Assembly (NCBI GenBank): GCA_021325515.1
Contig: JAJPHC010000060.1
Coordinates: 62,001-126,000, forward strand
Length of the DNA stretch: 64,000 bases
Direction of reading: 5' to 3'
Source of the DNA: Acidobacteriota bacterium
Lineage (GTDB): Bacteria > Acidobacteriota > Thermoanaerobaculia > Gp7-AA8
Shown: one piece after another, positions 1 through 64,000 of the stretch
How the letters are laid out: each line of letters opens with the position of its first letter
How positions within the stretch are numbered: position 1 is the first letter of the stretch
Program-made: the position numbers and the translations under genes
The notes under the pieces: generated by a model
What the model was told of the DNA's origin: nothing
Database searches by the model: none
Seen by the model: only the letters and a program-made list of their open reading frames with translations

Positions 1-1
1 C

Positions 2-457
2 TCATCGGGCGAAGCCGTCGCCACCCCGCTCGAAACGAGCGACCCGCTGGTGATCGTGCTCCGCGCGGAGTTCCATCGCGACGACGAGCCGGCACCGTTT
101 CAATCGATCGATCCCCAGCAGGACGCGCGCGATCTCCACGACACGACGACGGAGCGCCTCATCGCGAGCGAGCTCGTCGTCTGCGTACCGCTGGCCGATT
201 ATGAAGACGCCCTGATCGGCGAATGGGATCCGCTCTCCAACGACATCAACCGCCCGCTGCGCCTCCCCTGTGAAGATCTGAAGCATCTGCTCTCCACCAG
301 GGGACGGCTCTCGCTCGAGATTCTGCAGACGCGCAAGGTGAGCCTGCGCGAGCTCTACGATCGCCTCGCCACCGACACGACACCTGTACCGCTGACGGAG
401 TATCGCGGAGGATCGTACGAAGCGTTCATCGTCGGCGAGGTGGTGGAGAAGCTGTGA
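2..457 (+). CDS. Unknown protein, 3' part of a gene cut by the window edge
   Basis: The frame is open from base 2 to a TGA at 455-457, so the gene most likely starts before the window. A GTG at position 50 is the only internal candidate start I noted, and the residues before it read as ordinary protein. The visible 151 residues are acidic and soluble, with no membrane segment or motif that I recognise. The next gene, 96 bp downstream on the same strand, is a nuclease–helicase fusion, so a shared role is possible but unproven. A long reading frame on the opposite strand is judged an artefact of GC-rich coding. Function unknown. Confidence 0.5.
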   Translation, partial: SSGEAVATPLETSDPLVIVLRAEFHRDDEPAPFQSIDPQQDARDLHDTTTERLIASELVVCVPLADYEDALIGEWDPLSNDINRPLRLPCEDLKHLLSTRGRLSLEILQTRKVSLRELYDRLATDTTPVPLTEYRGGSYEAFIVGEVVEKL

Positions 458-463
458 TGACGG

Positions 464-537
464 GGTTGCGCGGTCATGCGGGCTCGCGGGCTCGCGGTGG
501 ATTGAAGTAGCACCGCGCACCCGCGCAACCGCGAGCC
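464..537. repeat. 8-bp-period GC-rich hairpin (CGCGGGCT family), copy 1
   Basis: The left arm carries tandem CGCGGGCT units (GCGGGCTCGCGGGCTCGCGG) and the right arm has complementary CCGCGCACCCGCGCAACC-type sequence, with GGTGG…CACC near the apex. It fills the gap between two co-directional genes. Similar elements lie at about 18070, 25568, 27512, 33042 and 45593. It could act as a transcript 3' end or RNA-stability hairpin; that is inference. Confidence 0.7.
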
Positions 538-553
538 AAAGTAAAATAACCCC

Positions 554-3019
554 GTGCGCGTCGACCACGACAAACGCGAGGTCCTCTGTTCCGTCGGAGA
601 TCTCGTTTACGAATCCACCTACCGCCGCATCGGCGTCGAGCGTGGCGACGGGTTCCGGCGGATGTGGATCGGGCAGGACATCCACATGAAGCGCGCCGAG
701 TTGCGCGCTGCGGAAGATCCGCACTATCGCGCCGAAGTCCACGTCGTGCATCGCACGCACATCGGCGGGTGGAACATCACCATCACCGGCCGCATCGACG
801 GTCTCTCCGTCGACAAGGCCGCGCAGCGCGTCGTGATCGAGGAAGTGAAGTCGATTCACTTCGATCTCGAGCTCGAAGCGCTGATGCGCTCCGACAAACT
901 GCAGCGGCATCTCTACCAGTTGCTGCTGTACTCGCTGTTCCTCGCGGCCCAGCCCGACTTCAACGGCTTCGCCTTCGTTCCGCAACTCGTGCTCATCGAT
1001 CTCGTCTCCAGCGAGACGAAGATCGTCGACACGGAATTCGACGTCTCGCGCGTCGCCTCGGCGCTGGAGCGCACGCTCGCGAATCTCATCGAGGAGATCG
1101 AGGCCGCGCACGCCCTCCGCGTCGCGAAGCGCGCGATCGCCGCCACGCTCCAGTTCCCCTACGACGCGATGCGCCCGTATCAGCCGGAGATGATCGCGGC
1201 CGTTGCGCGCGCCGTCGAACAGCAGGAGGCTCTGCTCGTCTCCGCGCCGACCGGCGTTGGCAAGACGATCGGCACGCTCTATCCCGCCCTGAAGCAGTCG
1301 CTGCGCCTCGGCAAGAAGCTCTTCTTCCTCACGTCGAAAACACTGCAGCAGGATGCGGCGATCGAAGCGCTTCGCCTGCTCAACGACGGCTCGTTCCGCG
1401 TGCTGCGCATCCGCTCCAAGCAGAAGATGTGCGCGCACTCCGAGATGATCTGCCACGAGGATTTCTGCCCCTATGCCGCGCAGTATTCGCAGAAGATGGA
1501 GAAGAGCGGGCTCAAGGAGCGCATCACCACGGAGATGAGCTACTTCGATCCCGACATCACGTTCGAGCTGGCCAGGTCGACGGAAGTCTGCCCCTTCGAA
1601 GTCTCCCTCGAGCTGATCGACGAGGCCGACGTCATCGTCTGCGACTACAACTACATCTTCGATCCGTACGTCGGCCTCAAGGCCTACGCGCAGGAGCACG
1701 ACTACGGCGACTGCGTGCTCGTCGTCGACGAGGCGCACAACCTCGTCGACCGCGGCCGCGGCTACTACTCGCCCGAGCTGCACGAGAAAACGCTCGACGA
1801 CGTGCGGACGCACCTGATGTCGCGCAACTGCTGGCTCGACGGATGGGAAGAGCTTCTCGAGATGCTGCGCGATCACATGCGCGACTTGTGTACGACCGGC
1901 GACCTCGCCGGTCCCGATGAGGACATGACCGGCGGCACCTGCCGCACTCATCTCTGCGAGCCGAGCCGCGAGCTCTTCGTCGAACAGCGGACGGAGTGGG
2001 AACGCCTGATCCTCGAGTACATCGGCTGGAAGATCGAGAACCGGATCGCAGAAGAGGACGACCCCGTGGTCGACTTCTACTTCAAGCTGGTGAAGTTCAC
2101 GAATCTGCTCGTCGAAGATGGTGAGGAGTTCGCGCATCTCGTCGAGAAGACGAACGACGGCATCAAGCTCAAGATCTTCTGCAAGGATCCCTCGCGCTTC
2201 CTCGGCCGCATCTTCGAGTCGGCCCACGCGACGATCGCACTGTCCGCCACCCTCGAGCCGTTCGACTTCTACCGCAAGACGCTGGGCGTTCCGCCGGAGC
2301 GCACCGCGGAGATCTCGCTCCCCTCTCCCTTCCCGCGCGACAACCGCAAGATCGTGATCATCTCCGACGTCGACACGACCTACAAGAACCGCGGCAATCA
2401 CTACGAGAAGATCGCGGAGAACGTCGCGCAGATCGCGGAAGCCGCGGAAGGCAACTTCCTCGCGCTGTTTCCGAGCTACGCATTTCTGCGCGAAGTGTCG
2501 GAGCGGATGCCGCCGCTGCAGAAGCGCGTCATGGTGCAGCGGACGGACATGACCGACTTCGAGCGCAACGCGATCCTCGAGATCCTGCGCAACCGTCCGA
2601 AGCGCGGCAATCTCATCCTCGCCGTGTCGGGCGGCATGTATGCCGAAGGAGTCGACTACGCGGGCGACATGCTCTCCGGCGTGATGGTCGTCGGCCCCGC
2701 ATTGCCGCAGGTGAGCTTCGAGCAGGAGTTGCTCAAGCAGTATTACGACGATCAATACGGGTCCGGCTTCGAGTTCGCGTATCTGATCCCCGGCATGACC
2801 CGCGTCGTGCAGTCCGCGGGGCGCGTGATCCGCAGCGAGCGCGACATCGGAGTGATCGCACTGCTGTGCAAGCGATTCACGCAGCAGACGTACTCGCAGT
2901 ATTTCCCCGCCGACTGGTATCAGGAATCGCCGCGCGAGCTCGTCTCGCGCAAGGCGGCATCCGAGATCCGCGAGTTCTTCGAAGCGAAGGCGACACCGCA
3001 GATGACGATGCGCTGGTGA
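554..3019 (+). CDS. PD-(D/E)XK nuclease–XPD/DinG-type DNA helicase fusion
   Basis: This is an 821-residue protein from a GTG start. Residues 1-180 look like a RecB-type nuclease fold: GRIDGL with D82, then E97-V-K99, forming the D…ExK active site. The helicase follows, with Walker A APTGVGKT at 231-238 and DEAH at 392-395. Four cysteines (C293, C300, C305, C346) sit where XPD/DinG enzymes bind a 4Fe-4S cluster. The C-terminal GMTRVVQSAGRVIRSERD matches helicase motif VI. By family it should be an ATP-dependent 5'-3' DNA helicase, here with its own nuclease. No strong Shine-Dalgarno precedes the GTG. A DNA repair role is inferred. Confidence 0.88.
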   Translation: MRVDHDKREVLCSVGDLVYESTYRRIGVERGDGFRRMWIGQDIHMKRAELRAAEDPHYRAEVHVVHRTHIGGWNITITGRIDGLSVDKAAQRVVIEEVKSIHFDLELEALMRSDKLQRHLYQLLLYSLFLAAQPDFNGFAFVPQLVLIDLVSSETKIVDTEFDVSRVASALERTLANLIEEIEAAHALRVAKRAIAATLQFPYDAMRPYQPEMIAAVARAVEQQEALLVSAPTGVGKTIGTLYPALKQSLRLGKKLFFLTSKTLQQDAAIEALRLLNDGSFRVLRIRSKQKMCAHSEMICHEDFCPYAAQYSQKMEKSGLKERITTEMSYFDPDITFELARSTEVCPFEVSLELIDEADVIVCDYNYIFDPYVGLKAYAQEHDYGDCVLVVDEAHNLVDRGRGYYSPELHEKTLDDVRTHLMSRNCWLDGWEELLEMLRDHMRDLCTTGDLAGPDEDMTGGTCRTHLCEPSRELFVEQRTEWERLILEYIGWKIENRIAEEDDPVVDFYFKLVKFTNLLVEDGEEFAHLVEKTNDGIKLKIFCKDPSRFLGRIFESAHATIALSATLEPFDFYRKTLGVPPERTAEISLPSPFPRDNRKIVIISDVDTTYKNRGNHYEKIAENVAQIAEAAEGNFLALFPSYAFLREVSERMPPLQKRVMVQRTDMTDFERNAILEILRNRPKRGNLILAVSGGMYAEGVDYAGDMLSGVMVVGPALPQVSFEQELLKQYYDDQYGSGFEFAYLIPGMTRVVQSAGRVIRSERDIGVIALLCKRFTQQTYSQYFPADWYQESPRELVSRKAASEIREFFEAKATPQMTMRW

Positions 3020-3047
3020 ATCGCCCGCTGCGCTATCCTCAGCGCAC

Positions 3048-3581
3048 ATGAAAAAACTGCTGCCTGCACTGTTCCTGTTTGCCGCTTGCGCATCCGCTCC
3101 ACCTGCCAGGCCGCCGCAATGGAGCGAGATTCCGGCGCCGATCCTCAACGCCCTCTGCGCGAAGCTGCACAGCGAAGGCGTCTCCCACGAGTCGCAGATT
3201 TCGCTGCTGAAAACGACGCGGCCGCTGATCACCGCCAATTCCATCGGCGGGCTCGGCAGGGCCTTCGGCAAGCAGGGCGACTCCGCGATGATGGCCGATG
3301 TCCTCAACTCTTCGCTGCAGCCGCTGCCTCTCGCGGTCACGCAGGGAGGCAACTGCAACTGGCGCCCCGTCGACCGCATCGATGCCAGGCGCGACCATGA
3401 GACGCTGATCGTCGAAGTCTCGGCACCCTTCGTGAACCCGTTCGAGCGCGGGGAAGCTGGACTCTTCGCCCGGATGTCCGTCGGCGGACAGGCACCGCAG
3501 TGGTACTGGATTCCGGTTGCCGAGCACAACGGCGCATGGGCGATCGGCATGGTGCTGCCGCTCGATCTGCACGAGGAGTAA
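3048..3581 (+). CDS. Putative lipoprotein, unknown function
   Basis: This 177-residue protein begins MKKLLPALFLFAACAS, a charged n-region, hydrophobic stretch and lipobox-like FAAC, so lipidation at C14 is likely. The mature part has no domain I recognise. It starts 28 bp after the helicase and ends 3 bp before the OsmC-like gene, so the three are probably co-transcribed. Function unknown. Confidence 0.75.
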   Translation: MKKLLPALFLFAACASAPPARPPQWSEIPAPILNALCAKLHSEGVSHESQISLLKTTRPLITANSIGGLGRAFGKQGDSAMMADVLNSSLQPLPLAVTQGGNCNWRPVDRIDARRDHETLIVEVSAPFVNPFERGEAGLFARMSVGGQAPQWYWIPVAEHNGAWAIGMVLPLDLHEE

Positions 3582-3584
3582 GCG

Positions 3585-4013
3585 ATGGGAGAACCGATCA
3601 CGATTCGCAGTGGCGCATCGTTCCGCACGGAGATCGTCGCGGGTGTACACACGATCATCGCCGACGAGCCGAAGTCAGCCGGAGGCAATGATGAAGGTCC
3701 GACCCCGTACGACCTTCTCGCCTCCGCACTCGGCTCCTGCACGGCGATGACACTCCACTTCTACGCAAAGCGCGAGCGCATCCCGCTGGAAGGCGTCGAG
3801 GCGGTCATCACGAACGATCGGATGCACGCCAAAGACTGCGCCGACTGCGCGACGACAACCGGCTACATCCACCGCTTCGACGTAACGCTGAGGCTGCTCG
3901 GCAATCTCTCTCCCGAACAGCGGACCGCGCTCCTCGGAATCGCCCGCCGCTGCCCCGTCTACAAGACCCTCACCTCGGAAATCAGGATCGAAGAGCGAAG
4001 CGCGGAAGAGTGA
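3585..4013 (+). CDS. OsmC/Ohr-family peroxidase-like protein
   Basis: At 142 residues this is the usual length for OsmC/Ohr proteins, thiol-dependent peroxidases acting on organic hydroperoxides. Both expected cysteines are present: one in LASALGSCTAMTL and one in RRCPVYKTL. Acidic KDCADC-type sequence lies between them, as in the YhfA/OsmC-like branch. Its start follows the lipoprotein stop by 3 bp. The TGA stop falls inside the first GAAGAGTGA unit of the repeat that follows, so the very C-terminus (AEE) may be repeat-derived. Confidence 0.9.
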   Translation: MGEPITIRSGASFRTEIVAGVHTIIADEPKSAGGNDEGPTPYDLLASALGSCTAMTLHFYAKRERIPLEGVEAVITNDRMHAKDCADCATTTGYIHRFDVTLRLLGNLSPEQRTALLGIARRCPVYKTLTSEIRIEERSAEE

Positions 4014-4197
4014 AGAGTGAAGAGTGAAGAGTGAAGAGTGACGAGTGAAGAGTGAAGAGTAAGGGAGTGAGGATTCCTCTCACTCAGCACTCAGCACTCA
4101 TCACTCGTCACTCATCACTCGTCACTCATCACTCGTCACTCATCACTCGTCACTCATCACTCGTCACTCATCACTCGTCACTCCTCACTCGTCACTG
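4005..4197. repeat. 7-bp-period hairpin (CACTCRT family), copy 1
   Basis: The left arm is a run of GAAGAGT/GACGAGT heptamers (4005-4063). The right arm is a longer run of alternating CACTCAT and CACTCGT heptamers (about 4078-4197). The arms are reverse complements allowing some mismatches, so one strand could fold into a very long hairpin. The element separates the OsmC-like gene from the response regulator and contains the OsmC stop codon. A second copy lies at 6508-6582. This is not a CRISPR, because there are no unique spacers. Confidence 0.9.
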
Positions 4198-4235
4198 CCC
4201 CTTTTGGCACCTTTCTTTCAAATAAACTGTACACG

Positions 4236-4673
4236 ATGACTACACGAGTCCTTGTTGCCGACGATGATCAGTCGATACGGCAGTTGCTCGGCACGATCGT
4301 TCGGCGCGAGAGACTGAACGTCGACTGTGTGGCCGACGGCCAGGAGGCAATCGAGCGCCTTCGCGAGCACGACTACGGAGTGATCCTCCTAGATCTGATG
4401 ATGCCGCGCGTCGATGGTTTCGGCGTGATCGAATTTCTCCGCACGCACCCGCTGAAATACAAACCGGTCGTGCTTGTCATCAGCGCCTACACCGATCAGC
4501 GATTCAGGAGGGTCGATCCCAACATCGTCGCCGGGGTGATCCGCAAGCCGTTCGAAGTGGCCGAGTTGCGAGACATCGTGCGGCTATGCGTCGCGGGTCT
4601 CGACGAAGTGCTCGCGCAGAAGGCCGGCACCGCCACAGACACACTCGATCAGAACGCGAGCGACGTCAACTAA
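4236..4673 (+). CDS. Single-domain response regulator (CheY-like receiver)
   Basis: The 145-residue protein is one receiver domain. The acidic triad D9-D10-D11, phospho-acceptor D53 in ILLDLMMPRVDG, S83 in VISAYTD and K104 in VIRKPFE are all in place. There is no DNA-binding output domain; about 25 extra residues follow. No histidine kinase is adjacent, so the partner is unknown. AT-rich sequence at 4201-4230 just before the ATG is the likely promoter region. It converges on and overlaps the asparagine synthetase gene by 4 bp. Confidence 0.9.
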   Translation: MTTRVLVADDDQSIRQLLGTIVRRERLNVDCVADGQEAIERLREHDYGVILLDLMMPRVDGFGVIEFLRTHPLKYKPVVLVISAYTDQRFRRVDPNIVAGVIRKPFEVAELRDIVRLCVAGLDEVLAQKAGTATDTLDQNASDVN

Positions 4674-6499
4674 CCCCACTTCTCGAGCCAGTACTGCAGC
4701 ATCACGACCGCCCATAGCGCCTTCGCGTGATTGGCCTTCCCGCTGCGGTGCTCGTCGAGCAGCGTCCGCACGCGCTGTGCGTTGAGCAGGCTGAGGCGTT
4801 CCGGCGCGAGAAGCCGGTCGACTTCTCCGCGCAATCCGTGGTTGATCCACGATGCGATCGGAACCGAAAGACCGCGCTTGCGGCGATAGATGACTTCCTT
4901 CGGAAGCCATTTCTCCGCGGCCTTCTTGAGCACCCATTTCGTCTCGAAGCCGCGCACGCGCAGCTTCGCGGGAAGCGACATCGCGAACGAGGTGAGGTAG
5001 TGATCGAGATACGGCGCGCGCGCTTCGACCGAGGAGAGCATCGTCGCGCGGTCGACTTTCACCAGCAGGTTGTCGCGGAGATAGCTGCGGTAGTCCAGCA
5101 GCATCGCGCCGAGGAGCGGCTCGTTGCGATACGGGCCGGCATCCGGCAGCTCGGGCATCTCGGTATTCGCCGCGATGTCCGCCGGCAGGCCGGTGCCGAA
5201 CCAGGAGAGGTGCCGCTCGACCCATGGTTTCTCCGCATCGGAGACGAAGCGCTTGAGCAGAAACTCGAGCGTCACTTTCTTGCCGGAGCTGGGGAGCTTC
5301 GCCACGCCGCTGCGAATCGCGGAGCGCAGGAACGACGGCAGCGCGTCGTACACCGGCGCGACCTTGTGGCCGAGGTAGGTCGGATAGCCGCCGAACAACT
5401 CGTCGGCTCCTTCGCCGCTGAGAATCACCTTCACATGCTTCCGCGCCTCGCGCGCCAGGAGAAACGTCGGCAACACGGCGGGATCGGCGATCGGCTCGGC
5501 GACTCCTGAGGTCACATGCTGCAGCGCGTCGAGCAGCGTCTCTTCGTCGGTGCGCACCGGGATGTGCTTCGTGCGCATCCACGCCGCCAGCACCGCCGCC
5601 TCCTGGCTCTCGTCATACGACGCCTCGGCGAACTGCGCCGAAAACGTGTGCACCTTGTCGACGCCGATGGCACGCGAAGCGAGCGTCGCGAGCAGCGAGG
5701 AATCGAGACCGCCGCTGATGAACACGCCGACCGGGACATCGCTCATCACCTGCTTCGTCACAGCGTTCTCGAAGAGGCGCTGCAACTCGGCGACTGCATC
5801 CGAAGGCGATCGGTCAGCGATCGCGAACGAGGCCGGATCCCAATAGCGAACGACCTGCTGTCCGCCTTCGCTGAAGCGAATGAATGTTCCCGCCTCGACG
5901 CGCCGGATCGACTTGAACATCGTCCGCGGCTCCGGCACGTAGCCGAGGCGCAGGTACTCCGAGATCGCGATCGGATCGAGCTCTTTCGAGATTTCCGGAT
6001 GGCGGAGAATGCACTGCAGTTCGGACGCGAACAGAATCTCGCGGCCGGCGCGCGTGTAGAACAGCGGCTTCTCCCCCGCGCGGTCGCGCGCCAGGATCAG
6101 AGTCCGCGTCCGGTTGTCCCAGATGCAGAGGCCGAACATCCCGTCGAGCTGCGCGATCGCGCCGGTGCCATGCTCGAGATAGAGCGGCAGGATCGCCTCG
6201 ACGTCGGAGTTCGAGCGGAACGGATAGTCGGGATACTTCGCGCGGATCGACGGCGCGTTGTAGATCTCGCCGTTGCATTCCAGCCAGACCTGAGAGCCGG
6301 GTGCAGCGAATGGTTGGTCCGCACGCTCATGCAGATCGATGATCCGCAGCCGCGCCGTCCCGATGATCGCATGCGGATTCGTGAACTTCGCATGACCATC
6401 CGGCCCGCGATGAGCAAGCGCCTCGCTCATCTCCATGGCGATGTCGGGATACCGCAGCGCGGTTCCCCCTTCCGAGATCATTCCGTAAATGCCGCACAT
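4670..6499 (-). CDS. asnB: Asparagine synthetase, glutamine-hydrolysing
   Basis: This 609-residue protein has the two AsnB domains. The N-terminal class II glutaminase starts MCGIYG, with Cys2 as nucleophile after Met removal. The synthetase domain has the ATP-pyrophosphatase loop SGGLDSS at 262-268. It converts aspartate, glutamine and ATP to asparagine. Many environmental paralogues amidate sugars or peptides in envelope biosynthesis instead. The neighbouring membrane glycosyltransferase, 88 bp upstream and in the same direction, makes an envelope role possible but not shown. Confidence 0.92.
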   Translation of the reverse strand: MCGIYGMISEGGTALRYPDIAMEMSEALAHRGPDGHAKFTNPHAIIGTARLRIIDLHERADQPFAAPGSQVWLECNGEIYNAPSIRAKYPDYPFRSNSDVEAILPLYLEHGTGAIAQLDGMFGLCIWDNRTRTLILARDRAGEKPLFYTRAGREILFASELQCILRHPEISKELDPIAISEYLRLGYVPEPRTMFKSIRRVEAGTFIRFSEGGQQVVRYWDPASFAIADRSPSDAVAELQRLFENAVTKQVMSDVPVGVFISGGLDSSLLATLASRAIGVDKVHTFSAQFAEASYDESQEAAVLAAWMRTKHIPVRTDEETLLDALQHVTSGVAEPIADPAVLPTFLLAREARKHVKVILSGEGADELFGGYPTYLGHKVAPVYDALPSFLRSAIRSGVAKLPSSGKKVTLEFLLKRFVSDAEKPWVERHLSWFGTGLPADIAANTEMPELPDAGPYRNEPLLGAMLLDYRSYLRDNLLVKVDRATMLSSVEARAPYLDHYLTSFAMSLPAKLRVRGFETKWVLKKAAEKWLPKEVIYRRKRGLSVPIASWINHGLRGEVDRLLAPERLSLLNAQRVRTLLDEHRSGKANHAKALWAVVMLQYWLEKWG

Positions 6500-6507
6500 A
6501 AATCATA

Positions 6508-6582
6508 GTGACGAGTGACCAGTGAAGAGTGAAGAGTAGAAGCCGGAAGTACTCATCACTCATCACTAGTCACTCGTCACTG
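6508..6582. repeat. 7-bp-period hairpin (CACTCRT family), copy 2
   Basis: GTGACGAGTGACCAGTGAAG and following heptamers form the left arm (6508-6538). ACTCATCACTCATCACTAGT and following units form the right arm (6550-6582). About 11 bases separate them. The element sits between the glycosyltransferase stop and the asnB start, so asnB must be transcribed through it or from inside it. Confidence 0.85.
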
Positions 6583-6587
6583 GCTCG

Positions 6588-8165
6588 TCATCGATACCCC
6601 GCGAAATGCGCCCCCTCGGCGATCAGCCTGTGGCCTCCTGCTTCGAGCTGCGCGCGATTCACCCGATCGTCGTTCCTCACGACATAGATCCGATCGGGAC
6701 AGCATTGCATATCGGCTGGAGGGCGCCGGACATTCCACTTCCCTCCCGCGAACGCGTCATAGTGCCTGATGATGTAGTTGCTCGTGAACTCCTCGGCGTC
6801 CGGAGTCACGACCGTGACCGGCTTGCGGAGATAGAACTGCAGCGAGCCCGTGTAGGCCTCGATCCCGACGATCTGCGTCGACGGCTTCACGTACGGCCTC
6901 AACTGCTCCGCGAACTGATGCGCGGAGCGGCGCTCGCCGATCGCTTTCAGCAGCGGATCGGCGGCGATCGGCATCGCGATGACCGGAATCGACAGCGCGA
7001 TGATCACCAGCTCCCTGCGCTTGATGAACGCGGCAGCAAGTCCCGCGATCAGCGCAATGACTCCGAGGGCGATCGCGGATGTCTTCGCCGGCCCGAGAAG
7101 TTCAGAGCGCATCTTGAGAAACGGCGGCGCGGCGATGAGCACGGCGCCCACGGCGATCCATGTGACCGCCGCCGCGCGCAGCCCCTTCGCCGTGCGCGCC
7201 ACGAGCAGCGCGACTGCAGGCATGACCGGGAGGATGTACTGCGGCCGCTTCGATTGCGAGATCGAGAAGAAGAGAAACGGGATCGCGATCCAGAGGAATG
7301 CGTAAAGCATTGCGCGATCGCGCTCCGTCCATCGCGACCTGATTCCAGCCAGCGCCACGATCGCCCACGGCAGCGCTCCACCGATCAGATACGGGATGAA
7401 GTACCACGGCGGGCCGGTGCGCTTGAGCGCCTTCGTCGCCAGACGCTGCGCCGTCTCCGTGACGAGCACATACTTCAGAAAATCAGGAACGACGCGCGTG
7501 ACGCCGTACACCCACGGCGCAACGATCACGACGAACGCCACGAGACCCCACCACGACCAGAGCGCGCGGAATCGCTTCTGCCGGATCGCAAACGGAATCG
7601 CCACGATCAGCGGCAGCAGAATCGCGACCGGCCCTTTCGTGATGACGCCGAAGCCGATCGCCGCCCACGCGATCAGCGAGGGGAGCGGACGTTTCACCGG
7701 CTGCTCGATCGCCTCGTAAAACGCGACGAGCGCGACGACGACGAAGAACGCCAGCGCCGAATCGAAGATCACCGTTCGCGAAAATGCGAGCACCAGCGGC
7801 ATGGAGAGAAACGCGATCACCGCGACGCAGGCCGACTCCGCATCCCACACGCGCCGCGCGAACCAGAAGAGCACCGCCGCCGTCGCGAGCGTGAAGAGAT
7901 ACGCCGGCAGCCGCGCCGCGAGCTCTGTCGGCCCCAGCACTTCCATCGCCAGCGCCTCGGCCGCGAAGTAGACGACCGGCTTGTCGAGATACGGCATGCC
8001 GTCGATGCGCGGCATCACGTAATCGTTCGTCTCCGCCATCTCGCGGCCCACTTCGCCGTTGCGCCCCTCGTCCGCGTCGAACAGCGGAGTCGAGCCGATG
8101 TTGGCGAACAGAGCGATGGCGACGATGGCGATCCAGAAGAGGAGAAGTGTCTGCGGGCGGGTCAA
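6588..8165 (-). CDS. Membrane glycosyltransferase, GT39/ArnT-like
   Basis: This 525-residue, highly hydrophobic protein has about a dozen membrane helices. The first periplasmic loop holds FDADEGRNGEVGREM, the acidic motif of ArnT/PMT-type enzymes. These move a sugar from a polyprenyl-phosphate carrier to lipid A, protein or another acceptor. A short soluble tail follows the last helix near residue 390. The start is a TTG; I see no better one before the divergent peptidase gene 35 bp away. The acceptor cannot be told from sequence. Confidence 0.85.
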   Translation of the reverse strand: MTRPQTLLLFWIAIVAIALFANIGSTPLFDADEGRNGEVGREMAETNDYVMPRIDGMPYLDKPVVYFAAEALAMEVLGPTELAARLPAYLFTLATAAVLFWFARRVWDAESACVAVIAFLSMPLVLAFSRTVIFDSALAFFVVVALVAFYEAIEQPVKRPLPSLIAWAAIGFGVITKGPVAILLPLIVAIPFAIRQKRFRALWSWWGLVAFVVIVAPWVYGVTRVVPDFLKYVLVTETAQRLATKALKRTGPPWYFIPYLIGGALPWAIVALAGIRSRWTERDRAMLYAFLWIAIPFLFFSISQSKRPQYILPVMPAVALLVARTAKGLRAAAVTWIAVGAVLIAAPPFLKMRSELLGPAKTSAIALGVIALIAGLAAAFIKRRELVIIALSIPVIAMPIAADPLLKAIGERRSAHQFAEQLRPYVKPSTQIVGIEAYTGSLQFYLRKPVTVVTPDAEEFTSNYIIRHYDAFAGGKWNVRRPPADMQCCPDRIYVVRNDDRVNRAQLEAGGHRLIAEGAHFAGYR

Positions 8166-8200
8166 AGCGCGGGCGATGATAGCGCTACACTCTATCGCCC

Positions 8201-9856
8201 ATGAAATCGGCGGCCCTTCTCCTCGCTCTCACGACCCCGCTCTTCGCCGCGCCGCTCGCGATCCCGCCCGAGGTGGCGGCAGCGCGGGACGCGATCCGGC
8301 CGGCGGGTCTCGCATCGCATCTCCGATTCCTCGCCGACGATCTGCTCGAAGGACGCGAGACCGGAAGCCGCGGCTTCGACATCGCGGCACGCTACGTCGC
8401 CTCCCAGTTCGACGCCCTCGGCCTGCAACCGGGCGGCGGCAACGGATCATGGTTCCAGCCCGTCCACTTCCGCACCGGGCGCATCACCTATCCGCAATGC
8501 AGCTTCGTCGTGCATGACGGCAAGGAGGATGTTCGTCTCAACGCGCTCACCGACTTCATCCTGCGGCCCGGCCTGCGCGTCGATTCCGACGAGATCACGG
8601 CGCCGCTCGTGTTCGCCGGCTACGGGATCTCCGCGCCGGAGCTGGGCGAAGACGATTACGCATCCGTCGATGTGCGCGGGAAGATCGCGGTCGTCATCAG
8701 CGGCGCGCCGGCGCACTTTCCGACTGATCAGCGCGCGTATTACTCGGGCGGCCTCGTGAAGTCGGAGATGGCGGCGGCGCGGGGTGCGATCGGGGTCATC
8801 AGCATTCGCAGCAGCGCAGACGAGGCACGGACCTCGTTCGAGAGGATTGCCGCGCAGAGCGAGCTGCCGGCGATGCGTTACCTGAGCGCGGAGGGCGAGA
8901 TCGCCGATTCGCCGCAGCGGATTCGTGCGAACGGAATGCTGAGCCATGCCGCAGCCGCCCGCGTGTTCGCCCACGCGCCGAAGAATCTCGACGAGATCCT
9001 GAGCGCCGCCGAGAAGCAGGCGCCACGATCGTTCCCGCTCAACGTGACCGCGACGATCCGGACGGCATCGATCCTCTCCGTCGCCGACAGCGAGAACGTC
9101 GCCGCGATTCTTCCCGGCTCCGACCCCGCGCATCGCGACGAATACGTCGTCGTCTCCGCACACCTCGATCACCTCGGCAATCGCGCGACGACGGAGGACC
9201 ACATCTTCAACGGCGCGTATGACAACGCGTCGGGATCGGCGGCTCTCATCGAGATCGCGCGAGCATTCGCAGCACTTCCGAAAGCACCGGCGCGCTCGGT
9301 TCTCTTCGTTGCGCTGACTGGCGAAGAGAAGGGAGAGCAGGGCTCGGCGTACTTCGCGCAGCATCCGCCGCTCGAGCATGGAGCGATCGTCGCCAACATC
9401 AACATGGACATGTTCCTCATGCTCTTCCCCGTCAAGGATCTCGTCCTCCTCGGCGCCGAGCACACCTCGCTCGGCCCGCTCGCGCAAGCGGCTGCAGAGA
9501 CGATGGGCTTCGACATCAGCCCCGATCCGATGCCGGAAGAAGTGCGCTTCATCCGCAGCGATCAATACTCGTTCGTAAGAAGCGGTGTGCCTTCGATCAG
9601 CATCAAGACGGGAAACATCAGCAGCGATCCGGCGATCGACGGCGCGAAAGCCACGCACGAGTGGCTGCGCACCATTTATCACTCGGTCCGCGATGACATG
9701 ACGCAGCACTTCGACTGGGCGACCGGCACGCGCTACACGCAGGTGAACTTTCTGCTGGCATGGAGCGCGGCCAACGCGCCGGAGAAGCCGCGCTGGGTCG
9801 AAGGCGATTTCTTCGGCAAGAAGTTTTCTTCCGCAGTTCATCCCGACCGACCGTAG
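8201..9856 (+). CDS. Secreted M28-family zinc aminopeptidase with PA domain
   Basis: The 551-residue protein starts with a Sec signal peptide (MKSAALLLALTTPLFAAP). A protease-associated insert covers roughly residues 110-280. The M28 catalytic core follows with metal ligands in SAHLDHLG (about 317), YDNASG, GEEKGEQGS and NINMD, giving the His/Asp/Glu/Asp set for two zinc ions. Such enzymes remove N-terminal amino acids outside the cytoplasm. The last residues (HPDRP) and the TAG stop are encoded by the left arm of a downstream inverted repeat. Confidence 0.9.
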   Translation: MKSAALLLALTTPLFAAPLAIPPEVAAARDAIRPAGLASHLRFLADDLLEGRETGSRGFDIAARYVASQFDALGLQPGGGNGSWFQPVHFRTGRITYPQCSFVVHDGKEDVRLNALTDFILRPGLRVDSDEITAPLVFAGYGISAPELGEDDYASVDVRGKIAVVISGAPAHFPTDQRAYYSGGLVKSEMAAARGAIGVISIRSSADEARTSFERIAAQSELPAMRYLSAEGEIADSPQRIRANGMLSHAAAARVFAHAPKNLDEILSAAEKQAPRSFPLNVTATIRTASILSVADSENVAAILPGSDPAHRDEYVVVSAHLDHLGNRATTEDHIFNGAYDNASGSAALIEIARAFAALPKAPARSVLFVALTGEEKGEQGSAYFAQHPPLEHGAIVANINMDMFLMLFPVKDLVLLGAEHTSLGPLAQAAAETMGFDISPDPMPEEVRFIRSDQYSFVRSGVPSISIKTGNISSDPAIDGAKATHEWLRTIYHSVRDDMTQHFDWATGTRYTQVNFLLAWSAANAPEKPRWVEGDFFGKKFSSAVHPDRP

Positions 9857-9968
9857 CGCAGCGAAGGGAGTGGAGGGATCAACGACGGCGCCGCGCGGCT
9901 CGCGGCGAGAAGAGCGATCGTGCCGGTGTGATCGCTGATCCCTCCGCTCCCTTCGGTCGGTCGGGATG
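9833..9968. repeat. Inverted repeat overlapping the peptidase 3' end (family F)
   Basis: The left arm (9839-9881) and right arm (9936-9968) are reverse complements apart from one mismatch and a 10-bp extra segment (GTAGCGCAGC) in the left arm that supplies the peptidase stop codon. The 54-bp centre is GC-rich. The left side, starting CCGCAGTTCATCCCGA, recurs in the opposite orientation at 13527-13561, so this is a dispersed repeat family. Confidence 0.85.
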
Positions 9969-10009
9969 TCCCGAGGCGGGATGCCCACGGTGCTGTTACC
10001 ATTACTCAC

Positions 10010-12730
10010 ATGCCACTTCAGCCCGGCGAGATGCTCGGGCCTTACAAGATCTCTGGCCTTCTCGGCGAGGGAGGCATGGGCGCGGTTTACCGCGCCCGTG
10101 ACACGCGGCTTCATCGCGACGTAGCGATCAAAGTCCTCACCGCGATCACGCTCGACGATCAGGAACGGCTCGCGCGTTTCGAGCAGGAAGCGCGCGCGAC
10201 GGGGATGCTCAATCATCCCAACCTGCTGACGATCTTCGACGTCGGCAATCACAACGGCACTCCGTTTCTCGTCAGCGAGCTGCTCGAAGGAGAGACGCTG
10301 CATCAGCGCCTCACCAAGGGTGCGATCCCGCCGCGCAAAGCGGTTGAGATCGCGGCGCAGATGGCGCAGGGCCTCGCGGCCGCTCATGAGAAGGGTGTCG
10401 TCCACCGCGATCTGAAGCCGGACAACGTCTTCATCTCGCGCGAAGGGCGCGTGAAGATTCTCGACTTCGGCATCGCGAAACTGAATCCGAAGAGCGGCGC
10501 GGACGGCCCGACGTTTCAGGTTGCCGCCACCGAGCCCGGCATGGTGCTCGGCACCGTCGGCTACATGTCGCCGGAACAGGTGCGCGGCGAGATCGTTGAC
10601 CAGCGCTCCGACATCTTCTCGTTCGGCACGATCCTCTACGAGATGCTGACCGGCGAGCGCGCGTTCAAGCGCAACTCCTCGATCGAAACGCTCAGCGCGA
10701 TTCTCAAGGAAGAGCCGCGCGATCTGACCGAAGTGCTGCCGAACATCCCTCCCTCACTCGATCGTCTCGTGCGGCGCTGCCTCGAAAAAGACCGCGACCT
10801 TCGCTTCCAGTCGGCGCGCGATCTCGCATTCAATCTCGAGACGATGTCGTCGATGGTGATGCCGTCATCGACGCTCTCCCAGCCAATGCCGCAGCACGGC
10901 GTGCCGTCGACCCCGTCGCCGTCGCAGGCGACTTACACGCCGACGATCCGCACCGCGACACCGACGGCGCACCGCCCGCCGATGACTTCGGCAACGGCCG
11001 CGCATCCCACCGAGGTTCGCAATGCGACGATGGCGCGACCGCGCACCGTGCTGACGAAGCCGAAGCCGCGCGTCTCGCCGATCCTCACTGCCATCTTCTT
11101 CATCGTCGCCGTCGCCGGCGCGGCGTTCGGCGGCTGGTGGTTCGCGCTGCACGGCAAAGGCGATCAGCAGGAGCTGACATTCCGCCGCATCACATTCCGC
11201 CGCGGCGAAGTGCGCGGTGCGCGCTTCACTCCCGACGGCGACACGATCGTCTACAGCGCGGCGTGGGAAGGACAACCATCGGCCCTCTACGTCGCCAGCA
11301 GACAAAGCACCGAGGCAAGGCCGCTCGGAATCAACGACGCCGAGCTGCTCGCGGTGTCGAAGACCTCGGAGCTGGCGATCATGCTCCGCCGCGACCGGAT
11401 GACCGGCATCGGCACACTCGCACGCATTCCGCTCGCGGGCGGCATGCCGCGCGAGGTCTCCGACTCCGCGCTGCGCGCGGACTGGATGCCCGACGGTTCG
11501 CTCGCCGCTCTGCGCATCGCCAACGGCAAGTACCGCATCGAAGCGCCCGTCGGCACCGTGCAGTACGACACACAACATCAGATTCTCGACATGCGGATCG
11601 CACCCGATGGCCGCATCGCATTCGTGGAGACGATCAGCGGAAAGAACATCCTCACGCTGCTCGACAACAAGAAGGCAGATCCCATCGCCATCGGCTGGAG
11701 CCACGGCGTCACCGGCATCGCCTGGGGTGCCGACGGCAAATCGATTCTGCTCACAGGCACCGACAGCGGCGCGCCGCCCGCGCTCTATTCGGTGACGCTC
11801 GCCGGCGACGTTCATCTCTCGAGCCGGCTCACGGGCCTCATGCGTCTCTACGATGTGTCGGGCGCGGGACGCGTGCTGCTCGCCAACGGCATGTGGCGCG
11901 CTGCACTCGAATATCAGCCGCCGGGAGAAACGACGGAGCGCGACGTCTCGTGGCTCGACTGGTCGATCGCGACGGATCTGTCGCCTGACGGCAAGACGAT
12001 CCTCTTCAACGAAACGCGCGAAGGGGGCGGAGACAAGAACGGGATGTACCTCCGCCGCATCGACGCGCCGGCACCGGTGCGCATCGGCGATGGCATCAGC
12101 GACGGGCTCTCGCCCGATGGCAAGTGGGTCCTGTCTCACAGCGGAGCGAAGCTCGTGCTGCTGCCGACAGGCACCGGTGAATCGCGCGAGCTGAAGATCA
12201 ACGGGCAGTTCGACAACGGCGCGGCATGGCTTCCCGACTCGCGCCGCGTCGTCGTCGCGGGCAGCGTGGACAAGAAGGACTATCAGCTCCATCTCATCGA
12301 CACGCTCGACGAGACCTCGAAGCCGCTCACGACGGAGGGCATCTGGGGCGACGCATATCGTCCGTTCGCCGTCTCGCCCGATGGCCGCTTCGTCGCCGGC
12401 GTGACGCCGCAGCAGACGATCGCGCTCTATTCCGTCGACGGCAGCGCGCAGCCTGCGCCGGTCGCGGGTGCAGCGGCTGGTGAGATCCCGATCACCTTCT
12501 CCGCCGATGGAACGCTGCTTTACGTCTATCGTCCGACCGTTGTGCCGGCGAAGATCACGCGCATCACCCTCGCCACCGGCGCGCGCGAAGAATGGAAGAC
12601 GTTCACGCCAGCCGATCCCGCCGGTGTGTACAAGATCAGCCCGGTGATCATCACGCCCGATGGCACTTCCTACGTCTACGACGCCCTCCGCACGCAGAGC
12701 GAGTTGTACGTGGCAGAAGGTGTGAAATGA
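10010..12730 (+). CDS. Ser/Thr protein kinase with C-terminal beta-propeller
   Basis: This is a 906-residue protein. The N-terminal Hanks-type kinase has a glycine loop at 19-26, catalytic K41, HRDLKPDN (D134) and DFG 152-154, so it should be active. A Pro/Thr-rich linker (about 285-355) leads to one membrane helix at 360-380. About 500 residues of periplasmic WD40/TolB-like propeller follow, with repeated SPDG/TPDG motifs. This layout is common in Acidobacteriota. It presumably senses an envelope signal through the propeller. No substrate or phosphatase is next to it. Confidence 0.9.
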   Translation: MPLQPGEMLGPYKISGLLGEGGMGAVYRARDTRLHRDVAIKVLTAITLDDQERLARFEQEARATGMLNHPNLLTIFDVGNHNGTPFLVSELLEGETLHQRLTKGAIPPRKAVEIAAQMAQGLAAAHEKGVVHRDLKPDNVFISREGRVKILDFGIAKLNPKSGADGPTFQVAATEPGMVLGTVGYMSPEQVRGEIVDQRSDIFSFGTILYEMLTGERAFKRNSSIETLSAILKEEPRDLTEVLPNIPPSLDRLVRRCLEKDRDLRFQSARDLAFNLETMSSMVMPSSTLSQPMPQHGVPSTPSPSQATYTPTIRTATPTAHRPPMTSATAAHPTEVRNATMARPRTVLTKPKPRVSPILTAIFFIVAVAGAAFGGWWFALHGKGDQQELTFRRITFRRGEVRGARFTPDGDTIVYSAAWEGQPSALYVASRQSTEARPLGINDAELLAVSKTSELAIMLRRDRMTGIGTLARIPLAGGMPREVSDSALRADWMPDGSLAALRIANGKYRIEAPVGTVQYDTQHQILDMRIAPDGRIAFVETISGKNILTLLDNKKADPIAIGWSHGVTGIAWGADGKSILLTGTDSGAPPALYSVTLAGDVHLSSRLTGLMRLYDVSGAGRVLLANGMWRAALEYQPPGETTERDVSWLDWSIATDLSPDGKTILFNETREGGGDKNGMYLRRIDAPAPVRIGDGISDGLSPDGKWVLSHSGAKLVLLPTGTGESRELKINGQFDNGAAWLPDSRRVVVAGSVDKKDYQLHLIDTLDETSKPLTTEGIWGDAYRPFAVSPDGRFVAGVTPQQTIALYSVDGSAQPAPVAGAAAGEIPITFSADGTLLYVYRPTVVPAKITRITLATGAREEWKTFTPADPAGVYKISPVIITPDGTSYVYDALRTQSELYVAEGVK

Positions 12731-12764
12731 GGCCGCCGGGGCGACCCGGGACCGCAGAAACCTC

Positions 12765-13526
12765 TTGTTGAGCTACGTCATCATCGGCATCGCCGCATTT
12801 CTTGCGGGCGCCATCAACTCGATCGCAGGGGGCGGCACGCTGCTCTCCTTTCCGGCGCTCGTCTGGATCGGACGGCCGGCCGTCATCGCGAACGCGACGA
12901 ACACCGTTGCGATCTGGCCCGGCTCCTTCGCCGGTGTCGTCGGATTTCGCAACGACATCGCGAAGCTGCAGCGATGGCTCTTCTGGCTGATGGCTCCCTC
13001 ACTCCTCGGCGGGGCGGCCGGCGCCTACCTGCTTCTGCACACGAGCGAGCGGATGTTCTCGCGCCTCGTGCCCTGGCTCATTCTCGGCGCGACGCTGCTG
13101 CTGGCGGCACAGGAGTTTCTCTCGCGCAAGTTCGCCGTGCTCGCCGAATCGCATCGCAGGCCGACGGCGGGCTGGATCACGTTCGTCTTCGCGTTCCAGT
13201 TTCTCGTCGGCGTGTACGGCGGCTACTTCGGCGCGGGAATGGGAATCCTGATGCTCGCCGCGCTCGGCCTCATCGGGCTCGCCGATCTGCATCAGATGAA
13301 CGGTCTCAAGAATCTGCTCGCCATCTGCATCAACGGCGTCGCCGCGATCTACTTCGCGGTGCTCGGCGCCGTCGTGTGGCACGACGTCGTCCTGATGGCC
13401 GTCACGTCGATCCTCGGCGGATTCGCCGGCGCGCGCCTCGCGCACCGCTTCGGAAGGAAGTTCGTGCGCGGAGTCGTGGTGACGATCGGCCTCGTGATGA
13501 GCGTGGCGCTGTTTGTCAGGCTGTGA
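12765..13526 (+). CDS. TauE/SafE-family membrane permease
   Basis: The 253-residue protein has about eight hydrophobic segments. It carries the family N-terminal signature GAINSIAGGGTLLSFPAL and the half-repeat GVYGGYFGAGMGIL. Members export or import sulfite, sulfoacetate or related anions; the substrate here is unknown. I take the TTG at 12765 as start, 34 bp after the kinase gene. Confidence 0.88.
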   Translation: MLSYVIIGIAAFLAGAINSIAGGGTLLSFPALVWIGRPAVIANATNTVAIWPGSFAGVVGFRNDIAKLQRWLFWLMAPSLLGGAAGAYLLLHTSERMFSRLVPWLILGATLLLAAQEFLSRKFAVLAESHRRPTAGWITFVFAFQFLVGVYGGYFGAGMGILMLAALGLIGLADLHQMNGLKNLLAICINGVAAIYFAVLGAVVWHDVVLMAVTSILGGFAGARLAHRFGRKFVRGVVVTIGLVMSVALFVRL

Positions 13527-13561
13527 GTTGATCCCTCGCTGCGTTCGGGATGAACTGCGGC
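13527..13561. repeat. Short inverted copy of family F repeat
   Basis: Read on the minus strand this is CCGCAGTTCATCCCGAACGC followed by AGCGAGGGATCAAC. It matches the start and inner part of the element at 9833-9881, with the middle shortened. It exactly fills the gap between two convergent genes. GATCCCT…GGGAT can pair as a small hairpin. Confidence 0.75.
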
Positions 13562-13834
13562 TCAAGGCCGGTAGAGAATCACCACGACGGCTACGGCGAC
13601 GACGAGGATTCCGACGATCGTCCAGATCATCACGCGGTGGGCGCCGGCCATCGGCTTCGCCAGCGACGTGTTCCTGATCATGCGGCGTGCGGAGCCATCG
13701 TCGACGATCGCCGCGGCGCGGTCGCGGCAGTCGGCACACTCGTCGAGATGATGCGCGGCGAGCAGGATGTCATCGACCGGCGCCTTGCGGCTGACGTATC
13801 CGTCGATCTGCGCCTGCGTCAGGTGCTGTGCCAC
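13562..13834 (-). CDS. Small zinc-finger membrane protein, anti-sigma-factor-like
   Basis: This 90-residue protein has HHLDECADC, the HxxxCxxC motif of zinc-binding anti-sigma domains. A single C-terminal membrane helix (about 68-88) follows. Such proteins usually hold an ECF sigma factor at the membrane, but no sigma factor gene is adjacent and almost no extracytoplasmic domain follows the helix. It may be an orphan or have another role. It starts 9 bp before the ABC ATPase stop, leaving the ABC genes directly upstream. Confidence 0.65.
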   Translation of the reverse strand: MAQHLTQAQIDGYVSRKAPVDDILLAAHHLDECADCRDRAAAIVDDGSARRMIRNTSLAKPMAGAHRVMIWTIVGILVVAVAVVVILYRP

Positions 13835-13843
13835 GCGCTGATT

Positions 13844-14593
13844 TTACGTCGCTCTGCCCTGAAGGAGCGCCTTTGTTGCGGCATGCTGTGGATTCGTCAA
13901 TACGTCGCGGGCGTTGCCCTGCTCGACGACTTCCCCTTCGGCGAGGATCACGACGCGATCCGCGAAGTCGCGCGCGAAGTCGTCATCGTGCGTCGTGACG
14001 ACCAGCGTCCGTCCTTCCGCAACGAGCCGCCGCAGCGTGTCGCCGAGCTCCTGCCGCCGCGCCGGATCGAGCGACGCCGTCGGCTCGTCCATCAGCAGCA
14101 GCGGAGGATCCATCGCCATCGCGCGGGCAATCGCCACACGCTGCGCCTCGCCGCCTGAGAGCTCGCGAGGCAATGCATCCTTGCGATGCGAAACGCCCAG
14201 CGACTCGAGCAACTGGAGCGCGCGCGCCTCGGCCGCCGCCTGCGCGGCATGCGCGACATGCAGAGGCGCGAGCGTCACGTTCTGCATCGCGGTGAGATGC
14301 TCGAACAGATAGTGTAACTGGAACACCATGCCGACCTGCTTGCGCAGCTCGCGCGCGAGCGTCCCCTTCGGCAGAGGGCCCGGACGGAGGACGACGCCGC
14401 CGATGTCGATCGAGCCGGCGTCGAACGCCTCGAGCGCGGCGACGCTGCGCAGGATCGTCGTCTTGCCGCCGCCGGAAAGCCCCATCAACGCGACGAGCTC
14501 GCCGCGCGCCGCGGTGATGTTCACTCCGCGCAGCACCTCGCGCGCACCGCGATTGAGCCGGAGAGAGTCGATGCGCAGAATCTCGTCGTTCAT
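13844..14593 (-). CDS. Polar amino-acid ABC transporter ATPase (GlnQ/HisP-like)
   Basis: The 249-residue protein has all ABC motifs: Walker A GLSGGGKTT, signature LSGGEAQRVAIARAM, Walker B LLLMDEPTASLDP and the switch His in VVTTHD. It most resembles GlnQ/ArtP ATPases of amino-acid importers. The ATG at 14591-14593 overlaps the stop of the receptor–permease gene (ATGA), which supports this start and indicates translational coupling. Longer upstream frames run into that gene. Confidence 0.9.
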   Translation of the reverse strand: MNDEILRIDSLRLNRGAREVLRGVNITAARGELVALMGLSGGGKTTILRSVAALEAFDAGSIDIGGVVLRPGPLPKGTLARELRKQVGMVFQLHYLFEHLTAMQNVTLAPLHVAHAAQAAAEARALQLLESLGVSHRKDALPRELSGGEAQRVAIARAMAMDPPLLLMDEPTASLDPARRQELGDTLRRLVAEGRTLVVTTHDDDFARDFADRVVILAEGEVVEQGNARDVLTNPQHAATKALLQGRAT

Positions 14594-16065
14594 TCGGTCG
14601 ACATCCTCCACTTCGATTCGAGCATCCGCGCCAGCCGGGCCAGCGGCAGCGACAACGCGAGATAGAGCCCCGCGCACAACGCACCGGGAATCACCCAACT
14701 GCCGATGTTCGCCGCGAAGATCGACGTCTGCTTCGTCAGCTCGACGACGGTGATCACCGACACGAGCGACGAATCCTTGAGCAGCGCGACGAAGTCGTTC
14801 GTCATCGGTGCGAGCGCGATGCGGAACGCCTGCGGCCCGCGCACCAGCGTGAAGACCTGATACTCGGTGAGACCGAGCGTGCGCGCCGCTTCGAGCTGCC
14901 CTCGCGGCACTGCTTCCAGCGCGCCGCGATAGATCTCGCTCTCATAGGCCGCGTAGTTGAGCCCGAGGCCGAGAAGCGCGGCGATGAAGGCCGGCAAACG
15001 GATCACCGACGACAGTCCGTAGTAGAGAACGAAGAGCTGCAGCAGCACCGGCGTCCCGCGCACCACTTCGACGTAGAACGTCAGCAGCATGCGCGTGAAC
15101 ACGCCGCCGTAAACGCGCCCGCTCGCGATCAGCACACCGACCATGATCGCCAGCGCCATCGCCGCGCACGACATCACGATCGTGATGAGCGACGCGCGCA
15201 GCAGCGCTGGGATGTACTTCATCACGACGTCCATGCGGCTCTCCCGCGGAGCCGCGGTCTGCGGCATCACGCGAGGCGCCTCGCCCTCGGCGACCGTCCT
15301 GAAGAACGCCGGCTGGTACTCGTCCCAGATCTCCCACTTGCGATAGATCTTCTCCAGCGTGCCGTCGCGCATCCGCGCCCGGAGGACGTCGTTGATCCGA
15401 TCGCGCAGCGCGGTGTTTTCCTTCGCCAGCACGCCGACGTAGTGCCCCGCCGCCACCGGCTGCGGCTGAATGAAGATGCCACCCGTTCTCCGAAGCGCGC
15501 GCGCCGCGATGATGTTGTCGAGCAGCACCGCATCGACGCGTCCCTGCTTCATATCCTCGTACGGATGCACGTCATCGTCGTACGAAACCAGGATCACGCC
15601 CTGGTCCTTCTCCGCCTTCAGGAGCAGGTCGTAGGCGATCGTCCCCGACAGCGTCGCGACTCTGCGCCCCTTCAGATCGGCGAGCGTGCGATAGCGATCC
15701 TTGTCCTCCGGCCGCACGGCGATGACTTCGTGAAACTCGAAGTAGGGGACGGTGCAGGCGAGCGCCGCGCAGCGCGGATCCGTCTGCTCGACGCCGCTCA
15801 TGCCGATGTCGAAATCGCCGCGCGCGACTGATTGATCGATCGACTGAAACTGCACCTGCACGAACTGCGCGCGGCGGCCGAGGCCTTTCGCGATCTCATC
15901 GGCGACCTCGACGTCGTAGCCGCGGACCTTCGACGGATCGGCGGGGTCGGCTTCCACATAAGGCGCGCCTCCTTCGGAGTCGCCGCCCCAGCGCAGCAAC
16001 TGCTGCGCGTCCGCATGAAACGCGAGCAGCGAGAGGAGAACGATGAGCGTCTTCACGTTCTGCAT
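14590..16065 (-). CDS. Amino-acid ABC importer: receptor–permease fusion
   Basis: One 491-residue polypeptide carries two roles. After a signal peptide (about 1-21), residues 22-250 form a periplasmic solute-binding domain of the GlnH/HisJ type. Residues 275-485 are an inner-membrane permease with the EVVRGTPVLLQLF region and the loop that contacts the ATPase. A similar arrangement is known in Gram-positive GlnP proteins, where the receptor stays tethered. The partner ATPase overlaps its stop by 4 bp. The ligand is probably a polar amino acid. Confidence 0.88.
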   Translation of the reverse strand: MQNVKTLIVLLSLLAFHADAQQLLRWGGDSEGGAPYVEADPADPSKVRGYDVEVADEIAKGLGRRAQFVQVQFQSIDQSVARGDFDIGMSGVEQTDPRCAALACTVPYFEFHEVIAVRPEDKDRYRTLADLKGRRVATLSGTIAYDLLLKAEKDQGVILVSYDDDVHPYEDMKQGRVDAVLLDNIIAARALRRTGGIFIQPQPVAAGHYVGVLAKENTALRDRINDVLRARMRDGTLEKIYRKWEIWDEYQPAFFRTVAEGEAPRVMPQTAAPRESRMDVVMKYIPALLRASLITIVMSCAAMALAIMVGVLIASGRVYGGVFTRMLLTFYVEVVRGTPVLLQLFVLYYGLSSVIRLPAFIAALLGLGLNYAAYESEIYRGALEAVPRGQLEAARTLGLTEYQVFTLVRGPQAFRIALAPMTNDFVALLKDSSLVSVITVVELTKQTSIFAANIGSWVIPGALCAGLYLALSLPLARLARMLESKWRMSTE

Positions 16066-16082
16066 GATAAAAACATGCTCCT

Positions 16083-16868
16083 GTGAATCAAGACCTTTCT
16101 CTCGCGCTCGCGCTAGCGGACGAAGCCGACGAAGTCACGCTGAAGTTTTTCCGCGCCGCATCGCTGAAGGTGAAAACGAAGCTCGATCGCACACCCGTCA
16201 CGGAAGCGGACCTCGCCGTCGAGACTCTGCTGCGCGAACGCCTCGCCGCATCGCGCCCCGGCGACTCCATCCTCGGCGAGGAATTCGGGGTGAGCGGATC
16301 CTCGCAGCGCTGCTGGATCATCGATCCCATCGACGCCACGAAGAATTTCATGCGCGGAATCCCTGTCTTCGCGACGCTGATCGCACTCGACGATCAGATC
16401 GGCGTCATCAGTGCCCCCGCCCTCGGCATGCGCTGGTGGGCCTCGCGCGGCGAAGGAGCGTTCTGCAACGGACGCGCGATTCGTGCCTCGCGCATCGCGG
16501 CGATCGAAGAGGCGCAGCTCAGCTACGACGACATCACCGGCTGGGACAGCAAGGGACTGCGCGCGAAGTTCCTCGAGCTCGACCGCCGCTGCGGCCGCTC
16601 GAGGGCGTTCGGCGATTTCTGGTCGCACATGCTCGTCGCCGAAGGCGCCTGCGACATCGCGGTCGAGCCGGAAGTCGCGCAGTGGGACATGGCCGCCGTG
16701 AAGGTAATCGTGGAGGAAGCCGGCGGAATGTTCAGCGACCTCTCCGGAAATAGAGGCGCGAACGGCGGCAGCGGAGTTTCGACTAACGGTTTACTGCACT
16801 CGCAGGTACTGAAGATTCTGAATGATGGGACGGATGGGACGGATGGGACCGATGGGACGGATGGGTGA
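16083..16868 (+). CDS. Inositol-monophosphatase-like phosphatase (HisN type), repeat-extended
   Basis: The 261-residue enzyme has the family metal sites: GEEFG, DPIDATKNF and QWDMAAVKVIVEEAGG. It resembles HisN-type histidinol phosphatases or 3'-phosphoadenosine/inositol phosphatases; the substrate is uncertain. The start is GTG, divergent from the ABC genes with 17 bp between. The normal C-terminus (LLHSQVLKIL) is followed by a GTDGTDGTDG tail encoded by a 9-bp repeat array. The stop TGA lies near the apex of that hairpin. Confidence 0.85.
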   Translation: MNQDLSLALALADEADEVTLKFFRAASLKVKTKLDRTPVTEADLAVETLLRERLAASRPGDSILGEEFGVSGSSQRCWIIDPIDATKNFMRGIPVFATLIALDDQIGVISAPALGMRWWASRGEGAFCNGRAIRASRIAAIEEAQLSYDDITGWDSKGLRAKFLELDRRCGRSRAFGDFWSHMLVAEGACDIAVEPEVAQWDMAAVKVIVEEAGGMFSDLSGNRGANGGSGVSTNGLLHSQVLKILNDGTDGTDGTDGTDG

Positions 16869-16916
16869 ACGTCCCATCCGTCCCATCCGTCCCATCCGTC
16901 CCATTCGTCCCATTCC
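16823..16916. repeat. 9-bp-period hairpin (GGGACGGAT family), copy 1
   Basis: The left arm is a run of GATGGGACG nonamers and the right arm a run of CGTCCCATC. The apex reads GGATGGGTGAACGTCCCATC. The left arm is read as protein (GTD repeats) and the TGA at the apex ends the gene. Other copies are at 21741-21878 and 52700-53104. Because 9 bp is three codons, unit gain or loss does not shift the frame. Confidence 0.92.
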
Positions 16917-16925
16917 TCAAACACT

Positions 16926-17498
16926 ATGAGCCTTGAAGAAGAAGTCCTCGTCGTCAGAACCTCGCTTCTCTCTCCCTACCTTCGGCCCGGACTCTTTCGC
17001 GAGAACGCCGAAGAGATCCTCGATCTCGTGGAGCGCGAGCAGGAGTTCCTCGTGCGTAGGATCGCCGAGGAGTCGCCGGAGTACCGGCAGATCATCCCGT
17101 ATGTGGTGATCCGCAACGGCGACCACTGGTTCCTGCTGCGCCGCACGCGCAAGGGGACCGACGCGCGGCTGCACGACAAGCTCTCGCTCGGCATCGGCGG
17201 CCACATCAATCCCGGGCATGGCGTCGCCGAGGGCTTGCAGAAGGAGCTCGATGAAGAGGTCGCGATCGAAGGCGACTACGAGATCCGCTTCGCTGGAATC
17301 CTCAACGACGATTCCACCGAAGTCGGCCGCGTCCATCTCGGGCTCGTCTACGTGCTCGACGCGGCGACGCGCGAAATCCGCGTGCTCGAAACCGAAAAGC
17401 TATCCGGCGAATGGCATCCGGCGACTGCACTGGAGCCGATGCGAGAACCGATGGAAGGCTGGTCGCAGATCGTCTACGACGCTTTGATCAAGGAGTGA
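16926..17498 (+). CDS. Nudix-like phosphoesterase
   Basis: This 190-residue protein has a variant Nudix box, GGHINPGHGVAEGLQKEL followed by DEEV, at about 97-119. It resembles predicted phosphoesterases rather than classical MutT, and its substrate is unknown. It starts 9 bp after the repeat and ends 6 bp before the DUF421 gene, so the two are probably co-transcribed. An intact REUxEE core is recognisable as KELDEE, so hydrolase activity is plausible. Confidence 0.8.
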   Translation: MSLEEEVLVVRTSLLSPYLRPGLFRENAEEILDLVEREQEFLVRRIAEESPEYRQIIPYVVIRNGDHWFLLRRTRKGTDARLHDKLSLGIGGHINPGHGVAEGLQKELDEEVAIEGDYEIRFAGILNDDSTEVGRVHLGLVYVLDAATREIRVLETEKLSGEWHPATALEPMREPMEGWSQIVYDALIKE

Positions 17499-17504
17499 TG
17501 CCGA

Positions 17505-18068
17505 ATGCACCTCACGCATGACATGTTCCTCATCCCGATTCCGATCCTCGAGAAAATCATCCGGCCGGTTCTGGTCTATGTCTTTCTCGTACTGCTGCTG
17601 CGCGTCTTCGGGAAGCGCGAGCTGGCGCAGCTCAATCCGTTCGACTTCGTCGTGCTGATCTCTCTCTCGAACACGGTGCAGAACGCGATCATCGGCGATG
17701 ACAACTCCGTCGCTGGCGGATTCATCGGCGCGTTCGCGCTGATGTTCTGCAACTATCTCGTCGTACGATTTCTCTTTCGCCATCGCCGTCTCGATCAGGT
17801 CGTGACCGGCACTCCGACGGTGCTCGTCAAAGACGGCAAGGTGCAGCACGATGCGCTGGCGAAGGAGCTGATCACCGTGCCCGAGCTCGACGTCGTCGCG
17901 CGCCGGCAGGGATTCGACGGAGTGCATTCGCTCGAACAATGCATCCTCGAGCCCGGCGGCGCATTCGTGATGAAGTCCAGGGAACCGTCGGAAAACGATC
18001 GCCGCTATCAGGAAATCGTCGCCATGCTCGGAGAGATCTCGAGGAAGGTGGACGGGTTGAGACCGTGA
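17505..18068 (+). CDS. DUF421 / YetF-like membrane protein
   Basis: At 187 residues it has three N-terminal membrane helices (about 15-100) followed by a soluble domain. The family hallmarks GKRELAQLNPFDFVVLISL and SNTVQNAIIGDD are present. YetF proteins are envelope proteins of poorly defined function. It shares transcription direction with the Nudix-like gene. An 8-bp-period hairpin follows directly. Confidence 0.88.
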   Translation: MHLTHDMFLIPIPILEKIIRPVLVYVFLVLLLRVFGKRELAQLNPFDFVVLISLSNTVQNAIIGDDNSVAGGFIGAFALMFCNYLVVRFLFRHRRLDQVVTGTPTVLVKDGKVQHDALAKELITVPELDVVARRQGFDGVHSLEQCILEPGGAFVMKSREPSENDRRYQEIVAMLGEISRKVDGLRP

Positions 18069-18069
18069 G

Positions 18070-18134
18070 TGGTCGTGCGGGCTCGCGGGCTCGCGGTGGT
18101 CCTTCACCATGAGCCCGCGTATCCGCGAGACCCC
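18070..18134. repeat. 8-bp-period GC-rich hairpin (CGCGGGCT family), copy 2
   Basis: GGTCGTGCGGGCTCGCGGGC and following bases form the left arm and GAGCCCGCGTATCCGCGAGA the right. The apex is GGTGGTCCTTCACCATG. It lies between two convergent genes, so it could serve as a two-way terminator, although there is no T run. Confidence 0.8.
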
Positions 18135-18138
18135 GAAA

Positions 18139-18390
18139 CTAAACTTCGTCCTCCCCCTTCTCCGTCCCCTCGATCACGGGCCGCTCGACGACGTGCATGC
18201 CTCCTGAGTACGATCCGCCGCCGGTCGTGCCGAACACTCCGCCGTTGCCGCTCGGCACGCCGTATTCGCCGCGGCCGCTCTGTACTGCTTCGTCGTAGCC
18301 CCGGGCCGTCGGATCATTCTTCTCGTCCGGCGGGGTCGCACCTTCCGGCGCGTAGTCGATGTCGCTGTCGCTTCTTCGATTCGTAGCCAT
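18139..18390 (-). CDS. Small disordered protein, unknown
   Basis: From the ATG at 18388-18390 this gives 83 residues: a polar, Gly/Asp/Glu-rich chain (ATNRRSDSDIDYAPEG…) with no membrane segment or cysteine. It appears intrinsically disordered. Its start codon is one base from the ATG of the divergent helicase gene, which is tight for two expressed genes. It could be real but lowly supported. Confidence 0.45.
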   Translation of the reverse strand: MATNRRSDSDIDYAPEGATPPDEKNDPTARGYDEAVQSGRGEYGVPSGNGGVFGTTGGGSYSGGMHVVERPVIEGTEKGEDEV

Positions 18391-18391
18391 A

Positions 18392-20527
18392 ATGCAGAGA
18401 CAGGTGCAAGCGCCGCTCCCAATCGATTCGCATCTCGCGGAGATCCGCGAGCACATCCGGCGTCACCGCACGGCCGTGATCGTCGCGCCTCCCGGCTCGG
18501 GAAAAACGACGCGCGTGCCGCCCGCGCTTGCCGAGCTCGGCACGACGATCCTGCTGCAGCCGCGCCGTGTTGCGGCCCGCACGCTCACGCGGCGCATCGC
18601 GAGCGAGCGCGGCTGGACGATCGGCGAAGAGATCGGCTGGCAGATCCGCTTCGAGCGCCGCTTCTCGCGCCGCACGCGCCTGCTCGTCGCGACGGAGGGC
18701 ATCCTCACCGCGCGCCTGCAATCCGATCCCCTCCTCAGCGATTTTCGAATCGTGATCCTCGACGAGTTTCACGAGCGGAGCATCCACGCGGATCTCGCGC
18801 TCGCGCTCGTGAAGCAGGCGCTCGACGCACGCGACGATCTCGCGGTAGTCGTCATGTCGGCCACGCTCGATGCGCAGCCGGTGTCGCACTTCCTCGGCGG
18901 CGCGCGCATCTTCAACGTCGATGCGCGCACCTATCCGATCGAGATCCGCTACCGCCCGAACACGACGGTCGCGCAAGCCGTCCGCGAGACGACGGGCGAC
19001 GTGCTCTGCTTTCTGCCCGGCGCGCGCGAGATCGAACAGACGCGCATCGAGATCGGCGACATCGACGCGCTCGTTCTGCCGCTGCATGGGCAACTCGATG
19101 TCGATGCGCAGGAGCGCGCGATCGCACCCGCGCCGCGCCGCCGCGTGATCCTCGCCACGAACCTCGCGGAGACCTCGCTCACCGTGGAAGGCATCACCGA
19201 GGTGATCGACTCCGGCCTGCAGAAAGTGATGCGGTATGACGCGGAGACAGGGATCGATCATCTCGTCACGGAACGGATCCCGCTCGACTCCGCCGACCAG
19301 CGGGCGGGGCGGGCCGGGCGAACGGCGCCGGGCCGCGCGACGAGGCTGTGGGATGCGCGCGATCTGCTGCGGCCGCATCGCGAGCCGGAGATTCATCGCG
19401 TCGATCTCGCGGCGCCGATGCTCGATCTCATCGCCTGGGGCGGCGATCCGCGCACGTTCGAATTCTTCGAGCGGCCGCAGGAAGAGCGTCTGAACGCGGC
19501 GCTGGCGCTGCTGGAACAGCTCGGCGCGGATGCGGAGCTGCGCCGCTTCCCTCTTCATCCGCGGCTCGCGCGGCTGATCATCGCCGCGAACTTCGACGAG
19601 ACGGCGATTCGCATCGCGGCGGCGATCTCGGATGGAGTGCGACTGCGCCGGTCGTCCACGACAGTCTCGGACGCATTCGCGCTCGCCGACGATGCGCCTC
19701 GCGAAACCGTGCGCGAGCTGATGGCGCGCGTGACGACGAAGCGGAGTGCGGACGAGACGGTGTTGCTGAAGGCGATTCTCGCCGCCTATCCCGACCGCGT
19801 GGCGATGCGGCGCGAACCGCGCTCACCGCGCCTCCTGCTGGCCAGCGGCACCGGCGCGGTCCTCGCGAAAGAGAGCGGAGTCCGCGACGGCGACTTTCTC
19901 GTCGCGCTCGAGCTGGCGGGCAGCGGCACCGGCGAAGCGCTCGTGCGCGCCGCGAGCATCGTCGAGAAGGAGTGGCTGCAGCCAACGCACCGCGAGAAGG
20001 TCCACATGTTGACGAATGCGGGAAATGTCCGCGCCGTCGAGCGCCTCTGGTACGGAGCCCTGCCCCTCGGCGAGCGCGGGACGGAGGTTGATCCGATCGA
20101 AGCGGAGCGGATTCTCGCCGAGGCGCGGAAGCCGCGGATCGATCCGCTGACGCAGCGCCGGATCGCGTTCGCCGGCGGCGAGAAGCATCTCGATCGCTTA
20201 GCGCCGCTCACGATTCCGCTCCCCTCCGGACGCACCGCGCGACTCGACTATCGCGAGGATGGATCGGTGTTCGCCGCCGTGAAATTGCAGGAGCTCTTCG
20301 GTCTCGCCGAGACGCCGAAGATCGGACCGAGGCAGATACCGGTGACGTTCGAGCTGCTCGCCCCGAACGGCAGACCGGTGCAGGTCACGCGCGACCTCCG
20401 CAACTTCTGGAACAGCACCTACGGCGACGTGCGGAAGGAACTGCGAGGCCGCTATCCGCGGCACCCGTGGCCGGACGACCCCTGGAACGCAACGCCGACG
20501 CATCGCGCGAAGAAGCGGGGGCAGTGA
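18392..20527 (+). CDS. hrpB: ATP-dependent RNA helicase HrpB
   Basis: The 711-residue protein has the HrpB order: Walker A PPGSGKTT (34-40), motif Ia QPRRVAART, the DEFH box (DEFHERSIHADL) and motif VI DQRAGRAGRTAPG. The C-terminal HrpB domain has FELLAPNGRPVQVTRDL and FWNSTYGDVRKELRGRYP. HrpB proteins are DEAH-family helicases of unclear cellular role. I prefer the ATG at 18392; an upstream in-frame start at 18359 would overlap the divergent gene. It is somewhat shorter than E. coli HrpB. Confidence 0.92.
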   Translation: MQRQVQAPLPIDSHLAEIREHIRRHRTAVIVAPPGSGKTTRVPPALAELGTTILLQPRRVAARTLTRRIASERGWTIGEEIGWQIRFERRFSRRTRLLVATEGILTARLQSDPLLSDFRIVILDEFHERSIHADLALALVKQALDARDDLAVVVMSATLDAQPVSHFLGGARIFNVDARTYPIEIRYRPNTTVAQAVRETTGDVLCFLPGAREIEQTRIEIGDIDALVLPLHGQLDVDAQERAIAPAPRRRVILATNLAETSLTVEGITEVIDSGLQKVMRYDAETGIDHLVTERIPLDSADQRAGRAGRTAPGRATRLWDARDLLRPHREPEIHRVDLAAPMLDLIAWGGDPRTFEFFERPQEERLNAALALLEQLGADAELRRFPLHPRLARLIIAANFDETAIRIAAAISDGVRLRRSSTTVSDAFALADDAPRETVRELMARVTTKRSADETVLLKAILAAYPDRVAMRREPRSPRLLLASGTGAVLAKESGVRDGDFLVALELAGSGTGEALVRAASIVEKEWLQPTHREKVHMLTNAGNVRAVERLWYGALPLGERGTEVDPIEAERILAEARKPRIDPLTQRRIAFAGGEKHLDRLAPLTIPLPSGRTARLDYREDGSVFAAVKLQELFGLAETPKIGPRQIPVTFELLAPNGRPVQVTRDLRNFWNSTYGDVRKELRGRYPRHPWPDDPWNATPTHRAKKRGQ

Positions 20528-20528
20528 G

Positions 20529-20554
20529 CCCTCTCCCCGCATGCGGGGAGAGGG
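20529..20554. terminator. Perfect 26-bp palindrome between convergent genes
   Basis: CCCTCTCCCCGCA is followed at once by its exact reverse complement. It starts 1 bp after the helicase stop and 24 bp before the YceI stop, so it is well placed as a bidirectional terminator. It lacks a T run. It could equally be a dispersed palindromic repeat. Confidence 0.6.
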
Positions 20555-20578
20555 GGACGATGGGAAAGTTGCGCCGTC

Positions 20579-21160
20579 TTACTTCTGCTTTGCGGTTTCG
20601 AGGTTGATCGTCACTTCGACGTCATCGCCGACGAGAACGCCGCCGTTGTCGAGTGCCTTGTTCCAGCTCACGCCGAAATCCTTGCGGTTGATCGTCGTCG
20701 TCAGCGTGAAGCCGGCCTTCTCGTTCCCCCAGGGATCCTTCGCGGCGCCCAGGAACTGCACGGGAATCGTAACGCGCTTCGTGATGCCACGAATGGTTAG
20801 ATCGCCGGTCACGTTGTAGAGATCCTTCTTCTTCGCCGGCACGATCGAAGTGCTCTTGAAGGTGATCGCCGGGAACTTCACGACGTCGAAGAAATCGGGC
20901 GTGCGGAGATGCTTGTCGCGGTCCGCATTGCCGGTGTCATTGCTCCCCGCGTTGATCGTGAACTCCACCGACGAAGCCTCGGCCTTCCCCGGAACCATGG
21001 TGATGGTGCCGTCGAAGTCGGTGAACTTGCCGGTCACGTTGCTGACGAGGTGGCGGACCTTGAAGTCGACGTCGGAGTGCGACTTGTCCACTTTGTAGAC
21101 GTCGGCGGCCATGGGAAACGCGGCCGCGGCAAAAACGATTGAGAGAATGAAACGCTTCAT
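20579..21160 (-). CDS. YceI-family periplasmic lipid-binding protein
   Basis: This 193-residue protein has a signal peptide (MKRFILSIVFAAAAFPMAAD) and the YceI lipocalin-like core, with VDKSHSDVDFKVRHLVSN near the start and GVSWNKALDNGGVLVGDDV near the end. Family members bind polyisoprenoid or similar lipids in the periplasm. A strong Shine-Dalgarno (AAGGAGG) lies about 10 bases before the ATG and settles this start. The MarR gene ends 20 bp upstream, so the two form an operon. Confidence 0.92.
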   Translation of the reverse strand: MKRFILSIVFAAAAFPMAADVYKVDKSHSDVDFKVRHLVSNVTGKFTDFDGTITMVPGKAEASSVEFTINAGSNDTGNADRDKHLRTPDFFDVVKFPAITFKSTSIVPAKKKDLYNVTGDLTIRGITKRVTIPVQFLGAAKDPWGNEKAGFTLTTTINRKDFGVSWNKALDNGGVLVGDDVEVTINLETAKQK

Positions 21161-21180
21161 GGAATTGACTCCTCCTTGAG

Positions 21181-21690
21181 TTAACGACGCACCGCATTGG
21201 CGGCGCGCAGGCTGTTGATCGTTTCGTGCATGGTGTCGCGGGCGCGGTCGAGCAGCGACAGCAGTTCGGCGAGCTCGCGCTTCCTGAGGCCGGACATCGT
21301 CGCGTCGATGCCTTCCAGCATCGGGCGGTCGAGCGAGTTGACGAGATCGAGACCGCTGCGCGTGATGCGGCACCAGACGCGGCGGCGGTCCACCTTGCAC
21401 CGTTCGCGCGTCACGAGCTTCTTCGCCTCCATCCGATCGAGCAGACGGGTGATGCCGGGCGTCTCTTCGATCATCCGGTCCGCGATGTCGAGCGTCGGCA
21501 GGCCCTCTTCACCAGCGCCGCGCAGGATGCGCAGGATGTTGTACTGCTGCTCGGTGATGCCGTGCGCCCCGAGGATGGCGGCCATGCTGCGGCGGACGAG
21601 ATCGGCGGTGCGGAGCAGTGCAACGCCCGCTTCCTCCCCCTTCGAAGCAAAGGGGCGGGTCTGCTTGATCTCCTGTTGGATGGGTGACAT
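21181..21690 (-). CDS. MarR-family transcriptional regulator
   Basis: The 169-residue protein has the winged-helix core of MarR: GITEQQYNILRIL, then the recognition region DRMIEETPGITRLLDRMEAK and the wing CKVDRRRVWCRIT. It probably represses its own operon with the downstream YceI gene and responds to a small ligand, as such pairs commonly do. Two cysteines (in RCKVDRRRVWC) flank the wing and could be redox sensors, which is speculation. The promoter and palindromes just upstream support autoregulation. Confidence 0.9.
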   Translation of the reverse strand: MSPIQQEIKQTRPFASKGEEAGVALLRTADLVRRSMAAILGAHGITEQQYNILRILRGAGEEGLPTLDIADRMIEETPGITRLLDRMEAKKLVTRERCKVDRRRVWCRITRSGLDLVNSLDRPMLEGIDATMSGLRKRELAELLSLLDRARDTMHETINSLRAANAVRR

Positions 21691-21696
21691 GGTGAT

Positions 21697-21734
21697 AATT
21701 TAGATGATGATGATTGATTAGTCAAGTATTTGAG
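21697..21734 (-). promoter_or_regulatory. Promoter and candidate operator of marR–yceI
   Basis: On the minus strand, TTGACT (21720-21725) and TAAATT (21697-21702) are separated by exactly 17 bp. Only seven bases lie between the -10 box and the ATG, which predicts a leaderless or nearly leaderless mRNA. The -35 region overlaps TTGATTAGTCAAGTATTTGA (plus strand), in which TTGA and TCAA half-sites alternate. This is a plausible MarR operator. Confidence 0.6.
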
Positions 21735-21740
21735 AAAGAA

Positions 21741-21878
21741 GATGGGACGGATAGGACGGATAGGACCGATGGGACCGATGGGAGTTCTCACCCATCCGTC
21801 CTATCCGTCCCATCCGTCCCATCCGTCCCATTCTTCCCATCCGTCCCATCCGTCCCATCCGTCCCATTCGTCCCATCC
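21741..21878. repeat. 9-bp-period hairpin (GGGACGGAT family), copy 2
   Basis: GATGGGACGG/GATAGGACG units (21741-21782) oppose a longer run of CATCCGTCC units (21790-21878). The apex is GATGGGAGTTCTCACCCATC. The right part, read leftward, encodes the Gly-Thr-Asp tail of the flavoprotein gene and its TGA stop, in the same GATGGGTGA context as copy 1. Confidence 0.92.
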
Positions 21879-23062
21879 AGCCCTGCCAGCCGCCCGCTCG
21901 CCCACGCCCACTGAAAGTTGTACCCCCCGATCTTTCCGTCGACATCGAGAATCTCGCCGCAGAGGAAGAGGCCCGCGCACACTCGCGACTCCATCGTCGC
22001 GAGATTCACCTCGGACAGCGGCACCCCGCCGGCCGTCACCTCCGCGTAGTCGAAGCCGCGGTCGCCTGTCACCGGCAGCGGCAGCTCGACGACACTGCGG
22101 ATGATCCGCCGCCGCTCCTCCCTCGTCAGCTTCCCGATCGCGCCGCCGCCGATCGCTTCTGCCAGCCGCTCCGGCAGCCCCTTGCGATGGAGAAAATTCG
22201 GCACCGTCATGTGCGCGTTCGCCGCGAGCAGTTCCCGCTCCAGCGACTCGAACGTCTCATCGGGCAGCAGGTTCGCGTGCAGGAGAGGCGCCCCCGCCTG
22301 TCCGCGCTGCGCAACCCAGTGCCGGCTCATGTCGAGCACCACCGGGCCGCTGAGTCCGAAGTGCGTGAAGAGCATCGAGCCGCGCTCGCGGTGATTCGTG
22401 CCGCGCAGAATCAGCTCGGCCTCGACGCTCGTCCCGCTCAAGGCCGTCAGCCAGTGATCGCGCTCGAGGATGAGCGGCACGAGCGCCGGAAAGAGCGGCG
22501 TCGTGGTGTGCCCGAGGGATCGGGCGAGGAGATAGCCGTGGCCGTCGCTGCCGGTTTTGGGTACCGAGCGTCCGCCGGTCGCGAGAATCAGCCGGTTCGC
22601 GCGCAGCTCTCCATTGATGACGAATCCGCGCTCGATCGTCTCGACGCGATAGCCGCACCGCACCTCGACACCCGCATCGCGCACCGCGCCGACCAGCGCA
22701 TCGAGCACGGTCGACGCGCGATCGGTGACGGGGAAGAGCTTGCCCGTCTCTTCGCGCTTGAGCACGACGCCCAGCGACCGGAAGAACTCGATCGTCGCCG
22801 GCACATCGAACGTCCGCAGCACTTTCGCGATCGCGTTGCGATTGCCGTTGTAGTCGCGTGCGTGTACGGCGTCATGCGTGACATTGCAGCGGCCGCCGCC
22901 GGAGATCAGGATTTTCGCGCCGATCCTCTTTGCTCCTTCGAGCAGCAGCACGCGCGCCCCGCGCCGCGCCGCGAAAAGCGCCGCCATGAGCCCGGCCGCC
23001 CCTGCCCCGCACACAACGACATCGAATGTTTGTCGCTTCGTCACGCCACTCACATTTACCAT
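21788..23062 (-). CDS. BaiN/HI0933-like flavoprotein, repeat-extended C-terminus
   Basis: The 424-residue protein has an N-terminal FAD Rossmann motif (VVVCGAGAAGLMAALFAARR) and the family signature KILISGGGRCNVTH. The late FAD-contact region is GGVPLSEVNLATMESR and GEILDVDGKIGGYN. Function in this family is mostly unknown; some members are flavin-dependent reductases. After the natural end (WASGRLAG) about 31 residues of GTDGTDG-type sequence come from a 9-bp repeat. It diverges from the PIG-L gene with 8 bp between starts. Confidence 0.88.
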   Translation of the reverse strand: MVNVSGVTKRQTFDVVVCGAGAAGLMAALFAARRGARVLLLEGAKRIGAKILISGGGRCNVTHDAVHARDYNGNRNAIAKVLRTFDVPATIEFFRSLGVVLKREETGKLFPVTDRASTVLDALVGAVRDAGVEVRCGYRVETIERGFVINGELRANRLILATGGRSVPKTGSDGHGYLLARSLGHTTTPLFPALVPLILERDHWLTALSGTSVEAELILRGTNHRERGSMLFTHFGLSGPVVLDMSRHWVAQRGQAGAPLLHANLLPDETFESLERELLAANAHMTVPNFLHRKGLPERLAEAIGGGAIGKLTREERRRIIRSVVELPLPVTGDRGFDYAEVTAGGVPLSEVNLATMESRVCAGLFLCGEILDVDGKIGGYNFQWAWASGRLAGLDGTNGTDGTDGTDGKNGTDGTDGTDRTDG

Positions 23063-23070
23063 TCCGCGGC

Positions 23071-25566
23071 ATGAAGCGATACCTCTCCCTCCTGCTCCTG
23101 GTGACTCTCGCCGCACGAAATGCCCCGGCGCAGCAGCGGCCGATGGATGCCGCGCAGCTGCAGCTCGCACTGCGAAAGCTCAACGTCGTCGGCAGCGCGC
23201 TCTATGTCGCCGCACATCCCGACGACGAGAACACCGCGCTCCTCGCATGGTGGTCGAACGATCGCCTCTATCGCACCGGCTATCTCGCGCTCACGCGCGG
23301 CGACGGAGGCCAGAACCTCATCGGCGATGAGAAAGGGGAGCTTCTCGGCGTCATCCGCACGCAGGAACTGCTCGCCGCGCGGCGCATCGACGGCGCGGAG
23401 CAGATGTTCTCCCGCGCGCTCGACTTCGGGTTCTCGAAGAATCCGGAAGAGACGCTTGCGATCTGGGGACGCGAGCGCATCCTCGCCGACGTCGTGTGGG
23501 CCATCCGCAAATTTCAGCCCGACGTGATCGTCACGCGCTTTCCGACGACCGGCGAAGGGGGACATGGGCATCACACTTCGTCCGCGATCCTGGCCGTCGA
23601 AGCGTTCAAGCTCGCCGGCGATCCGACGAAGTTTCCCGAGCAGCTCAAGTACGTCGCGCCATGGCAGCCGAAGCGCCTCTTCTGGAATCGCTTTTCGTGG
23701 CAGCCGATCGATCCGAACGATCCGAAAGTCGCGAAGGACGTCCGTATCGACCTTGGCGCATTCAATCCGCTGCTCGGCCGCGCGTACACGGAGATCGCGG
23801 CCGAGAGCCGCAGCCAGCACAAGAGCCAGGGCTTCGGATCCGCGGAACGCCGCGGCACGACGATCAACTACTTCTCCCAGCTCGACGGCGATCCCGCTTC
23901 GAAGGATCTCTTCGAAGGTATCGACACGAGCTGGTCGCGCTATCCCGGCGGCGAGCAGGTCGGCAAGCTGCTGCAGCAGGCCGCGGACAACTTCGATCCG
24001 AAAGCGCCTGAGAAGTCGATCCCGATTCTTCTCGATGCCGCCGGCATGCTCGACCGCCTCGGAGCGCGCCCCGAGTGGTCGCCGAAGCTGCATCCATGGA
24101 TCGAGGTGAAGCGCAACGAGCTCAATCGCGTGATCGCCGGATGCGCCGGACTCGCAATCGATGTCAGCGCCGCCGACGCGACGGTCAACGCGGGCCACGA
24201 TCTGAAGGTCAGCGTCAGCGTCATCAATCGCAGCGACTACCCGTTCATCCTGCAGACGATCGGCTCGCGCTACGCGGCGCCGAGCATCGGCGTCGGCAAG
24301 AAGCTCGCGAACAACGTGCCGATCAAGACCGAGGTGACGCTGCACGTGCCGGACGACATGCCGGTCTCGCAGCCGTACTGGCTGCGCAAACCGGCGCTGA
24401 AGGGATCATTCGTGGTCGACGATCAGGAGCTGATCGGACTCCCGGAGAATCCGCCGGCGCTGCCGCTGATCATCACACTCGCTGACGACCGGATGCACAC
24501 GCTCTTCTTCACCGTGCCGGCGATCTACCGATGGACCGATCCCGTGCGCGGCGAGCTGACCCGCACCGTCGATGTCGTGCCGGACGTCGTGACGAACATG
24601 ACGAACAAGGTCTACCTGTTTCCCGACGCGAAGCCGAAGCAGGTCGTGCTGCGCGCCAAGAGCTTCAGCGGCGCCGGCGAATCGGTCGTGAAATTGAAGG
24701 TGCCGCAGGGATGGAGTGCGACGCCGGAGTCCGTTCCCGTCACGTTCAAACAGCAGGGAGACGAAGTGCGCGTGACGTTCACGGTCACGCCTCCCGCAGG
24801 TGAGTCAGAGGGAATCGCACAGGCGGTTGCAGGGCAGGCCCTCTCGCCTGCCCCGAGTCTGACCGACATCGAGTATCCGCACATCCCGCCGCAGCATGTC
24901 TTCGGCGACGGAACCGCGAAGCTGATCCGCGAAGACGTGAAGAAGAAGGGAACCCGCATCGGCTACATCATGGGCTCCGGCGATGAAGTGCCGGAGGGGC
25001 TGCGGCAGATCGGCTATGAGGTCAACATGTTGACCGATGACGATCTGGAGCGCGGCAACTTCGCCGGTTACGACGCGATCGTCACCGGCGTGCGCGCCTA
25101 CAACACGCGCAAGCGCCTCAAGCTCGACACGTCCAAGCTGCTCGAGTGGGTGAAGAACGGCGGCACGCTGGTCGTCCAGTACAACACCAACTCCGGCCTG
25201 CTGCTCGATGCACCGGGCCCCTATCCGTTCAAGATCACCGGCGATCGCGTCACCGTCGAGGAAGCTCCCGTCACATTCCTGAAACCCGAGCATCCCCTGC
25301 TCGTCACACCCAACAGGATCACGCAAAAGGATTTCGAAGGATGGGTGCAGGAGCGCGGCGTCTATTTCACGAACGAATGGGATCCGAAGTACGAAACGGT
25401 GATCTCGTCGCACGATCCGAACGAGAGCGACAAGCCCGGCGGCGAGCTCTACACGCGCTACGGCAAAGGCGTGTACATCTACACGAGCTACGACTGGTTC
25501 CGGGAGCTGCCCGCCGGCGTGCCGGGAGCATACCGGCTGTTCGCGAACCTGGTGTCAGCGAGGTAG
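23071..25566 (+). CDS. Large secreted PIG-L-family deacetylase
   Basis: This 831-residue protein has a signal peptide (MKRYLSLLLLVTLAARNAPAQ). A PIG-L/LmbE domain follows, with the metal motif AAHPDDEN at about 48 and GEGGHGHHTSS near 180. Family enzymes remove N-acetyl groups from GlcNAc-type substrates using zinc. The remaining ~550 residues look like beta-sandwich modules and a C-terminal glutamine-amidotransferase-like region. Large versions like this are common in Acidobacteriota and Bacteroidota. The real substrate is unknown. Confidence 0.88.
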   Translation: MKRYLSLLLLVTLAARNAPAQQRPMDAAQLQLALRKLNVVGSALYVAAHPDDENTALLAWWSNDRLYRTGYLALTRGDGGQNLIGDEKGELLGVIRTQELLAARRIDGAEQMFSRALDFGFSKNPEETLAIWGRERILADVVWAIRKFQPDVIVTRFPTTGEGGHGHHTSSAILAVEAFKLAGDPTKFPEQLKYVAPWQPKRLFWNRFSWQPIDPNDPKVAKDVRIDLGAFNPLLGRAYTEIAAESRSQHKSQGFGSAERRGTTINYFSQLDGDPASKDLFEGIDTSWSRYPGGEQVGKLLQQAADNFDPKAPEKSIPILLDAAGMLDRLGARPEWSPKLHPWIEVKRNELNRVIAGCAGLAIDVSAADATVNAGHDLKVSVSVINRSDYPFILQTIGSRYAAPSIGVGKKLANNVPIKTEVTLHVPDDMPVSQPYWLRKPALKGSFVVDDQELIGLPENPPALPLIITLADDRMHTLFFTVPAIYRWTDPVRGELTRTVDVVPDVVTNMTNKVYLFPDAKPKQVVLRAKSFSGAGESVVKLKVPQGWSATPESVPVTFKQQGDEVRVTFTVTPPAGESEGIAQAVAGQALSPAPSLTDIEYPHIPPQHVFGDGTAKLIREDVKKKGTRIGYIMGSGDEVPEGLRQIGYEVNMLTDDDLERGNFAGYDAIVTGVRAYNTRKRLKLDTSKLLEWVKNGGTLVVQYNTNSGLLLDAPGPYPFKITGDRVTVEEAPVTFLKPEHPLLVTPNRITQKDFEGWVQERGVYFTNEWDPKYETVISSHDPNESDKPGGELYTRYGKGVYIYTSYDWFRELPAGVPGAYRLFANLVSAR

Positions 25567-25567
25567 T

Positions 25568-25639
25568 CGCGCGGGCTCGCGGTGACTGGGCTCGCGGTCC
25601 CACCACCCCGAGCCCGCGTACCCGCGAGCCCGCATAACC
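25568..25639. repeat. 8-bp-period GC-rich hairpin (CGCGGGCT family), copy 3
   Basis: CGCGCGGGCTCGCGGTGACT and following bases pair with AGCCCGCGTACCCGCGAGCC. The apex contains GGTCCCACCACC. It begins 2 bp after the PIG-L stop codon, a position typical of this family. Confidence 0.85.
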
Positions 25640-25710
25640 TCGATGGTTTTCCGCTCGTTTTCCATCCCGACACTTTTCCCGCTTCGTCGCATGTCATTCT
25701 TCCCCCGCTC

Positions 25711-25800
25711 ATGAACGTTCGCCGCTGGTACGCGCTGGTCATCGCCAATCTCGCGCTCTGCATCGCGCTGATGTACGCCTTCACGAGGTACTACCGTTGA
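25711..25800 (+). CDS. 29-residue membrane microprotein coupled to symporter
   Basis: The ATG frame encodes 29 residues: MNVRRWYALV, a hydrophobic stretch IANLALCIALMYAF and a basic tail TRYYR. That is one short membrane helix with positive ends. Its TGA overlaps the TTG start of the SSS symporter (TTGA), which implies translational coupling. Small helical partners precede some other solute symporters, so a subunit or leader role is likely. I recognise no named family. Confidence 0.6.
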   Translation: MNVRRWYALVIANLALCIALMYAFTRYYR

Positions 25801-27506
25801 GATCACTCGACTGGTTCGTTCTGATCTCGACGCTGGCCGCGATCGTCTCCTACGGTCTCTGGAAAGGGCGCAAGCAGAAGAGCCTCGATCACTATCTGCT
25901 CGCCGGCCGCAAGCTTCAGGGGCCGACGATCGCGCTCTCGATCATGGCGACGCAGGCCAGCGCGATCACGTTTCTTTCGATGCCCGGCCAGGCCTACGCC
26001 GATGGCATGCGCTTCGTGCAGTTCTACCTCGGCCTTCCGATCGCGATGGTGCTGCTCGCCGCGATCGCCGTTCCGATCTATCACCGGCTCGGAGTTTTCA
26101 CCGCCTACGAATATCTCGAGACGCGCTTCGGCCCCGGAACGCGCACGCTGACGGCGTCGCTCTTCCTGATGCAGCGCGGCCTCTCGACCGGCATCACGAT
26201 CTACGCCCCCGCGCTGATCGTCTCGCTGATTCTCGGCTGGAACATCCACATCACGAACCTCGTCATCGGCACACTCGTGATCCTCTACACGGCGAGCGGC
26301 GGAACGAAGGCGGTGAGCTGGACGCACGTGCACCAACTGATGATTGCCCTCGGCGGAATGGCAATCGCGCTGGCCATCGCGCTGCACTCGCTTCCGCCCG
26401 ACGTCACGTTCGGCGAGGCAGTGCGCGTGGCGGGAAAGATGGGGCGCCTGAACGTCGTCGACTTCTCCTTCAATCTCAAGACGCCTTACAACTTCTGGTC
26501 GGGGATCATCGGCGGTCTCCTCGTCGCGCTGTCGTACTTCGGAACGGATCAGTCGCAGGTGCAGCGTTACCTGACGGGCGAGAGCGTGGAGCAGAGCCGG
26601 ATGGGACTGCTGCTCAACGGCCTCATCAAGGTGCCGATGCAGTTCTTCATTCTGTTCGTCGGCGCGATGGTGTTCGTCTTCTATCAATTCGTTGCACCAC
26701 CGCTTTTCTTCAACACGGCGGAGCGTGCGAAGATCGGTGCGAGCCGTTATGCGACCGATTACGCGCGGCTGGAAGACCGGCAGCGAGAGCAGTTCGTGGT
26801 GAAGCGCGATCGCGTGCGCGAGCTGATCGGCGCGCTGCGGGCGAAGGATCAGGCGAAGGTTGCGGCTGCGACGGCCGCGCTCCGGCAGGCGCAGAGTGCG
26901 GAAGAGGCGACGAAGAAAGAGGCCGTGTCGCTGATCCGCCGCAACGACCCGCGCGGCGACAGCAGCGATACGAACTACATCTTTCTCTCCTTCGTGATCC
27001 GCTATCTGCCGGCGGGCGTTGTCGGCCTCGTGCTCGCGGCGATCTTCTGCGCGGCGATGTCGGCGACGGCGTCAGGGCTCAACGCGCTTGCGTCGACGAC
27101 GGTCATCGACATCTACCGCCGCTTCGTCCATCGCGACGCGACCGATCATGGTTCCGTCCGCGTGGCGCGGCTGCTGACGATCGGCTGGGGCATCGTCGGC
27201 ATCATCGCCGCGGAGCTCATCGGCGGCAGCGGCTCGCTCATCGAATGGGTGAACAAGCTCGGCTCGTATTTCTACGGGACGATCCTCGCGATCTTCATCG
27301 TCGCCTTCTTCTTCAAGGAAGTGGGAGGGTTCGCCGTCTGCGCAGGTGCAGCGCTTGGTGAGATCGCCGTCACCTGCGCTGCCCTCTTCACCGACACCGC
27401 CTGGCTCTGGTGGAACGTGATCGGCTGCGTCGTGGGCGTGGGCGGCGCGCTGCTCGTCGAGAAGATGCTGCCGGCACCGCAACCCGATCCGGTCGCGGAG
27501 ACGTGA
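25797..27506 (+). CDS. Sodium:solute symporter (SSS/SLC5 family) with charged insertion
   Basis: The 569-residue transporter has about 13 membrane helices. It shows the SSS features DHYLLAGRKLQGPTIALS and MATQASAITFLSMPGQAYADG near the N-terminus. A roughly 90-residue charged, helix-rich insert (about 305-395, rich in Lys, Arg, Glu and Ala) lies between two helices and is probably cytoplasmic. Substrate unknown; relatives move sugars, sialic acid or organic acids with sodium. TTG start overlaps the stop of the upstream 29-residue gene. Confidence 0.88.
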   Translation: MRSLDWFVLISTLAAIVSYGLWKGRKQKSLDHYLLAGRKLQGPTIALSIMATQASAITFLSMPGQAYADGMRFVQFYLGLPIAMVLLAAIAVPIYHRLGVFTAYEYLETRFGPGTRTLTASLFLMQRGLSTGITIYAPALIVSLILGWNIHITNLVIGTLVILYTASGGTKAVSWTHVHQLMIALGGMAIALAIALHSLPPDVTFGEAVRVAGKMGRLNVVDFSFNLKTPYNFWSGIIGGLLVALSYFGTDQSQVQRYLTGESVEQSRMGLLLNGLIKVPMQFFILFVGAMVFVFYQFVAPPLFFNTAERAKIGASRYATDYARLEDRQREQFVVKRDRVRELIGALRAKDQAKVAAATAALRQAQSAEEATKKEAVSLIRRNDPRGDSSDTNYIFLSFVIRYLPAGVVGLVLAAIFCAAMSATASGLNALASTTVIDIYRRFVHRDATDHGSVRVARLLTIGWGIVGIIAAELIGGSGSLIEWVNKLGSYFYGTILAIFIVAFFFKEVGGFAVCAGAALGEIAVTCAALFTDTAWLWWNVIGCVVGVGGALLVEKMLPAPQPDPVAET

Positions 27507-27511
27507 GGTGA

Positions 27512-27541
27512 GCGCGGGCCCGCGAATCCGCAGGCCCGCGC
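27512..27541. terminator. GC-rich hairpin between convergent genes
   Basis: GCGCGGGCC and GGCCCGCGC are perfect reverse complements around a 12-base loop. It lies 5 bp after the symporter stop and 11 bp from the DUF2911 stop, so it can serve both strands. There is no T run. Composition matches the 8-bp-period family. Confidence 0.55.
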
Positions 27542-27552
27542 GACCAGCGAAC

Positions 27553-28401
27553 CTACTTCTTCCACTCGTCGATCTGCTTGCGGATCTCGCTCGCGAGCTC
27601 GCTGCTGTCCTTCTCGGTCTTCTTGGCCAGCGCCTTCTCGGCGGTGACGATCGCGTCGGTCTTCTTCCCCTGCTTGAGAAGGATGCGGGCCTTCAGCCAG
27701 AGGTTGTTCATCGTCTCGCCGGCCTTCAGCGATGCATCGTCCCACTGCGCGGCCTCGGTCATCATCCCGTTGTCGAACGCGAAGTTTGCGGCGGCCAGCG
27801 GCGTGCGGACGTCGTCCGCCTTCGCTTCGGCGACTGCCTTCGTCGCTGCGGCGAGCACCTTCTGTGTCGTGTTCGCATTGACCGTGAACGGGACCGCGAC
27901 GTTTTCCCATCGCAGCGATACGGTCGCCTGATCCGCGGAGAGAACCGGAACTTCGAAGTTCAGCCACTCCGTGAACGACGCGGTGGCCGGCGTCGCCTTC
28001 ACACGCAGCGCATCCTTCGTCTGGTCGTAGCTGTAGCTGCCCCACTGATTGGCGACGCTGTTGAAGATCAGCGTCCACTCCTTCTCTCCCGGAATCGTGT
28101 GCAGGGAGTAGGTGCCGGCAGCGAGCTTCTGGCCGTTGATCGTGACGTCGTCGCTGAAGCTGATCGTCGTCGCTTCGTTCGCGCCGGTGCGCCACACCTG
28201 GCCGTACGGCACGAGCGCGCCCCAGATCTTGCGGCCCTTCACACCGGGACGGCTCCAGACGATCGTCATGTCCGTCGTGCCGATGGTCTGCGTCAGACTG
28301 GCGTGCTGGCTGACGCGCGGATACTTGACCGCCGGCGGATTCTGCTGGGCGAGCGCCGCGGTCGTTGCGAGGAATGTGATGAGGAGTAGTGCGTTTCGCA
28401 T
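27553..28401 (-). CDS. Secreted DUF2911 protein
   Basis: This 282-residue protein has a signal peptide (MRNALLLITFLATTAALAQQ). The DUF2911 domain (about 30-185) is recognisable by KGRKIWGALVPYGQVWRTGA, FSDDVTING and AGTYSLHTIPGEKEWTLIF. A helical C-terminal part (about 190-282) may be TPR-like. Function unknown; the family is common in Bacteroidota and Acidobacteriota. An in-frame extension upstream of the ATG exists but lacks signal-peptide character. Confidence 0.88.
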   Translation of the reverse strand: MRNALLLITFLATTAALAQQNPPAVKYPRVSQHASLTQTIGTTDMTIVWSRPGVKGRKIWGALVPYGQVWRTGANEATTISFSDDVTINGQKLAAGTYSLHTIPGEKEWTLIFNSVANQWGSYSYDQTKDALRVKATPATASFTEWLNFEVPVLSADQATVSLRWENVAVPFTVNANTTQKVLAAATKAVAEAKADDVRTPLAAANFAFDNGMMTEAAQWDDASLKAGETMNNLWLKARILLKQGKKTDAIVTAEKALAKKTEKDSSELASEIRKQIDEWKK

Positions 28402-28707
28402 GGCCGCGGATGCTAGCAGAATCAGGCAGCAGGCACTGGGGGAACGCGGGCTCGGGCGACGTCGAACACCCGTCAAAGCCTGCGGCTGTACCGGACCCGG
28501 GCCCGAACCCGAGTCCGCGCCCGGCTTTCGACGGCACAATCTCAAATCTCTTGTCGACTTCTAAATCGTCGCTGCGCGAATGAGCGCCGCGTTTCCGCCG
28601 GCCGGCGACTTCCCCGATAATGTGCGGGCGGTTTCGCATGCCCCGGGCGCGCGAAGACCGCAACCCCGCGGACCCGCGTGGCCGCGTAACCCACGGAGAG
28701 AACATCG
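28402..28707. other. 306-bp intergenic region with GC-rich inverted repeats
   Basis: It separates two divergent genes, so promoters for both should be here. I see an imperfect inverted repeat (CCGTCAAAGCC at about 28480 against GGCTTTCGACGG at about 28523) and a second GC-rich segment (28620-28700) resembling the CGCGGGCT-type elements. GGAGAGAAC before 28708 is the ribosome site of the zinc-ribbon gene. No further gene is convincing. Confidence 0.5.
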
Positions 28708-29337
28708 ATGGTTGCCATTCGCTTCACCGGGAATTACGAAGATCTGTCGACGGACCGCGGATATCAGTTCAAGTTCTATTGCGAGAAATGCCACAACGGC
28801 TACATGTCGTCATTCCAGACGTCGACGATCGGGGTGCTCGGCTCCGCGGCGCGCGCGGCGAGCAGCCTGTTCGGCGGATTCCTCAGCAACGTCGCCGACT
28901 CGAGCTACGAGGTGCAGCGCGCAGTTGGGGGACCGGCGCACGACTCCGCATTGAAAGCCGCGGTCGACGAGATCTCGCCGATCTTCAAGCAGTGCACGCG
29001 CTGCGGCAACTGGGTGTGCGAGCCGGTGTGCTGGAACAAGAAGGCCGGACTCTGCGAGAACTGCGCACCCGATCTCGATGAGGAGATGGCCGCGGCGCAG
29101 GCCGACGCGGCGCGCGAACAGGTGCAGCAGAAGGCACGCGAAGTGGACTGGATGAAAGGGCGCAACGTCGCGCAGGTCTCCGGCGCCGTCTGCCCGCACT
29201 GCGGCGCGAAAACGCAAGCCGGCAAGTTCTGCCAGGAATGCGGCGGCACGCTCGCTTCGAAAAAGAAATGCGGCGGCTGCGGTCACGAGGCGGAAGGCTC
29301 GCCGAAGTTCTGTCCGGAGTGTGGCGCGAAATACTAG
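28708..29337 (+). CDS. Zinc-ribbon protein with multiple CxxC pairs
   Basis: At 209 residues it has an N-terminal CEKC, a central set (CTRCGNWVC, CENC) and two C-terminal zinc ribbons (CPHC…CQEC and CGGC…CPEC). A charged helix lies between them. A GGAGAG ribosome site precedes the ATG. Such proteins often mediate protein or nucleic-acid contacts; no enzymatic domain is present. Function unknown. Confidence 0.8.
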   Translation: MVAIRFTGNYEDLSTDRGYQFKFYCEKCHNGYMSSFQTSTIGVLGSAARAASSLFGGFLSNVADSSYEVQRAVGGPAHDSALKAAVDEISPIFKQCTRCGNWVCEPVCWNKKAGLCENCAPDLDEEMAAAQADAAREQVQQKAREVDWMKGRNVAQVSGAVCPHCGAKTQAGKFCQECGGTLASKKKCGGCGHEAEGSPKFCPECGAKY

Positions 29338-29379
29338 GTCTCGCAGGCTCGCGGATACGCGGGCTCGCGGTGGAACTGC

Positions 29380-29619
29380 GTGATCATCGCCATCTTCGAC
29401 GATTCAACGTTGCCTCGCGCCCGAGAGACGAGTGCCGATCTTTACTGGTACATCGCGCCGGGTGGCGCCGTGTACGACGTCTCGCGCGCAGATCTGATTT
29501 GCGATCCATTCGTCTCGTCGCGACCCGCGATCTTCCCCGATCTGGATCAGGCACTCGCCACGATGCCGGTCGATGATCCTGAATTGATCTGGCTGACACC
29601 CAGAGCCCCAGCGCCCTAG
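29380..29619 (+). CDS. Small hypothetical protein
   Basis: A GTG-started frame encodes 79 residues (MIIAIFDDSTLPRARETSAD…) with protein-like composition. There is no membrane helix or known motif. It follows a short GC-rich hairpin-like segment (29338-29376) downstream of the zinc-ribbon gene and converges on the nucleotidase gene. It may be genuine, but support is only composition and position. Confidence 0.4.
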   Translation: MIIAIFDDSTLPRARETSADLYWYIAPGGAVYDVSRADLICDPFVSSRPAIFPDLDQALATMPVDDPELIWLTPRAPAP

Positions 29620-29628
29620 CACCCCGCT

Positions 29629-31443
29629 CTACTCGCTATGCGCGGGCAGATTCAGCGCCACGATTCTCCCATCGAGCTTCGGCTCCAGCGGCTGCGCATG
29701 CTTGTGGAACATCTCGGCCCAGACGTCGCGCAGCGGGTGCGAGTAGTCGGTCACGATCTTTTCCTTCGCGATGTGGCTCATCACAGGCTGCAGACCGTCG
29801 CCGCCGCCGGCGAGGAAATCGGGCATCGCGACGTGATACGTCGCCTTCGGATCGACCGGCCTTCCGTCGGCGAACGTCACCGAGGTCACGCGATGCCGTT
29901 GCACAACCGGCTTGTCGGCATCGAGCGCGAAGTCGAACGTGTAGCGTAGACCTCCGACCTGCAGCACAGCGCGATCGCCGCCCGTCGTCAGGTTCAGCGC
30001 GTCGATGATCTCCTGCCCCGTCATCTCCACGACCGTCGGATAGTTGTCGAACGGTGAGACCTCGTAGATGTCGCTGTAGACGAGCTCACCTTCCGGCAGA
30101 GGCATGCGGATGCCGCCGGAGTTCACGAATGCCGCATCGCTGTTGGCCCATTCGCGCAGGGTGTCCGACAGAAGGTCGCCGAGCGCCGACTCGCGCGAAT
30201 TGGAGCGGGTGAACCTCGCTGCCGCGCGCGCGCCGATCTTCTCGTTGCGCTTCGCCGCGACCTGATCGAGAAACGGCTGCAGCACCGCGGCGACTTTCGC
30301 ATCGGGCTGGATCAGCGCCCCGTCGAACGTTCGCTGGATCATCTTCGCCTCGGGCATCGCCTGCAGCGGATCGCACTGATCCGTTCCGGCGTAGACCATC
30401 GAGCAGATCATCGTGTGCGGCCGCAGCACGGTCTTCGCCGGCATCACCTTGTGCGCCGCCGGATCGATGTAGAGATCGAGTGCGGAGAACTCGCGGCTGA
30501 ACGCGAGAGCCTGCAGCACCGGCACCCCATGAATGATCTGCCGCATCTGCGCATGCGTGTGGCCGCCGAAGTAGCCGTCGATCGTCCCCGGAGGCAGCGC
30601 GTTGATCAGGTTCATCGCCTCCTGATCGGTCACGCACGACGCCACGTCGTGCACATCGTTCATGTCATTGCAGCGGCCGCCCATGTGCGCGACCACGATG
30701 ACTGCATCCGCACCCTGTCTGCGCAGCGACGCCGCTTCCCGAATCGTCGCCTCGACGGGATCGCCGAACGCCAGCGACGTGACGTTCGCGGCCATCGTGA
30801 CGTTCGGAGTATCGGGTGTGGAGAGACCGATGATGCCGATCTTCACGCCGTTGAGCGCAATGAGAGTCGACGGCTTCGCCCACGACGGCGTCATGCCCGT
30901 CGCCTTCTCTTTCATGTTCGCGGAGAGAAACGGGAAGTTGGCAATGTTGACGTTGCGCTTCAGCGCGCCGAGGGAGTCGTCGCCGGGATTCTTGGCGACG
31001 CCGGCCGGACCGACCGGGCCATAGTCGAACTCGTGATTGCCGACGGCGACGGCGGAGTAGCCGAGCGCGTTGTAACCGCGGATGACCGGCTCGCCCTCGA
31101 AGTAGTTCGATTCCATCGTGCCCTGGAAGAGATCACCGGAATCGACGACGACGACGCGGCCATTGCTCTCGGCGCGCAGCGCGTCGAGGTAGCTGGCGAG
31201 CAGCGCGAGCCCGCCGTAGTGCACCGGCTCGCCGAGACGCTGCTGCGATGCGCTATGTCCGTTGAACCAGCCGTGAACGTCCGTCGTTCCGACGACGATC
31301 ACATGCACCGCCTCGGGCGATACGCGAGGAGCGGCCGGCGCAGTCGCGCACGCCGCCGCCACCATCGCAATCAGCAGCGCGGTCGCAAATTGAAAGTTGA
31401 AAATTGGAAATTGAAAGTGACGGCTTGGTTTGGACACCCGCAT
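29629..31443 (-). CDS. UshA-like 5'-nucleotidase / metallophosphatase
   Basis: The protein is about 604 residues from the ATG at 31441-31443. A calcineurin-like metallophosphatase domain has GTTDVHGWF, DSGDLFQG, GNHEFDYG, VVVAHMGG and GGHTH. The C-terminal 5'-nucleotidase domain has NSGGIRMPLPEG and SPFDNYP, the nucleoside-binding region. A lipobox-like VAAAC near residue 29 suggests anchoring. These enzymes hydrolyse extracellular nucleotides or UDP-sugars. Part of the signal region (HFQFPIFNFQF) is encoded by an AT-rich 7-bp repeat. Confidence 0.9.
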   Translation of the reverse strand: MRVSKPSRHFQFPIFNFQFATALLIAMVAAACATAPAAPRVSPEAVHVIVVGTTDVHGWFNGHSASQQRLGEPVHYGGLALLASYLDALRAESNGRVVVVDSGDLFQGTMESNYFEGEPVIRGYNALGYSAVAVGNHEFDYGPVGPAGVAKNPGDDSLGALKRNVNIANFPFLSANMKEKATGMTPSWAKPSTLIALNGVKIGIIGLSTPDTPNVTMAANVTSLAFGDPVEATIREAASLRRQGADAVIVVAHMGGRCNDMNDVHDVASCVTDQEAMNLINALPPGTIDGYFGGHTHAQMRQIIHGVPVLQALAFSREFSALDLYIDPAAHKVMPAKTVLRPHTMICSMVYAGTDQCDPLQAMPEAKMIQRTFDGALIQPDAKVAAVLQPFLDQVAAKRNEKIGARAAARFTRSNSRESALGDLLSDTLREWANSDAAFVNSGGIRMPLPEGELVYSDIYEVSPFDNYPTVVEMTGQEIIDALNLTTGGDRAVLQVGGLRYTFDFALDADKPVVQRHRVTSVTFADGRPVDPKATYHVAMPDFLAGGGDGLQPVMSHIAKEKIVTDYSHPLRDVWAEMFHKHAQPLEPKLDGRIVALNLPAHSE

Positions 31444-31475
31444 ATTTTCAATTTTCAATTTTCAATTTTCAATTT
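31386..31475. repeat. AT-rich 7-bp-period hairpin (TTTTCAA family)
   Basis: The left arm (31386-31419) runs AATTGAAAGTTGAAAATTGG and onward in heptamers. The right arm (31444-31475) runs TTTTCAATTTTCAATTTTCA and onward. The arms are near reverse complements with a ~25-bp GC-richer loop. The left arm lies inside the nucleotidase signal-peptide codons. The whole element occupies the divergent promoter region of two genes. Confidence 0.9.
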
Positions 31476-31486
31476 AGATTTCACCC

Positions 31487-31837
31487 GTGCTGTACCGCTT
31501 CTTCGCCACAGCCGTCGCATTGGCGCATCTCGCGTTCATTCTCTTCGTGATCGGAGGTGCGTTTCTCCTTCTTCGGTGGCCGCGGCTGATGTGGGTTCAT
31601 CTGCCGGCCGCGATCTGGGGCGTGACGATCGAGCTCATGGGATGGTACTGTCCACTCACACGGCTCGAGAACTGGCTGCTCCGTCGCGCAGGACGCGAGG
31701 GATACAGCGGCGGGTTCGTCGCGCACTACATCTTCGCGCTCATCTATCCGCAGGGCCTGACGCGTCCGGTTGAGATCGTCATCGGGCTCATGGTCCTGGT
31801 CGTGAATGTGAGCATTTACGTGAGAGTGTTCAGGTAA
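31487..31837 (+). CDS. DUF2784 membrane protein
   Basis: The 116-residue protein has about three membrane helices and the DUF2784 motifs LYRFFATAVALAHLAFILF and WGVTIELMGWYCPLTRLEN. GTG start. Its TAA overlaps the ATG of the DEAD-box helicase (TAATG), indicating coupled translation. Function unknown. Confidence 0.85.
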   Translation: MLYRFFATAVALAHLAFILFVIGGAFLLLRWPRLMWVHLPAAIWGVTIELMGWYCPLTRLENWLLRRAGREGYSGGFVAHYIFALIYPQGLTRPVEIVIGLMVLVVNVSIYVRVFR

Positions 31838-33039
31838 TGTCCATTGAAGGAATCCCGCAACATCCCGTTCCGATCACGGAAGGGACGTTCGACACGATCG
31901 GCCTTTCGCCGAACATCGTCGACGTCGTTCGCCGCTTCGGCTTCGAACATCCCACTCCGATTCAGGCCGCCGTCATTCCGATCGCGCTTTCCGGCAAGGA
32001 CGTAATCGGACTGGCGGAGACCGGCTCCGGAAAGACCGCCGCATTCGTGCTGCCGCTCGCGGAGCGCCTCGTTCACGGCCGCGGCGTGCGCGGTCTCATC
32101 CTCTCGCCCACCCGCGAGATCGCACTGCAGACGAAGGCCTTTCTCGATCTGTTCGGTGCGAACCATGAGCTGCGCACAGCATGCCTGATCGGCGGCGTGA
32201 AGATGCTGCCGCAGGTCAAGGATCTGCGCGCGAAGCCGGACATCGTGGTCGCAACGCCGGGCCGTCTGCTCGATCATGTCAACCGCCTCAACGTGAAGCT
32301 CGATGAGATCGAATACCTCGTCCTCGACGAAGCCGATCACATGCTCGACCTCGGCTTTCTCCCGCAGATGCGCGACATCCTCCGTCTCCTGCCGCGCGCG
32401 CGGCAGACGATGATGTTCTCCGCAACGATGCCCGACTCGATCGAGATGATCGCCCGCGACTTCATGCGGCAGCCGGAGCGCATCGACATCACGCCGCAGG
32501 GCACGGCCGAAGGAATCAGCCACCGGCTGTATCTCGTCAAACTGGAGAACAAGCGCCCCGCGCTGCTCGCGCTGCTGCTGCAGGAGCTCGGCTCGACTCT
32601 CGTCTTCACGCGGCGGAAGATCGACGCCGACTGGCTGTTCCACATCCTCGACCGGCAGGGACATCCGGTGACGCGCATCCACTCCGATCTGTCGCAGGGA
32701 AAGCGCGTGGCGAATCTGCAGAAGTTCCGCACCGGGCAGCATCGCATCCTCGTCGCGACCGACATCGCAGGACGCGGCATCGACATCCCCGGGATTCAGC
32801 ACGTGATCAATTTCGATGTGCCGGAAACCGTCGAGGATTACATCCATCGAAGCGGCCGCACCGCGCGCGGCAGCGCGATCGGAACGGTGTCGACGATCGC
32901 CACTTGGCAGGACATGCAGATGATCCGCAACATCGAAATCGAGATCGGCGAAAAGATCCCGCGCTGCACCGTGGCCGGCGTCCCGCCCGAAGTGGAACTG
33001 GAGAAGAAGCCGGCGGCGAGGGAGCGGCGGAGACTGTGA
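31837..33039 (+). CDS. DEAD-box RNA helicase
   Basis: At 400 residues it is a compact DEAD-box enzyme of the RhlE/SrmB type. It has the Q motif (GFEHPTPIQ), motif I AETGSGKT, DEAD (VLDEADHMLDLGF), SAT (MFSATMP) and motif VI HRSGRTARG. It has almost no C-terminal extension. By family it remodels RNA or ribosome assembly intermediates using ATP. Its start overlaps the DUF2784 stop. Confidence 0.93.
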   Translation: MSIEGIPQHPVPITEGTFDTIGLSPNIVDVVRRFGFEHPTPIQAAVIPIALSGKDVIGLAETGSGKTAAFVLPLAERLVHGRGVRGLILSPTREIALQTKAFLDLFGANHELRTACLIGGVKMLPQVKDLRAKPDIVVATPGRLLDHVNRLNVKLDEIEYLVLDEADHMLDLGFLPQMRDILRLLPRARQTMMFSATMPDSIEMIARDFMRQPERIDITPQGTAEGISHRLYLVKLENKRPALLALLLQELGSTLVFTRRKIDADWLFHILDRQGHPVTRIHSDLSQGKRVANLQKFRTGQHRILVATDIAGRGIDIPGIQHVINFDVPETVEDYIHRSGRTARGSAIGTVSTIATWQDMQMIRNIEIEIGEKIPRCTVAGVPPEVELEKKPAARERRRL

Positions 33040-33041
33040 TC

Positions 33042-33090
33042 GGGGCGGGCGGGCGGGCTCGCAAGCGCGCCCGCATGACCGCGAGCCCAC
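33042..33090. repeat. 8-bp-period GC-rich hairpin (CGCGGGCT family), copy 4
   Basis: GGGCGGGCGGGCGGGCTCGC pairs with GCGCGCCCGCATGACCGCGA and following bases. It begins 2 bp after the helicase stop and ends 4 bp before the stop of the convergent cyclase gene, so it fills the junction. Confidence 0.75.
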
Positions 33091-33094
33091 AACA

Positions 33095-34231
33095 TCACGA
33101 CATCCCCGCCCTCCTCACGACTCTCCTCTCATACATCTTCTGATCGGCGATCTTCATCGCCTCTTCGAGTGTTCGCTCGCTGCTGAATTCGGCGCCGCCC
33201 CATGACATCCCGACGCGCAGGCGCCGTCCGTCGATTTCGGTTTCGACGCCTTCGCTCAACGGTGCGAGCCGCTCGTTCACGACTTCGATCGTCGAATTCG
33301 GCACGACGATCAGAAACTCGTCGCCGCCCCAGCGAAACAGCAGGTCATCCGCGCGGATGCGCGCGCGGATCGCTTTCGCGGCGGTGCGGATCGCGAGATC
33401 GCCGGCCTCGTGGCCCAGCTCATCGTTGATCCGCTTGAGGTGATCGATGTCGAGCATGATCGCCACGCCCGTCATCCCGCGCGGCATCGCCAGGAAGGCA
33501 TGTCTGCTGAGCGCCTCCGTCAGCGGATCGGTGTGCAGCTTCTGCTGTAACTGATCGCGCACGAGGGAAAGCGCCGTCACGGCATCCGTCAACTCGCGGC
33601 TCGCCTCCTCGGTCGTGAAGAGAATCATCCCGAAACCGAGCACGATGCAGCCGAGGAGATCGGCGAGCGAGGAGTAGTGAAGGAACGGCAGATCCCATCC
33701 ATTCGTGACCATGATGAACAGCGGGACGTACGCGGCGTAGGCCAGCGTCATGAGCGCCAGCGCGAGCCGCATCGTCTGCCAGCCGACCTGGCGCCGGTGC
33801 GGATGAATGCTTCCCAACGTCAGGAACGAGATGAACGTACCGATCGATACCGCGGCGGCCTGGCCAACGAACACGGCGTTGAAGCTGGAGGCGAAGCGCA
33901 CCGGAACCGCCGCCAGGAGAATTGCCGCGGGCGTGCAATAGACGAAGTAGCGGATGCGGATCTCCGTTCCGTCGGCGAGCTCGCGCGAGCCGGCATAGAG
34001 AAGGCCGAGGAAGGCCCACTCGGCGAGGAGATAGAGCAGCCAGAAGATCCGGCTGTGCATCGCGATGAAGAGGCGCACCGAGGCGAGCGCAACGAACATC
34101 GACATCCACGCCAGCGCCCAGTTCCGCGCATACCGCCACGCGAACATCCGGCCGAGTTGCGCCATCACGAGAGCGAGCAGGAGACTCCCTGCTGCCTGAA
34201 AAGACACAGCGACCGTCGAGAAATCGGCCAT
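33095..34231 (-). CDS. Membrane diguanylate cyclase (GGDEF)
   Basis: The 378-residue protein has six or seven N-terminal membrane helices (to about 206), a short coiled linker and a GGDEF domain. The active site GGDEF is at 302-306. An inhibitory RxxD site (R293-A-D-D296) sits five residues before it, so feedback control by cyclic di-GMP is likely. Key DxDHFK-like residues are present as DIDHLKRIND. The sensory input of the membrane part is unknown. Confidence 0.92.
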   Translation of the reverse strand: MADFSTVAVSFQAAGSLLLALVMAQLGRMFAWRYARNWALAWMSMFVALASVRLFIAMHSRIFWLLYLLAEWAFLGLLYAGSRELADGTEIRIRYFVYCTPAAILLAAVPVRFASSFNAVFVGQAAAVSIGTFISFLTLGSIHPHRRQVGWQTMRLALALMTLAYAAYVPLFIMVTNGWDLPFLHYSSLADLLGCIVLGFGMILFTTEEASRELTDAVTALSLVRDQLQQKLHTDPLTEALSRHAFLAMPRGMTGVAIMLDIDHLKRINDELGHEAGDLAIRTAAKAIRARIRADDLLFRWGGDEFLIVVPNSTIEVVNERLAPLSEGVETEIDGRRLRVGMSWGGAEFSSERTLEEAMKIADQKMYERRVVRRAGMS

Positions 34232-34288
34232 TGCCTTTGGACCCGGCCTTAGTGTGGATCTAAGGAGCGCCGGAAACTGTAAGGAAGA

Positions 34289-36124
34289 TCACAAAACAGG
34301 CGACCGCCGGATCCGCACCCCCGCCCGCACAGCACGCGTCTGGCCGAGGGTGATCACGGGGGTTGCGCCTGCTTCGACGCGGCGATTGAAGACGTTCTCC
34401 ACGCTCACGAAGAACCAGCCGCGTTCCGCGAACAGGTCGGTCACGATGCAGGAGCGGAGCGGGAACTGATTGAGATCGTCATCGAACTGCTTCGAGGCCC
34501 ATCGCGTCCGCACGCCGATCGAGCTAACCATCCATTGCACCGTAGCCTGATGCCGCGGCACCTGCGGGATGCGCTTGCCGTTCACGGCGGTGCTGGTCAG
34601 GAGATAGCCGGCGGTCAATCGCATGCCGCGGGGCAGGCGCCACTCCCCTTCCAGCTCCGCGCCGCGCGAGCGGGACGCGCCCGCGTTCCGGCGCTGGCGT
34701 GTGATCAGCGACGGCGTCGCGGAGAGCGTCACGTTCGCGATCGTGTCATCCATCCTCATCGAGAAGAGCGTCGCGCGCAGCCAGCGCCAGCGGACGCCTG
34801 TCTCAACGGCCTGGAGGTGCTCGGGTGTGAGCTCCGCGTTGGCCAGCGTCAGCACGTTGCCGGCGCGAAACCCGCGATAGAGCTCGTTGAGCGTCGGCGC
34901 GCGGAACGCCCGATAGGCCGTCGCGGTCAGTGCGAGATCACCCGGCGCGCGATAGATCATCGAGAGCCGCGGGCTCGTCGCCAGCTCGTGACCGCGCCAG
35001 GAATCGACGCGCAGCGTTGCCGTGATCGCGAGCCGGTCCGTCGGCGCGATGACATCCTCGGCGAATGCGCCTGCGATCTGCTGCGCGCCGCCGTTCTCGA
35101 CGTGTGTTACCTTCCCGTTGGCCGCGTACTGCAACTCGTCGCTCGTGCCGTGCACATCGCGGTACTCGCCGCCGAAGAGAAATGCGTGATGCCGGCCGGC
35201 AACCATCGACCACTGCACACTGCCGCCGGCGCTGCGCGAGGGCACGCGCTGGTCGACGGTCAGCCGTTCCGTCGAACGATCATTCGAGATCGCGGAAAAG
35301 ATCTGTCGATAGTCCTGATGCGACGCATACGCGCGCAGTGAGAGCGCGTTGCGATCGAAACCGAGCGCGAGCTGGCGCAGGAAGCTGTCGTTGGTCTGGA
35401 GCGGCGTTCCGTTGTCGCGCGACTCCGCATAGCGCGACGCGCGAAGGAAGAACGGCCCTTGCAGCGCGGTCACGTCGATGAGCGTGTGGCGGCCGCCCGC
35501 CTGACGATCCACTGCACCACGCTGCTCCGCGGGAACGAGCACATAGCCATCCGTCGTCAGCCATCCGGCCGCGATACGAAGATGCGGCCACGCCGCGTAC
35601 ACCGACGCCGTCCCCGTCCCCTGGCTTCCCGCCGACACCTCGGCCTCGACCGCGTTCGCTTCGCGCCGGCGGACGAACTGCACGACGCCGCCCATCGCGC
35701 CGCTGCCATAGAGATCCGAAGCGCCGCCGCGCAGCACTTCGACACGCTCCAGCGACTCCTGCTGGACGCGGCCCCAGTAGATCCATCCACCGAAGGGATC
35801 GTTGAGCGGGATGCCGTCGTCGAGGACGACTGCGCGCGACGCACCGCTCGCGCCGATGCCGCGCAGTGATACGCCCTGCGAAGTCGGATTCGCGGTCCTG
35901 CTGCCGGTGCGGCGGAAGAGCGTGAAGCCGGGAACCTGGCGCAGAGCATCATCGATCGTCGCCGCGTTCGCGACCTCCTTCCGATCGAGCACGACGACGC
36001 TCGCCGGCGTGTCCGCAAGGCGCGTCTCCGTGCGCGTGGCCGTGACGGTGATCGTGTCCGACGTCTGCGCAATCAGCGGGAGGGCGGCGAGCAGGAGCAG
36101 TCCGGCAAACGCGCGAATCGGCAT
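34289..36124 (-). CDS. TonB-dependent outer-membrane receptor
   Basis: This 611-residue protein has a signal peptide ending near Ala-Gln (PLIAQTSD). The TonB-box-like stretch ITVTATRTE and a plug domain (VVLDRKEVANAATIDDALRQ, VSLRGIGASGASRAVVLDDG) come before a beta-barrel that ends in an aromatic-poor strand. Size and plug resemble the BtuB/cobalamin or small siderophore group. No TonB/ExbBD genes are nearby and the ligand is unknown. The start is set by the signal peptide. Confidence 0.9.
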   Translation of the reverse strand: MPIRAFAGLLLLAALPLIAQTSDTITVTATRTETRLADTPASVVVLDRKEVANAATIDDALRQVPGFTLFRRTGSRTANPTSQGVSLRGIGASGASRAVVLDDGIPLNDPFGGWIYWGRVQQESLERVEVLRGGASDLYGSGAMGGVVQFVRRREANAVEAEVSAGSQGTGTASVYAAWPHLRIAAGWLTTDGYVLVPAEQRGAVDRQAGGRHTLIDVTALQGPFFLRASRYAESRDNGTPLQTNDSFLRQLALGFDRNALSLRAYASHQDYRQIFSAISNDRSTERLTVDQRVPSRSAGGSVQWSMVAGRHHAFLFGGEYRDVHGTSDELQYAANGKVTHVENGGAQQIAGAFAEDVIAPTDRLAITATLRVDSWRGHELATSPRLSMIYRAPGDLALTATAYRAFRAPTLNELYRGFRAGNVLTLANAELTPEHLQAVETGVRWRWLRATLFSMRMDDTIANVTLSATPSLITRQRRNAGASRSRGAELEGEWRLPRGMRLTAGYLLTSTAVNGKRIPQVPRHQATVQWMVSSIGVRTRWASKQFDDDLNQFPLRSCIVTDLFAERGWFFVSVENVFNRRVEAGATPVITLGQTRAVRAGVRIRRSPVL

Positions 36125-36181
36125 GGTGCGATCCTGCCTCAACAGCGGCACTTTGGTGAATACTTCCGTTTGGCGGTGACC

Positions 36182-36223
36182 GGGCGAGACGCCCGCTCAC
36201 TGCGGGCGAGACGCCCGCGCTCC
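36182..36223. repeat. REP-like double palindrome, family E copy 1
   Basis: Two near-identical hairpins, GGGCGAGACGCCCGC and GCGGGCGAGACGCCCGC, are joined by TCACT. On the minus strand it starts GGAGCGCGGGCGTCTCGCCC and matches 48533-48576. It lies between a divergent receptor and hydrolase. Confidence 0.8.
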
Positions 36224-36241
36224 AAAATACAATCCGCAGCC

Positions 36242-37216
36242 ATGACCTTCTCTCCCGCCTGGTGGCTGCGCAATCCTCACGCCCAGACTGTGTGGGGCCG
36301 CATCACGCGTTCCCGAAGGCTCGTCGAGTTGCGGCGTGAGATCGTCACGACGCCCGACGGCGACGAGCTCGTGCTCGATCATCTCGATGCGGCTAACCCG
36401 GCGCTGCACTTCATCCTCATGCACGGCCTCGAGGGGAGCTCGCGCTCGGTCTATGTGCAGGGGATGCTGGCACGGATCGCGAAGCGCGGCTGCTCGGCGA
36501 CCGCGATCAACTTCCGCTCCTGCGCGCGCGAGCCCGAGCACTTCAACCGGCGGCCGCGCTTCTACCACTCGGGCGAGACGGGAGATTTCGATTTCGTAGC
36601 GCGCGCACTCGCATCGAAGCTCTCCATCCCGATCGTTGCCTTCGGCGCGTCCCTCGGCGGCAACGTGCTGCTGAAGTGGCTCGGCGAACATCCCGGCGAG
36701 ACGATTCTCACCGCCGCGGCGACGATCTCCGTCCCCTACGATCTCGGTGCCGGCGCGAAGCACCTCGACGAGAATCCGATCGGCCGCCTCTACGTCCGCT
36801 CGTTTCTTCGCACACTGAAGCGCAAGGTCGCCCGCATGGTGCGCGAGCATCCGTCGATCGAGCTCGATCTCGACCGCGCCATGAACGCGAAATCGTTCCG
36901 CGCCTTCGACGATGCGGCGACCGCGCCGCTGCACGGCTTCGAGAACGGTCAGGACTACTACACGCGCTCGAGCTCACTGCAGTTTCTGTCGAAGATCACC
37001 GTCCCCACGCTCTGCGTCAGCGCAAAGGATGATCCGTTCCTGCCGCCCGGCGTGCTGCCGCGAGCTCAGGCCGCGGCATCGCCCGCGGTGCAGTTTCTCG
37101 TGACCGAGCACGGCGGCCACGTCGGTTTCGTGATGGGACCCGCACCGTGGCGCGCAACGTACTGGGCGGAGCAGACGATCGTCGAGTGGCTGTTTCAGGC
37201 AGCGGGCAACAGGTAG
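36242..37216 (+). CDS. YheT-family alpha/beta hydrolase
   Basis: The 324-residue protein has the alpha/beta-hydrolase catalytic set: nucleophile Ser in FGASLGGN, Asp in AKDDPF and His in EHGGHVGF. The N-terminal NPHAQTVWGR is typical of YheT/ABHD1-3 proteins, which act on lipid or ester substrates. The ATG at 36242 is chosen because upstream in-frame residues are REP-encoded. The last residues (AAGNR) and the TAG stop fall in a 7-bp-period repeat. Confidence 0.9.
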   Translation: MTFSPAWWLRNPHAQTVWGRITRSRRLVELRREIVTTPDGDELVLDHLDAANPALHFILMHGLEGSSRSVYVQGMLARIAKRGCSATAINFRSCAREPEHFNRRPRFYHSGETGDFDFVARALASKLSIPIVAFGASLGGNVLLKWLGEHPGETILTAAATISVPYDLGAGAKHLDENPIGRLYVRSFLRTLKRKVARMVREHPSIELDLDRAMNAKSFRAFDDAATAPLHGFENGQDYYTRSSSLQFLSKITVPTLCVSAKDDPFLPPGVLPRAQAAASPAVQFLVTEHGGHVGFVMGPAPWRATYWAEQTIVEWLFQAAGNR

Positions 37217-37241
37217 CACACCTGCGGCCTGCTGCCTGATA
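37196..37241. repeat. 7-bp-period hairpin (CCTGCTG family)
   Basis: Left heptamers CAGGCAG, CGGGCAA and CAGGTAG oppose CCTGCGG, CCTGCTG and CCTGATA across CACA. The TAG of the hydrolase is inside the third left unit. Related heptamer runs occur in coding sequence at 48621-48655 and, more weakly, at 62357-62391. Confidence 0.7.
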
Positions 37242-37254
37242 GCATCCGCCCCCA

Positions 37255-39735
37255 ATGTTGCGAGGAAACTTCGCCGCCTTCATTGCCGAGCGCCATCCCT
37301 TCGCGTTTCGCGCCGCCGTCACTGCACTGGAACAGGCCATCGGCACTTCCCCGTTCGACGAGCGCGACGGGTTCGCCATCGACGCTCTCCGCGGGCCGCT
37401 TCGCGCCGCGCTGGAACAGCATCTCAGCGAGACGATCGTGCCGGCCGCGCCGATCCAGGATCGCGTTCCGGAAACGACGCCGGGCATCTCGCTCAACCAT
37501 CGGCTGCACCAGGCCGTCATCGAAGTGATCGAGGACTGCGACGGATTTCTCCGCCGCGCCGCGATCGCCGCATCGCTTTCGAAGGAAGAGAAGCGCGAGA
37601 TCCTGCGCGGCATGCTGTTGACGCGCGCGACCGACAATCGCCTCAAACAGTTCTTCGCCGGCGGCGAGGTTCGCTACGGCAGCGCATCCTTCCAGGGCAA
37701 AGGCTTCCGCTCCCTCGGTCAGGAAGCGATCTATGCGGCGGCGATCCGCCTCCGCCGCGGGCCCGGCGGCGACGTCATCTCGCCGATGATCCGCGACCTC
37801 GGCGCCGTGCTCGCCATGCACAACAGCCGCGACACCGTCCGCATGGTCCTCAGCGCGCAGATGGCAAAGGCCGGCCCGCCGATGAACGGGAAGGATCTGC
37901 ACGTCGGCGACTGGGAGCACGGCATCCTCCCCGCGATGGCGCCCCTCGGCTCGCCCGCGCTGACGATCGCCGGCATCGCGATGGCGTTCGCGCTCGACAG
38001 AAGCGATCGCGTCGCCGTCACCTTCGTCGGCGAAGGAGCGACGTCGCTCGGCGAGTGGCACGAAGCGATCAACGCCTGCGCCGCGCGCAAGCTGCCGGCA
38101 ATCTTCTGCGTGCAGAACAACCAGACCGCGCTCTCGACGCCGGTGCCCGAGCAGTCATCGGTGCGCGTATTCGCCGACAAAGCGCTCGGCTACGGCATCC
38201 CTGCCGTCACGATCGACGGAACCGATCCCGAAGCGATTGCTGCAGCGTTTGGTTGGGCCGCGGAGCGGGCACGCACCGGACTCGGCCCCGCACTCATCGA
38301 GCTCGTCGCGATGCGCATGTGCGGCCACGCCCATCATGACGACATGCTCTATCTCGGCAAGGATCCGCAGCCGTCGTGGACGTATCCGCAGCTCACCGAG
38401 AACGGCTACGCGAACCGCGAGCTCTACGAGCTCTGGGCGGAGCGCGATCCGATCACGACGTATGCCGCGAAGCTCGAGTGGGATGGAGTGCTGGCCGAGG
38501 AAGAGCTCGAGGCGTGGAAGCGGGAGATCGAGGCGCTGGTCGAGGAAGAGGCGCGCAAGGTGATCGAGGCGCCGTGGCCGGAGGGAGAGCTCGCGGGTGA
38601 GGGTGTGCTTGCGGATGAGCCGCGGCGGCGGCGCATCGAAGTGCTCGATGAGGAGTGGCGACGGAGACAGGCGCTGCAAGGACAGGCGGGGGCGCCCCAT
38701 GGACAGGCGGGGGCGCCTGTCCTACATGTTGAGGATGCGCCGCCGTTTGATCCGAAGGGGCGGACGTTTCTCGATGCGGTGATGCTCGGCGTCGGCGATG
38801 TGCTGCGCAGCGATCCGCGTGCGTTCGTCTACGGCGAGGATGTGGGCGGGAGCTACGGGAATGCGTTCCTGCTGCTCAAGCCGCTGTTGAAGGATTTCGG
38901 CGATCGCATCATCAACTCGATTCTGAGCGAGTCGGCGACGGTCGGTGTGTGCATCGGCGCAGCGCTGATGGGCCGGCGTCCGATCGGAGAGATTCAGTTC
39001 AACGATTTCATCGCGACAGGCTTCAACCCGCTGGTGAACAGCGCGGCGAAGATTCGCTATCGCTGGGGCGGTTCCGTGCCGATGGTGCTGCGCCTGCCGT
39101 GGGGCGGCCTGCGGCATGCGGGGCCGTATCACTCGCAGAACACCGAGGCGTGGTTCTATCGCGTGCCGGGTCTGAAGATCGTGGCGCCGTCGACGCCGCA
39201 TGACGCGCGCGCGCTGATGTCGAGCGCGGCGGCGGATCCCGATCCGGTGCTCTACTACGAGCACATCGCCCTCTATCGCGATCCGCGCGTGAAGCAGTTG
39301 TTGTCCGATGATGCGCCGGCGCCGCTGCCGATCGGCCGTGCGGCGCTGCGCCGCGATGGGAATGATCTCGCGATCATCTCCTACGGCGCCTACGTGCACG
39401 TCGCCATGCGCGTCGCGGGAAGACTCGCCCAATCGGGCATCGAGGCCGCGGTGCTCGATCTCCGCTCGCTGATGCCGCTCGACCGCGAGGCGATTCTCGC
39501 TCTAACCAGACGTTGCAACCGCGTCCTGATCGTACACGAGGACACGCGGACGGGGTCGATCGGCGAGTCGATCGCTGCGGTCATTCAGGAGGAAGCATTC
39601 GAGTTTCTCGACGCGCCCGTGCGCATCATCGGTGCGCTCGATACGCCCGTCCCGTACTCGCCGCCGCTGGAAGAGGTGTTCCTGCCGAATGAGGAACAGA
39701 TCGAGCGGGCCGCGCGGCTGCTGATGGCGTACTAG
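37255..39735 (+). CDS. Fused E1 alpha/beta 2-oxoacid dehydrogenase
   Basis: The 826-residue protein joins both E1 subunits of a thiamine-diphosphate dehydrogenase. After a ~110-residue N-terminal extension, the alpha part has the cofactor motif GEGATSLGEWHEA…QNN (about 262-292). The beta part starts near residue 495 with FLDAVMLGVGDVLRSDPRAF and YGEDVGG. It should decarboxylate pyruvate or a branched 2-oxoacid for an E2 partner, but no E2 or E3 gene is nearby. The alpha–beta linker (about 476-490) is encoded by a REP-like repeat. Confidence 0.9.
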   Translation: MLRGNFAAFIAERHPFAFRAAVTALEQAIGTSPFDERDGFAIDALRGPLRAALEQHLSETIVPAAPIQDRVPETTPGISLNHRLHQAVIEVIEDCDGFLRRAAIAASLSKEEKREILRGMLLTRATDNRLKQFFAGGEVRYGSASFQGKGFRSLGQEAIYAAAIRLRRGPGGDVISPMIRDLGAVLAMHNSRDTVRMVLSAQMAKAGPPMNGKDLHVGDWEHGILPAMAPLGSPALTIAGIAMAFALDRSDRVAVTFVGEGATSLGEWHEAINACAARKLPAIFCVQNNQTALSTPVPEQSSVRVFADKALGYGIPAVTIDGTDPEAIAAAFGWAAERARTGLGPALIELVAMRMCGHAHHDDMLYLGKDPQPSWTYPQLTENGYANRELYELWAERDPITTYAAKLEWDGVLAEEELEAWKREIEALVEEEARKVIEAPWPEGELAGEGVLADEPRRRRIEVLDEEWRRRQALQGQAGAPHGQAGAPVLHVEDAPPFDPKGRTFLDAVMLGVGDVLRSDPRAFVYGEDVGGSYGNAFLLLKPLLKDFGDRIINSILSESATVGVCIGAALMGRRPIGEIQFNDFIATGFNPLVNSAAKIRYRWGGSVPMVLRLPWGGLRHAGPYHSQNTEAWFYRVPGLKIVAPSTPHDARALMSSAAADPDPVLYYEHIALYRDPRVKQLLSDDAPAPLPIGRAALRRDGNDLAIISYGAYVHVAMRVAGRLAQSGIEAAVLDLRSLMPLDREAILALTRRCNRVLIVHEDTRTGSIGESIAAVIQEEAFEFLDAPVRIIGALDTPVPYSPPLEEVFLPNEEQIERAARLLMAY
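38680..38725. repeat. REP-like element inside the E1 fusion gene
   Basis: On the minus strand it reads GTAGGACAGGCGCCCCCGCC followed by a near-copy without GTAG. GGACAGGCGGGGGCG occurs twice on the plus strand. It is read in frame as GQAGAPHGQAGAPVLH between the two enzyme halves. The same GTAGGACAGGCGCC head occurs at 55517. Confidence 0.85.
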
Positions 39736-39845
39736 TGCTCTTTGCGTTCCAGCAACTCGACGTCGAGAAGGTCTTTCAGCCGCGCGGATGCGCGCTTGTC
39801 TCATGCAAGGGTGCGCCGAATCGCGCCAGAACGCGCGACGCATTC

Positions 39846-39926
39846 TCAGGGGTCGGGCTCCGGGTCGATCTCCGGCTCCTCGCCGAGCTTGTATTTCCGT
39901 ACCGTCACGTTGCGCCGGTGCGCCAT
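39846..39926 (-). CDS. Possible 26-residue charged peptide
   Basis: An ATG frame encodes MAHRRNVTVRKYKLGEEPEI and then DPEPDP before a TGA. The basic-then-acidic pattern looks non-random and it occupies a 200-bp gap, but I see no ribosome site and no recognised family. Treat as tentative. Confidence 0.22.
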   Translation of the reverse strand: MAHRRNVTVRKYKLGEEPEIDPEPDP

Positions 39927-39936
39927 GAGTGAATGA

Positions 39937-42900
39937 TCACTCCAATCGTACGACGGTGTCGCCACTCCCGTTGTCGGTGACGATGACGAACGGAACGATC
40001 GAGCCCTTTCCTCCAGTGACTTCGATCTGCAGCGCGAGGCCGTGCAGGTCGCTGAAGCTCGTATCGCGCGCCGCGCCGGCGAACGAGCGGAGCAGTTCCT
40101 CCTCCACGATCTGCCCCCGAGGCGGCAGCGTGAACGTGCGTGACAGCAATGCGCTGGTCACAGACTTCGCCTGCGTCACAGTCACGCTCGCGCGCACCGT
40201 GACGCTCTCTCCGCTCGTTTCGGTGAAGCCGAAGCTCGTGCGGAACGTCGACGAGGTCGCGGCGGCAACGGTCGACGACGTCGAGTCCTCGAGATCGGCG
40301 AAGATCTGCGACTGGCCGACGCGCAATCCTGCGCCGGCCGAGACCAGCGGGATCGCGCTGCCGAACGTTCCCGACGCCGTGCGATAGTCGCGCGCAGTCA
40401 CCACGAGCTGTCCGCGCGACGGCGCGACGATGACGTTCGCGTTTGTTCCGGGCGACGCCACATCACTGATTGTCATCGTCTTCTTCGCGCCGACGGTGAT
40501 GTCGCGCTCCTTCACCACACCGCTCGCATCGATCGTCTGCAACTTCGCATCGACTTCGGCGGCTCCGGGATTGAAGATCGTCAGATCGGTCGCCGGTTGC
40601 GCGGCCGCCGCGTGCGGCGCGGCGCGCCGCCTGCCGCCTCCGCCCGATGTCGATGATCGTCCTTCCGCAAAAGGAATGCGCACGGCCTCCGTCAGTTGAT
40701 AGCCGTGCAGGCGGCTCCAGTCGACAACGCTCCACGTGTCGCCGCTGAGCTCGTCCGTGACGCGCGCATAGACGACGACGCGGCCGGTGAGCGTCGTGAC
40801 CATCGCGGTGATCGCCTTCGCCGGCACCACTCCCTGCAACGCCAGCAGCCCGAATGCAGTGAGCGACTCCGTCCGCGCGCTGCCAACCGCAGCTCCGCTG
40901 CTGTCGAGATAGTCGATGCGCACACTCGCCGCGGCACCGCCCGTCTCCTGCAGATAGAGATCCGCGCCGCCGCGAATGCCGGTGAGATAGGAGATCTGAT
41001 TCGCCGCCGTCGCGCGATCGGAACGAAATACGGGAAGATCGCCGATCGACGTGCGCGAGGGTTTCGCGCTGAGCACCTTCACCGCCGCGCCGACGTTCCG
41101 CCAGTCCGCGCTGCGCATCTGCAGCGTGCCGATCGAATCACTCGCGCCGTAGACGTTGCCGACGACATTGACGAGGCTCACTGCCTGCACGGCGCCGATC
41201 GCAGGCAGCGACGCCACGTTCGAGCTCGACGCCCCGGCCGGCGTGAAGTAGAGCTTCAGATCGCGCAGCGCCTGCGCGCCCGATGCATTGACGATCGAGA
41301 CATCCGTCGTCACGAACGCTCCGCTCTTCTGCAGAGCGGCGATCCCCGGCGCGAAGAGCGCGACCTCCCCCTGCAGCGTGAGCGAGGGGGCGCCGGGCGT
41401 CACCGGCGGCTTCGCGGTGTCGATGACCGTCACGCGCGTGACCGAGACGCCGCTGCCTCCGCTGTCGAGCACCTCGAAGCGCGACGACGATGCCGAGCCT
41501 CCATCGACATAGACGAGACTCAGATTGGCCGATAGCGCGCCCGCTTCCACAGGGCGCTTCGCGCGCACGACACGGAAATTCAGCGAGATCGTGTCGCCCG
41601 GGCCGATACCGATCGGATCCTTCGGCGTCTCGACCCACGGCTGATCCGCGATCAGAATGCCCGCCAGCGGCGCCGTTCCGACGTTCTTGAATTTCACGGT
41701 GCCGACGGAATCCGAGCCCGCCGCTCCCGCCACTTCGATGCGCGTGCTGAGCGCCTGCGCCATTACCGTCCCCGTGGGCTTCGGCACCGACAGCAACGCG
41801 AGATTCACGGCGATGCCATTCGGCCCCGTTCCGTCGCCGGTCACCGCGACGTAGCCGTAGTACGTGCCTGCGGGCTGCTGGGTCGAGCGGATCGTGACGA
41901 TCTGCGACGCGCCGCCGGCGAGCGTGAACGTCGCGGGCGAGATCGTGAAGAAGTCACCATCGCCGCGCGCCACCGTGAGGTTCGTCGTTGCATCGCCGTA
42001 ATTTCGCAGCGTGAAGGTGTCGTCGTTCTTCGGCACACCATCGACCTGCACGAGGCCGCTCGCCGGCTCGACGACGACGACATCGGCCGGCGCAACGACC
42101 GGCGGTCCCGTCGCCGCAACGACTGCCGGCGACGCATCACTGACCAGGAGATTCTGCTGCGCCCAATGTGGATGCGTCACCGTGGAAACGGTGAACGCAT
42201 AGCTCGTCGAGGCCGCGAGCCCGCGGATGACGATCGAGTCGACTTCCTTCGACGTCGTCGTCGCGATGGAGACCGGCGGGCCGCCGGCGGCACTCGCGGC
42301 AACGACCTGATAGCCACCACCATCGCCGACATAAGGGATCAGACCCCAACTAAGCGTTGCACTGCGATCCGTCGTCTCCGTGACCTTGAGATTGCCGGGA
42401 GTGATCGTCTGCGTAGCTTCGAAGTTTCCGTCGTACTGCTTCCGATTGACGAAGTCGCGAACCGACGCATCGCCTGTGATCAGCATGTTGTAGCCGAAGT
42501 CCGACGACGCATCCTTCAACGCCGTCAGGTTCTTGATCTCCGGCGGGATCGTCCCCCGCAGCGCATTGTTCGAAAGGCCGAGGTATTGAAGCGCTGTCAG
42601 ATTGCCGATCTCTTTCGGGATCGTCCCCGTGAAATGGTTGCTGTAGATCGAGAAATTGGTGAGCTTCGTCAGCTTTCCGATCTCCGGAGGGATCGAGCCT
42701 TCGAGCTCGTTGACGATCAGCGACAGCGTATCGAGCTTCGCGAGATTGCCGATCTCTTTCGGAAGCGCGCCGCTGAGATTGTTGTATTCGAACGTGAGCG
42801 ACTCGAGATTCGAGAGCTGGCCGACCGATGCCGGGATGGGGCCCTCGAACTGATTGGCGTCGAGGTGCAATCCCGTCAGCGATTGCATCGCGCCGATGTC

Positions 42901-44445
42901 CGCAGGAATGCGACCCGTCAACTGATTCCCATTGAGCGACAGCGTGACGAGGTTCGTCAGATTCGTGATGCCAGCAGGCAGAGGTCCGGTCAGCTGGTTA
43001 TCGGAAAAGTCGATCCAGGTCAGCTTGTTGATCTCCCCAATCCACGACGGAATCGGTCCCGTAATGAGATTCCCGCCGATCGTGATCTCATCGAGATCCC
43101 GCAGGTTTCTCAGCGAATCCGGAATCGTGCCGCTCAGCCGGTTCGCGGCCAGATAGACCGTCGTCAGCTTCGTGCAGTTGCCGAGCTCACTCGGAATGTC
43201 GCCGTCCAGCAGATCGTGATACGCAAAGAGGACCTTCAGCTTCGTCAATTTTCCGATGCTGCGAGGGATCGGACCCGTGATCGGATTCTCCGATACGCTG
43301 AGTCCTGTCAACTCGGTGAGATTGCCAATATCCACGGGGATCGACCCTGTCAGTTGGTTGTCACCCACTCCCAACTTCTGGAGCTTTGTCAGAGTCGTAA
43401 TCTCCGCAGGGATCGTCCCGGTAAACTTGTTGCTGCTGAGATTGAGGGCTTCGAGATTGCTCATGACACCGATCGACGAAGGAATCGAGCCGCTGAACAA
43501 GTTCTGACCGAGGTCGAGCTCACGGAGATTCGTGAGTCGCGTGATGTCGGCAGGAAACGGTCCGCTGAATTGATTCTGGTCGAGGTACAAAATCTGTAAC
43601 GTCGTCAGATTGAACAGATCGGCCGGGAGTGCACCGCTGAGTTGATTGTTCCCCAGCGCCAGGTATTGGATCGCACGCAGCCCGGCGAGCGATGGAATCG
43701 TTCCGGTCAACTGGTTCCCGTAGAGATTCAGACGCTCGAGATTCGGGAGCTGCATGAGCTCCTGCGGAATCGATCCCGAAAGCTGGTTGACGTAGAGATT
43801 CAGTTCCGTGAGCGCGGTGAGTGAGCCGAGCTCCTTCGGAATCGATCCCGACAACTTGTTCCACTGGAGATCGAGATTCTGCAACTTCGTCAGGCGGCCG
43901 AGGTCGGGCGGAATCGCGCCGGTGAGCGAGTTGTACGAAAGCGCCAGCCCTTCGAGCGAGGCCATGTCGCCGAGCTCGCGCGGAATCGCGCCGCCGATGT
44001 TCGTGCCGAGGATGTGGAGCACTTTGAGATTGCGAAGCTGGCCAAGCGCGGTGGGGATCGTTCCCTCCAGCGGATTGTTGTCGAGATAGAGATCGCCGAG
44101 ATTCGAGAGCTGGCCGATCTGCGCAGGGATTCCGCCGCTGATCTTGTTGTTGTAGAGCGAGAGATATTGCAGGGCGGGAAAGTCGCCGATCTGTGCGGGA
44201 AGAGGACCGGCAAGGTTGTTCTCGTAAAGATCGATTCCGGTGACTGCCGTTTGGCCCTCGTCGCAGCTGATGCCGTACCACGTGCACTCCGTGCCGGCGG
44301 CGCCGCCCCAGTTGTCGTGCTTCGTCCACGCGCTGCCGTTCGTGCTCGAGTAGAGCGCGAGGAGCGCGTCGCGCTGCGTTTGAGGGATCGATGCGGATGC
44401 ACTCACGCACGCGAAGAGCGCGACGCCGGCCAGCAGCTTGTTCAT
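39937..44445 (-). CDS. Secreted plant-type LRR protein with FN3-like domain
   Basis: The 1502-residue protein has a signal peptide (MNKLLAGVALFACVSASAS). A cap like plant LRR_NT2 follows (ALLALYSSTNGSAWTKHDNW, two Cys). Then come 24 repeats of about 24 residues with the plant-specific pattern LxGxIPxxIGxLxxLxxLxLxxN (about 80-660). A fibronectin-III-like domain (~690-780) and beta-rich Hydin/ASPM-like and carboxy-terminal modules follow. It probably binds surfaces or partners outside the cell. No membrane anchor or sortase signal is evident at the end. Confidence 0.9.
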   Translation of the reverse strand: MNKLLAGVALFACVSASASIPQTQRDALLALYSSTNGSAWTKHDNWGGAAGTECTWYGISCDEGQTAVTGIDLYENNLAGPLPAQIGDFPALQYLSLYNNKISGGIPAQIGQLSNLGDLYLDNNPLEGTIPTALGQLRNLKVLHILGTNIGGAIPRELGDMASLEGLALSYNSLTGAIPPDLGRLTKLQNLDLQWNKLSGSIPKELGSLTALTELNLYVNQLSGSIPQELMQLPNLERLNLYGNQLTGTIPSLAGLRAIQYLALGNNQLSGALPADLFNLTTLQILYLDQNQFSGPFPADITRLTNLRELDLGQNLFSGSIPSSIGVMSNLEALNLSSNKFTGTIPAEITTLTKLQKLGVGDNQLTGSIPVDIGNLTELTGLSVSENPITGPIPRSIGKLTKLKVLFAYHDLLDGDIPSELGNCTKLTTVYLAANRLSGTIPDSLRNLRDLDEITIGGNLITGPIPSWIGEINKLTWIDFSDNQLTGPLPAGITNLTNLVTLSLNGNQLTGRIPADIGAMQSLTGLHLDANQFEGPIPASVGQLSNLESLTFEYNNLSGALPKEIGNLAKLDTLSLIVNELEGSIPPEIGKLTKLTNFSIYSNHFTGTIPKEIGNLTALQYLGLSNNALRGTIPPEIKNLTALKDASSDFGYNMLITGDASVRDFVNRKQYDGNFEATQTITPGNLKVTETTDRSATLSWGLIPYVGDGGGYQVVAASAAGGPPVSIATTTSKEVDSIVIRGLAASTSYAFTVSTVTHPHWAQQNLLVSDASPAVVAATGPPVVAPADVVVVEPASGLVQVDGVPKNDDTFTLRNYGDATTNLTVARGDGDFFTISPATFTLAGGASQIVTIRSTQQPAGTYYGYVAVTGDGTGPNGIAVNLALLSVPKPTGTVMAQALSTRIEVAGAAGSDSVGTVKFKNVGTAPLAGILIADQPWVETPKDPIGIGPGDTISLNFRVVRAKRPVEAGALSANLSLVYVDGGSASSSRFEVLDSGGSGVSVTRVTVIDTAKPPVTPGAPSLTLQGEVALFAPGIAALQKSGAFVTTDVSIVNASGAQALRDLKLYFTPAGASSSNVASLPAIGAVQAVSLVNVVGNVYGASDSIGTLQMRSADWRNVGAAVKVLSAKPSRTSIGDLPVFRSDRATAANQISYLTGIRGGADLYLQETGGAAASVRIDYLDSSGAAVGSARTESLTAFGLLALQGVVPAKAITAMVTTLTGRVVVYARVTDELSGDTWSVVDWSRLHGYQLTEAVRIPFAEGRSSTSGGGGRRRAAPHAAAAQPATDLTIFNPGAAEVDAKLQTIDASGVVKERDITVGAKKTMTISDVASPGTNANVIVAPSRGQLVVTARDYRTASGTFGSAIPLVSAGAGLRVGQSQIFADLEDSTSSTVAAATSSTFRTSFGFTETSGESVTVRASVTVTQAKSVTSALLSRTFTLPPRGQIVEEELLRSFAGAARDTSFSDLHGLALQIEVTGGKGSIVPFVIVTDNGSGDTVVRLE

Positions 44446-44467
44446 GATGCGAGAAATGTACGCCTGT

Positions 44468-44495
44468 TGGGCGCGGACGTCTCGTCCGCACGTGT
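44468..44495. repeat. REP-like palindrome, family E copy 3
   Basis: The core GCGGACGTCTCGTCCGC (44473-44489) matches GCGGGCGTCTCGCCCGC from 36202-36218 except for one base in each arm. The two changes preserve pairing (G-C to A-T). It lies between the aldo/keto reductase stop and the LRR start. Confidence 0.7.
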
Positions 44496-44503
44496 GCCGC
44501 GCG

Positions 44504-45451
44504 TCAGAGTTCGCCGCGATAGACGGCCCGCACCCACGCCGCCTCTTCCATCGTCAGCGCATCGCCCGCCGCCGCGGCGGCGGCCACCTGCTGCGGATTG
44601 CGCTGGCCCAGCAGCACGCACGCGGTCGGATTTCCGGCGAGCAGCGCCTGTGTCACCGCGCGCAGCACGGGCATCTTCGCTCCGGTGATCGACGCCGCGC
44701 GCTTCATCCGCTCGATGAACTCCGCGTCGGTGAACTCCGCGACGTTGCGGCGGAAGTCTCCCTCCGGGAACTGATGCGGCCGGTCGTACTTGCCGAGGAG
44801 CAGCCCATGCTTCAGCGGCGAGAAGAAGGCGACGCCGAGATCGTGCGCGTCGACATACGCCTTCAATCCGCTCGACTCGTACTCGTCGTCGATCAGATTG
44901 CGGAACGGCTGCACGACGTCGGGATCGACGCGCTCGATGTACTTCATGATCTTCGACGCATCCCAGTCCGACAGCCCGACGAAGCGCACTTTCCCCTCCT
45001 CGCGCAGCTTGTGCATCGTCGCCAGCGCCTCATCGAAGCGATCGCCGAAATCGCAATGATGAAAGTAGTAGAGGTCGATCGTCTCGATCCCCATGTTGCG
45101 CAACGATGCCTCGCATTGGCGGCGCATGAAGGCAGGATCGTAGTAGTGCCCGCTCGGCCCTTTGACGTATCCGAACTTCGTCGCGAGGAAGATCTCGCTG
45201 CGCGGCACGCTGCTCTTCAACACTTCGCCGATCAGTTTCTCCGAGTGCCCTGCGCCGTACGCATCGGCAGTGTCCCAGTGCGTGATGCCCGCGCGATACG
45301 CGGCGACGAGCGCCTCCTTCGCGAGCGCGTCATCGTGACCGGTCCAGCCGACGGAGACTCCTTCGTTCGTGTTCGGGCCTCCCTGCCCCCAGGTGCCAAG
45401 ACTGATTGCGGGAACATGAACATTGGTCCGGCCGAGTCGAATCGTGCGCAT
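44504..45451 (-). CDS. Aldo/keto reductase
   Basis: At 315 residues this has the full catalytic tetrad: Asp and Tyr in WDTADAYGAG, Lys in LATKFG and His in YYFHHCD. NADPH-binding residues near the C-terminus (LLGQRNPQQV) fit the family. It reduces aldehydes or ketones; substrate unknown. It resembles YghZ/Tas-like or AKR11-13 enzymes rather than a sugar-specific type. Confidence 0.92.
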   Translation of the reverse strand: MRTIRLGRTNVHVPAISLGTWGQGGPNTNEGVSVGWTGHDDALAKEALVAAYRAGITHWDTADAYGAGHSEKLIGEVLKSSVPRSEIFLATKFGYVKGPSGHYYDPAFMRRQCEASLRNMGIETIDLYYFHHCDFGDRFDEALATMHKLREEGKVRFVGLSDWDASKIMKYIERVDPDVVQPFRNLIDDEYESSGLKAYVDAHDLGVAFFSPLKHGLLLGKYDRPHQFPEGDFRRNVAEFTDAEFIERMKRAASITGAKMPVLRAVTQALLAGNPTACVLLGQRNPQQVAAAAAAGDALTMEEAAWVRAVYRGEL

Positions 45452-45540
45452 CGGCGGGGATTGTAGTAGAGATGCAATCCATGGACAGCGCGACCGCTCT
45501 GGCCCTGTGGCTCGAAGAAGCGTCTATCACTTCCTGAGCG

Positions 45541-45800
45541 GATTCGCGGGCTCGCGGGCTCGCGGGTTCGCGGGTTCGCGGGCTCGCAGGTTCGCGGGCT
45601 CGCGGGCTCGCGGTGGGGACCGATTTCAACGTTGAGCCTGAGATTGCAGACATTCGGCGGGGTCTCTTCGCGATCGCCACCCACTGAAATCCGCAATGCC
45701 CCTGAATTTAGAAAGCGCGACGCGCGACGCGCCACATCAATTCTCAATTCAAAATCGGTCCCCACTGCGAGCCCGCGAGCCCGCGTGCCCGCGTATCCAC
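45541..45800. repeat. Tandem 8-bp array joined to a MITE-like inverted repeat
   Basis: Positions 45541-45616 are about nine CGCGGGCT/CGCGGGTT units. The left terminal repeat 45593-45626 and right terminal repeat 45752-45785 are 34-bp reverse complements with about one mismatch. Each contains GGGGACCGATTT at its inner edge. They bracket a 125-bp core with no open gene. The whole fills the 351-bp gap between reductase and TPR genes. Confidence 0.8.
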
Positions 45801-45802
45801 TA

Positions 45803-47390
45803 CTACAGGTCAGCGATCTTCGGCGGAGCGCCTTTCCACATCTTCGCGAACTGGGCGCGCTGCGCGCTGCCGCCCTTCTTCTGCCGTTTCATCGCTTCGG
45901 CGAGGCCGAACAGCGAGCGCGGGTTGTGCGGGTTGTGCTTCAGATCTTCGCGGAACACCTTCTCCGCATCCGCTGCGCGATTGGCCCGCAGCAGCGCGCC
46001 GCCGAGTGTCTCGCGCGCCGGCAACGGCCAGTCGGCCGGCTCGTCGTAGTTCAGCGCATCTTCGACCTTCGCCGCCTCCTCGTAGTGCGCAATCGCACCT
46101 GCGCTGTCACCCTTCGCCTCCGCGATGCGGCCGGCGAGAAGATGCGACCCAACGGTCGCCAGCGCTCGCTGCGAGTTCTGCGTGAAACCGGGATCCGTGG
46201 GCAATGACGGCAGCGCGGCATCGAGCTGCTTCTGTTCCGACTCCGCGCCGCTCACGTTGCCCAGCCGCGCGAATGCAGTGCCTCGCGCGAAGTGCCAGAA
46301 CGCCGTCGACACCGGGCCGACATTCGGATTCGGCGCGCTCAGGATCTCCTTCCATTTCGCGAACCGAACGTCGACGAGCACAGGCGCCGTCGCGAACGAC
46401 TCCACCGGCGGCATCATCTTCACGAACTGAATCACGTTCGCGCTGAACTCGTCCGCCATCTTCTTCGACGTCGCGTAATCGCCGAGCATCGCATACGAGG
46501 CGCTGCCGAACTGCAGGTTATGGCTGTAGTACATCGCCGCGTACATCGAGTCGGGGCCATGCTTGCGGATCCACTCGCGATCCACATCCGCTGCATGCGC
46601 GTTCGCCTTTCCCGCACCGGCGTAGTCGCCTGTGCGCTGCAGGATGTGCGCGGGCATGTGCACGAGATGGCCCGCCGACGGCGCGAGCGTCTTCAGGCGC
46701 TGCGCGGCGGCCAGCCCTTCTTCCGGATGCGAAGAGGCCTCGACCGCGTGGATCAGATAGTGATTCGCACCGATGTGATTCGGATCCTTCTTCAACACGC
46801 CCTTCAGCGTCGAGACGATCTCCATCGTCCCTTCCGCCGGCACACCGTCGTGCGTCCAGAATTTCCAGGGATGCAGATCCATGAGGCTCTCGGCGTAGAG
46901 CGTGGCGGCATCGAGATCATCCGGATACTTCTTCGCCACCTCCGCCATCGCCGCGCTGTACTCCTCGGACAATTTGTGCAGGTCGGCTTTCGGGTCGTTG
47001 CTGTAGCGCTTCGCGAGCGCGTTGATCAGATCGCGCTCTTCAGCCGACGCATGATCGATCTTCGCCAGCGCCTGCTGTTCGGCCTCCCAGGCGGCCTTCT
47101 CGTGATCGGGATCGACATCCATGTTGATGTTCGGTCCCTGCACGAGCGCGACGCCCCACCATGCGATCGCCAGATCGGGATCGAGTTGCGCGGCATGCCT
47201 GAACGAATCGGCGGCCGCTTCATGATTGAACGCGTACGCGTACTTGAGACCCTGATCGAAGTACTTCTGCGCCTCGGCATTCTTCGTCGAGACCGGATGG
47301 TGAAGCTTGCCGAGGTTGGGGTCGAGCTCAGGGGCGTTCTGTGCGTACACTGACAGCGTGAGCGCGATCATGACGGCGAGGTACTTCATC
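45803..47390 (-). CDS. Secreted tetratricopeptide-repeat protein
   Basis: The 528-residue protein has a signal peptide (MKYLAVMIALTLSVYAQ). The TPR region starts AQKYFDQGLKYAYAFNHEAA, and further TPR-like helices occur in the C-terminal third (AGAIAHYEEAAKVEDALNY; AADAEKVFREDLKHNPHNPR). The middle has conserved-looking histidines (HLVHMPAHILQR). TPR proteins act as scaffolds. Start chosen for its signal peptide; the frame continues upstream only as noise. Confidence 0.85.
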
Positions 47391-47407
47391 TGAATCCCTC
47401 CTGTTCG

Positions 47408-47797
47408 TTGTGCGCAGATGATATTCCGGGCACCGTGTATGTGGATGCCGCGGCGCGCGTGGCGTTTCATCCCGACTGGGCTGTGCGAGGCCACGTGATG
47501 GTGATCGCGCGCCAGCATGTCGAGAATCTCAGCGACCTCTACGATTGCGGCGCGTTCATGGATGTGTACCGCCGCACGGAGCGCGCGCTCCTCGACGCGA
47601 CGGGATGCGAGCGCGCGATCGTGATGAAGCTCGGGATCATGACGCCGCATCTGCATCTGCACATCTATCCCGTGCCGGCGACCGCGACGCGGGAGGATGT
47701 CATGGCCGCGATCGATGGCCGCACGCATGTTCCCGTCGATCAGGAACTGGTCGAAGCGGTTCGGATGGCGATGGGCTCGCAGGGGCGACGCAGCTAA
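47408..47797 (+). CDS. HIT-family nucleotide-binding protein
   Basis: This 129-residue protein has the histidine triad HLHLHIYP at about 79-86, the active site for hydrolysis of nucleotide-linked phosphoramidates or dinucleotides. TTG start, divergent from the TPR gene with 17 bp between. Substrate unknown. Confidence 0.85.
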   Translation: MCADDIPGTVYVDAAARVAFHPDWAVRGHVMVIARQHVENLSDLYDCGAFMDVYRRTERALLDATGCERAIVMKLGIMTPHLHLHIYPVPATATREDVMAAIDGRTHVPVDQELVEAVRMAMGSQGRRS

Positions 47798-47892
47798 CGG
47801 CTCATGTTCTCCGGGCCCACGAGAGAAACAGCGCGAACCAGCGACTCTCCATGAAATCAATGTAAGCTCATGATTCGATTGACGCGCACTGG

Positions 47893-47910
47893 TGAATGAG
47901 GCATCATTCA
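47893..47910. promoter_or_regulatory. FadR-like operator
   Basis: TGAATGA-GGCA-TCATTCA is a perfect palindrome in its 7-bp arms. It matches the known TGAATGA…TCATTCA sites of TetR-type FadR repressors of fatty-acid degradation. It ends 5 bp before the preferred start of the TetR gene, so the regulator probably represses itself. Confidence 0.7.
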
Positions 47911-47915
47911 TTGCC

Positions 47916-48533
47916 ATGGCGCGCACACCCTCGACCACCGCTCCGCAGTCCGAGACCTTCCGCGGCACGTCGAAACGCGAACGTATCCTTCGCGCTGCCG
48001 TCGATGTCTTCGCTCAAAACGGCTACTTCAACGCGAAAGTCTCGGAGATCGCGAAGGCTGCAGGCGTCGCCGACGGCACCATCTATCTCTACTTCGACAA
48101 CAAGGAAGATCTGCTCATCACGATCTTCCGCGAGCACACGACCCATTACCTTCAGGCGCTGCGCCGCGAGCTCTCGACGATGCGCCGCGCCGAGGACAAG
48201 CTGCGCCTTCTCATCCGCTATCACCTCGAGACACTCGGCAACGATCGTGCGCTGGCAGTGGTCTCGCAGGTCGAGCTGCGCCACAGCCTGAAGTTCATGA
48301 AGGGCTTCTCGCAGACCGAGGTCGCGGACTACCTCACGCTGATCCGCGAGATCGTCGAGCATGGTCAGCGCGAGGGGACCTTCCGCCGCACGCTGCATCC
48401 ACAGCTCGTGGCGAAGAGTATGTTCGGGATCCTGGATGAGATGGTGACGTCATGGATTCTGTCGGAGAAGGACTACAGCCTGCACGATCAGGCGGAGCAG
48501 ATCGCGGACCTGGTCCTGACAGGCCTGCTGTAG
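47916..48533 (+). CDS. TetR-family regulator, likely FadR-like
   Basis: The 205-residue protein has the TetR helix-turn-helix (KRERILRAAVDVFAQNGYFN, KVSEIAKAAGVADGTIYLYF, KEDLL). Its C-terminal ligand domain resembles acyl-CoA-responsive FadR regulators. I choose the ATG at 47916 over an upstream GTG at 47892, because the latter would place the operator inside the gene. No fatty-acid enzyme genes are nearby, so targets other than itself must lie elsewhere. Confidence 0.85.
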   Translation: MARTPSTTAPQSETFRGTSKRERILRAAVDVFAQNGYFNAKVSEIAKAAGVADGTIYLYFDNKEDLLITIFREHTTHYLQALRRELSTMRRAEDKLRLLIRYHLETLGNDRALAVVSQVELRHSLKFMKGFSQTEVADYLTLIREIVEHGQREGTFRRTLHPQLVAKSMFGILDEMVTSWILSEKDYSLHDQAEQIADLVLTGLL

Positions 48534-49357
48534 GAGCGCGGGCGCCTCGCCCGCAGCGACGGGGCGTCGCGCCCGGCCGCTCTGTCGATGACAGCGTCCG
48601 CTCTCCGCTTCGCATCCTCGCCTGCTGCCTGCTGACTGCCGTCTGCTGCCTGGCCCAGGCGCAGAACGTCGTTCACGACGCGAAGTCGCTTGCCACGGCA
48701 CCGGCACACTGGGACAAGCAGCAGTGGACCCGCTTCGGCGAAGGTCTCCTGCTCGTCGCTGCGGTCTATGCCGCCGATCCCGAGATCCAGCGCATCGTCC
48801 AACGCAATCGCACACACTTCACCGACGAATATTCGAAGAACGTGATGCGGCTCGGCGGCGGAGCAGGTCAGGACATCACGATCGCGATGATCGTCAGCGG
48901 CTGGCTCGCACACGACGATCGATTGCGCATCACCGGCATCGAAGCCCTCGAGGCGAGTGTTTTCGCATCCGGCATCGTGACGCCCGCCATCAAGCGCATC
49001 GGCGGCCGCGCCCGTCCGATCCAGAACCTCGGCGCGCGCTCATGGCATCCGCTCGATCACGACTACGACTCCTTCCCCAGCGGGCACTCGACGAATGCGT
49101 GGGCGATCGCCACGGTGATCGCGAAGCGCTACGACGACTCGCGCGTCATTCCCTACGTCGCGTACGCCGCGGCCACGAGCGTCTCGCTGGCGCGCGTCGA
49201 CATCAACGTTCACTGGGCTTCCGATGTGGTCGCCGGCGCGCTCATCGGCCGTGCGGTCGCCCATGGTGTCGTCGGGCGGCACCTCACATTGCTTCCGAGC
49301 CGTCACGGAGTGGTTCTGATCTGGCGGGCTACAATGACTCCATCGGATGGAACGTGA
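48452..49357 (+). CDS. PAP2-type phosphatase with uncertain start
   Basis: A signal peptide-like stretch (LRILACCLLTAVCCLAQAQ) precedes a PAP2 domain with KRIGGRARP, PSGHS and ARVDINVHWASD, the three parts of the acid-phosphatase active site. It likely dephosphorylates a lipid in the envelope. The only in-frame ATG (48452) overlaps tetR by 82 bp and would put ~45 odd residues before the signal peptide. Those residues are partly encoded by a REP element. An ATG at 48588 is out of frame, so a start was probably lost or shifted. Confidence 0.75.
   Translation: MDSVGEGLQPARSGGADRGPGPDRPAVGARAPRPQRRGVAPGRSVDDSVRSPLRILACCLLTAVCCLAQAQNVVHDAKSLATAPAHWDKQQWTRFGEGLLLVAAVYAADPEIQRIVQRNRTHFTDEYSKNVMRLGGGAGQDITIAMIVSGWLAHDDRLRITGIEALEASVFASGIVTPAIKRIGGRARPIQNLGARSWHPLDHDYDSFPSGHSTNAWAIATVIAKRYDDSRVIPYVAYAAATSVSLARVDINVHWASDVVAGALIGRAVAHGVVGRHLTLLPSRHGVVLIWRATMTPSDGT
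48533..48576. repeat. REP-like double palindrome, family E copy 2
   Basis: It starts GTAGGAGCGCGGGCGCCTCG (from 48530), the GTAG-headed form typical of REP elements. It contains GCGGGCGCCTCGCCCGC then a second imperfect hairpin. It matches 36182-36223 read on the minus strand. It begins at the last base of the tetR stop codon. Confidence 0.85.
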
Positions 49358-52300
49358 GCGCCTGTCGCGTCGCGACGCACTCTTTCTCGCGATCTGCGCA
49401 GCGGTGTTCGCAGTCTCGCTCTTCGTCATCCTGAAGTGGTTCAACGCCGCGTTTCCTGAAGCGTCCATCGAGTTCAAATACGACCGCGCGGCATCGCGTC
49501 CGCTCGCGGAGCGCGTGCTCGCCGATCTTCATCTCGATGTCTCGCAGATGAAGCATGCGGCGACGTTCGACTCCGACGACACCGCGCGCATCTATCTCGA
49601 GCGCGCCGTCGGACTCGAGCGGGCCAACGCGATGATGCGCAGGGACGTGCACGTCTGGTACTGGCATCACCGCTGGTTCCGGCCATCGCAGGAAGAGGAG
49701 TACGCGGTCGAAGTCGCGCCGACGGGAGAGATCGTCGCCTTCTCGCGCCATCTTCCGGAGAAGCTCGCGCTGCCGTCGATCGGCATCGATGCCGCGCGAG
49801 GCATGGCGGACGACTTCCTCGTCCGCAACGGTGCACGGCCCTCCGATCTTCAACTCGTCTCGCAGAGCGAGCGCAATCTGCCCAATCGCCTGCAGCGCAT
49901 CTTCACGTGGGAATCGAAGTCGCTCCGCCCCGGCGGCGCTCCTTATCGCTACGAGATCACCGTCGACGGCAACGCGGTTACCTCCTACTCGCAGCGCGTC
50001 AAAGTCCCCGACAAATGGCGCGACACGTACGGCGATCTGCAGGCGCAGAAACAGGCCGCCGGAATCGTCGATGAGATTCTGCTGATCATCACCGCAATCG
50101 CAGCGCTGCGCGTATTCATCATCCGCCTGCGCAACGGCGACATGCGATTCGGTTTTCTCCTGCTCATCGGCGGCATCACGATGGTTCTCGTCACGGGGAC
50201 GACGCTGAACTCGTTCCCCATGCTCGTCGCCGGCTACGACACGACCGAATCGTGGCCCGCCTTCCTGGCGAAGATCGTTTTCCTCAACGGTCTGCTGCCG
50301 GGCATCGGCGCAGCGATGGCGCTCATCGTCATCTGCGGCGCAGGCGAAGTGCTCTACCGCCAGCGGCTGCCCCAGCACCTGGCAATTCCACGACTCTGGA
50401 CCTCGCGCGCTCTCGCCTCCCGGCGCGTCTTCCGCTCCTTCGTCCTCGGCTACACGATGGTCGGTTTCTTCCTCGCCTATCAGGTGATCTTCTATCTGGT
50501 CGCCGGACGCTTCGGCGCGTGGGCGCCGGCGGAGATCCCATACGACGACATGATCAACACCGCGGTGCCATGGATCGCGGTGCTCTTCGCCGGATTCTTC
50601 CCCGCGCTCTCCGAAGAATTCCTGTCGCGCGCATTCTCGATCCCCTTCTTCGAGCGCCTGCTGCGCTCGCGCGTCGCGGCCGTCCTCGTTGCGGGCTTCA
50701 TCTGGGGCTTCGGGCACGTCGCCTATCCCAACGAGCCGTTCTACATCCGCGGCGTCGAAGTCGGACTCGCAGGCGTGATGATCGGAATCCTCTTCTTCCG
50801 CTACGGCCTGCTGCCGCTGCTCATCTGGCACTACACGGTCGATGCGCTCTACACGTCGCTGCTGCTCTTCCGCTCGCACAACACGTACTACGTCGTGTCG
50901 GGTGCGCTCTCCGCGTTCGTGTTCGCCGTGCCGATGCTCGTGTCGATCGCGATGTACTTGCGCAATCGTGGATTCGAGCCGGATGAAGATCTCTCGAACG
51001 CGACGCTGCCGTTGAATCCGGAACCGGAGACGATCGCGGAAGAGATCGTGGCCAATCTGCCGCCGGCGATGCCGCTGGTGCGGACGCGATTCCTCGCCGC
51101 GCTGACGGCGTGCGGCATCCTGGCGATTCTCATCGGATCCAAGCCGCCTTCGCTCAGCAGCGTCCTCGACTACCGCACGACGCGAGCCCGCGCGAAGGAG
51201 ATCGCGCGCGAACACCTCTTGAACGTCGCACACCAGATCGTGCCGAAGAAAACGGTGGCGATTCCGCGCTGGGCATTCAAGTCGTGGAATCCGAACATGA
51301 AAGTCGAAGAGGGCGGCGGTCCCACCGGCTTCGACTCCGTCGCCGCCACCTATCTCGTGCGCCATGGCGTGAAGATCCCGGCGCTCATCGGGATCCTCCG
51401 CGAGCAGCATCAGGGCGGTGCGTGGGCGGTGCGCTACTTCACGCCGCAGGAGAAGAGCGAGTACGTGCTCGACATCGATGCACGCACGTCGCAGGTGATC
51501 GCGTACCACAAGTTCCAGGACGAGCAGAATGCGGGGTCGCGGCTCGAGCAGCGCGCGGCGGAAGCGGTCGCAGCCCGCGCGCTCGCCGAATATCACCTCG
51601 ATCCGAATGCATTCGAGATCAAGGAAGCGCTCGCGTTTCCGCAGACGAACCGGCGCGACTGGCTCTTCCACTTCCAGGAGCGGAAGCCGATCGTCGCCGA
51701 CGCCTGGCGCCGCGTCACGGTTCGCATCGCCGGCAGCGAAGTGACGCAGCTCGCGACGACGGTCAAAGTCCCCGATGAGGCCTATCGCGAGGCACAGCAG
51801 CAGACGCTGCTCAACGTCTTCCTCGGACTGCTGCAGATCGCCGGGATCATCGCACTCGCCTCGATGGTCGTGACGGGCTTCGTGATGTCGGCGCGCGACG
51901 GCATGCCGTGGCGGCGCGCCGGTCTCTACACCGCCGGGCTCGCGATCATCCCCATCATCACGGCGTTCGTGCCGTGGGAGTGGGTGCAGTTCGGATACAA
52001 CCCCGCGGTGCAGTGGCCGACGTGGCGATTCACGGCGGTCACGCGGATGGCGCTGACCGCGGGGCTTCAGATCGGCGGGATCTTTCTCGCGCTGACCGCG
52101 ATCCTCACGCTGCGGCCGTGGGCCGCGTCGCTGTTCACACGTGAAGGCCGCGCGCGCTTCGGCCGCAGCGGTGTCGCCGCGGCGATCACGGCGATCGCGA
52201 TCACCGGCAGCGTCTTCCTCGCGTTGCAGGCATTCAGCAGGCTGTTTCCTTCCGTTGCCACGGTGCAGGGCGCCGCGCCTCCGGCCGAAGTCGCGGTGCC

Positions 52301-52766
52301 GATGCCGGCCCTGCTCGACGCGCTGCAGTCGCTGGTTAGAACGCTGTACGCCTGCGCCGCCGTGCTCCTCTTCGCGCGAGCGGTCACCTCCGCGCCGCGC
52401 CGCTGGATCGCCCCCGTCATCACCATCGGCGGCATCTTCTGCGCCCTGCTGGACACCGGCGCGTCGCCGGCCGAGCTGCCGCTCGCACTCTTCCGGGGAG
52501 CCGTGCTCGCAGTCACCGCGTGGATCGTGGCGCGCTACGTTCTCCAGGAAAACCCGATCGCCTGGCCCCTCGCCATCTTCAGCGCCGCGATGCTGCTCGC
52601 AGCGAACGACATGCTGAGCAACCACCGGCCGGATTTGCAGGCGAATGGGCTGGTGGTGTTGATCGGGCTGGGGGTGGTGATCGTGTGGCTGGTGGGGGGG
52701 ATGGGACGGATGGGACCTATGGGACGGATGGGACCTATGGGCGGAGACGACAGGTTCTCCCTATAG
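49347..52766 (+). CDS. Giant CPBP-family membrane protease, repeat-extended
   Basis: The 1139-residue protein has many membrane helices. The CPBP/Abi protease motifs are SEEFLSR (about 423-429), FGHVAYPN with its His, and HYTVDALY. Two extracytoplasmic domains, at ~40-230 and ~600-800, look related to each other (both have a …VKVPD… end) and frame the protease. It starts 11 bp before the PAP2 stop. The natural end (VVIVWLVGG) continues into MGRMGPMGRMGPMGGDD, encoded by a 9-bp repeat. Confidence 0.82.
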   Translation: MERERLSRRDALFLAICAAVFAVSLFVILKWFNAAFPEASIEFKYDRAASRPLAERVLADLHLDVSQMKHAATFDSDDTARIYLERAVGLERANAMMRRDVHVWYWHHRWFRPSQEEEYAVEVAPTGEIVAFSRHLPEKLALPSIGIDAARGMADDFLVRNGARPSDLQLVSQSERNLPNRLQRIFTWESKSLRPGGAPYRYEITVDGNAVTSYSQRVKVPDKWRDTYGDLQAQKQAAGIVDEILLIITAIAALRVFIIRLRNGDMRFGFLLLIGGITMVLVTGTTLNSFPMLVAGYDTTESWPAFLAKIVFLNGLLPGIGAAMALIVICGAGEVLYRQRLPQHLAIPRLWTSRALASRRVFRSFVLGYTMVGFFLAYQVIFYLVAGRFGAWAPAEIPYDDMINTAVPWIAVLFAGFFPALSEEFLSRAFSIPFFERLLRSRVAAVLVAGFIWGFGHVAYPNEPFYIRGVEVGLAGVMIGILFFRYGLLPLLIWHYTVDALYTSLLLFRSHNTYYVVSGALSAFVFAVPMLVSIAMYLRNRGFEPDEDLSNATLPLNPEPETIAEEIVANLPPAMPLVRTRFLAALTACGILAILIGSKPPSLSSVLDYRTTRARAKEIAREHLLNVAHQIVPKKTVAIPRWAFKSWNPNMKVEEGGGPTGFDSVAATYLVRHGVKIPALIGILREQHQGGAWAVRYFTPQEKSEYVLDIDARTSQVIAYHKFQDEQNAGSRLEQRAAEAVAARALAEYHLDPNAFEIKEALAFPQTNRRDWLFHFQERKPIVADAWRRVTVRIAGSEVTQLATTVKVPDEAYREAQQQTLLNVFLGLLQIAGIIALASMVVTGFVMSARDGMPWRRAGLYTAGLAIIPIITAFVPWEWVQFGYNPAVQWPTWRFTAVTRMALTAGLQIGGIFLALTAILTLRPWAASLFTREGRARFGRSGVAAAITAIAITGSVFLALQAFSRLFPSVATVQGAAPPAEVAVPMPALLDALQSLVRTLYACAAVLLFARAVTSAPRRWIAPVITIGGIFCALLDTGASPAELPLALFRGAVLAVTAWIVARYVLQENPIAWPLAIFSAAMLLAANDMLSNHRPDLQANGLVVLIGLGVVIVWLVGGMGRMGPMGRMGPMGGDDRFSL

Positions 52767-53104
52767 GTCCGATCCCATTTCGTTGGTTGATGGAATGGGA
52801 CGGATGGGACGGATGGGACGGATAGGACCGATGGGACCAATGGGTGGAGGTTCTCCCTATAGGTCCCATAGGTCCCATAGGTCCCATAGGTCGTCCCATT
52901 TCGCTGGTGATGGGATGGGACGGATGGGACGGATAGGACCGATGGGACCAATGGGTGGAGGTTCTCCCCATAGGTCCCATAGGTCCCATAGGTCCCATAG
53001 GTCCCATTTCGCTGGTGATGGGAATGAGACGGCTCCCCATCGGTCCCATCCGTCCCATCCGTCCCATCCGTCCCATCCGTCCCATAGGTCCCATCCCTCC
53101 CATT
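52700..53104. repeat. 9-bp-period hairpin array (GGGACGGAT family), copy 3
   Basis: At least three hairpins lie in tandem. Each has GGGACGGAT-type left units, the apex AATGGGTGGAGGTTCTCC and CATAGGTCC-type right units. They are separated by a shared spacer, CCCATTTCGCTGGTGATGGG, giving a ~110-120-bp higher-order repeat. The first hairpin (52700-52768) supplies the protease tail and TAG stop. Together with coding overlap this fills the 365-bp gap. Confidence 0.92.
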
Positions 53105-53131
53105 GTCCTATCATCGTTCCCCGACTCCACC

Positions 53132-56100
53132 ATGAACCTCGGCATTGACAACTTCACTTACTCCGACCTCTACGACTACGACCGCCTGACGGCGCTCGCG
53201 ACGTCGTTCGACGAATTCGTGAAGGAGCGCGATGACGCGCTCTTTGCGCGCTTTGCCGCCTATCGCGCGAATCCCGATTCGCTGACGCCGCCGCAGGAGT
53301 CGGAACTGCTCATCGCGATGAGCCGCGAGCTGGCGACGTTCCTCTGCCAGCTCTTTCCGGTCGATGGCGGCCCCGCGCAACTGCATCAGCGCGCGCAGCG
53401 CGATGCGCAGGTCGCGCGATTCAAGAAGGAGTTCGTGCAGAAGCGCGTCGCGAAAGTCGCATCGCCGGGCGCGGTCTCTGAGGAGATGGTCTCCGCGCTG
53501 ATCCACACGATCGCCGGAGGCGAAGCCGATCGCGATCCCGAGCTCGCACTCGCCTGCACCGCGAATCGCCTCCTCGATCTCGAGCGCGAATATCCGCGCG
53601 GCGCGAAGGCCGCAACACCGTCGATCGAAACGCGCACGCAACTCGTGCAGCTTCGCGACTCGCTCCGCGCGACGCAGGCCTTCGAAGAATCGCTCGTGCG
53701 GCACGAGCCGGTGGAATCGCCGGAAGCGATCGCGCGCGAAACGGCCGCGCTGCATGCGCTCTCCGACATGCTCCTCGACTGGACCGCAGCGCAATGGAAG
53801 ACCGGCCGCTTCGAGGGCTGGACGTCCTTTCACCTCCCGAAAACGCTCGTGTTCGACCGCCTCGTCGACACGAAACAGATCGACGAGCTCCGCGTTGCCG
53901 GCAACGAGAAGCACTACCGCCGCCGCGATGGATTCAAGCTCACCGATCCGCGCGCCACGCCGCGCATGATCGCGGATCAGGCGCACTACTGCATCTACTG
54001 CCACGAGCGGACCAAGGACTCGTGCTCACACGGCTTCCCGGAAAAGAACGGCACGTTCAAGCCGAACCCGCTCGGGCTCGCGCTCGAAGGCTGCCCGCTC
54101 GACGAGAAGATCGGCGAGATGAACGCGCTCCGGGCCGAGGGCGAGTCGATCGCCGGCCTGGCGATCGTGATGATCGACAACCCGATGTGCCCCGGCACCG
54201 GACATCGCATCTGCAACGACTGCATGAAGGCCTGCATCTTTCAGAAGCAGGATCCCGTCGACATTCCGCAGATCGAGACCGGCGTGCTCACCGACGTTCT
54301 CTGGATGCCGTGGGGCTTCGAGATCTACTCGCTGCTGACGCGCTGGAACCCCATCAACGTGCGGCGCCCGATCGCACTGCCCTACAACGGCAGGAACGTG
54401 CTCGTTGTCGGGCTCGGCCCGGCGGGATACACCCTCGCGCATTACCTTGCGAACGAAGGCTTCGGTGTCGTGGCGATCGATGGGCTCAAGATCGAGCCGC
54501 TGCCCGAGGAGATGACAGGCGGGGACGGCTGTCCTGCGCCGATCGTCGATGCGAAGAAATTGTGGGACCCGCTCGACGATCGCATCCTCGCCGGATTCGG
54601 CGGTGTGTCCGAGTACGGCATCACCGTTCGCTGGGACAAGAATTTCCTGAAGATCATCCGCATCGCGCTCGAGCGGAAGAAGAATGTGAAGATCTACGGC
54701 GGCGTGCGCTTCGGCGGCACGATCACCATCGAAGACGCCTTCGACCGCCTCGGATTCGATCACATCGCGATCGCCGCGGGCGCGGGCACACCGACGATCG
54801 TCCGGATGAAGAACAACCTCATTCGAGGCATCCGCAAGGCGAGCGATTTCCTGATGGCGTTGCAGCTCACCGGCGCATTCAAGAAGACGTCGATGGCGAA
54901 TCTGCAGGTGCGGCTGCCGGCCGTGGTGATCGGCGGCGGGCTCACCGCGATCGATACCGCTACGGAGCTCTTCGCGTATTACCCGGTGCAGGTCGAGAAG
55001 ATCCTCGAGCGTTACGAAAAACTCGGCGAAGAACTGCGCGCCGGGTATGACAGGGAAGAGCTGCAGATCCTCGACGAGTTCCTCGAGCACGGGCGTGCGG
55101 TGCGCGCCGAGCGCGAGCGCGCGGCGGCTGCCGGAGAGAAGCCGGATTTCATTCCGCTGGTTCGCTCGTGGGGCGGCGTCACGATCGCCTATCGCAAGTC
55201 GCTGCTCGATTCGCCCGCCTATCGCCTCAATCACGAAGAGGTGATCAAGGCCTTCGAAGAAGGGATCGCGTACGCCGAGTCCCTCGCGCCGGTCGAAGCA
55301 GTCGCCGACGAATTCGGGCACGTGCAGTCGGTGCTGTTCGAAAAGCAGGTCGTGGAAGACGGCCGCTGGCAGGACAGTGGTCAAGTGGTTGACCTTCCCG
55401 CCCGCTGCGTGATGGTCGCCGCCGGCACGAGCCCGAACGTCATCTACGAGAAGGAACATCCCGGCACATTCAAGCTCGACAAGTGGAAGCAGTTCTTCCA
55501 GTCACACGAGGTCCGTGTAGGACAGGCGCCCGCGCCTGTCCCGGGCGCTTCGACAGGCGAGGGCGCTGCGACAGGCGAGGGCGCCTGTCGTACACCGGAG
55601 ATCATCGAAGTCGAAGATCCGGCACGCGACAACGGGTTCTTTACGTCGTATCAACATCCGTCGCGGCCGGACAAGCTGATCTCGTTCTACGGCGACAACC
55701 ATCCGAAGTACGCCGGCAACGTCGTGAAAGCGATGGCCTCGGCGAAGAAGGGCTATCCCTATGTCGTCTCGCTCTTCGACAAGCTCGAACGGGCGGACGA
55801 AGCCAGATGGCACGAGCTCGTACGAACGCTCGATAACGGCCTCGTCGCGCGCGTGCACGAGGTGAATCGCCTCACGCCGACCATCGTCGAAGTCGTCGTG
55901 CGCGCGCCGATCGCCGCGCGGCATTTCGAGCCGGGACAGTTCTTCCGCCTTCAAAACTTCGAGCAGCATGCGAAGGAAGTCGGCGGCACGAAGCTCGTGA
56001 TGGAAGGCATCGCACTCACGGGAGCGTGGACCGATCCCGAGCGCGGACTGCTGTCGATGATCATTCTCGAGATGGGCGGCTCGTCGAGATTGTGCGCGAT

Positions 56101-56794
56101 GCTGCAGCCGGGCGAGCCCGTCGTCGTGATGGGTCCAACCGGCGCGCCGACGGAAATCCCGAAGAACGAGACGGTGCTGCTCGCCGGCGGCGGCCTCGGC
56201 AACGCAGTTCTCTTCTCGATTGCAAAAGCGCTCAAAGAAAACGGCTGCCGCGTCGTCTACTTCGCCGGCTACAAGAAGGCGGCCGATGTGTTCAAGCGCG
56301 ACGAGATCGAAGCCGGCACCGATCAGGTGATCTGGTCCGTCGATGCGGGCGAGCCGATTGAACCGCGGCGAGAACAGGATCGTAAGTTCACCGGCAACAT
56401 CGTGCAGTCGATGCTGACCTATGCGACGTCTGCCGATCGCATGTTCGACTTCAAGGACGTCAAGCGCATCATCGCGATCGGTTCCGACGGCATGATGCGC
56501 GCGGTGAAGGAAGCGCGGCATGGCGTGCTCGCCGGCTATCTCGATCCCGAGCACGCCGGCATCGGGTCGATCAACTCGCCGATGCAGTGCATGATGAAGC
56601 AGGTCTGCGCGCAGTGCCTGCAGCGCCACGTCGATCCGAAGACGGGGAAGGAGACATTCATCTTCTCCTGCTTCAATCAGGACCAGCATCTCGATGAGGT
56701 CGACTTCGTGAATCTGCGCGCGCGCTTACGGCAGAACACGGTCGTGGAGAAACTGACGAATGCGTGGCTGACTCGGCTGCTGGCGCACTCCTGA
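53132..56794 (+). CDS. Giant FAD/Fe-S oxidoreductase, GltD–NfnA-like fusion
   Basis: This 1220-residue protein starts at the ATG at 53132, after the repeat array. It has an unrecognised N-terminal part (1-280). A Cys-rich block (CIYC near 288, PMCPGTGHRICNDCMKAC near 353) follows, then two Rossmann folds as in GltD (VLVVGLGPAGYTLAHYL ~423; VIGGGLTAIDTATELF ~597). A ferredoxin-reductase-like domain starts ~904 with a C-terminal 2Fe-2S-type CMMKQVCAQC…C. It may be an NfnAB-like or electron-transfer oxidoreductase. A REP-like repeat encodes residues ~796-821. Confidence 0.85.
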   Translation: MNLGIDNFTYSDLYDYDRLTALATSFDEFVKERDDALFARFAAYRANPDSLTPPQESELLIAMSRELATFLCQLFPVDGGPAQLHQRAQRDAQVARFKKEFVQKRVAKVASPGAVSEEMVSALIHTIAGGEADRDPELALACTANRLLDLEREYPRGAKAATPSIETRTQLVQLRDSLRATQAFEESLVRHEPVESPEAIARETAALHALSDMLLDWTAAQWKTGRFEGWTSFHLPKTLVFDRLVDTKQIDELRVAGNEKHYRRRDGFKLTDPRATPRMIADQAHYCIYCHERTKDSCSHGFPEKNGTFKPNPLGLALEGCPLDEKIGEMNALRAEGESIAGLAIVMIDNPMCPGTGHRICNDCMKACIFQKQDPVDIPQIETGVLTDVLWMPWGFEIYSLLTRWNPINVRRPIALPYNGRNVLVVGLGPAGYTLAHYLANEGFGVVAIDGLKIEPLPEEMTGGDGCPAPIVDAKKLWDPLDDRILAGFGGVSEYGITVRWDKNFLKIIRIALERKKNVKIYGGVRFGGTITIEDAFDRLGFDHIAIAAGAGTPTIVRMKNNLIRGIRKASDFLMALQLTGAFKKTSMANLQVRLPAVVIGGGLTAIDTATELFAYYPVQVEKILERYEKLGEELRAGYDREELQILDEFLEHGRAVRAERERAAAAGEKPDFIPLVRSWGGVTIAYRKSLLDSPAYRLNHEEVIKAFEEGIAYAESLAPVEAVADEFGHVQSVLFEKQVVEDGRWQDSGQVVDLPARCVMVAAGTSPNVIYEKEHPGTFKLDKWKQFFQSHEVRVGQAPAPVPGASTGEGAATGEGACRTPEIIEVEDPARDNGFFTSYQHPSRPDKLISFYGDNHPKYAGNVVKAMASAKKGYPYVVSLFDKLERADEARWHELVRTLDNGLVARVHEVNRLTPTIVEVVVRAPIAARHFEPGQFFRLQNFEQHAKEVGGTKLVMEGIALTGAWTDPERGLLSMIILEMGGSSRLCAMLQPGEPVVVMGPTGAPTEIPKNETVLLAGGGLGNAVLFSIAKALKENGCRVVYFAGYKKAADVFKRDEIEAGTDQVIWSVDAGEPIEPRREQDRKFTGNIVQSMLTYATSADRMFDFKDVKRIIAIGSDGMMRAVKEARHGVLAGYLDPEHAGIGSINSPMQCMMKQVCAQCLQRHVDPKTGKETFIFSCFNQDQHLDEVDFVNLRARLRQNTVVEKLTNAWLTRLLAHS
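55517..55593. repeat. REP-like element inside the oxidoreductase gene
   Basis: It opens GTAGGACAGGCGCCCGCGCC and closes GGCGCCTGTCGTAC, so the ends are inverted with GTAG/GTAC tips. In between CGACAGGCGAGGGCGC occurs twice. It is translated in frame as GQAPAPVPGASTGEGAATGE and onward. Related to 38680-38725. Confidence 0.85.
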
Positions 56795-57010
56795 CGGTTC
56801 CCTCACGAGACGCTGACGTCGCGACGGGTCACGCTTTGCACAGTGGGTCAATCACATCCCCATGTGATGAATGCCTTTCGGCGAGAATCCTGACCCACGT
56901 CGAATCCACATCTTCGTGTTTTCAATGATTTACAGGACGGCACACGCCGTGCGAAAGGGAGCGCCTGCCGCAAACGGCGAAACGAACTGAGAGGAGTCAG
57001 AAAAAGGTCA

Positions 57011-57952
57011 ATGAAGAAAGCCACTGTCATTCTTGCCGCACTGTCCCTCACCGTTGCCACGAGTGTTTTCGCACAGGAAGACGAAGGAGCGAGTCCGGAT
57101 CTCAACCCGAATGCCGCGCACCGGCTGATGAACCCGAACGGCGTTCGCATCGATCAGGAGGGACTTGAAGTCGCTCAGGTCGATCAGCAGTTCGATCAGG
57201 AAGGTCCGCGTTTCGTCAACGTCCACAACGAAGCTGGCACGCCGGGTGGCAGTGGCAACCTCGTGAATCACGGCGGCGGCGTCATGGCGTACGCACACGT
57301 CGTTTGTATCTTCTGGGGCTCGAGCCTCTCGTCCACCAGCAGCTATGTTCAGGAAATGCGCGCCTTCCGCAATGGATCGGGCGCGATGGTGAAGCACACC
57401 AGCATGCTCGGCCAGTACGGCGCGTACCAGTCGAACTTCGTCGGCTCGCAGGCTGACGTCTTCGACTCCACGAACCCCAGCTCCGCCAAAGTCACCGACG
57501 CGATGGTGCAGAGCGAAGTGAAGAAGTGGTTCTCCGGCAAATACGACACGAACACGATCTACGAAGTGTTCATCCCCAGCGGCTACTACTCTGATGACGG
57601 CACGGGCGCGCAGTCGTGCGGCGGCGCGAACCTGCAGTACTGCGCTTATCACAGCAGCGGCGACGGCACACATCTGCCGACGAACGTGAAGTACTCGATC
57701 GAGCCGTATCCGAGCTGCAGCGGCTGCAAGGTCTCCGGCTGGACGACCGCGCAGAACGCCGAGCACTTCATGGTGCACGAGACCCGCGAAGCCGTCACCG
57801 ATCCGTACGGCACGACGTGGTACGACGCCGCCGGCTACGAAGCCGACGACAAGTGCGCCTGGGTCGGGCTCTTCCTCGAGACCGCGACCGACGGCCACAC
57901 CTACGGCTATCAGCCGGAGTACTCGAACTCCTCGCGCTCCTGCGTGAACTAA
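57011..57952 (+). CDS. Secreted EXORDIUM/PHI-1-like protein
   Basis: The 313-residue protein has a signal peptide (MKKATVILAALSLTVATSVFAQ). The core resembles phosphate-induced protein 1/EXORDIUM: NHGGGVMAYAHVVCIFWG, then HFMVHETREAVTDPYGTTWY, DDKCAWVG. HETREAVTDP resembles a zinc site (HExxE), so a metallopeptidase-like fold is possible but unproven. A Shine-Dalgarno-like GAGAGGAG lies before the ATG. The preceding 216-bp gap (56795-57010) holds CACATccccATGTG and probably the promoter. Confidence 0.7.
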   Translation: MKKATVILAALSLTVATSVFAQEDEGASPDLNPNAAHRLMNPNGVRIDQEGLEVAQVDQQFDQEGPRFVNVHNEAGTPGGSGNLVNHGGGVMAYAHVVCIFWGSSLSSTSSYVQEMRAFRNGSGAMVKHTSMLGQYGAYQSNFVGSQADVFDSTNPSSAKVTDAMVQSEVKKWFSGKYDTNTIYEVFIPSGYYSDDGTGAQSCGGANLQYCAYHSSGDGTHLPTNVKYSIEPYPSCSGCKVSGWTTAQNAEHFMVHETREAVTDPYGTTWYDAAGYEADDKCAWVGLFLETATDGHTYGYQPEYSNSSRSCVN

Positions 57953-57975
57953 GTAGAACTCTTCGGTTTCCCTCC

Positions 57976-58005
57976 GGCCCGGGCACATCGCCCGGGCCTT
58001 TTTTT
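57976..58005 (+). terminator. Rho-independent terminator
   Basis: GGCCCGGGC-ACATC-GCCCGGGCC is followed by seven T residues. It is the clearest intrinsic terminator in the window. It ends the secreted-protein transcript 18 bp before the next start. Confidence 0.93.
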
Positions 58006-58022
58006 CTCTAGAATCCGCGCTC

Positions 58023-59924
58023 ATGCGACGACTTCTCGCGCTTGCTCTTCTCTTCACCGCCTGCACGACGACCACCACGACGACGAAGCCTGCGAACAAC
58101 GACGACGCTCTGCGCACGCAGTTGCGCAACTACGTCGTCGGCTTCATGCGTCTCAACCCGACCGTCAACACCTACCTCGGCGGTGCGGGACTCGATCCTT
58201 CGCTGCGCGAGGCCGACGGCCGCCTGCGCGATCACTCGTCCGCCGCACTGGCGAAGGAAGACGCATGGCTCGCGGAAGTCCAACACGGCCTCGAGGCGAT
58301 GGATCCGGCAACGCTCTCCGCGTCCTCGCGCATCGACCGCGAGGTCACGCTGGCGCAGATCCGCTTTCAACTGCACCTCCACCAGGTGCGCAAGTACCAG
58401 CAGCGGTCGCTCGACACTTACACCGACGAGCCGTTCCGCGCGGTCGACTTCTACATCCAGGGGCTCACGCAGACCGGCCCCACGACCTACGGAACTCCCG
58501 ATGAATGGCGTCTGATCGTGGCGCGCACGGAAACGATTCCCTGGTATCTGGCGAACGCCGAGCAGGAGTTGCGGGAAGGAATTGCGGCGAACAACACGCC
58601 CGACTTCCGCATGCTCTATCGCAACGGCATCACGACGACCGAGGCCGACGCGAAGTACTTCGACGCGACGCTGACGCAGATCGCGGAAGAGCGTCTCGCG
58701 GCGGGACCGGATCGCGAGAAACTGATCGCGGATCTCCGCGCGGCATCCACCCGAGCCGCAGCCGCGTATCGCCACCTCGGCGCATTCATCGCATCGGCGT
58801 TCTTCGACGATCCTTCGCGCGAGAGCGGCGTGAAGAAGCAGTTCGCCGGCGACCGCTTCGTCTTCGGTGAAAAGGAATATGACTGGGCGCTGAAGAACAA
58901 CCTTCGCGTGAAGAAGACGACGGCCCAGCTCTATGACGAAGCATGGCCGATCGTGCAGGAAACGCAGAAGCAGATGATCGAGCTCGCGCGGGAGATCGGC
59001 GCGAAGCACAACTGGCCGCTTCCTTCCGACGGCAACGCGGCGGTGCGCACCGTATTCGACAAGCTCGGCGAGGACTATCCGAAGTCCGATGCGGAGATGA
59101 TCGGCTGGTATCGCGATGCTGCATTCCGCCTGGTGGACTACGCGCGCAAGACCGGGCTCTTCGACGTGCCGGCCGAGTACAAGCTCGATGTCACCGAGAC
59201 GCCGCCTCCTCTGCGCGCCTCGATCGACGGCGCCGCGTACTATCCTGCGCCGCCCTTCAAGACGTCCGGCGTCGGCCGCTTCTACGTCACGCCAACCGAC
59301 AACGATCCCGCCGCGCTGAAGGAGAACAATCGCGCCGCGATTGCAGATCTCTCCGCACACGAAGGTTTCCCCGGCCACGACTGGTACTACAAGGTGATGA
59401 CCATGTACCGCGATCAGATCTCGCCGGTGCGCTGGCTGACGCCCGGCGCGGTCGAAGATTCGTCGTCGATGTGGGAAGACTCGATGTCCGGCGAAGGGTG
59501 GGCGCTGTACTCCGAAGCGCTGATGGCGGAGCCGCCGGGGTTCTACACGCCGGAGGAACATCTCTATCAGTTGCAGGGCAAGCTCTATCGCGACCTTCGC
59601 GTCCGGGTCGACACAGGAATCCACACCGGCCGACTGTCGTATGACGACGCGGTCGATCTCTTCTCGAACATCGTCGACTTTCAGAGCGGCTCATGCCGCG
59701 ACGCGACGATCTCCGATTCGAAGCGCGCGAGCTGCAAGTCCGCGGAGCGCGCGATCTTCCGCTACTCGAAGTGGCCCACGCAGGCGATCACCTACCGCCT
59801 CGGCAAGGACGAGATCTACGCACTGCGCCACGCCGCCGAAAAGCGCCCGAACTTCGATCTGAAACGGTTCCATCTGGATTTCATCCGAATGGGATCGATC
59901 CCCGCAGGCTATTTCGGGGAATAG
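58023..59924 (+). CDS. DUF885-family lipoprotein, putative metallopeptidase
   Basis: The 633-residue protein starts MRRLLALALLFTACTTTTTT, with a lipobox FTAC and a Thr run. The DUF885 core has HEGFPGHDWYYKV and GEGWALYSEALMAE, the HExxxH-like plus downstream Glu pattern of this zinc-peptidase-like family. It is probably an envelope dipeptidyl carboxypeptidase-like enzyme. The length is usual for the family. Confidence 0.85.
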   Translation: MRRLLALALLFTACTTTTTTTKPANNDDALRTQLRNYVVGFMRLNPTVNTYLGGAGLDPSLREADGRLRDHSSAALAKEDAWLAEVQHGLEAMDPATLSASSRIDREVTLAQIRFQLHLHQVRKYQQRSLDTYTDEPFRAVDFYIQGLTQTGPTTYGTPDEWRLIVARTETIPWYLANAEQELREGIAANNTPDFRMLYRNGITTTEADAKYFDATLTQIAEERLAAGPDREKLIADLRAASTRAAAAYRHLGAFIASAFFDDPSRESGVKKQFAGDRFVFGEKEYDWALKNNLRVKKTTAQLYDEAWPIVQETQKQMIELAREIGAKHNWPLPSDGNAAVRTVFDKLGEDYPKSDAEMIGWYRDAAFRLVDYARKTGLFDVPAEYKLDVTETPPPLRASIDGAAYYPAPPFKTSGVGRFYVTPTDNDPAALKENNRAAIADLSAHEGFPGHDWYYKVMTMYRDQISPVRWLTPGAVEDSSSMWEDSMSGEGWALYSEALMAEPPGFYTPEEHLYQLQGKLYRDLRVRVDTGIHTGRLSYDDAVDLFSNIVDFQSGSCRDATISDSKRASCKSAERAIFRYSKWPTQAITYRLGKDEIYALRHAAEKRPNFDLKRFHLDFIRMGSIPAGYFGE

Positions 59925-59943
59925 CGAAGGTCGTTCGCCGACA

Positions 59944-60012
59944 ATCGCACGCCGGAGGCGTGCCTCCTTCAGAACATTAGCCACGGGTAGCGCCAGAGGC
60001 GCTACCCGTGGC
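59944..60012. repeat. Left REP doublet flanking the RAYT
   Basis: Two hairpins: outer GCACGCC-GGA-GGCGTGC (59947-59963) and inner GCCACGGGTAGCGCC-AGA-GGCGCTACCCGTGGC (59980-60012, split here for reading). Read on the minus strand the unit matches the right copy across about 65 bp. Confidence 0.9.
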
Positions 60013-60029
60013 CACGAGCGCAAGAAACC

Positions 60030-60476
60030 TCACCACAAATACCGCTCGTCGAACACGATCCCATGTTCAACGATGAGCGAGCGATATTCATCCTTGTAGG
60101 TGAAGGCTCTGTGGTGCTCCTGCTGCGTGCGAATGTACGCACGCAGCGCATCCATGCGATACGCGCTCACGGAAAACGCGCCATATCCAACCTGCCACTC
60201 GAAACTCGGCATGCTCAACGCGTCATGCACCCACAACGAGCTTGCACGCTTGATTTCGCGAAGGAAGCCGGCAATGCAATGAGTGGCCTTCAACCCGACC
60301 AGCATGTGAACCTGATCGTGGACTCCACCGATCTCCAACGGAACACCACCACATCGCCGCGTGGATTCGGCGAGGGTTGCGTGTAATCGTTCCTGCCATG
60401 AAGGTGCGATGAACGGCTCGCGATCCTTCGTGCTGAAGATCAGGTGATAGGTGAGATTCGTGTGCGTCGATGGCAT
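60030..60476 (-). CDS. REP-associated tyrosine transposase (RAYT, Y1/IS200-like)
   Basis: From the ATG at 60474-60476 it has 148 residues: HLIFSTKDREPFI near the start, the HUH pair as GGVHDQVHMLVGL, and WQVGYGAFSVS with the Tyr that attacks DNA. EHHRAFTYKDEY follows, as in RAYTs. RAYTs process REP hairpins as single-stranded DNA. The longer upstream frame (12 extra residues) is less likely. It is flanked by inverted REP doublets and appears complete. Confidence 0.9.
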   Translation of the reverse strand: MPSTHTNLTYHLIFSTKDREPFIAPSWQERLHATLAESTRRCGGVPLEIGGVHDQVHMLVGLKATHCIAGFLREIKRASSLWVHDALSMPSFEWQVGYGAFSVSAYRMDALRAYIRTQQEHHRAFTYKDEYRSLIVEHGIVFDERYLW

Positions 60477-60547
60477 GAAGGAACGTTCCCTCGGACTGCG
60501 CCAACAACGCAAATTTTCTACGTGAGGTAGAACGTTCAGCGACCGGT

Positions 60548-60610
60548 GGTAGCGCCTCCGGCGCTACCATCGGCTAATCTCAAGATGGTGGCACGCCTCC
60601 CGGCGTGCGT
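60548..60610. repeat. Right REP doublet flanking the RAYT
   Basis: Inner hairpin GGTAGCGCC-TCC-GGCGCTACC (60548-60568) and outer GCACGCC-TCCC-GGCGTGC (60591-60608), linked by a segment with GGCTAAT. The order mirrors the left copy. It ends one base before the stop of the CoA-binding gene. Confidence 0.9.
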
Positions 60611-61036
60611 TCATCGGCGTAGGTTCGACTCTTCCACCATCAGACAGCGGTCCTGCACGACTTTGATCCCTGCATCTGCGAGCTTTCTTGCTGCTTCGTC
60701 GTTGCGGATTCCGAGCTGGAACCAGACGCTCTTCGGTTTTGCGGCCAGGATGTCGTCGATGTGCGGCGGGATGTCGCTCGAGCGGCGGAAGACGTTCACC
60801 ATGTCGATGGGGCGACCGATGTCGGCCAGCTTGCGGAAGACCGGCTTGCCGAGAATCTCCTTTACTTCCGGGTAGTACACCGGCACGGGGATCACGTCAT
60901 ATCCCGCCTCGTGCATATGCGCGGGGACGTAGAACGCGGCCTGATCGGAGTGCGACTCCGGCTTGATGCCGAGGACTGCGATCGTCCGAGTTTCGCGAAT
61001 GACGTCGAGGATTTCGTTGGGGTCGGTGATGATCAT
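60611..61036 (-). CDS. CoA-binding protein (YccU-like)
   Basis: The 141-residue protein has the single Rossmann-like CoA-binding fold: TIAVLGIKPESHSDQAA, YPEVKEILGKPVFRKLADI and WFQLGIRNDEAARKLADAGI, ending CLMVEE. Function in the cell unknown. The chosen ATG gives MIITDPNEI; a five-residue longer start is possible. Confidence 0.88.
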   Translation of the reverse strand: MIITDPNEILDVIRETRTIAVLGIKPESHSDQAAFYVPAHMHEAGYDVIPVPVYYPEVKEILGKPVFRKLADIGRPIDMVNVFRRSSDIPPHIDDILAAKPKSVWFQLGIRNDEAARKLADAGIKVVQDRCLMVEESNLRR

Positions 61037-61047
61037 GACCGCGCATT

Positions 61048-62412
61048 TCAACGCAGAGCGTCGAAATACGCAACGAGCTTCGGCGAGAACACCGTCTTGT
61101 CGAGCCTGAGGTCATGCCTGAGCTTGAGCGCCGCGCGGAAATCGTCGCTGGCGGACGCGAGCAGAGCGTCGGGCTTCTTCGACAGCATGCCGCGCGTGTA
61201 GCGCGCGCAGCCGCGCAAGGCGTAGGCCTGCGCATCGGGCTTCGAGCCGAGCACCTTCGTCAGCAGCGATTCCGCCGTCTCCAGATCGCCGGTGGCATAC
61301 GCGCGAAACGCGAGCTCCAGGTCGGCGCGCGCATCGCGAGGTGGTGCAGCGGCTTGTTGGGCCGCCGGCTTCGCCGCCAGCTCCTTCCGAGCCTTCTCCA
61401 ACTGCGCTGCGAGCTCGCGATCCTTGATCGCAACCTGATCGGCGACGCGGCGGATCTCATCGTCCTTCGGCTTGTCGGCCAGACGATGATCGAGCTGATA
61501 CGTCTCCTGCAGTGCGTTATGCAGATACGACTGCAGTGCTGCGCTTCCAGAGATGCTGTTCGCCTCCAACAGGTGCCGGCGATACATCTGCAGCGACACG
61601 CGCGCGCCCACCAGCGCTTCACTTTCGACGACGATCGGCACGGGTGCCGGTGCAGGCGCCGGCGCGGCCGTCTGCGTGGCCACCGGCGCGGGAGGCGGAA
61701 GCGGCACCTTTTTCTCGGCGACGGTCGCCGTCACCGGTTGCGGCTTCGGCACCGTCACCGAAGGCTTCGCGCTTTTCGCCTTCTTCGCTTCGTCGGCGGC
61801 GGAGATGAACATCTCGCGCGCCTGCGCCGCGGTCTCCGAGGCGCGCTTGTACGCGCCGATGTTCGTCCCCGCGTGGTTGAACTGGTCGAGCGCCTCCTGC
61901 AGTTTCTGCTTCGCGCCCCGATAGCTCTCGCTGCGGTCGCCCCCTGCGGCCACGGCTTCCATCTGTCCCGACAGCGCGTGGCTGATCGCGGCATCCGCCG
62001 CTTTCCTGCTGTCGGCCGCCAGCGCTTCGGCGTCGCGCTTTTTCTGCGCCTGGGCACGCGCGACCCACTCGCGCAATTGCGCGTAGTACTGCGTCGACTG
62101 TACGACGCCCTGTTCCTCCGACATCTTGAACTCGCGCAGCGAGCCGTCGATGTCGCCGAGGTTGTAGCGGGCGATGCCGAGCCAGAAATGCGGAACGTAG
62201 GTGATGATCTCGTTCTTCGCCCGCGCCGCACCGTTCTCGTTCGGCATCTCACTAACCGCGCGTTGCAGCTCATCGACACCGGTCTGATAGTTGTGCGCAC
62301 GGACGGCAGCGACGCCGCGGTTGTAGGCATCCCACCATTTGTCGCTCGCCGCGAACAGCGAAACGACAGACAGGAGACAGCAGAGCGCAGGGATCAGCCG
62401 GCGCCGGATCAT
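61048..62412 (-). CDS. Secreted helical/TPR-like protein partnered with a kinase
   Basis: This 454-residue protein has a signal-like N-terminus (MIRRRLIPALCCLLSVVSLF). TPR-like helices (~25-95), a charged coiled region, a Pro/Ala-rich linker (~205-245) and a C-terminal helical domain follow. Its ATG overlaps the kinase stop (ATGA), so it is translated with it. It could be a scaffold or substrate of the kinase; that is inference. The signal codons show weak 7-bp periodicity. Confidence 0.8.
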   Translation of the reverse strand: MIRRRLIPALCCLLSVVSLFAASDKWWDAYNRGVAAVRAHNYQTGVDELQRAVSEMPNENGAARAKNEIITYVPHFWLGIARYNLGDIDGSLREFKMSEEQGVVQSTQYYAQLREWVARAQAQKKRDAEALAADSRKAADAAISHALSGQMEAVAAGGDRSESYRGAKQKLQEALDQFNHAGTNIGAYKRASETAAQAREMFISAADEAKKAKSAKPSVTVPKPQPVTATVAEKKVPLPPPAPVATQTAAPAPAPAPVPIVVESEALVGARVSLQMYRRHLLEANSISGSAALQSYLHNALQETYQLDHRLADKPKDDEIRRVADQVAIKDRELAAQLEKARKELAAKPAAQQAAAPPRDARADLELAFRAYATGDLETAESLLTKVLGSKPDAQAYALRGCARYTRGMLSKKPDALLASASDDFRAALKLRHDLRLDKTVFSPKLVAYFDALR

Positions 62413-63947
62413 TCGCGCACTCCGAACCGGGGAAGAGGCGCCTGCGAGGGATCGGCGAAGTGAACGTCGAGCGTTCGCTCCTCCCCTTCCTTCACCTCGA
62501 CCAGCTGCTTGATCGGGTCCTTGAATTGCGGATTCGAAAACGTCACCTCGTAGCGGCCCGGCGTGACGCTGATCGCATCGGGCGTCAGCAACTCCGGCTT
62601 GCCTGCGATCGAGACGTCCTGGCCGCTGTCGAGATTGCGGATGTGGGTCACGGCCGCCCATGGAAACGCATTCATGGCCAGATGCGCGGCCGCGACCGGC
62701 TTCGCCGCTTTCGCCGTGCGGGGCGGAACCTCGTCGTGCCTGCGGAATGTGAACAGGAGTCCGACGACGAGCGCGATCGCCGCAGCCAGACCGATGAGCC
62801 ATCCTTTTCTGCGCGGCGCAGCAGCCTCGATCGTCGGCGACGCCACGCGATCCAGCACGACATCTCCCGGCTCGCGCGTGGTGATGACGGTCGCGACATC
62901 GGCCTGCCTCGGCGTCTCCCGCACGACGCGCGTCGCCTCCTCCGTCGCTTCTGCCGCCACCGGCAGTTGCACCGGCGCGCCGGCGCGATCGTCGAGCGAC
63001 GGCAGCACTTCTTCGAGCGCGTGCGCGAAGTCGCGCGCCGTCGGGTAGCGGTTCTTCCGGTCTTTCTCAAGCGACTTGAAGAGAATCCTCTCCAACTCCG
63101 GCGACGCCGTCACGTTGGGATTCACTTCGCGCAGCCCCTTCGGACGCTCCGACGCGTGGAGCATCACGTAGGCGTGCGGCGTGTCCGCCTGAAACGGCGG
63201 CACACCGGTGAGCATCTCGTACAGCACGATGCCGAACGAGTAGAGATCGGCGCGGCCATCGATCCGCTCTCCGTCCGGCATCATGCCGAGATGCTCAGGA
63301 GAGCAGTACTTCCACTTACCGACGAACATGCCGGTCTGCGTCTTCGCTTCTTCCCCGCCGCCGGACTGCTTGGCAATGCCGAGGTCGATGATCTTCACAT
63401 GCTCGACGCCTTCGTCGTCGCGAGTGATCATCAGGTTCTCGGGACTGATGTCGCGATGCACGATGCCGGCGCGATGAATCGCGTCGAGGCCCATCAGCGC
63501 CTGAATCGCCAGAGTCGCGGCATAGCGCGGCGAGAGCGGGCCGCGGCTGTCGATCAACTCGTGCAGATTCGTTCCCTCGATGTACTCCCAGACCATGTAC
63601 CAGGAGCCGTCGTCGATCGTGGAGAAATCGAAGAGCGTCGCGACGTTCGGATGGTGAATCCGCGTCGCCAGACGCGCTTCGCGCAGAAAGCGTTCGTTCG
63701 CACCGGGATCGGCCGCGACGTTGGGCCGCATCAGCTTGATCACCCGCAGCGCATTCAGATGAATGTGCAGCGCCTTGAAGACTTCCCCCATCCCGCCGAT
63801 GCCGAGGCGCGAGAGAATCTGGTACTTGCCGTCGACGGGCACTTCGAAGTGCCGGCGCAGAAAGTCGGTGATCGCTTCACCGCAGTACGGGCATGCTTTG
63901 AATTCGGGGTCGATCGCCGACCTGCAGTGGATGCAGAAGAAGGGCAT
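62409..63947 (-). CDS. Zinc-ribbon Ser/Thr protein kinase with PEGA-like C-terminus
   Basis: The 512-residue protein has an N-terminal zinc ribbon (C5, C8, C19, C22). The kinase domain has its glycine loop at 49-54, K71, HRDISPENL (D166) and DLG at 188-190 in place of DFG. A linker, one membrane helix (381-401) and a C-terminal PEGA-like domain (ITVTPGRYEVTFSNPQFKD type) follow. It should be active. The 4-bp overlap with the downstream TPR-like gene marks an operon. Confidence 0.9.
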   Translation of the reverse strand: MPFFCIHCRSAIDPEFKACPYCGEAITDFLRRHFEVPVDGKYQILSRLGIGGMGEVFKALHIHLNALRVIKLMRPNVAADPGANERFLREARLATRIHHPNVATLFDFSTIDDGSWYMVWEYIEGTNLHELIDSRGPLSPRYAATLAIQALMGLDAIHRAGIVHRDISPENLMITRDDEGVEHVKIIDLGIAKQSGGGEEAKTQTGMFVGKWKYCSPEHLGMMPDGERIDGRADLYSFGIVLYEMLTGVPPFQADTPHAYVMLHASERPKGLREVNPNVTASPELERILFKSLEKDRKNRYPTARDFAHALEEVLPSLDDRAGAPVQLPVAAEATEEATRVVRETPRQADVATVITTREPGDVVLDRVASPTIEAAAPRRKGWLIGLAAAIALVVGLLFTFRRHDEVPPRTAKAAKPVAAAHLAMNAFPWAAVTHIRNLDSGQDVSIAGKPELLTPDAISVTPGRYEVTFSNPQFKDPIKQLVEVKEGEERTLDVHFADPSQAPLPRFGVRE

Positions 63948-63973
63948 AGTCTGAGGATTCCGGTATTCAAGCG

Positions 63974-63979
63974 ATTATA
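63974..63979 (-). promoter_or_regulatory. Consensus -10 box upstream of the kinase
   Basis: On the minus strand this is TATAAT, 26 bases before the kinase ATG. The -35 position would be at or beyond the window edge, so the promoter is only half visible. An ATGAAGGAG at 63991-63999 on the plus strand may begin a divergent gene. Confidence 0.5.
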
Positions 63980-64000
63980 AGCTGCGCATCATGAAGGAGA

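Follow-up and report, generated by a model that had tools for sequence, protein, structure and literature searches.

In-frame GTAG REP elements in protein genes of a Thermoanaerobaculia genome: a biased reading phase and mostly linker positions

Introduction

How does a repeat that is usually regarded as extragenic come to lie, in frame and without a stop, inside the gene of a central metabolic enzyme? The question is raised by a stretch of 64,000 nucleotides (hereafter the window; positions 62,001 to 126,000 of contig JAJPHC010000060.1, assembly GCA_021325515.1) from an Acidobacteriota bacterium of the lineage Thermoanaerobaculia, whose genome is called G000 in the comparisons below. A preliminary description of the window had placed a GTAG-headed REP at 38680-38725, translated as part of the linker that joins the alpha half to the beta half in a fused 2-oxoacid dehydrogenase E1. 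In this work we have followed the element from its own locus to the rest of its genome and to the related genomes of its family, looking at its copy number, its likely mobiliser, the phase in which it is read and the protein positions where it is found.

The REP element of the E1 linker

The fused E1 (Table 1) shows the Pfam domains E1_dh (residues 152-442), Transket_pyr (507-674) and Transketolase_C (694-816), and has 1um9, 1w85 and 3duf as relatives in the PDB. The region 38680-38726 reads in frame as GQAGAPHGQAGAPVLH, which corresponds to residues 476-491 of 826 and includes the REP-derived stretch GQAGAPHGQAGAP; both the presence of a GTAG REP and its stop-free reading in the linker were correctly recognised in the preliminary description. 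Its extent, on the other hand, had to be redrawn, since there is not one palindrome of 46 bp but a complete REP preceded by a truncated unit. The complete unit has the palindromic core GGACAGGCGGGGGCGCCTGTCC at 38701-38722, followed by TACA, and on the plus strand encodes GQAGAPVLH (with the next base). Its head lies on the minus strand (GTAGGACAGGCG, 38714-38725) with the GTAG unpaired, as in the GTAG super-family of REPs. When folded as RNA, positions 38697-38727 form a 9-bp stem with a 4-nt loop (-19.0 kcal/mol, z -4.3), a stability matched by none of 200 shuffles and a geometry within the 5-13 bp stem and 2-20 nt loop of that super-family. REPs in the strict sense are extragenic, and the E1 copy is intragenic. 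An AlphaFold model of the protein, built with 30 sequences, has a mean pLDDT of 80 and, counting segments of at least three residues, falls below 50 only at 475-485 and 618-629, the former overlapping the REP-encoded residues.

Table 1. Coordinates of the fused E1 gene, the second REP-carrying gene of the window, their REP units and the candidate RAYT gene (window positions unless a contig is given)
Feature	Position	Strand	Basis
Fused 2-oxoacid dehydrogenase E1 (alpha + beta), 826 aa	37255..39735	+	ORF; Pfam; PDB relatives
Truncated REP unit GGACAGGCGGGGGCGCC, encoding GQAGAP (with next base)	38680..38696	+	direct sequence reading
CCAT spacer between truncated unit and complete REP	38697-38700	+	direct sequence reading
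Complete GTAG REP, TGTAGGACAGG... head on minus strand	38701..38726	-	pattern match, fold, direct reading
Pyr_redox_2 domain protein, 1279 aa, second window gene with a translated REP	52955..56794	+	ORF; Pfam
Intact REP core in the 52955 gene, phase 0, VGQAPAPV	55520..55541	+	core match; translation
Degenerate REP unit in the 52955 gene, phase 1, TGEGAC	55569..55590	+	core match; translation
153-aa RAYT candidate	contig C11, locus L123, 3714-4175	-	Pfam Y1_Tnp; PDB 4er8 (TnpArep), E 8e-7

A dispersed family and its candidate transposase

The E1 element is one member of a family dispersed through the genome. Allowing up to three mismatches, the core was matched seven times in the window (two sites match on both strands; 100 shuffles gave a mean of 0) and 94 times forward and 90 times reverse in the whole genome, where the reversed control pattern gave 1 and 0; the exact 22-nt core occurs at 25 places. 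A search with the palindromic frame GGACAGGC-N2-10-GCCTGTCC found 118 places in the genome, the many dispersed copies that characterise the GTAG super-family, together with 101 in the related genome G016, 73 in G013 and 35 in G003, 0-5 in each of the remaining 14 of the 18 family genomes, and 0 for the reversed control. The occurrence of the element at other loci, which the preliminary description had proposed to look for, is in this way established. The units are 22-26 bp long and differ in their loops from one genome to another, being of the GCGNGGGCGC type in the genome of the window and mainly GCTTTCCAGC among the copies listed for G016 and G013. Besides the 22-nt core, the genome of the window has a rarer 21-nt core (37 places, counted by its inner 19 bases). 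TACA directly follows 73 of 86 cores, and a half unit precedes the full core in 8 of the 86, at a spacing of 18-37 nt. In the window we also noticed a degenerate copy on the minus strand (22282-22303) with one mismatch and without the GTAG head.

The genome gave seven matches to the Y1 transposase family. One of them, the RAYT candidate of Table 1, is flanked by the same REPs: one abuts its stop codon, the TAG of which overlaps the REP head, and two more lie in opposite orientation on the far side (the three REPs are at 3693, 4233 and 4270). The locus is therefore a REPtron, and, to judge from this arrangement, the REPs were most likely moved by this RAYT. The window itself holds another tyrosine (Y1) transposase on the minus strand (60030-60512), bounded by imperfect inverted repeats of 53 nt (59954-60006 and 60548-60600), each with a GGTAGCGCC..GGCGCTACC hairpin. 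It was considered as mobiliser and discarded, given that its flanking repeats differ from the REPs; it resembles the TIR-flanked transposases described for Acidobacteria by Di Nocera et al. (2013, PMC3733652).

In-frame copies and their reading phase

A strict census covered 94 clusters, comprising the 114 copies with enough flank (vs the 118 places of the palindromic frame). Seventeen clusters (20 copies) lie in frame inside ORFs scored as coding, whereas 21 have coding sequence of the same strand on both sides but no frame open through the element, 14 are found between opposite strands, 33 have coding sequence on one side only and 9 have none next to them. The E1 case, with these copies predicted to be translated in frame, is not singular in its own genome. 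The initial remark that REPs are normally extragenic holds as a tendency, but neither these 17 clusters nor the intragenic REPs published in 2013 (PMC3733652) allow to take it as a rule.

All 20 in-frame copies of the strict census are read in phase 0, where the codons (GGA CAG GCG ...) contain neither stop nor cysteine and give peptides of the general form G-Q-A-x-x-P-V, either GQAPxPV, when the REP head is in the sense strand, or GQAGxPV and similar. Two phases are stop-free with GTAG in sense and three otherwise; taking stop-free phases as equally likely and clusters as independent, the probability that all of the clusters (12 + 5) would be in phase 0 is about 1e-6. Selection after insertion would explain this bias, because, with the head in sense, reading in another phase introduces a stop or cysteines, although a target-site preference of the transposase could be an alternative source. 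By core length, no copy with the 21-nt core, for which no phase yields a bland peptide throughout, is in frame (0/24), against 20 of 90 with the 22-nt core (Fisher p 0.007). In a looser census, 23 of 97 copies were in frame, distributed over 20 genes, and 22 of them were in phase 0; the single exception is in an ORF that has no Pfam match and ends 19 aa further on.

The picture is less strict elsewhere. In G016, G003 and G013, 18 of the 70 clusters lie in frame and phase 0 is used by 17 of the 25 in-frame copies, the copies examined in G016 and G013 being the subset found with a search pattern that included the head. When 17 of the 18 in-frame proteins of these genomes were scanned (the eighteenth is the E1 of G016), 12 had Pfam support: nine with phase-0 copies, among them DNA polymerase III alpha, an M1 peptidase and two aminotransferases, and three with phase-2 copies, namely an AlkZ-like glycosylase, a PMT_2 protein and a P-type ATPase that also has one phase-0 copy. 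Given these phase-2 copies, as well as the phase-1 degenerate units that accompany the intact phase-0 copy in the second gene of the window (Table 1), phase 0 is a bias and not an absolute rule, strongest in the genome of the window and softer in its relatives.

Host proteins and position of the inserts

Pfam supports 17 of the 20 genes of the looser census, a set of unrelated proteins that recalls the in-frame insertions of Rickettsia: the E1 fusion, a SucA/KGD-like protein, E2, PFOR, PheT, a transaldolase-PGI, DsbD, a penicillin-binding protein, an M28 peptidase with PDZ, UvrA, Obg, ArgH, a CCG/4Fe-4S protein, a 4Fe-4S protein, a polysaccharide deacetylase, the Pyr_redox_2 protein of the window and a protein with Big_5 and CarboxypepD_reg. 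For 15 of the 17, the REP segment has its midpoint outside any Pfam domain, where 8.1 would be expected from domain coverage (P 2e-4; only the best stretches over the Pfam cut-off were used as domains), the two exceptions being ArgH and the CCG/4Fe-4S protein. In the transaldolase-PGI the REP is a clean insert of 7 aa, GQAPSPV, absent from 17 of 17 relatives, and in ArgH, E2 and UvrA it occupies a stretch that varies among relatives. The ArgH site is occupied by VGAAFRPPGGLKPAA in G003 and by a long insert containing HPLPAGEG in G012, repeat-like by eye; other repeat-like peptides were seen, also by eye, at the UvrA site of G003 and G016. The PFOR gene (locus L118, 853-4491, minus strand) offers a peculiar case, with tandem half units of about 18 nt (GQAWAP repeated) followed by a last full REP in frame.

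The E1 linker among relatives

Homologues of the E1 were found in all 18 family genomes, own included, and the linker could be resolved in 17 of them: one has the insert described here, one, G016, has a different REP, and the other 15 have neither. The linker residues are consequently no ordinary conserved feature of the enzyme; conservation in homologues lacking the palindrome, the outcome that the preliminary description had named as a refutation, does not occur, and the only other carrier has a palindrome as well. In G016 the REP stands at the same place and in the same phase, as a perfect palindrome of its own, GTAGGACAGGCAGGAATGCCTGTCCTAC, encoding VGQAGMPVLH.

The E1 linker could have been hit once or twice. 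A single ancestral insertion, homogenised later with the REP variant of each genome, would agree with the identical phase and junction (LH|VE) of G000 and G016, and the poor resolution of the E1 tree does not formally exclude it. Nonetheless, G017, a congener of G016, has an E1 linker without REP, each of the two carriers has the variant of its own genome, and in a tree built without the linker the two sequences stand apart, grouping in only 2% of the bootstrap trees. We consider a single origin possible but doubtful; two insertions seem likelier, but are not proven because most inner forks of the tree are weak.

Other repeats may have reached the same linker. Among distant genomes, where the linker pattern parsed 51 of 80 E1 loci, linkers hold peptides such as VRLKVDTT...VVSGLSRT and NAEHAEHAEHAEHAKK, judged repeat-like by eye, and the alpha–beta linker gives the impression of a landing site open in general to repeats that would be translated. 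Peptides of this kind (VRLKxDxT..SGFS or SGLS, NAEHAEHAEHAEHAKK, NGSALSAASAVVSG; by eye) were noted at loci L147, L152, L153, L170 and L173. A second site of the E1, near residue 250, shows other in-frame palindromic iterations in G003, G007, G008, G009 and G013 (loci L058, L054, L053, L059 and L055, respectively), for example GGGAGTCGGGAGTCGG ... CCCCGACTCCCG, with at least three kinds by eye.

Discussion

We think it highly probable that the translated copies are the survivors of a REP family spread by a RAYT, that is, those insertions that kept the frame, offered a bland Gly/Ala/Pro phase and fell in linkers or loops. According to this model, a GTAG REP family would have multiplied in this Thermoanaerobaculia genome, most likely moved by its RAYT, and one copy would have been inserted where the alpha half of the E1 meets the beta half. 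This insertion may have survived because its net length kept the frame, its phase had neither stop nor cysteine and the site was a flexible linker able to tolerate a stretch rich in Gly, Ala and Pro. The peptide would have no function of its own beyond that of a linker and is probably harmless, and the same filter of frame, phase and position may lie behind the other translated copies.

Several other readings have been weighed against this one. A chance palindrome, or low-complexity Ala/Pro linker DNA resembling a REP, might be suspected in a high-GC genome and for a peptide so similar to ordinary linkers; copy number refutes it (184 matches within three mismatches vs 1 of the control, besides the exact cores), as does the majority of copies that are not in frame in genes, which leaves it a practically negligible probability. 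That the hairpin acts in the mRNA, through pausing, stability or polarity, with the peptide as a by-product, would suit its stable fold; a purely RNA role, however, would favour no phase, the hairpin being identical in any of them, and would not prefer inter-domain positions, both at odds with what is seen, so we hold this reading very unlikely. The peptide might instead be functional, kept for a better length or flexibility of the linkers of multi-domain enzymes and particularly of 2-oxoacid dehydrogenase complexes, whose natural linkers are rich in Ala and Pro. Inter-domain stretches with a REP in the E1 fusion, E2 and the SucA/KGD-like protein, all of 2-oxoacid dehydrogenase type, and in PFOR speak in its favour, as does the shared position of the REP in the E1 linkers of two genera; against it, most E1 homologues do without any insert and the carriers are functionally mixed (UvrA, ArgH, PheT, DsbD and the penicillin-binding protein are among them), and we regard it as unlikely. 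Somewhat bolder is the idea that the REP has been shaped, with its 22-nt core and phase 0, as a dual-purpose element that provides a bland G-Q-A-x-x-P-V linker in either orientation and repeatedly colonises inter-domain linkers of essential enzymes, alongside other palindromic families at the same permissive sites, a proposal that we find rather improbable.

With survival after RAYT-driven spread as the preferred explanation, REPs that are usually treated as extragenic would regularly become protein sequence in this Acidobacteriota lineage, core enzymes included, the surviving copies being read in one phase and placed mostly in linkers. Such copies would constitute a natural experiment on the protein positions that tolerate insertions, and they also carry a warning for annotation, where GQAxxPV stretches should be taken as repeat-derived and not as conserved motifs.

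Comparison with known systems

Intragenic GTAG REPs, and the idea that linkers accommodate them, are already known since 2013. In the text covered of Di Nocera et al. (PMC3733652), GTAG REPs are reported from the ORFs of several species, Opitutus terrae having the most of them, and their targets include uvrA and DNA polymerase genes; a REP can lend its TAG stop to a neighbouring ORF, and flexible linkers or loops are suggested by the authors to render the insertions neutral. As far as that text goes, the family described here shares with the GTAG super-family the GTAG tag, the short stem-loop, the high copy number, the association with a RAYT and the copies in ORFs, uvrA included, but differs in its host, a member of Thermoanaerobaculia, whereas Acidobacteria are named there for TIR-flanked transposases only. 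The text covered, its supplementary peptide list aside, contains neither the single-phase bias nor the domain test. Among the papers listed in our literature search we found no report of translated REPs in Thermoanaerobaculia or of a single-phase bias (again leaving that list aside), nor of permissive sites that are used repeatedly in this lineage; a search with the encoded peptides and the core gave no peptide match among the matches listed, only matches to the DNA word. It is the bias in phase, together with the landing sites that are shared, that deserves to be followed.

A second precedent comes from subclass 2.4 of the tnpAREP genes, where in-frame REP insertions between protein motifs are described in the part of PMC6006769 considered here; those REPs sit in the transposase genes themselves, in contrast with the housekeeping enzymes of this study. 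Finally, an older precedent is found in the palindromic elements of Rickettsia (Ogata et al. 2000, 2002), which, as they are presented in the portions covered of PMC10969869 and PMC3733652, are repeats that lie in frame within genes of unrelated proteins, where they are translated, just as our REPs appear to be. The likeness ends with the elements themselves: those of Rickettsia are either CGTC-tagged or about 150 bp long, the CGTC repeats having no transposase, whereas the present ones are tagged by GTAG, measure 22-26 bp and are accompanied by a RAYT.

Follow-up and report, generated by a model that had tools for sequence, protein, structure and literature searches.

TnpAY1 transposases have been divided into class 1 (the IS200 TnpA proteins, with subclasses 1.1 and 1.2), class 2 (TnpAREP/RAYT, recognized by a Y-x3-NP motif), and class 3 (PMC6006769). 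Subclass 1.2, with its Y-x3-Q-x2-HH motif and a median length of 148 aa, has been reported mainly from Cyanobacteria and Bacteroidetes and without REPs (Quentin et al. 2018, PMC6006769). The 26 Y1 genes known as TIRYTs belong to subclass 2.1 (20 of them) and to subclasses 2.2 or 2.5 (the other six), and none to subclass 1.2 (Quentin 2018, PMC6006769). Acido-Lenti-1 is a 46-nt motif held in Rfam as RF01687 and typed there as an sRNA. In the accessible part of the article by Weinberg et al. (2010), it is 'probably' an RNA, without function (PMC2864571), and the accessible part of a 2026 paper presents it as little known and proposes that it controls neighbouring genes (PMC13298647). The portions of the literature naming Acido-Lenti-1 that were available to us yielded no connection with a transposase.

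Here we describe an Acidobacteriota locus located in a 64,000-nucleotide stretch of DNA (hereafter, the window, meaning the whole stretch analysed) that brings these themes together. We consider it probable, at roughly three chances in four, that it represents a REPtron-like module of a type to which no repeats had been assigned earlier, in which a subclass-1.2 Y1 HUH transposase is combined with a cognate inverted repeat of its own, a repeat that in relatives is Acido-Lenti-1, with the focal copy being divergent and probably weakened.

A subclass-1.2 gene between inverted two-hairpin units

The features of the locus, with their positions in the window, are as follows:

58023-59924, plus strand: DUF885 gene, converging on the module
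59947..60608, no strand: the entire bracketed module, ~662 bp, between the converging DUF885 and CoA_binding_2 genes
59947..59963, plus strand: hairpin A of the left unit (GCACGCC GGA GGCGTGC)
59977..59980, plus strand: TTAG foot of the left unit, directly 5' of hairpin B (NTAG foot in relatives)
59981..60011, plus strand: hairpin B of the left unit, with a 14-bp stem that has GGTAGCGCC inside it
60030..60476, minus strand: Y1 (IS200-like) transposase gene, 148 aa, TnpAY1 subclass 1.2, with DQVH replacing DHVH and a predicted catalytic Tyr114
60543..60573, minus strand: hairpin B of the right (inverted) unit
60574..60577, minus strand: TTAG foot of the right unit (CTAA on the plus strand)
60591..60608, minus strand: hairpin A of the right unit
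60611-61036, minus strand: CoA_binding_2 gene, converging on the module

The minus-strand ORF 60030-60476 encodes 148 aa plus a stop codon and matches the Pfam family Y1_Tnp with a value of 5.4e-18. Its tyrosine motif, YIRTQQEHH, corresponds to the Y-x3-Q-x2-HH signature of TnpAY1 subclass 1.2, and its length and the pair W94-Q95, found in 78 of the 78 aligned family members, also agree with that subclass. Tyr114, Trp94, and Gln95 are invariant in this alignment, and Q118 is present in 77 of the 78 sequences. The DH[IV]H (HuH) motif of the subclass reads DQVH (QuH) in the focal protein, with a glutamine (Q55) in place of the first histidine, a residue conserved as histidine in 76 of 77 relatives. 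Judging from these residues, the protein is a member of subclass 1.2 by descent, an assignment that does not extend to intact catalysis, and the loss of a metal ligand at Q55 probably weakens its catalytic activity. Identity with the class-2 RAYT/TnpAREP proteins, the label used in the earlier note, was rejected, given that the focal motif lacks Y-x3-NP. An AlphaFold model of the protein, built from five sequences (pLDDT 78, pTM 0.70), has as its closest solved structures the IS200/IS605 TnpA proteins of ISDra2 and IS608, with RAYT 4er8 well below them. These top structures, together with the class-1 Y1 fold and a match to NCBIfam transpos_IS200 under its cut-off, could suggest a conventional IS200/IS605 insertion sequence carrying subterminal hairpins. 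We regard this as highly improbable: whereas IS200/IS605 elements are multi-copy and have distinct left and right subterminal hairpins, the focal gene is present in a single copy in its genome, carries the motif of subclass 1.2 and not that of 1.1, and is bounded at both ends by inverted copies of one and the same unit, which also exists in gene-less form.

The inverted copies of a two-hairpin unit of ~65 nt that had been noticed around the 148-aa ORF are real. The arms of the inverted repeat (59954-60006 and 60548-60600) measure 53 nt with 81% complementarity and have an outer extension (59936-59955 and 60600-60619), and a Smith-Waterman alignment between the left flank and the reverse complement of the right one scores 73, whereas the best of 50 shuffles reaches 29. 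Folded as single-stranded DNA, each unit forms two separate hairpins (z = -7.95 and -4.95; equally stable shuffles, 0/200). On both sides, going toward the gene, hairpin A comes first, followed by a 17-nt linker whose last bases are TTAG and then by hairpin B. The unpaired foot is this TTAG, contained in ATTAGCC (GGCTAAT in the earlier reading). GTAG, which the same note had placed at the foot of the hairpin, was rejected in that position, as GGTAGCGCC is paired within the stem of hairpin B. Because the hairpin loops of the focal units are 3 nt long, an exact search for a pattern with 4-nt loops matched nothing. Elsewhere in the window, matches to eukaryotic microRNA families under the gathering score (16817-16922 and 21736-21827) are almost certainly due to chance.

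Conserved anatomy of the flanks in relatives

Protein searches detected relatives of the transposase in 26 of 148 class-level genomes, a count that includes the window's own genome, and in 66 of 297 genomes from a phylum-level draw. When the left flank of each gene was compared with its reverse-complemented right flank (300 bp each, with a threshold score of at least 40), 44 of 54 own pairs reached the threshold, versus 63 of 2862 pairs made of mismatched loci; of 113 control intervals taken within these loci, none did. The held-out set, 26 loci from other classes that were never used for parameter setting, gave 20 of 26 own pairs, 18 of 650 mismatched pairs, and 2 of 122 control intervals, such that mismatched pairs exceed the threshold in 2-3% of cases. 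The absence of REPs or IS200 ends reported for subclass 1.2 is overturned by these inverted two-hairpin units, found in 44/54 and 20/26 relatives.

The sequences of the hairpins vary among loci, with left and right copies closely similar inside one locus. We used a sequence-independent detector, defined by hairpin A, a linker, AGC, and hairpin B. In 44.0 kb of gene flanks it retrieved 77 units, whereas the remaining 105.6 kb of those loci gave 5 and shuffled sequences gave none. The linker together with half of hairpin A measured 18-20 nt in 68 of these 77 units, and the foot was GTAG in 31/77 and any NTAG in 55/77. With regard to the GT[AG]G foot of RAYT substrates, the focal inverted units carry TTAG, and relatives most often have GTAG. 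The common anatomy in relatives is hairpin A, ~12 nt, NTAG, and hairpin B, and the units around their genes face inward or outward on either strand. Pair counts in our alignment A2, where one linker base was removed from the last two rows with no pair affected, are biased because the detector required pairing. The same bracketed arrangement is found around homologues from Planctomycetota (L005 and L007), KSB1 (L008), and a plasmid of the Bacteroidota Persicobacter (L212). A further Bacteroidota gene resembling subclass 1.2, on a Bernardetia plasmid (L213, 1201-1668), is flanked by inverted AT-rich repeats that contain two hairpin-A-like elements and GTAG, without a clear hairpin B.

Dispersed units, Acido-Lenti-1, and class-2 Y1 genes

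The units are also dispersed in the genomes that carry the gene. R1, a covariance model built from 19 flank units, found at least five copies in 22 of the 26 gene-bearing genomes versus 4 of the 122 others, and three of these four R1-rich genomes (G014, G090, and G109) are 66-83% complete. Since R1 was trained partly on tested genomes, more weight goes to the independent test with Rfam's own RF01687 model, applied to the 297 genomes of the phylum-level draw (Acidobacteriota). RF01687, which matches the two-hairpin units of relatives on the reverse strand, is present in 58 of the 66 gene-bearing genomes versus 19 of the 231 others (odds ratio 81, Fisher 5e-36; both genome-level comparisons ignore phylogeny). 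The motif reaches its gathering score in 20 of 80 relative loci; of the gathering-level matches at the 80 gene loci, 37 lie no farther than 400 bp away (69 kb in all) and 4 in the other 157 kb. Copy numbers per genome are lower bounds, reaching at least ~42 among the matches listed for R1 and at least 20 among those for RF01687. The association of RF01687 with subclass-1.2 Y1 transposases is strongly supported, and the mechanism behind it moderately so.

The dispersed copies have a defined shape. Solo copies in G109 start sharply at A|hairpin A, with base -1 being A in 29/29, and run on through NTAG, hairpin B, ~20 nt, and a second hairpin A with an identical GACAGA tail; the flanking sequences diverge beyond this tail. 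Inverted pairs are frequent among its dispersed copies. Another genome (G323) contains two subclass-1.2 genes with two different units, each internally matched, and one of these gene-flanking units shares its family with the dispersed copies of that genome.

GC-rich hairpins downstream of genes can serve as terminators, which would fit an unlikely alternative in which the repeats are structured ncRNAs (the Acido-Lenti-1 sRNA), terminators, or regulatory elements lying by chance beside the transposase gene. The Rfam typing as sRNA, the 'probably' RNA status given in the accessible part of Weinberg et al. (2010, PMC2864571), and the regulation of neighbouring genes proposed in that of the 2026 paper (PMC13298647) point in the same direction. 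By contrast, several observations argue for a DNA element: the inverted pairs flank one gene family on both sides, inward or outward and on either strand; the two copies of a locus resemble each other, and hairpin sequences differ among loci; copies occur as inverted pairs with sharp ends; RF01687 has 0 matches in 14 well-known control genomes; and class-2 Y1 genes in RF01687-bearing genomes lack the units. A transcript may nevertheless arise from the units as a by-product.

These class-2 genes also bear on a second alternative, which we judge quite unlikely, namely that the gene was inserted into, or became flanked by, older REP-like repeats mobilised by another transposase (e.g., a class-2 RAYT), with the subclass-1.2 protein making no use of them. 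Some unit-rich genomes indeed lack a subclass-1.2 gene and several of them carry class-2 Y1 genes, and REPs can be targets of IS elements according to the part of the literature available to us. The Y1 genes of those RF01687-bearing genomes in which no subclass-1.2 gene was detected are nearly all class 2. Yet units bracket none of the 17 class-2 genes whose two flanks could both be read in such genomes, whereas most subclass-1.2 genes are bracketed by a locus-specific matched pair. Three of those Y1 genes lie between inverted repeats of the TIRYT type, which have no relation to the units. Examples of class-2 Y1 genes inside such long, TIRYT-like inverted repeats are L199 (G207:C36:36783-37121), L185, and L186, one such repeat being GGCGGACAGGTGTTCACAAGTTCACAGCTAAT on both sides. 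Four genomes (G181, G275, G289, and G324) contain many RF01687 copies (14-20 or more), and neither a subclass-1.2 gene nor any Y1_Tnp match was detected in them; gene loss after dispersal is one option to explain this, as are an assembly gap and another mobilising enzyme.

Returning to a subclass-1.2 enzyme acting on its cognate repeat, its mode of action may be envisaged by analogy with IS200/IS605 TnpA and TnpAREP. When the DNA becomes single-stranded, e.g., on the lagging strand, the enzyme would recognise the foot and the hairpin, and Tyr114 would cleave and then rejoin this single-stranded substrate. Repeat units or inverted pairs of them would be copied or moved in this way, and the gene would be carried between two units. 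From this analogy we infer binding, cleavage, and mobility for the family, and from Q55 a likely loss of activity at the focal locus. Extending this to the Rfam motif, we find it fairly likely that Acido-Lenti-1 serves subclass-1.2 Y1 transposases as ssDNA hairpin substrate and as the unit they disperse, the two forming a class-1 REP/RAYT-like system that arose apart from the class-2 RAYT systems and occurs in Acidobacteriota, Planctomycetota, KSB1, and Bacteroidota, with the focal locus as a late, possibly domesticated or decaying case with a QuH active site.

The unit is scarce in the focal genome. Apart from the two flanking units there are three strong copies (C14:4379, C18:1405, and C14:26604), making ~5 good copies, and about three weak ones (C40, C41, and C55). 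Neither R1 nor RF01687 matched the focal-genome units, the two flanking ones lying under the RF01687 gathering score of 37 bits, because of their longer linker and long hairpin B, and a separate model, R2, was therefore built. The focal locus thus represents the family in a divergent, low-copy, and possibly decayed form. The further genome copies anticipated in the earlier note do exist, in small number. Its view of the locus as a plausible mobile or domesticated module is borne out as far as the REPtron-like arrangement goes, which is well supported and has inverted flanks that are general in relatives, whereas the idea that it generates REPs in this lineage sits poorly with ~5 good copies and Q55.

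In a related genome (G016), an orthologous pair of converging DUF885 and CoA_binding_2 genes occurs without the transposase module, as would be expected after either insertion or loss. The DNA between the two genes there bears no relation to the focal one, and neither an exact empty site nor borders can be read in it. In this interval (L174, G016:C21), a different hairpin repeat, GTGCGGGCGTCTCGCCCGC, occupies the place where the module would sit. No clean insertion at an empty site appeared among the G016, G260/G297, and G181/G323 comparisons. The genomes G260 and G297, from species ~94-96% identical, differ by indels of 37-322 bp made of repeat-unit pieces within arrays, and unit number therefore changes by array expansion and contraction; these indels are sited on C1 around 2.43 and 2.47 Mb (L214-L233). 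G181 and G323 have a unit at the same site, and G281 and G193 lack the whole surrounding stretch.

Comparison with known systems

An orphan Rfam motif, RF01687, thus gains a concrete and testable partner enzyme, and our results suggest that class 1, like class 2, includes Y1 transposases that disperse repeats. Many 'Acido-Lenti-1 ncRNA' annotations, including those behind the recent speculation that neighbouring protease genes are regulated by them, may mark a DNA repeat.

The focal protein resembles the described members of TnpAY1 subclass 1.2 (PMC6006769) in its Y-x3-Q-x2-HH motif, WQ pair, length of 148 aa, and low copy number, and departs from them in its DQVH motif; moreover, whereas the subclass was reported without REPs, the focal gene and its Acidobacteriota relatives are bracketed by inverted two-hairpin repeats. 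The two-hairpin unit of relatives is the 46-nt Acido-Lenti-1 motif (RF01687) read on the opposite strand. It is described as an RNA in the accessible part of its original report (PMC2864571), whereas the evidence presented here favours a transposase-tied DNA repeat. The focal unit differs from RF01687 in its 17-nt linker and long hairpin B and falls below the model. TIRYT/TIRtron elements (Di Nocera et al. 2013, PMC3733652) likewise combine a Y1 gene with inverted repeats in Acidobacteria, but their long TIRs are unrelated to the two-hairpin unit. The RAYT/TnpAREP REPtrons, with their REPs and REPINs, share with the present system a Y1 gene amid inverted hairpin repeats, dispersed intergenic copies, inverted dimers, and GTAG as the commonest foot (here, in relatives). 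In contrast with them, the focal protein belongs to class 1 and lacks Y-x3-NP, and the present unit adds a foot-less hairpin A at a fixed spacing, often repeated past hairpin B.
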